DNA from: Clostridia bacterium
GTDB taxonomy: Bacteria; Bacillota_A; Clostridia; Christensenellales; Borkfalkiaceae
DNA: 18,243 nt
Reading direction: 5' to 3'
Assembly: GCA_017504735.1 (NCBI GenBank)
Contig: JAFVQP010000037.1
Location: 1 to 18,243, forward strand
A model generated the notes under the pieces. The model searched no databases and was not told where the DNA came from. It was given only the letters and a program-made list of their open reading frames with translations. Both the position numbers and the translations under genes were made by a program. Below are positions 1 through 18,243 of this stretch, one piece after another. Numbering within the stretch: position 1 is the stretch's first letter; the number at the start of each line of letters is the position of its first letter.

Positions 1-138
1 AAAGCATCTAAGCGTGAAACTCGCTTCAAGATAAGGTATCCCTGAAGACCCCTTGAAGACAACAAGGTTGATAGGTCGGAGGTGTAAATGCAGCAATGTA
101 TTAGCTGACCGATACTAATAGGTCGTTTGGCTTGATCT
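1..138 (+). rRNA. 23S ribosomal RNA, 3' end (partial)
   Basis: This is the last ~138 nucleotides of the large-subunit rRNA. It is recognised by the conserved domain VI tail, including the run around 101-130 ending CCGATACTAATAGGTCG. The 5' portion lies outside the window. The exact mature 3' end is uncertain by a few bases. It is followed by a spacer and 5S rRNA on the same strand, so this is the distal end of an rRNA operon transcribed into the window. Confidence 0.95.
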
Positions 139-330
139 CAATTAATGAGATAAAGGCTTTGATTTAAAACGAAAATCTCTTCAGAATAGAAAATCTATAA
201 TTTTTACGGACTTCAAAACAAGAAGGCTGATATGAAATTAAATTGACTTTCGTAAGTTTGCTATGTAGTTGTTAGTCTTCTGACTAAGTTACAAACGTAT
301 GTATGCCGCGAAAGCGGAGTATATAACCAT
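139..330 (+). other. 23S-5S internal transcribed spacer with processing hairpins
   Basis: This 192-base AT-rich spacer contains no tRNA that I can fold. It holds two visible stem-loops: TTAGTC-TTC-TGACTAA near 272-287, and CCGC-GAAA-GCGG at 306-317, a GNRA tetraloop hairpin just before 5S. Stem-loops at these places are commonly RNase III or maturation sites; that role here is inferred. Confidence 0.6.
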
Positions 331-444
<114 letters not shown>

Positions 445-454
445 TTTCAAAAAG

Positions 455-484
455 AAAGCCTTGTTCTTACGAACAAGGCTTTTT
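455..484 (+). terminator. Intrinsic terminator of the rRNA operon
   Basis: A perfect 12-bp stem, AAAGCCTTGTTC (455-466) and GAACAAGGCTTT (471-482), with a TTAC loop is followed by a T-rich tail. It lies ten bases after 5S and is a textbook Rho-independent terminator. Confidence 0.92.
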
Positions 485-534
485 CTTTGCGTTAAAACAC
501 TATTACTATATTTTGCTGGTACTATTTCAATATC

Positions 535-562
535 TAAAAAGAGCAAACCTTAAGGCTTGCTC
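535..562 (-). terminator. Intrinsic terminator of the fucU/small membrane protein operon
   Basis: Read on the minus strand, GAGCAAGCCTTAAGGTTTGCTC (562-541) folds with one G-U pair inside the stem and is followed by TTTTTAG. It lies 17 bases after the stop of the 55-residue gene and faces the rRNA terminator across about 50 bases. Confidence 0.8.
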
Positions 563-578
563 CTTATTTGTATAGATA

Positions 579-746
579 TTACTTTCTTTTAAATGCTTTA
601 TAAAGGCTAAAGCTTCCTAATGAAAGAGTCATAGGAATAACAGCAAATCCTGCATTTGCTTCTCCTTTAGAGGTTAAAACATAAATAGCGCCAGCGAATG
701 TAAGAATAGCAAAAAGGAGGGATAATATTAAAAATAATTTTTTCAT
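579..746 (-). CDS. Small single- or double-pass membrane protein, 55 aa, unknown function
   Basis: This short gene translates as MKKLFLILSLLFAILTF... and ends ...LYKAFKRK. Residues 3-24 form a clear hydrophobic helix after a KK start, which could be a membrane anchor or an uncleaved signal. A second moderately hydrophobic stretch covers roughly 33-49, and the C-terminus is basic. AAGGAT lies 9 bases before the ATG, and the start is only 27 bases after the fucU stop. It also shares fucU's promoter and the terminator at 535-562, so the two are probably co-transcribed. I do not recognise a family. It is short, but the ribosome binding site, membrane-type composition and operon position make it more than a random frame. 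Confidence 0.65.
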   Translation of the reverse strand: MKKLFLILSLLFAILTFAGAIYVLTSKGEANAGFAVIPMTLSLGSFSLYKAFKRK

Positions 747-773
747 ATAATTGTTATCCTTGATAGAAGAAGT

Positions 774-1196
774 TTATTTAATTACGCCTTTTTTGATGAT
801 AATGTTGGCATAGATTGCGCCCTCGCCCGTTGCGATCACTGCATACGCTTTCTTTGCACGTTCATAAAAAGCGAAACGTTCCAAATTGCCTGCGCGCAGG
901 TTGTCATCGTGTTTCTTTGCAATCGCAAAATATTTATCCCAAATGGTGGGGAGAGGGTCGCCTTCCACCGTTTGCATGAGCATAAAGTTTTCCACGGCGT
1001 AGGTGTCCAAGGGGATAAGGGAAAGAACAGCGTCCAGCATTTCTTCACCGCCAAGACCGTCCGCACGAATAACGCGTTGGCCGTAATTTTCCGAAGGGAA
1101 GTTGCCGTCTGCGATGACGATTTCGTCGCCGTGACCCATTTCACAAAGTATCTTCAAGAGCTGAGGGCTAACAATTTTAGGAACGTTCTTTAACAT
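774..1196 (-). CDS. fucU: RbsD/FucU family sugar mutarotase, FucU type
   Basis: The 140-residue protein belongs to the RbsD/FucU family, cytoplasmic decameric enzymes that interconvert alpha and beta anomers of sugars (L-fucose for FucU, ribose for RbsD). Family marks visible are EMGHGDEIVIADGNFP at about 19-34 with the conserved His22, VIRADGLGGEE at about 42-52, and the C-terminal RFAFYERAKKAYAVIATGE and YANIIIKKGV segments. These match FucU more closely than RbsD. Length is normal (FucU ~140). GAAAGGAG precedes the ATG, with a near-consensus promoter at 1230-1258. No fucose kinase, aldolase or isomerase is adjacent, so the true substrate is uncertain. The downstream partner is a 55-residue membrane peptide. 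Confidence 0.93.
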   Translation of the reverse strand: MLKNVPKIVSPQLLKILCEMGHGDEIVIADGNFPSENYGQRVIRADGLGGEEMLDAVLSLIPLDTYAVENFMLMQTVEGDPLPTIWDKYFAIAKKHDDNLRAGNLERFAFYERAKKAYAVIATGEGAIYANIIIKKGVIK

Positions 1197-1229
1197 AAAT
1201 AGACTCCTTTCATATATAAATGTATTTTC

Positions 1230-1258
1230 ATTTTAACACATTTCTATTTAAAAGTCAA
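1230..1258 (-). promoter_or_regulatory. SigA-type promoter of fucU
   Basis: On the minus strand the sequence reads TTGACT (1258-1253), 17 bases, TAAAAT (1235-1230), with TG in the extended -10 position (TGTGTTAAAAT). It lies about 35 bases before the fucU ATG. Confidence 0.75.
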
Positions 1259-1304
1259 GGGGCTTAAAACAAATACTTTTGTCTATTTTTCCACACACTA
1301 AGCA

Positions 1305-1331
1305 AAAATGAAGGGGGCAGGTATGCGTTCA
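1305..1331 (+). repeat. Family C half-element at the flippase start
   Basis: The run GAAGGGGGCAGGTATGCGTTC is the left arm of the palindrome found complete at 12090, 13238 and 14201. The 21 bases 1305-1325 are repeated exactly at 17183-17203, and 1304-1321 are repeated exactly at 1980-1997. Here the copy supplies the apparent Shine-Dalgarno (GGGGG, 1313-1317) and the ATG at 1323 of the next gene. Confidence 0.7.
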
Positions 1332-2678
1332 AGTACAAAAAAGCGAGAAGGGAAGTGGGCATTTTTAAAAGGTGCGACGTGGATAGCGGTAGGGGGCTTT
1401 ACGGCGAAAGTGATTGGCGCACTGTATCGCATCCCGCTCACCAATCTAATCGGCGGTAAGGGGTTGGGATTATATCAACTGATATACCCCATCTATTGCC
1501 TTTTATTGACCGTTTCTGCGACGGGGATTCCTTCCTCGATTGCCAAGCTTACCGCGGAGCGAATTGCACAAGGAAAGGACAGTAAAGCGGTATTTAAGAG
1601 CGCCATGCGGTTGTTTATTTGGATAGGGTTGGCGGGTACGATATTTATGGCAATCGTTGCCCCTTTCCTTGCCAAAGCGCAAGGGAGTGAAGAGGTGCTG
1701 TGGGGGTATTATACCCTTGCGCCGTCCGTCCTTTTGGTGTCCGCAATCTCGGTGTTTCGCGGGTGGTTTCAGGGGCGAAACCATATGTTCCCCACCGCTT
1801 TGTCGGAAGTGGCGGAGCAGGTAGTAAAGGTGGGGGTGGGGATAGGGTTTGCCTATCTCTTCCGTGATGACGTATCCAAGGCGGTAGTCTTTCTTTTGCT
1901 TGCTGTTTCGCTGTCGGAGTTGGTGACTTTACTGATTATGTGGTGGCTTTACCGAAGGACAAAAATGCGTGAAAAATCGAAAAATGAAGGGGGCAGGGTT
2001 GAGATGAAGTCTATTTTGCGCCTAAGCATCCCTGTTACTTTCAGCGCAATGTTGTTGCCTTTGTCGGGCCTTTTAGACAGCGTTTTAGCCCCTCGGTTGT
2101 TGAGTGCTTATGCGGAGGATGCGGTAACCTTATTCGGGTTATTTGCAGGGGGTGCGGTGACGGTAATCAACCTGCCTGTGTCCGTTTGCTATGGCCTAGC
2201 GGCGGCAAGTGTACCGCGTGTAGCGATGTCGGTGGGAAAACACGGAAAAAACACAAGTCCCCGAAAACGCATTTTCTTTTCCTTTGGTATTACGGCGTTG
2301 GTCGGCGGTTGCAGCGCGGTAGGGCTTTACCTTTTTGCTGAACCTGCGGCGAAAATCATTTTTCGAAGTCTAGCGGAAGCGGAGCTGAATACACTCATAC
2401 AACTCATCAAGGCGTTCGCCGTGAGTGCTTTTACCTTATCGTGTGTACAAACACTTTCGGCGTGTTTAACGGCGCAGGGAAAACCACAGTACGCCGCGTT
2501 TTCCATGTTGATTGCGGTGTTGGTGAAGACGGGATTGTACGTTTTTTGGCTGCGTGACCCTGCAGTTTCGGTTTTTGGGTTGGTATATGCAACGAATATC
2601 GCGTATGCGGTTGCTTTTCTTCTCGATTTATTGTATAATGTATATATCACAAGAAGAAAAAGGACGGCGAAAGCATGA
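1323..2678 (+). CDS. SpoVB/YabM-like polysaccharide flippase (MOP superfamily)
   Basis: This is a polytopic inner-membrane protein of 451 residues with about 12-14 hydrophobic segments. It belongs to the MATE/MOP-type lipid-linked oligosaccharide exporters (SpoVB, MurJ, YabM). The N-terminal pattern FLKGATWIAVGGFTAKVIGALYRIPL and the following GLGLYQLIYPIY are typical of SpoVB-like proteins. Members move lipid-linked cell-wall precursors or spore-cortex components across the membrane. I chose ATG 1323 because GGGGG lies five bases upstream; ATG 1308 adds five residues and has no ribosome binding site. The gene overlaps mazG by ATGA, the same order as yabM-yabN in Bacillus subtilis, which favours a YabM orthologue. 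Odd: a family C repeat forms the start, and another half-copy (1980-1997) codes for part of the central cytoplasmic loop. Confidence 0.88.
   Translation: MRSSTKKREGKWAFLKGATWIAVGGFTAKVIGALYRIPLTNLIGGKGLGLYQLIYPIYCLLLTVSATGIPSSIAKLTAERIAQGKDSKAVFKSAMRLFIWIGLAGTIFMAIVAPFLAKAQGSEEVLWGYYTLAPSVLLVSAISVFRGWFQGRNHMFPTALSEVAEQVVKVGVGIGFAYLFRDDVSKAVVFLLLAVSLSELVTLLIMWWLYRRTKMREKSKNEGGRVEMKSILRLSIPVTFSAMLLPLSGLLDSVLAPRLLSAYAEDAVTLFGLFAGGAVTVINLPVSVCYGLAAASVPRVAMSVGKHGKNTSPRKRIFFSFGITALVGGCSAVGLYLFAEPAAKIIFRSLAEAELNTLIQLIKAFAVSAFTLSCVQTLSACLTAQGKPQYAAFSMLIAVLVKTGLYVFWLRDPAVSVFGLVYATNIAYAVAFLLDLLYNVYITRRKRTAKA
1980..2000 (+). repeat. Family C half-element inside the flippase gene
   Basis: Bases 1980-1997 are identical to 1304-1321 (AAAAATGAAGGGGGCAGG); similarity then fades. 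It is translated as KNEGGR in a charged loop between membrane segments, a place where an insertion would be tolerated. Its presence twice in one gene argues for copying rather than chance, though 18 bases is short. Confidence 0.5.
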
Positions 2679-4108
2679 TTACGGTAATTGGTCTTGGCGT
2701 AGAGAAGAATGATTTGACAAAACGCGGCGAAGCGGCGTTGTTGCAGGCGGTGAAGGACGGGCGACCCATTGTGGTGCGCACGGCGAAAACGATTTCCTAC
2801 CAAACGGTGGCGGAAATGGGGATTGCGCACGAAAGTTTAGACTGTGTGTATGAAAGCAGTCGCAATTTTGCTACGCTTGCGAAAAATCTTGCCAAGGCGG
2901 TAACCGAGAAGGGTGAAAATACCGTATATCTCGTAGATGGCGCGGCGACCGAGGACAACTCGGTAAAAGCTCTCCTCAAGCGTATGCGTGGTAAAGTGGA
3001 AATTATCGACGGTGTATCGCGTACGACGGCATTGGTGCGTGCGGCAGGCTTTGAGGGGTGCTCCTACACGGCGGTATCGGCGTATGAGCTTGCGGAAAAG
3101 GCGCAGGCGGGCAATATCAACCTTCCCTTGATTGTGTACGATTTGGACGATCGATGGCTGGCGAGTGACGTGAAACTCGTTTTAGGGGATTTGTTCGGGG
3201 AAGAAACCACGGTGAAGTTCCTTTGCGGTGGCAAGGCAAAAAAGGCGTATTTGTACGAGCTTGACCGTCAAAAAGAGTATGATTATACCTCGGCAGTGGC
3301 AATTGAAGCAGTGGATTTACTCGATAAAAAACGCTTCACAATGGAAGATTTGAAGGAAATCGTGCATAGGCTTCGCGCGCCCAACGGTTGTCCTTGGGAT
3401 AAGGTGCAAACGAATGATAGCATCAAAATGTCGGCGGTGGAAGAGGCGTACGAGTTGGTGGATGCCATCGATTTGGATGACGACGAAAAAATCATGGAAG
3501 AGGCAGGCGATCTTGCATTGCAGGTAATTTTCCACGCGGTTATGCGTGAGGAAATGGGGGCGTTTAACCTCACGGACGTTTTGACGGGCGTGTGCCAGAA
3601 ACTCATCACACGCCATACCCATGTATTTGGTGAAGACAAAGCAACGGACGGTGAGAGTGCGCTTTCCGTTTGGGAAAAGAACAAAATGACCGAAAAGCAT
3701 CAGGTGACTTTTGCGGATTCTGTCAACGACGTACCTAAGTGTTTTCCTGCGGCTATGCGTGCTCAAAAGGTGGGCAAACGCGCGTCGAAAGGCGGTATGG
3801 ATTTCGCCACGGCGGAAGATGCAGCAGTGCGTTTGCGTGCGGAAATAGACGAGTTTTTTGAAGCCTACAAGGCGGGGGATAGCGTTTCTGCGGAAAAGGA
3901 AATCGGCGACGTACTGTTTGCCGCTGTCAACGTAGGGCGCAAAGCAGGATGCGATTGCGAAAAAGCTTTGAAAGAGGCGACAGACCGTTTTGCGGCAAGA
4001 TTTACCAAAGCGGAAGCGTTGGCACTTGCGGATGGTAAGGTGGTAACCGAGCTTTCCGAGGCGGAGTGGGACGAATATTACATCAAGGCAAAAAAGGCAT
4101 TAAAGTAA
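2675..4108 (+). CDS. mazG: YabN-type fusion: SAM/TP-methylase-like domain plus MazG pyrophosphohydrolase
   Basis: The 477-residue protein has an N-terminal tetrapyrrole-methylase-like domain (about 1-200, starting ITVIGLG) and a C-terminal MazG nucleoside triphosphate pyrophosphohydrolase (about 223-477). MazG enzymes hydrolyse NTPs/dNTPs to NMP and PPi, as house-cleaning or alarmone control. Family marks are RLRAPNGCPWDKVQTNDS (232-249), the metal-binding EEAYE (256-260) with EEAGD (275-279), and a second E390-x2-E393 with EIGD (409-412) set in the repeated MazG half. Odd: the methylase half lacks a recognisable GHP-type SAM loop; VDGAATED occupies the expected place near 87-94, so methyl transfer is doubtful. 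The start overlaps the flippase stop (ATGA), implying translational coupling. dusB follows after 28 bases. Confidence 0.93.
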   Translation: MITVIGLGVEKNDLTKRGEAALLQAVKDGRPIVVRTAKTISYQTVAEMGIAHESLDCVYESSRNFATLAKNLAKAVTEKGENTVYLVDGAATEDNSVKALLKRMRGKVEIIDGVSRTTALVRAAGFEGCSYTAVSAYELAEKAQAGNINLPLIVYDLDDRWLASDVKLVLGDLFGEETTVKFLCGGKAKKAYLYELDRQKEYDYTSAVAIEAVDLLDKKRFTMEDLKEIVHRLRAPNGCPWDKVQTNDSIKMSAVEEAYELVDAIDLDDDEKIMEEAGDLALQVIFHAVMREEMGAFNLTDVLTGVCQKLITRHTHVFGEDKATDGESALSVWEKNKMTEKHQVTFADSVNDVPKCFPAAMRAQKVGKRASKGGMDFATAEDAAVRLRAEIDEFFEAYKAGDSVSAEKEIGDVLFAAVNVGRKAGCDCEKALKEATDRFAARFTKAEALALADGKVVTELSEAEWDEYYIKAKKALK

Positions 4109-4121
4109 GAAAAAACAACAA

Positions 4122-4146
4122 ATGAGGCACCCAGGTATGCGTTTAA
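4122..4146 (+). repeat. Probable divergent family C half-element at the dusB start
   Basis: AATGAGGCACCCAGGTATGCGTTTAAC resembles the half-element at 1305-1331 (AATGAAGGGGGCAGGTATGCGTTCAAG) at most positions, with the same spacing of both ATGs. As there, the inner ATG (4137) is the better start. The similarity may be partly convergent, so this is tentative. Confidence 0.4.
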
Positions 4147-5081
4147 CACCGATTACCATACAAAACATCACCGTAAATAACAACGTATTTCTTGCCCCTT
4201 TGGCAGGTTATACCAATTATCCGTTCCGTCGGCTGTGCAAAGGCTACGGCGCGGGGCTTTGCTATACGGAAATGGTGAGTGCAAAAGGTTTAAAGTACGG
4301 CAGTGAAAACACTGAAGAGCTTTTATACACGGATGAACGCGAAGGGGTGTGCGCGGTGCAAATTTTTGGCAGTGACCCTGATATTATGCGTGCCGCATGT
4401 GAACATGAAAAGATTGCCCCTTTCCCGATTGTGGATATCAATATGGGATGTCCCGTACCGAAAATATACAAAAACGGCGAGGGGAGTGCGTTGCTTGAAA
4501 ACCCTGCGTTGGCGGAAAAAATCGTGAAAGAATGTGTAAAAAGCGGTAAAACCATTACGGTGAAATTCCGTACTGGCATCACGGATAAACAGCTGATTAC
4601 GGAAGAATTTGCAAAGCGCATGGAAGGCGCAGGCGCAAGCCTGATTACCATTCACGGTCGAACGAAGGATAAAATTTACGCAGGGGAAGTAAACTATGGA
4701 GAAATCGCAAAGGCAAAAAATGCGGTAAAAATTCCCGTAATCGCCAATGGCGGCGTGTTCTCAAACGAGGATGCGGAAACCCTGATGGATAGGACGGGTG
4801 CGGACGGCGTAATGGTGGCAAGGGCGGCTCTTTTTGACCCGCAAATCTTTTGCGCCTTGACGGGTTCACCTGCGGAAAGTAAGTTGGAAATGTTCAAAAA
4901 ACAATTAAAATGGACGGGGCAGGTATGCGATGAACGCTTTACGGTGGTGTTTATGCGCAAGATGGCGGCATTCTACGTAAAAGGGATGCGCGGTGCGTCG
5001 GCGTTCAAGGATAGGTTGTTCCGCGCGCAAACGGCGGATGAGATTTTGACCATTGCGGAAGAATGTTTTAGAGAAGATTAA
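4137..5081 (+). CDS. dusB: tRNA-dihydrouridine synthase (DusB-like)
   Basis: This is an FMN-dependent reductase that converts specific uridines in tRNA D-loops to dihydrouridine. It is a TIM barrel of normal size (314 residues). Visible marks are FLAPLAGYTNYPFRRLC near the N-terminus, NMGCPVPKIYKNGEGSALL with the catalytic Cys at 105, VKFRTG (Lys143), ITIHGRT (His173) and the FMN-phosphate segment IPVIANGGV...GADGVMVARAAL. I chose ATG 4137 because GAGG lies nine bases upstream; ATG 4122 would add five residues and has no ribosome binding site. It is third in the flippase-mazG-dusB cluster and is followed by a strong terminator. Which uridine it modifies, and whether DusB is the right subfamily, cannot be settled here. 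Confidence 0.94.
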   Translation: MRLTPITIQNITVNNNVFLAPLAGYTNYPFRRLCKGYGAGLCYTEMVSAKGLKYGSENTEELLYTDEREGVCAVQIFGSDPDIMRAACEHEKIAPFPIVDINMGCPVPKIYKNGEGSALLENPALAEKIVKECVKSGKTITVKFRTGITDKQLITEEFAKRMEGAGASLITIHGRTKDKIYAGEVNYGEIAKAKNAVKIPVIANGGVFSNEDAETLMDRTGADGVMVARAALFDPQIFCALTGSPAESKLEMFKKQLKWTGQVCDERFTVVFMRKMAAFYVKGMRGASAFKDRLFRAQTADEILTIAEECFRED

Positions 5082-5096
5082 TAGAAATAACGAAAA

Positions 5097-5140
5097 TAAA
5101 AACGGCATTACGGAAATTTCCGCAATGCCGTTTCTTCGTT
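5097..5140 (+). terminator. Intrinsic terminator after dusB (bidirectional)
   Basis: AACGGCATT (5101-5109) pairs with AATGCCGTT (5124-5132) around an inner CGGAAATTTCCG. It is followed by TTTCTTCGTTT on the plus strand. The minus-strand side reads TTTTTATTTT, so it may also stop transcripts coming from glyQS. Confidence 0.82.
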
Positions 5141-5193
5141 TGTTGGGTATGCAGAAAGACTTTCACAAAACGGAAAATTCTTTTATAAGAATG

Positions 5194-5226
5194 TAAAAAA
5201 ATCTGGCGCTGTTTAACGCCAGATTT
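5194..5226 (-). terminator. Intrinsic terminator of glyQS
   Basis: AAATCTGGCG (5199-5208) and CGCCAGATTT (5217-5226) form a perfect 10-bp stem with an 8-base loop. On the minus strand it is followed by seven T residues. It lies 69 bases after the glyQS stop. Confidence 0.88.
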
Positions 5227-5295
5227 AAAAATTAATTTTTAGAGTGTAGGGGTGATGAAAACAATAGAGTTGGTTTCAAATATCCCCTTGAGGAA

Positions 5296-6696
5296 TTAAA
5301 AAGCGATTTTTTCTTCGATATACTTAATTGCTTCGTCAACGGTTACGCGGATTTGTTCCATCGTATCACGGTCACGTACGGTAACGGTGTTATCTTCCAA
5401 GGTTTGGAAGTCAACGGTTACGCAGTAAGGGGTACCGATTTCGTCCTGACGGCGGTAACGTTTACCGATGGAGCCTGTTACGTCGTAGGTTGCAGGGAAT
5501 TTCTTAAGCATCTTCGCATAGATTGCATCAGCAGCTTCCGAAAGGTTCTTCTGAAGGGGAAGAACTGCACATTTGAAGGGGGCGAGTGCAGGGTGGAAGT
5601 GCATAACCGTACGGATATCATTCTTTTCTGCATCAACAACTTCTTCATCGTAAGCTTCCGTAAGGAACGCAAGCACTACACGGTCCGCGCCAAGGGAAGG
5701 TTCAACGACGTAAGGTACGTATCTTTCATTGGTAACGGGATCGAGGTAGGTGATGGGTTTTCCACATTCTTTTGCGTGTTGGTTAAGGTCGTAGTCCGTT
5801 CTATCCGCAATACCCCAAAGTTCACCCCAACCGAATGCGAATTTATATTCAAAGTCGGTGGTTGCTTTCGAATAGAAGCAAAGTTCTTCAGGCGAGTGGT
5901 CGCGAAGGTGAAGATGTTCTTCCTTAATACCGAGGGAGAGGAGCCAATTTTTGCAATAATCTTTCCAGTAAGCGAACCATTCGAGGTCGGTGCCGGGTTT
6001 GCAGAAGAATTCAAGCTCCATCTGTTCAAACTCACGGGTACGGAAGGTGAAGTTACCAGGGGTGATTTCGTTTCTAAACGATTTACCGATTTGGCCGATG
6101 CCGAAGGGTACGCGCATACGGGTAGAACGCTGTACGTTTTCAAAGTTTACGAAGATACCCTGTGCCGTTTCAGGACGAAGGTAAACGGTGTTTGCCGAAT
6201 CTTCCGTAACGCCCTGGAAGGTTTTAAACATAAGGTTGAATTTTCTAATCGAGGTAAAATCGGAGTTACCGCAAATAGGGCAAACGATTTTGTGTTCGGT
6301 GATAAACGCTTCCAAAGCGTCGTTATCCATCGATTCTACTTTTACGTCAAGGCCTTTTTTTGCCACGTAGTTTTCTACGAGGTTGTCTGCGCGGTGACGT
6401 GCTTTACAGCTTTTACAATCCATCAAAGGGTCGGAGAAACCGCCGAGGTGACCCGAAGCCTGCCAGGTGCGCGTGTTCATCAAGATTGCGCAGTCAACAC
6501 CCGTGTTGTAAGGGTTTTCTTGTACGAATTTTTTCCACCAAGCCTTTTTCACGTTGTTTTTTAATTCAACGCCCAAAGGACCGTAATCCCAGGTGTTTGC
6601 AAGACCGCCGTAAATTTCGCTGCCGGGGAAGATGAAGCCTCTGTTTTTGCAGAGGGCAACCAATTTTTCCATTGTTACTGCTCTTTTGTCAGCCAT
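5296..6696 (-). CDS. glyQS: Glycyl-tRNA synthetase, single-chain (alpha2) type
   Basis: This class II aminoacyl-tRNA synthetase of 466 residues charges tRNA-Gly with glycine using ATP. It is the homodimeric archaeal/eukaryal-like form that many Bacillota use in place of GlyQ+GlyS. Motifs are [20 protein letters not shown] (24-43), [12 protein letters not shown] (174-185), motif 2 region [10 protein letters not shown]...[12 protein letters not shown] (204-230), and SLGADRV near the C-terminal motif 3. A CxxC pair at 94/97 and another at 139/142 suggest a zinc-binding insertion. The ATG at 6696 is preceded by AGAGGT. The promoter at 6737-6766 leaves a leader of only ~35 bases, too short for a T-box, which would often precede such a gene. 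The gene is monocistronic with its own terminator. Confidence 0.97.
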
Positions 6697-6736
6697 AATG
6701 TACCTCTTGTTCGTTATTTAAATTTAATTCGACACA

Positions 6737-6766
6737 ATTATACGATATTTCACAAGGATAAGTCAA
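6737..6766 (-). promoter_or_regulatory. SigA-type promoter of glyQS
   Basis: On the minus strand it reads TTGACT (6766-6761), 18 bases, TATAAT (6742-6737). It lies about 40 bases before the glyQS ATG and diverges from the fhs promoter. Confidence 0.8.
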
Positions 6767-6904
6767 TCGAAAGGGGAAGTGTTTTCCAAATTTTTTCTTG
6801 TCTATCGTTCGTTTTTTGCGAAAAATACAAGGCGAAGGAAAAAAAATAAAAAAAACACAAAAAAATCGAAAAAAAATGCGTCAGAACTATTCCCTTTTTT
6901 GCGG

Positions 6905-6920
6905 ATATGTGTTATAATAG
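6905..6920 (+). promoter_or_regulatory. fhs promoter, extended -10 core
   Basis: ATATGTGTTATAATAG contains TATAAT (6913-6918) with TG one base upstream (extended -10). No good -35 is seen at 17-18 bases. The same 16 bases occur exactly at the purC promoter (14077-14092, minus strand). Confidence 0.72.
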
Positions 6921-6936
6921 TATAACTTAAGTTATA
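6921..6936 (+). promoter_or_regulatory. Perfect 16-bp palindrome at the fhs transcription start, possible operator
   Basis: TATAACTTAAGTTATA is a perfect inverted repeat beginning three bases after the -10 box, so it covers the expected transcription start. A repressor dimer site is a natural reading, but no regulator is identified and AT-rich DNA makes such palindromes easier to find by chance. Confidence 0.45.
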
Positions 6937-6969
6937 AATTGCCGAATTGTACCCATAAAGGAGAGAAAA

Positions 6970-8625
6970 ATGCTTTCGGATATCGAGATTGCGGAGAGCG
7001 CGGAATTGATTGACATCCGCGAGGTGGCGAAAACCTTAAACCTCACGGAAGAGAATTTAGAATTATACGGAAAATATAAGGCGAAAATCACCTTACCCAA
7101 AGATGCGAAGCGAAATGCAAAGCTGATTTTGGTAACGGCAATCAACCCTACCTCGTCGGGGGAAGGGAAGACCACCGTATCCATCGGGCTTGCGGACGGT
7201 TTGTCGAAGCTGGGTAAACGTGCGTGTCTTGCTTTGAGAGAGCCTTCTCTTGGCCCTGTCTTTGGTATCAAAGGCGGCGCGGCAGGCGGCGGTTATTCGC
7301 AAGTGGTGCCCATGTCCGAAATTAATTTACACTTTACGGGTGACTTGCACGCGATTACCGCGGCAAACAACCTCTTGTGCGCTTTGATGGATAACCACAT
7401 TTTCCGTGGAAACGAATTAAAGATTGATACGAATAACATCTACTTCCACCGTTGTATGGACATGAACGAGCGTCAGCTTATCAACGTAACCATCGGTGGT
7501 AAGGGTAGAGGTGTAGAACGCGAAGACCACTTTGACATCACGGCGGCAAGCGAAGTAATGGCGGTGTTGTGTCTTGCGACGGACATTGACGATTTGAAAA
7601 AACGCCTTGGTAATATCATCGTTGGCTTAAACACGGATGGTGAGTACGTACGTGCAAAGGATATCCCCGGTGCGGTTGGTTCGATGGCGGTACTTTTGAA
7701 GGATGCGATGAAACCCAACCTTGTACAAACGTTGGAACATACCCCTGCAATCATTCACGGCGGACCTTTCGCAAACATTGCACACGGCTGTAACAGTGTG
7801 CAGGCGACCTATGCGGCGATGAGCCTTGCGGAATATGCGGTTACGGAAGCAGGTTTTGGCGCGGATTTGGGCGCGGAAAAATTCCTCGACACAAAGTGTC
7901 GGGCGGCGGGTATCGAACCTGACTGTGTGGTAATCGTTGCTACGGTAAAAGCGTTAAAGCTTCACGGCGGCGCGGATAAAACCACTTTATCGGAAGAGAA
8001 TTTGGTTGCCCTTGAAAAGGGTATGCCCAACCTCTTAAAGCACATTGAAAACATTAAAAACGTATATAAAAAGCCCGTTGTTGTGGCAATGAATAGATTT
8101 TTCACGGATACGCAGGCGGAAACCGATTTTGTTATTGAAACGGTGAAAAAAGCAGGCTCGACGGCGGTATTTACCGACGTATTCTTAAAAGGCGGCGAGG
8201 GTGGTAAAGAACTCGCGGCTGAGGTTGTAAAGGCTTGTGAAATTCCTTCGAAAATGGAATTCCCTTACGATTTGAGCGAGGGTGTTTGCGAAAAGATTGA
8301 AAATATCGCAAAGAAAATTTACGGTGCGGACGGTGTAGATTTCTCCGAAGAAGCACTTGCAAAAATTAAGACGATTGAAGAAAAGGGCTGTGGAAACTTG
8401 CCCGTGATCATCGCAAAAACGCAATATTCCTTGTCGGACAATGCCGAACTTCTTGGCAGACCCGAAGGGTTTAGAGTAACGGTGCGTGATATCGTATTGA
8501 AGGGCGGCGCAGGCTTTATCGTGGCGATTGCCGGTAAAATCATGCTGATGCCTGGCTTGGGCGCACATCCTGCAGCGGAAAAGATTGACTTGCTCTCCGA
8601 CGGCACCATTGTTGGGTTGTCGTAA
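6970..8625 (+). CDS. fhs: Formate-tetrahydrofolate ligase
   Basis: This enzyme makes 10-formyl-THF from formate, THF and ATP. It is the entry to the folate C1 pool for purine synthesis, and the first folate step of the Wood-Ljungdahl methyl branch in acetogens. At 551 residues it has normal family length (~556). Marks are the phosphate-binding [19 protein letters not shown] (60-78), the following [20 protein letters not shown] and the [18 protein letters not shown] segment. The ATG is preceded by AAAGGAGAG. It has its own promoter with a palindrome at the start site. No folD, metF or other C1 gene is adjacent, so this copy is probably monocistronic and says little about acetogenesis. Downstream lie 555 bases of repeats, with no clear terminator. 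Confidence 0.97.
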
Positions 8626-8658
8626 AACAACATATTTACTTCGCATTTCGGTGTCTAA

Positions 8659-8782
8659 GTAAACGCATATACACATCACATTTCATCGTCGTGCTTGCGT
8701 TTTGTTTTGGTCATGTACGCTTATGTACACTCCCTGCAACAAAGCCGCGCACTCCTTGAACTGCTCGCATCTATGCATTTAC
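8659..8782 (+). repeat. Family B element, copy 1, with terminal inverted repeats
   Basis: A 124-base unit is bounded by GTAAACGCAT (8659-8668) and ATGCATTTAC (8773-8782), inverted repeats with one mismatch. Inside are the hairpin TGTAC-GCTTAT-GTACA and the shared CTCCC and CTGCTCGCATCTATGC blocks, also found at 16918 and 17057. GGTGTCTAA occurs directly before it (8650-8658) and again at 8788-8796, five bases past the right end, like an imperfect target duplication. No protein is encoded. Confidence 0.7.
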
Positions 8783-8837
8783 GATAGGGTGTCTAATTTT
8801 GGGGGCGTGTGATGCAATCTAAAGAAAAGAAAGAAAA

Positions 8838-8914
8838 CACACTTTACAAGGTCAAGCGGAACGCTTGCGCTCCCTCGCTTCGCCTTGAACTGCTCGCAAC
8901 TACGCCGTTTTACC
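8838..8914 (+). repeat. Family B element, degenerate copy 2
   Basis: The order is the same as in copy 1: a hairpin (CAAGCG-GAA-CGCTTG, 8853-8867), a CTCCC block (8870-8874), then CCTTGAACTGCTCGCA (8883-8898), identical to 8754-8769, and a final CTACGCCGTTTTAC. The left inverted repeat is not recognisable. A further stem, CCGTTT/AAACGG (8905-8926), follows. Confidence 0.5.
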
Positions 8915-8941
8915 CTTATGAAACGGGTGCGCGTTATTACG

Positions 8942-9156
8942 GTGAAGTTGTGGCAAGCCACAGTGAAGTTACGCCGTTGGCGTAGTGAAGTTGACTACGT
9001 CAGTGAAGTTTTTACTTTGTAAAAGTTATGGCTAATATAAATAACAGCCACAACTTGCCGATAGGCAAACTTCACTTCGCGGAACGCAAAACTTCACTTG
9101 GAACAAACTTCACTTTCACGAAGTGAAAACTTCACTTATGAAATAAAATTTATCAT
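8942..9156 (+). repeat. Family A fishbone array of nonamer boxes and hairpin spacers
   Basis: Left-hand boxes (A)GTGAAGTT lie at 8942, 8962, 8984 and 9002. Right-hand boxes AACTTCACTT lie at 9068, 9090, 9106 and 9128, and are exact reverse complements. A central imperfect stem, AAGTTATGGC (9023-9032) with GCCACAACTT (9047-9056), closes on an AT-rich loop. Every spacer is itself a small hairpin: GTGGC-AA-GCCAC, ACGCC-GTT-GGCGT, GAC-TAC-GTC, TTTAC-TTT-GTAAA, TTGCC-GATA-GGCAA, GCG-GAA-CGC, TTG-GAA-CAA, and TTTCAC-GAA-GTGAAA. If the boxes pair inside-out, the whole becomes one spine with a side hairpin on each side at every joint. No protein is encoded. It ends 25 bases before glnS. Confidence 0.88.
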
Positions 9157-9159
9157 AAT
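9131..9159 (+). promoter_or_regulatory. Possible glnS promoter with its -35 inside the last family A box
   Basis: TTCACT (9131-9136), 17 bases, CATAAT (9154-9159) is a moderate SigA-like promoter. Its -35 lies within the final AACTTCACTT box. It would give a leader of ~15 bases. No better candidate is visible between fhs and glnS. Confidence 0.4.
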
Positions 9160-9180
9160 ATAGTAGCTAAGAGAGAACTT

Positions 9181-10815
9181 ATGAAAACGATTGAAGCAAC
9201 AAATTTTATTGAACAAATTATCAATGATGATATCGAAAATGGTAAGATTAACGCGGTGCAAACCCGTTTCCCTCCTGAACCCAACGGATATCTTCATATC
9301 GGGCATATCAAGAGTATGCTTGTAAACTTTGGTACTGCAAAGAAATACGAGGGTAAATGCAACCTTTTCTTCGACGATACCAACCCTTCCAAGGAAAAAA
9401 CGGAATTCGTTGACGCTATCCGTAAGGATATTTCTTGGGTAGGTTACGATTGGGCAAAGGAAGTGTACGCCTCCGATTTCTTCGATGTTATTTATGAATA
9501 CGCAGAAAAATTGATCATGGACGGAAAAGCGTTCGTATGCGACCTTTCTCCTGAAGAAATTAGTGCGCATCGCGGCAGCCTTACCGAAGCGGGTAAGGAA
9601 AGCCCTTACAGAAACCGCAGTGTGGAAGAAAACCTGCAACTTTTCCGTGAAATGAAGGCAGGGAAATATCCCGACGGCAGCAAGTGTTTGCGTGCAAAAA
9701 TCGATATGGCGTCGCCCAACATGAATATGCGCGACCCCGTTATCTATCGTATTTTGCGTTGTACGCATCACCGTACGGGCGACACCTGGTGTATTTATCC
9801 TATGTACGATTATGCGCACCCGATTTGCGACTACTTGCAGGGGGTTACGCATTCCCTTTGCACCCTCGAATTTGAGGACCACAGACCTTTGTACGATTGG
9901 GTAGGGATCAACCTCGGCTTTGAGCCGAAGCCCCGTCAAATCGAATTTGCCCGTCTTGCGGTAACCAACACGGTAATGTCCAAGCGTTACCTTAAGAAGT
10001 TGGTGGAAGAAGGGTACGTACATGGTTGGGACGATCCTCGTATGCCTACGGTGGCAGGTCTTAGAAACCGTGGTGTACCCCCGGAAGCATTGCTTGACTT
10101 CTGCACGAAAATCGGTATTGTAAAGGCAAATTCCGAATGTCAGCTTTCCTACCTGGAAGCTTGCATCCGTGATAACCTCAACGAAAATGCAGAACGTGCG
10201 ATGGCTGTGTTGGAGCCTTTGAAGGTGACCATCACGAATTACGAAGGTGAGGAAATGCTCGATGCGGCAATTCACCCCTTAAAACCTGAACTTGGTACGC
10301 GTCAAGTTGCGTTCTCGAACGTGGTATATATTGACAAAGCGGACTTTGCAATGGTACCCCCTCCCAAATATCAACGCTTGAAACCCGATGGGTACGTGCG
10401 TTTGAAGGGTGCGTATATCATTCACTGCGACGAAGTTGTACAAGATGAAAATGGGGAAGTGGTAGAACTCAAGTGTTCGTACGTTCCCGAAAGTAGATCT
10501 TCCAACGATACCAGCGGTTTGAAGGTGCGCGGTACCATTCAATGGGTAGATGGCAAGACGGGTGTGGATGCAGAAATCCGCAAATACGGCGTATTGCTTA
10601 AGGATGCGGAATATGCAGGGCAGGACTTTGGCGAACGTATGAACTTGGACAGCGAACATATCTTCCAAGGTAAAGCGGAACCTTATCTTGCGGAAAGCGA
10701 AGACGGTAAGCAATTCCAGTTGATGCGCATCGGCTACTACAAGAAGTGTGTGGATGCAAACGGAAAGCTTGTCTTGTCGGAAATTGTGTCTTTGAAGGAT
10801 AATTTTAACAAGTAA
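9181..10815 (+). CDS. glnS: Glutaminyl-tRNA synthetase
   Basis: This class I aminoacyl-tRNA synthetase of 544 residues attaches glutamine to tRNA-Gln. The ATP site is PPEPNGYLHIGH (31-42, HIGH signature) and TVMSKR (264-269, KMSKS equivalent), followed by GWDDPRMPTVAGLRNRG, which is characteristic of GlnRS. The C-terminal beta-barrel anticodon-binding region is present and the length is standard (~550). Many Bacillota make Gln-tRNA indirectly through GatCAB and lack glnS, so this gene may reflect an old transfer; nothing in its composition marks it as recent. The start is preceded by AAGAGAG, a weak ribosome binding site eight or so bases away. The 5' side is occupied by the family A array. 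Confidence 0.97.
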   Translation: MKTIEATNFIEQIINDDIENGKINAVQTRFPPEPNGYLHIGHIKSMLVNFGTAKKYEGKCNLFFDDTNPSKEKTEFVDAIRKDISWVGYDWAKEVYASDFFDVIYEYAEKLIMDGKAFVCDLSPEEISAHRGSLTEAGKESPYRNRSVEENLQLFREMKAGKYPDGSKCLRAKIDMASPNMNMRDPVIYRILRCTHHRTGDTWCIYPMYDYAHPICDYLQGVTHSLCTLEFEDHRPLYDWVGINLGFEPKPRQIEFARLAVTNTVMSKRYLKKLVEEGYVHGWDDPRMPTVAGLRNRGVPPEALLDFCTKIGIVKANSECQLSYLEACIRDNLNENAERAMAVLEPLKVTITNYEGEEMLDAAIHPLKPELGTRQVAFSNVVYIDKADFAMVPPPKYQRLKPDGYVRLKGAYIIHCDEVVQDENGEVVELKCSYVPESRSSNDTSGLKVRGTIQWVDGKTGVDAEIRKYGVLLKDAEYAGQDFGERMNLDSEHIFQGKAEPYLAESEDGKQFQLMRIGYYKKCVDANGKLVLSEIVSLKDNFNK

Positions 10816-10836
10816 AACTTGTGCGTGTGCGTATTT

Positions 10837-10842
10837 TATAAT
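10837..10842 (+). promoter_or_regulatory. Possible -10 box upstream of the polytopic membrane protein gene
   Basis: TATAAT occurs 32 bases before the ATG at 10875, but I see no convincing -35. Read-through from glnS (59 bases upstream, no strong terminator) is equally possible. Confidence 0.3.
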
Positions 10843-10874
10843 ATGTATATGCGTGATGATAGAAGGAGAGAAAG

Positions 10875-12059
10875 ATGATTTCTTTACATTCGATTATGGC
10901 TACGGGAATTGCGGAAAAACTGCCGATGATGATTGGAATCGCGGCAGGGGTTTTGATTGTCGTGGCGTTTATCGTGGGCTTTGTGAAAGGCTTTCGTAAG
11001 GTTGGTTGGGACGGCTTAATTTGGGTGACGGCGGCGGCGTTGTTTTCCTTCGTTGGTTTCTTGATTGAGCCAGCGGGTAGTCCTTCGAAAAAATTCGGGA
11101 TTATTCTTGGATTTGCGGTAGGATATATCGTGGTTGCGTTGATTGTGTATGGGCTTTTGGCGCATTTCCTCCGTCCAAGAATCAGATGGGTGAAGGACAA
11201 CACAAACGGTGATACCTCGCTTGCGGAATATGGCCTTGAGTTTGAACCTGAATATCTTGATTACGATGGGGAAAACGATCCTAGACCCTATGGGAAACGC
11301 TTGTATAAAACAGGGTTTAATCCGCCTAAGTTGTTGGGTAGATTGCTTGGCGGCTTGGCGTGCGCTGTGACGGTTGGGATGCTGATTTGGTCGGTGATTT
11401 CCATCTTCCTTTTGGGTATCAATGCCACCAGCTTGTCTAAAATGAATATCGGCACGATATTACGCAATGAAACGGTTGCAAAATTGTTAGAGTTTGCACA
11501 GAAAGTGCTGTTAGACTGGTTGTGTATCGGCCTGATTTTCATCGTGGCGAAAAAAGGCTTTAGCAAAGGTCTTTTGAATAGCTTAAGAGGAATCATTGTA
11601 TCGCTTGGTTCGGTGGCGCTTGTTGGGTTGTGTTTCTATCTTCCCTTCTCGCCTTTTGCGACTAAGGAAACGGGACTCTTCTACTTCTTGCATAATTTCT
11701 CGGATAGATGCGCAAGGGCGATGAGTAGCTTGCCTTTTGCTAATATCCTTGGTAAAGTATTGGCGGGGATTTGTCTTTCCGTTGGCGCAGGGGTACTTAT
11801 GTTCCTGTTGAATCTTTTATTGAAAAAGTGTTGCAAGTTGGTTAGCGCAAATGCGCCTACCCGTATGGTTGACCAAATCCTTTCCTGTGTGTTGTATATG
11901 GCAATCGGCGTTGTAATTTGCCTTGGTGTTTGGTTTGTATTGGCGCTTTTGGAAAACTTTGGCCTGTTTAATATCAGCGAAGTGTTACATGAAAAGGCAT
12001 ATCTTTCCAACGGATTGTTTGACCTTGCCAAAGGTATTGTTAGAAAACTTGTCGGCTAA
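10875..12059 (+). CDS. Polytopic membrane protein with CvpA-like segments, unknown function
   Basis: The protein has 394 residues and about eight hydrophobic segments: near 18-40, 46-66, 72-97, 155-180, 212-230, 240-262, 290-315 and 335-360. A charged stretch at about 98-150 is rich in Asp/Glu/Tyr. Two places, VGFVKGFRKVGWDGL (about 34-48) and KKGFSKGLLNSLRGI (about 229-243), resemble the Gly-Phe-x-x-Gly turn that opens CvpA-family proteins, so it may be two diverged CvpA-like halves. That is a visual guess, not a family assignment. AAGGAGAG precedes the ATG. A family C hairpin follows 30 bases after the stop, then a membrane-anchored protein gene with no room for its own promoter, so the two are probably co-transcribed. 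Confidence 0.78.
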   Translation: MISLHSIMATGIAEKLPMMIGIAAGVLIVVAFIVGFVKGFRKVGWDGLIWVTAAALFSFVGFLIEPAGSPSKKFGIILGFAVGYIVVALIVYGLLAHFLRPRIRWVKDNTNGDTSLAEYGLEFEPEYLDYDGENDPRPYGKRLYKTGFNPPKLLGRLLGGLACAVTVGMLIWSVISIFLLGINATSLSKMNIGTILRNETVAKLLEFAQKVLLDWLCIGLIFIVAKKGFSKGLLNSLRGIIVSLGSVALVGLCFYLPFSPFATKETGLFYFLHNFSDRCARAMSSLPFANILGKVLAGICLSVGAGVLMFLLNLLLKKCCKLVSANAPTRMVDQILSCVLYMAIGVVICLGVWFVLALLENFGLFNISEVLHEKAYLSNGLFDLAKGIVRKLVG

Positions 12060-12089
12060 ACTTTAAACTGTAGAATTTGCAAAAGGGTG

Positions 12090-12131
12090 GGGGTAGGTAT
12101 GCGATGACCGCATGCCTACCCCTAAATTTTT
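12090..12131 (+). terminator. Family C full palindrome, hairpin with T-run between two plus-strand genes
   Basis: GGGGTAGGTATGCG (12090-12103) pairs with CGCATGCCTACCCC (12109-12122) across an ATGAC loop, 14 bp with one G-U pair on the plus strand. TAAATTTTT follows. It looks like an intrinsic terminator. The next gene's ribosome binding site starts only ~20 bases later, so it may be a leaky terminator that lowers the second gene, or an mRNA 3'-end stabiliser. Confidence 0.72.
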
Positions 12132-12162
12132 ACCATAAAGAACGATGATAAGGAGAACTATT

Positions 12163-13209
12163 ATGAAAAAGAGAAAAAACAAAGACAAGAAGAAAAAGCT
12201 GTGTTTACCCTTAAGGATTTTGGCGGGTGTACTTGGCGTTGTCGTTGGTTTGCTTGCTTGTATTTTTGTGGGCGAAAAATTTGTCTTTGCGGGTTTCTTC
12301 TTCGGCGGTGCAAAGCAGGAAATGAAAACGCCTGGCACTTGGACGAATTATGTTCAGCAGGGCTTTGATCGTTTGGAAGACGGAAAATTTTTGGCTTCTA
12401 CATACAATAAGGACACAGAGGAAGCGGCTATCTTTGTGATGGACGGCAAGAAGACGAGCTGTGTAGAGCTGAAAAATGAAGACGGCAGTGCTTACCTTAG
12501 CCACGCAGGCGGTATGACGCATTATAAAAACTGGGTGTACGTTGCGACGGATAACCACGTGGATACGGAAGGTGAAGTGTATTGCACGCACGATAATTGC
12601 AACACAAACCTGGATATGTTTGCGCTTTCGGACGTTTTAGACGGCGATGGTAAAGCAACCAAGGTGGACAGTATTATTATCCCCAACCGTTTGGCGTATG
12701 CATCGGTGTACGGCGATACGTTGTACGTGGGGGCATTCCACCGCGAAGGCAGTAAATACATCACACCTGAAAGCCATCACCTTACCACCCCTGCAGGGGA
12801 TCAAAATACCGCGCTTATGATGGTATATACCATGGATGAAAATACGGGTAAACCCATACATGGTATCCCTGAATACTGTTATTCCACCCTTTCCAACGTG
12901 CAGGGTATGTGCATGACGGGGGATGGTGATATCGTGCTTTCTACGTCGTGGGGATTGACGGCTTCTCACCTTTATCAATATGATATAAAGAAGGCGGCGC
13001 AGGGCGTTGTGACGGTAGAGGGTGCAAGTGTACCTGTATATTATTTAGACAGCGCGTGTTTGGTAGAAGACGTAAAAGCGCCCCCGATGGCGGAAGAAAT
13101 GGTTTGGTTGGATGGCAGAGTGTATATTTTGACGGAATCCGCGTCGATGAAATATCTTTTCGGTAAATTGATGAGCGGTCACCACGTTTACAGCTATCCG
13201 ATGGAGTAA
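12163..13209 (+). CDS. Membrane-anchored extracytoplasmic protein, probable beta-propeller-like, unknown function
   Basis: The 348-residue protein starts with a very basic stretch (KKRKNKDKKKK), followed by one hydrophobic helix at about 15-38. The rest should therefore face outside the cell. The long C-terminal part has repeated short beta-type blocks such as KNWVYVATDN, YGDTLYVGAF, VQGMCMTGDGDIVLSTSWG and EEMVWLDGRVYILTES. These look like blades of a propeller; I see no catalytic signature. There are several Cys residues in the outer part. ATG 12163 is chosen because AAGGAG lies seven bases upstream; an earlier in-frame ATG at 12145 has none. It follows the polytopic membrane protein gene and the family C hairpin, and ends at another family C hairpin. 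Confidence 0.75.
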   Translation: MKKRKNKDKKKKLCLPLRILAGVLGVVVGLLACIFVGEKFVFAGFFFGGAKQEMKTPGTWTNYVQQGFDRLEDGKFLASTYNKDTEEAAIFVMDGKKTSCVELKNEDGSAYLSHAGGMTHYKNWVYVATDNHVDTEGEVYCTHDNCNTNLDMFALSDVLDGDGKATKVDSIIIPNRLAYASVYGDTLYVGAFHREGSKYITPESHHLTTPAGDQNTALMMVYTMDENTGKPIHGIPEYCYSTLSNVQGMCMTGDGDIVLSTSWGLTASHLYQYDIKKAAQGVVTVEGASVPVYYLDSACLVEDVKAPPMAEEMVWLDGRVYILTESASMKYLFGKLMSGHHVYSYPME

Positions 13210-13226
13210 TTTAAAATAGAATTATT

Positions 13227-13279
13227 GTAAAAGGAAAGAGGCAGGTGTGCGTTGAACGCACACCTGCCTCTAATTTTAC
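13227..13279 (+). terminator. Family C full palindrome after the anchored protein gene
   Basis: GAGGCAGGTGTGCG (13238-13251) and CGCACACCTGCCTC (13257-13270) form a perfect 14-bp stem with a TTGAA loop. Outer GTAAAA (13227-13232) and TTTTAC (13274-13279) can extend it. TAATTTTACCATAAA after the stem matches the sequence after the copy at 12090, so similarity extends beyond the hairpin. It probably terminates the upstream plus-strand gene. Confidence 0.78.
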
Positions 13280-13281
13280 CA

Positions 13282-13311
13282 TAAAAAAGCAGGGTGTGAA
13301 ACCCTGCTTTT
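13282..13311 (-). terminator. Intrinsic terminator of purC
   Basis: AAAAGCAGGGT (13285-13295) and ACCCTGCTTTT (13301-13311) form an 11-bp stem. On the minus strand it is followed by a run of T ending TTTTTTATGG. It lies 17 bases past the purC stop. Confidence 0.85.
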
Positions 13312-13327
13312 AAACATTGTTTTTACA

Positions 13328-14011
13328 TTATCTTTCGTTGATGAATTTGGTAAGTTCAACGGGATCAACGATTTTGCCATCCTTGTAAACACGCATGTTG
13401 CCGGAAGCGATTTCGTCGATGAGGATAACTTCACCATTGTTGTAACCAAATTCAAATTTAATATCCCAAAGGTCAAGGCCGAGGGTTTTTAAATCGTCTG
13501 CAACCACTTTGGTGATGGCAAGCGTTTGTTTTTTCATGCTGTCGAACATTTCCATGCTCATAACGCCAAGCGCCGCAAGACCTTCTGCGGTAACAAGGGG
13601 ATCGCCCTTTTCATCGTTTTTGAAGGTGCATTCTACGTAACCGCCTGCAAGAGGGGTGCCGTTTTCAATGTATTCGCCGTATCTTCTGATGAAGCTGCCC
13701 GTTGCAACCAAACGGCAAATAACTTCCAAACCGTGACCGAATACGGTTGCGGGAAGAACTTCCATAGTAGCGTTTTCGATATCTGCGGAAACGTAGTGGG
13801 TTTTGATGCCAGCTTTTTTCAAAAGCTCGAAGTAGTAAACGGAAGATTTCAGGTTCGCCTTGCCGATGCCTTCGATGGTAAGCCCAACGGTGTTTTCACC
13901 GGGGTCGAACACGCCGTCTTTACCGGTGCAATCGTCTTTGAATTTCAAAAGCACGTTGCCGTTTTCGAGTTTGTAAACGTCTTTGGTTTTGCCAGTGTAA
14001 AGTTTTTCCAT
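13328..14011 (-). CDS. purC: Phosphoribosylaminoimidazole-succinocarboxamide (SAICAR) synthase
   Basis: This enzyme joins aspartate to CAIR with ATP, giving SAICAR in de novo purine synthesis. The protein has 227 residues, slightly short of the usual ~235-240. Family marks are YTGKTKDVY (5-13), LLKFKDD (21-27), [17 protein letters not shown] (96-112), [11 protein letters not shown] (131-141) and the late [17 protein letters not shown]. Several positions differ from textbook sequences (for example LVATGS where NIAAGS is common), but the ATP and substrate motifs are recognisable. ATG 14011 is preceded by AGAGG; an upstream in-frame ATG would add 21 residues unlike the family. No other pur genes are adjacent. 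The promoter shares a 16-base core with fhs, whose product feeds the same pathway. Confidence 0.94.
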
Positions 14012-14078
14012 ATCAAACCTCTTTAATAATAAATTGCGTTTTTTGTTCGGCGTGTAAACAAAACCGATCCACAAATCT

Positions 14079-14108
14079 ATTATAACACATATTTTTGCAT
14101 TTTTTCAA
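14079..14108 (-). promoter_or_regulatory. SigA-type promoter of purC
   Basis: On the minus strand it reads TTGAAA (14108-14103), 18 bases, TATAAT (14084-14079), with an extended TG. The leader is about 60 bases and shows no purine riboswitch core. Upstream, 14110-14200, is very AT-rich and contains TATAGAAAAAA twice. Confidence 0.75.
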
Positions 14109-14200
14109 TAATATGAACGCCATTATAGAAAAAAAGTTAAATTTTTTTTAATTTATCATTTATAGAAAAAATTTTTCAATTTGCATTGTAGAAGGAAGAA

Positions 14201-14231
14201 GGGCAGGTATGCGTTCAACGCATACCTACCC
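14201..14231 (-). terminator. Family C full palindrome at the spoVT 3' end
   Basis: The arms are 14201-14213 (GGGCAGGTATGCG) and 14219-14231 (CGCATACCTACCC), with a TTCAA loop. On the plus strand one pair is a C-A mismatch, but on the minus strand it becomes a G-U pair, so the fold fits the spoVT transcript. It starts seven bases after the spoVT stop. The T tail is poor (TTCTTCCTTCT), so it may stabilise or process the 3' end rather than stop transcription alone. Confidence 0.65.
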
Positions 14232-14238
14232 CTTGGAT

Positions 14239-14784
14239 TTATTCAAATTGATTTGCGAGTATATCCGCCGTTAAACGCGCAAGGTTCATATCACTTCCAT
14301 CCATTTTTGCGCCTTCTTCTTTGGAAAGAACAGCTACCGCACCAAGGCAATCCCCGCCCGACACGATGGGTACAATCACCTGTGCGGTGATACCTTCCTC
14401 GTGCGTGTTGGTGATAGGGATTACGTCGCCGCCCTCTGAAGCATTCGCAATATAACTGCGCCGTTCCTTTAAAATTCTATCCATATCCTCGGATAAAGTC
14501 TTCCCATCTAAATCCTTTTTTCCATCGCCAAATGCGTGTAAAATGCCGTCCGTATCGCAAATCACGGCAAGCTTACCGCTTAAATCATTTAACGAACGCG
14601 CGGTGGCTTTACTAAAACGCTCTAGCGTGGCGATAGGGGAATATTTTTTGAGCATCAGCTCGTCGTGGCTGGTAAAAATTTCGAGTGGATCGCCCTCCTT
14701 TAAACGCAAGGTACGGCGAATTTCTTTAGGGATTACAACTCGACCTAACTCGTCGATTCTTCTAACAATTCCAGTTGCTTTCAT
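14239..14784 (-). CDS. spoVT: SpoVT-like AbrB-family transcription regulator
   Basis: The 181-residue protein has an N-terminal AbrB/SpoVT swapped-hairpin DNA-binding domain (MKATGIVRRIDELGRVVIP then EIRRTLRLKEGDPLEIF, 1-37). A C-terminal GAF-like ligand domain (about 55-181) follows. In Bacillus, SpoVT adjusts SigG-dependent genes in the forespore, and its presence suggests a spore-forming lineage. The length matches SpoVT (~178) and not AbrB (~95). ATG 14784 has GGAGG upstream; a longer frame would add 17 residues before the conserved MKATG start. In B. subtilis spoVT sits beside yabM-yabN; here that pair lies about 10 kb away. The MFS gene upstream ends in its own terminator, so spoVT probably has its own promoter in 14785-14842, which I could not define. 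Confidence 0.93.
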   Translation of the reverse strand: MKATGIVRRIDELGRVVIPKEIRRTLRLKEGDPLEIFTSHDELMLKKYSPIATLERFSKATARSLNDLSGKLAVICDTDGILHAFGDGKKDLDGKTLSEDMDRILKERRSYIANASEGGDVIPITNTHEEGITAQVIVPIVSGGDCLGAVAVLSKEEGAKMDGSDMNLARLTADILANQFE

Positions 14785-14842
14785 ATCTTTCCTCCATTTA
14801 CAGTTATTGTGTGAAAGAATGGAAGAAATATACATAAGAGCA

Positions 14843-14871
14843 TAAAAAATCCGCCGAGGTTGTCGGCGGAT
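14843..14871 (-). terminator. Intrinsic terminator of the SDR-MFS operon
   Basis: ATCCGCCGA (14849-14857) and TCGGCGGAT (14863-14871) form a perfect 9-bp GC-rich stem. On the minus strand it is followed by TTTTTTATG. It begins six bases after the MFS stop and separates that operon from spoVT. Confidence 0.9.
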
Positions 14872-14877
14872 ATCTTT

Positions 14878-16122
14878 TTATTGTATCGAATTTTTCTTTT
14901 TACGGGTGCGAAGTAAGTGTAAATAGAGGAAAATGGCAATCAGTGGGAAGAGCATTCCGATAAACATACCGCATTTCATGCCAAGCTGTTCGACCGTAAT
15001 CCCCAGCGTTTGCGCAAGGTTTGCGCCGCCTGCGCTTGCGGCGATTTCGTCCGTGATAACGCCAACAAGCTGCGGGCCTGCAGATGCGCCTAAGTCACCG
15101 CCTGCCGCCATCATGGCATAGAGGAATACACCGCCCGTAGGGATGCGATCGGATGCGATGATTAAGCTCCCTGGCCACAGCATAGACACGCAAAAGCCTG
15201 TTAAACCGCAGGCGATTAAGCCAAGCAAAGCGACGTTTGTCAAAGCGGCGGTAAGATAGCAAGTTGTTGCGCCGATCGAACCAAGGAAAAGAATTTTTTC
15301 TGCATTGTTCCCATATTTTGAATAAAGCGTACGCCCCAAGCCGAGCATAAGGCAGAAGAAGGCTACACCAAACACGTCACCCCAAATTTTGGGGATACCA
15401 AGGGCTTGTTCAAGGTAGCTAGAGCTCCATTGTGCCATTGTACATTCGCTTGCGCCCCCAAGGAAGATGGCGAATACACACAGCCACAGTTCTTTTTTCT
15501 TTAAATGCTCCATAACGCCTGAAATTTTTTCGGGAGTTTCCATCGGGGGGAGCTTGCTGGTGAAAAAGAGTAGGGCGCAGGTAAGCGGTGCCAAAGCGCA
15601 AATCAAGACGAGATAATGCCAGCTGTTTGCTTTAAAAATCAATAAAAAGAGTGTGCCAAACAGGATGGCGCCAACGGCTCCCCATGCATAAATGGAGTGT
15701 AATTTACTCATTTCCCGCTCGGGATTATCGCTAGGAATTGCCGCGACAATGGGGCTGACCAACACTTCCGCAAGTCCGCTTGACACGGCAAAAATGGCTG
15801 TACCGACCGCTAAGCTTGCATAAGCGTAATTAGGGAAAAACTTGGGTAAAAGTGCATACAGGATTAGGCCTACGATTGCAAAAAGGGGCATCGCGCATGC
15901 TGTTTTATGTATGTTGAATTTATGTGAAAAGAAAGAAAAGATGAGGTCGATGGCAAGCTGTGAAAAGAAAAACACCAGCACCAATAGGCCGAGCAGTGAA
16001 TAGGATATGTCGTAAAGGGTATGAAAAGTGATAAACAGCAAAGGGGGAATGTTTCCTGTGAAGGCTTGGGTAATATTGCCCGCATAACATGCCCACTTTG
16101 CCCGTGCGTACGAGGGTGTCAT
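14878..16122 (-). CDS. Major facilitator superfamily transporter
   Basis: This inner-membrane carrier has 414 residues and about 12 hydrophobic segments split by a central cytoplasmic loop near 190-212 (PPMETPEKISG...LKKKE). The C-terminal half opens with GGASECTMAQWSSSYLE, a pattern I associate with fucose-permease-like and related MFS carriers in Clostridia; the substrate cannot be read from sequence. The C-terminus is basic (LRTRKKKNSIQ). Its ribosome binding site (AAGGAG) overlaps the stop codon of the SDR gene ten bases upstream, so the two are co-transcribed and probably coupled. The operon ends at the hairpin 14849-14871. The oxidoreductase may act on the transported compound, but that is only inference from position. 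Confidence 0.9.
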   Translation of the reverse strand: MTPSYARAKWACYAGNITQAFTGNIPPLLFITFHTLYDISYSLLGLLVLVFFFSQLAIDLIFSFFSHKFNIHKTACAMPLFAIVGLILYALLPKFFPNYAYASLAVGTAIFAVSSGLAEVLVSPIVAAIPSDNPEREMSKLHSIYAWGAVGAILFGTLFLLIFKANSWHYLVLICALAPLTCALLFFTSKLPPMETPEKISGVMEHLKKKELWLCVFAIFLGGASECTMAQWSSSYLEQALGIPKIWGDVFGVAFFCLMLGLGRTLYSKYGNNAEKILFLGSIGATTCYLTAALTNVALLGLIACGLTGFCVSMLWPGSLIIASDRIPTGGVFLYAMMAAGGDLGASAGPQLVGVITDEIAASAGGANLAQTLGITVEQLGMKCGMFIGMLFPLIAIFLYLHLLRTRKKKNSIQ

Positions 16123-16132
16123 GTTGCGCTCC

Positions 16133-16906
16133 TTACAACTTTTGCTGTTTCATCCAAATCCACATAACGAGGCGGTGGGGGAGAAGCTTTACCAAAAGCG
16201 CCTGACCGCGCGCCGTTACACCGTGAATGGATACGTCGCGTTTTTTCTTTTTTAAGTCCTTCCAAGCGCGTTTGACAATTTGTTCGGGTTTGTACATAAC
16301 CACGTATTTTTTAACAATCGTTTTTTCAGCGTAGGCTCTATCGAAGAAGGCGGTTTTTGTCCAGAAAGGACAAACGCACAAACAACGCGCACCGCGAGCC
16401 TTACGAAGTTCCTTGTTAAGTGCACGCCCATAGGAAAGCACAAACGCCTTGGTTGCGCCATAGGTTGCGATGTAGGGGATGGGTTGTAAAGCCGCTACGG
16501 ATGCGATTAAAATCATTGTGCCGCCCTTTGCCATGTAAGGAAATGCCGCGTGGGTGGTGCCTACGATGGAACGACAGTTTAAGTCAACCATATTTTCCAA
16601 AACTTCAGCGCTATCGTCCTCGATGGCGTTAAAACGACCGAATCCTGATGCGCAAATCAGGTATTGAATGGAGGGTTTTTCCGCTTCAAGTACCTGTTCG
16701 AGTTCTTTTGTTGCGGTTGCCGAGGATAAATCCAAGGGGATAACGCGAAGGGGAACGTCTGTTTCAGTGCGTAAAGCTTCCAATTTATCTGCGCTACGCG
16801 CAATTACCCAAATTTCGTCCAACCCTTCTTTGCGTTCGTTGAGGGAAAGGAAGAATTCTTTTCCGATGCCGCTTGAGGCGCCGGTTATGATCGCTATATT
16901 TTTCAT
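16133..16906 (-). CDS. Short-chain dehydrogenase/reductase (classical SDR)
   Basis: This 257-residue NAD(P)-dependent oxidoreductase has a Rossmann fold. The cofactor loop is TGASSGIG (8-15). Asn110, Ser136 and the YxxxK pair Tyr149/Lys153 (YGATK) make the classical catalytic tetrad, so it should be active. CASGFG replaces the usual NNAG at about 85-90. The C-terminal ~60 residues are basic and partly hydrophobic, as in the DltE/YqjQ-like group of short SDRs; the substrate is unknown. ATG 16906 is chosen because AAGGAG lies four bases upstream and MKNIAIITG is the normal SDR start; a longer frame would run into the adjacent repeat. A family B element begins two bases past the ribosome binding site, so the whole leader and any promoter lie in repeat DNA. 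Confidence 0.93.
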   Translation of the reverse strand: MKNIAIITGASSGIGKEFFLSLNERKEGLDEIWVIARSADKLEALRTETDVPLRVIPLDLSSATATKELEQVLEAEKPSIQYLICASGFGRFNAIEDDSAEVLENMVDLNCRSIVGTTHAAFPYMAKGGTMILIASVAALQPIPYIATYGATKAFVLSYGRALNKELRKARGARCLCVCPFWTKTAFFDRAYAEKTIVKKYVVMYKPEQIVKRAWKDLKKKKRDVSIHGVTARGQALLVKLLPHRLVMWIWMKQQKL

Positions 16907-16917
16907 AATACTCCTTA

Positions 16918-17035
16918 AAAACGCATATATACTTCGCAATACTTCGTTGTGCTACGTTTTTCTTGCTCGTGTACGCTTTGTACACTCCCGTCGAAAAGCC
17001 TCGCGCGCCTTGTCTTGCTCGCATCTATGCGTTTT
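16918..17035 (+). repeat. Family B element, copy 3, with perfect terminal inverted repeats
   Basis: A 118-base unit is bounded by AAAACGCATA (16918-16927) and TATGCGTTTT (17026-17035), exact inverted repeats. It contains the perfect hairpin GTGTAC-GCTTT-GTACAC (16969-16985) followed by CTCCC, and TCTTGCTCG twice (16961, 17013). Copy 4 lies in tandem 123 bases away. It fills the DNA between the SDR ribosome binding site and mnmA. Confidence 0.78.
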
Positions 17036-17056
17036 ACCAATTTTGATTAATTTTCG

Positions 17057-17156
17057 TACTTATACTTTGTTGCGTTACGTTTTTCTTGCTCGTGTACGCT
17101 TTGTACACTCCCATCGAAAAGCCTCGCGTGCCTTGTCTTGCTCGCATCTTTGCATT
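17057..17156 (+). repeat. Family B element, copy 4, tandem to copy 3
   Basis: It repeats copy 3 with about four differences over ~78 bases in the core (from TACGTTTTTCTTGCTCG through CTTGCTCGCATCT). The hairpin GTGTAC-GCTTT-GTACAC is at 17092-17108. Its ends are worn: GCATTTATC replaces the right inverted repeat and the left one is not recognisable. With copy 3 and a family C half-element it makes up nearly all of the 304-base gap 16907-17210; nothing else is seen there. Confidence 0.75.
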
Positions 17157-17182
17157 TATCGACGTTTATACAATGATTTTTT

Positions 17183-17207
17183 AAAATGAAGGGGGCAGGT
17201 ATGTGTT
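17183..17207 (+). repeat. Family C half-element abutting the mnmA stop
   Basis: Bases 17183-17203 are identical to 1305-1325, including GAAGGGGGCAGGTATG. Only the left arm of the palindrome is present. It ends about three bases from the mnmA stop codon, similar to the full copy beside spoVT. Confidence 0.68.
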
Positions 17208-17210
17208 GAG

Positions 17211-18243
<1,033 letters not shown>

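Follow-up and report, generated by a model that had tools for sequence, protein, structure and literature searches.

Mirrored box-hairpin arrays in gut Clostridia and their association with genes of IVP/S23p four-helix-bundle proteins

The gap between the genes fhs and glnS of a Clostridia bacterium (Borkfalkiaceae; contig JAFVQP010000037.1) holds a mirrored series of short boxes with a hairpin in most spacers. What is this array, and to what larger family does it belong? We examined it in the window, i.e., the whole 18,243-nucleotide (nt) stretch, and compared it with loci of related and distant genomes.

The array between fhs and glnS

The array lies at 8942-9135 in the fhs-glnS gap, its last box 45 nt from the glnS start, and a 57-nt centre separates four forward from four reverse boxes (Table 1). 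The window contains 11 exact copies of GTGAAGTT where 0.79 were expected, and at least 11 copies were seen in 0 of 200 shuffles. A first-pass annotation had described eight mirrored boxes, four on each side of an imperfect central stem; all of them were located at the positions claimed, the inside-out box pairs that it named were correct, and the stem contained one mismatch. Its statement that all eight spacers are perfect hairpins held for six, namely the three of the left arm, the two flanking the central stem, and 9115-9127 (stems of 3-5 bp). The other two were marginal: 9079-9087 forms a 3-bp stem (GCG-GAA-CGC) within a 14-nt spacer whose ends pair poorly, and 9098-9106 (TTG-GAA-CAA) reaches 3 bp only by borrowing one base of the next box.

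Table 1. Positions of the array components and neighbouring features in the window.
Feature	Position	Strand	Details
fhs, formate--tetrahydrofolate ligase	6970..8625	+	Upstream neighbour; NCBIfam 818.8 bits, cut-off 652
Left arm, four forward GTGAAGTT boxes	8942-8949, 8963-8970, 8985-8992, 9003-9010 (arm 8942..9010)	+	
Left-arm hairpin spacers	8950-8961, 8971-8983, 8993-9001	+	
Centre	9011..9067	.	Hairpins 9011-9023 and 9056-9067 flank the central stem
Central stem GTTATGGCT/AGCCACAAC	9025-9033/9046-9054		One mismatch; loop of 12 nt at 9034-9045
Sub-threshold Rfam Gut-1 match	9064..9137	-	31 bits, cut-off 50, E 2e-4 to 5e-4
Right arm, reverse-complement boxes AACTTCAC	9068-9075, 9090-9097, 9106-9113, 9128-9135 (arm 9068..9135)	-	
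Right-arm spacers	9079-9087, 9098-9106, 9115-9127	-	First two marginal, third perfect
glnS, glutamine--tRNA ligase	9181..10815	+	TIGR00440 650.7 bits, cut-off 425.8

The RNA fold of 8930-9165 had a z score of -5.6, and 0 of 200 shuffles folded equally well. With RNA parameters, the fishbone fold reached -62.6 versus a minimum of -69.5, in which some spacers are paired across; with DNA parameters, the values were -34.9 and -43.2, and the DNA minimum retained the box pairing and most of the left-arm and central hairpins. The strong RNA folding and the location just before glnS speak for a structured RNA that acts after transcription, either as a long mRNA helix excised by RNase III or by providing RNA box sites for an IVP protein (see below), with mobility being secondary. 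This explanation also draws on two published precedents, the listing of Gut-1 among probable noncoding RNAs (in the available text of PMC2864571) and the cutting by RNase III of 23S rRNA intervening sequences (IVS) with S23p genes (in the available text of PMC4990558).

Two further features of the window were recorded. The fhs-glnS gap holds a second, unlike repeat at 8754-8776 and 8883-8905, CCTTGAACTGCTCGCA..CTA.GC preceded by GGTCATGTACGCTTATGTACA, and similar sequence is present in the corresponding gaps of five other loci (L138, L148, L150, L164, and L166). At its start (positions 1-445), the window contains the terminal (3') part of a 23S rRNA gene and, behind it, 5S rRNA.

A dispersed family with self-complementary spacers

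Copies elsewhere, for which the annotation had recommended a search, were found in the genus of the window and in many other Clostridia genomes, in line with its suggestion of a mobile repeat. Contigs were scanned for three GTGAAGTT boxes with gaps of 6-24 nt, yielding at least 118 stretches. Among the matches listed, 70 of 118 stretches had at least two distinct hairpin spacers in a strict test, and all 70 were from Clostridia except L055 and L105. The 48 listed stretches that lacked two such spacers were set aside as chance pattern matches; some were tandem repeats of other phyla (L014, L033, and L053), and others were short or degenerate true arrays (e.g., L098). Arm orientation, again among the matches listed, was plus-then-minus in 47 of 77 arrays, minus-then-plus in 1, and one-way, with no mirrored arm, in 29. 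Open reading frames of at least 150 aa contained 11 of 75 listed arrays, compared to 1176 of 1500 random placements.

Each of 15 array-bearing genomes had 4-104 three-box matches, and the reversed-pattern control gave 0. In the 57 genomes of the window's genus (glnS identity of 79-97% in long matches), 14 had a two-box match, with counts of 1-68. In one congener, G245, the sequence shared by twelve copies essentially starts at the left end and stops at the last box or slightly past it in a terminator; two of them (L323 and L329) are 88.8% identical over 206 nt. The inspected copies of G245 and G233 start 4-46 nt past a stop codon. Of 49 elements, 17 had a terminator-like hairpin no more than 75 nt from their last box (12 on the sense strand), versus 20 of 226 distal windows. 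This is a family of gut Clostridia with many copies per genome, patchy among species of one genus, mostly intergenic and often located by terminators. There is good support for reading the window array as a gene-less element that is dispersed and apparently mobile.

The same architecture was observed with other boxes, namely GTGAATTG, GTGAAAT, GTGATGT, GTGATAT, and GCGATAT, and a box-blind search of the collected loci revealed it also with ATATCAC, TCGATAT, GCGATAT, GTGAATT, and AACATCA. The ATATCAC array at L029 (2538-2952) has 18 hairpin spacers, in which a three-hairpin unit recurs about six times in alternating variants, indicating unit amplification. In G266, a two-hairpin CAATTCAC unit is present in four tandem repeats. 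Both cases agree with growth by box-hairpin units, as the annotation had envisaged. The one-sided GTGAAGTT arrays of G237 (L335-L350), several of which are by eye directly 3' of intrinsic terminators, share a longer common tail with more hairpins and sometimes CGGTTATT.ATATCGA, i.e., they belong to a longer composite repeat.

REP sequences form hairpins, carry a short conserved tag, and are scattered through intergenic regions, and the arrays resemble REP/BIME elements in being dispersed, intergenic, hairpin-forming, and arranged in inverted pairs. They could therefore be ordinary repeats of this kind, or repeats borne by a Y1 (HUH) transposase; indeed, Y1_Tnp was above the cut-off in 20 of 57 congeners. 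However, among the eight most array-rich congeners (metagenome-assembled genomes [MAGs], which may be incomplete), no Y1_Tnp was found at E 0.001 in six, the match was weak in G233, and it was clear in G298 only. Moreover, the box is constant while the hairpins differ in sequence within one array. We consider this origin highly improbable.

Do the spacers vary without keeping their complementarity? Stems of at least 4 bp were formed by 184 of 334 distinct GTGAAGTT spacer cores, compared to a mean of 17.7 (maximum 28) in 100 rounds of per-core shuffling. These self-complementary spacers, together with the 8-nt boxes, do not fit a CRISPR array, in which long direct repeats alternate with unique spacers that are not palindromic. 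Covariation was analyzed with 256 cores remaining after near-duplicate removal, using the eight core lengths that were each represented by 12 or more cores. This analysis omitted 34 loci, of which 33 bore names of other phyla and one was Butyrivibrio L003. The outer two positions, in which as many as four Watson-Crick types occurred, were paired at 0.89-1.00, in contrast to 0.38-0.87 (mostly 0.4-0.6) after the 3' arms were re-dealt. Pairing at inner positions dropped in some lengths, to 0.74-0.81 for 11-nt cores and 0.57-0.61 for 15-16-nt cores. Pairing is thus kept while the spacers change, and this strong covariation across GTGAAGTT arrays supports maintenance of the structure, for which the annotation had suggested selection.

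Pair types and loops carry information on the nucleic acid concerned. We oriented 54 mirrored elements by their left end and retained 400 pairs, taken from hairpins with only standard or A-C pairs at the positions counted: 389 were Watson-Crick, 4 GU, and 7 AC, showing no excess of wobble pairs on the transcript strand. C(GNA)G triloops, which are unusually stable in DNA, were counted for nine box types after omission of the same 34 loci and of L363-L392. Of 211 triloops, 79 had this form when read on the strand opposite to the box, and 6 when read on the box strand; the bias was weak for GTGAATTG (1 of 10 versus 1 of 10). The scarcity of wobble pairs and the strand-specific triloops make it more probable that the hairpins are read in single-stranded DNA than that they function in RNA, and we take them to be used in single-stranded DNA or renewed as perfect palindromes. 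The option of a structured noncoding RNA, raised by the annotation, is disfavoured by the same two observations. A mirrored arm, needed for a long mRNA helix, is moreover missing from the 29 one-way arrays mentioned above, and the array positions differ between neighbouring species. An RNA acting post-transcriptionally is thus unlikely to be the primary explanation.

The near-perfect Watson-Crick arms without wobble could also have a purely mutational origin, if template switching makes or corrects palindromes between boxes that are themselves slippage repeats, with neither an element nor a partner; the tandem amplification of units fits this as well. It leaves unexplained the constancy of the boxes, the strand bias of the loops, and the distribution of GTGAAGTT core lengths, with few cores of 8 or 10 nt (3 and 12, respectively) compared to 7, 9, 11, and 13 nt (25, 58, 37, and 54).

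IVP/S23p genes at arrays and insertion sites

The main new result, which goes beyond what the annotation had observed, is a partner gene of the arrays. Arrays are located beside genes for four-helix-bundle proteins of the 23S-rRNA-IVP/S23p family (PF05635; IVP below). Three examples tested were assigned to TIGR02436 ("four helix bundle protein"), and one of them is related to PDB 2rld (E 3e-22). PF05635 was detected in 21 of 57 genomes of the window's genus (20 above the cut-off), in 45 of 54 genomes outside the genus that had been chosen for carrying GTGAAGTT arrays, and in 0 of 14 control genomes. Other contexts are on record: 18 IVP genes are located in cas loci according to the available text of PMC3936711.

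At least two box-hairpin units were present within 400 nt of the IVP gene at 22 of 45 loci, compared to 1 of 45 windows located 600-1000 nt away; at least three units were present at 12 of 45 loci and in 0 distal windows. This set is what remained of 58 IVP loci after 13 were lost, their frame being missed by the motif. In a larger set, at least two units were near 61 of 117 IVP genes, and, for loci with a distal control at 600 nt or more, near 25 of 45 versus 1 of 45. These counts are without L018, L052, L098, and L114, which were found via their arrays; all four are within the full set of 121 and three within the controlled set of 48, for which the numbers are 65 of 121 and 28 of 48 versus 1. 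The 121 also include L300, L312, and L321, second fetches of L018, L114, and L098 that were kept off the tree described below. In the window's genus alone, 15 of 27 IVP loci had units versus 0 distal windows. The distal control of L254, 450 nt away only, contained three units. Among 30 IVP loci fetched from other phyla, 26 were readable with a model, and 24 of these 26 had no arrays (control 0). The other two, L369 and L383, show box-hairpin runs with GAGTTAA (2 units) and AACCCTA (3 units), possibly further box types.

In a tree of 118 IVP proteins, the box labels were clustered: with nine groups, 31 changes were needed versus a mean of 59 after shuffling, and 0 of 200 shuffles were as low. 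Restricting the count to the 55 proteins assigned any of seven box types gave 10 changes. The tree is built from short proteins and has many open forks, the box groups were drawn up by hand from k-mers, and 56 of 118 proteins carry the label "none" (no nearby array). MKDSE-type IVP was found with GTGAAGTT in 11 of the 13 members of its clade (the other two had no box call), GHYSL-type with GTGAAAT/ATGAAAT in 9 of 12, LSK-type with GTGAATTG/ATGAATTG in 7 of 11, and the KGR-type clade with GCGATAT in 3 of 3. A second clade is associated with GTGAAGTT (L244, L246, L271, and L274), and GTGAAGT is present in two clades. The RTGATAT group showed no clustering on this tree (84 of 500 shuffles as low). 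In 11 of 15 protein pairs, dN/dS was 0.01-0.14, showing purifying selection; the other four were saturated.

As judged from these sequences, the box type tracks the IVP subfamily, and IVP is likely a functional partner of the arrays, although co-inheritance without binding could produce the same tracking. Neither the box types that follow IVP types nor the purifying selection on IVP is explained by a mutational origin, which as a sole cause is quite improbable; template switching may well act jointly with mobile-element spread. Among the eight most array-rich congeners, a matching IVP type was found in only two (G227 and G299) and any PF05635 in four, suggesting that IVP is unneeded there, was lost after spread, or is absent from the MAGs.

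Comparison of sites, made between species, related the window array to gene-bearing elements. In 33 sequences of the fhs-glnS gap, five contained a PF05635 gene between box arms, with the box differing among these congeners, two contained an array alone (the window and L138, the latter with GCGATAT), and 26 had no clear array in the strict test; degenerate box runs were seen by eye in the gaps of L161 and L156. GTGAAGTT arms enclose an IVP gene in L221 (G299) and L227 (G227), which share one site that we take to be between def and fmt. The sequence behind the IVP gene of L227, CAGCCACAATTTTTGC..GCAAAAACTTCAC, parallels the window centre, CAGCCACAACTTGCC..GGCAAACTTCAC, and the 12-nt loop in the window stands where L221 and L227 carry the gene. 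Complementary arms with an IVP gene were found in L207, L209-L211, L217, L221, and L227, and the window has such arms without the gene. In a second arrangement, a complete mirrored array lies just upstream of the IVP gene (L018, L052, L098, L114, L309, L315, and L317). A tandem duplication of the right arm was noted in one IVP-bearing GTGAAGTT element (L322, G009).

Both in its arms and in its centre, the window array agrees with GTGAAGTT elements of the genus that carry IVP, and it is best explained as a gene-less derivative: with a probability of roughly 0.6, it is a MITE-like copy from a mobile-element family whose full versions bear IVP. MITEs, too, are short gene-less copies that retain the ends of a gene-bearing element, and a relation by internal deletion to an element with the same ends was found here. 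Differences from MITEs are that the gene-bearing copies encode a four-helix-bundle protein (TIGR02436) and no transposase, and that a target-site duplication was not established. A candidate duplication, CTTATGAAA at 8915 and 9135, recurs at 9178; in the copies compared, no convincing target-site duplication and no clean junction pair were found.

A second site, on the 3' side of the class II aldolase gene, was readable in 28 of 30 congener loci and by eye mostly consists of the stop codon followed by a terminator. Here, again by eye, a GTGAAGTT element separates the stop codon from the terminator in L393, the terminator is followed by GTGAATTG elements in L394 and L404 and by an ATGAAAT array in L414, and L396 has a degenerate array. 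Both sites thus differ in array presence between species; a strain-level pair of empty and filled sites was not established by these between-species comparisons.

Known systems and a possible mode of spread

The annotation's statement that no named class fits did not stand, since Rfam Gut-1 (RF01706) has the same architecture: short constant boxes (GUGAAAU) with self-complementary spacers. Gut-1 was described by Weinberg et al. 2010 (PMC2864571) as "human gut only"; it is known as a 77-nt motif, and the available text of that paper mentions no mirrored arms, IVP gene, or mobility. The window shares the hairpin spacers, its boxes are GTGAAGTT, not GUGAAAU, and it remained under the cut-off of the Gut-1 covariance model (Table 1). 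In a search of 18 loci, the ATGAAAT array just upstream of an IVP gene at L215 passed this cut-off with 51.9 bits, showing that the wider family overlaps Gut-1, and six other IVP loci matched below it (L205, L206, L212, L214, L230, and L098). The GTGAAAT-box array type is Gut-1. In the open-licence PMC literature, we found no link of box-hairpin arrays, Gut-1, and IVP.

According to the available text of PMC4990558, 23S rRNA IVS have complementary borders, may carry an S23p gene, and are suspected of mobility. The elements described here resemble them in having complementary arms around a gene of the same family, sporadic occurrence, gene-less or decaying forms, and a suggested mobile origin. 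They differ in that they are intergenic on the mRNA side rather than in rRNA helices, have arms of boxes and hairpins, and reach many copies per genome; the window array, between fhs and glnS, is not inserted in an rRNA helix. They look like an intergenic relative of the 23S rRNA IVS.

PF05635 resembles Avd of diversity-generating retroelements, as noted in the available text of PMC10053308. Those elements combine Avd with a reverse transcriptase; here, in contrast, a search for RVT_1 found none in the eight most array-rich congeners (MAGs, which may be incomplete), and mobilisation by reverse transcriptase was rejected. One locus, L225 (G281:C10:97296-98654), has a PF05635 match below the cut-off (21.5 bits) and a reverse transcriptase frame approximately 400 nt downstream; it looks like a diversity-generating retroelement with Avd.

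How might a gene-bearing element with gene-less copies spread? We propose that a full element has a pair of arms, in each of which copies of one short box alternate with hairpins. The arms would be reverse complementary in their boxes and enclose the IVP/S23p gene; alternatively, a complete mirrored array would lie just upstream of it. The boxes are probably recognised by the IVP protein, of which a relative with a solved structure forms a ring of five. The hairpins may act in single-stranded DNA: once they are extruded, spacer length would be irrelevant and the boxes would be gathered, so that the ring could bind them, e.g., at replication forks, and could help placement beside other hairpins such as terminators. 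Integration at intergenic sites, often adjoining hairpins such as intrinsic terminators, would be performed by host enzymes or another partner, which we propose because no transposase or reverse transcriptase gene was found inside the examined copies. Copies without the gene would then be more numerous than those with IVP and persist longer. We offer the single-stranded-DNA mechanism as a reasoned guess, and we infer IVP binding to boxes and the integration chemistry from the arrangement of the elements. More broadly, and tentatively, somewhat short of an even chance in our estimation, these elements may form a class of mobile elements with neither transposase nor reverse transcriptase, in which a ring-forming IVP/S23p protein recognises extruded single-stranded box-hairpin arms and has diversified into subfamilies together with the box; Gut-1 and the rRNA IVS would be two faces of this class.

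S23p/IVP proteins have no known function according to the available text of PMC4990558, and Gut-1 has so far been a metagenome motif without context. One dispersed element tying the two together, with a box that changes with the protein, would provide both with a specific partner that is open to testing. Many of the hairpin-rich stretches between genes in gut Clostridia, in the leaders, as here before glnS, and at the 3' ends of core genes, would be explained by it as well.
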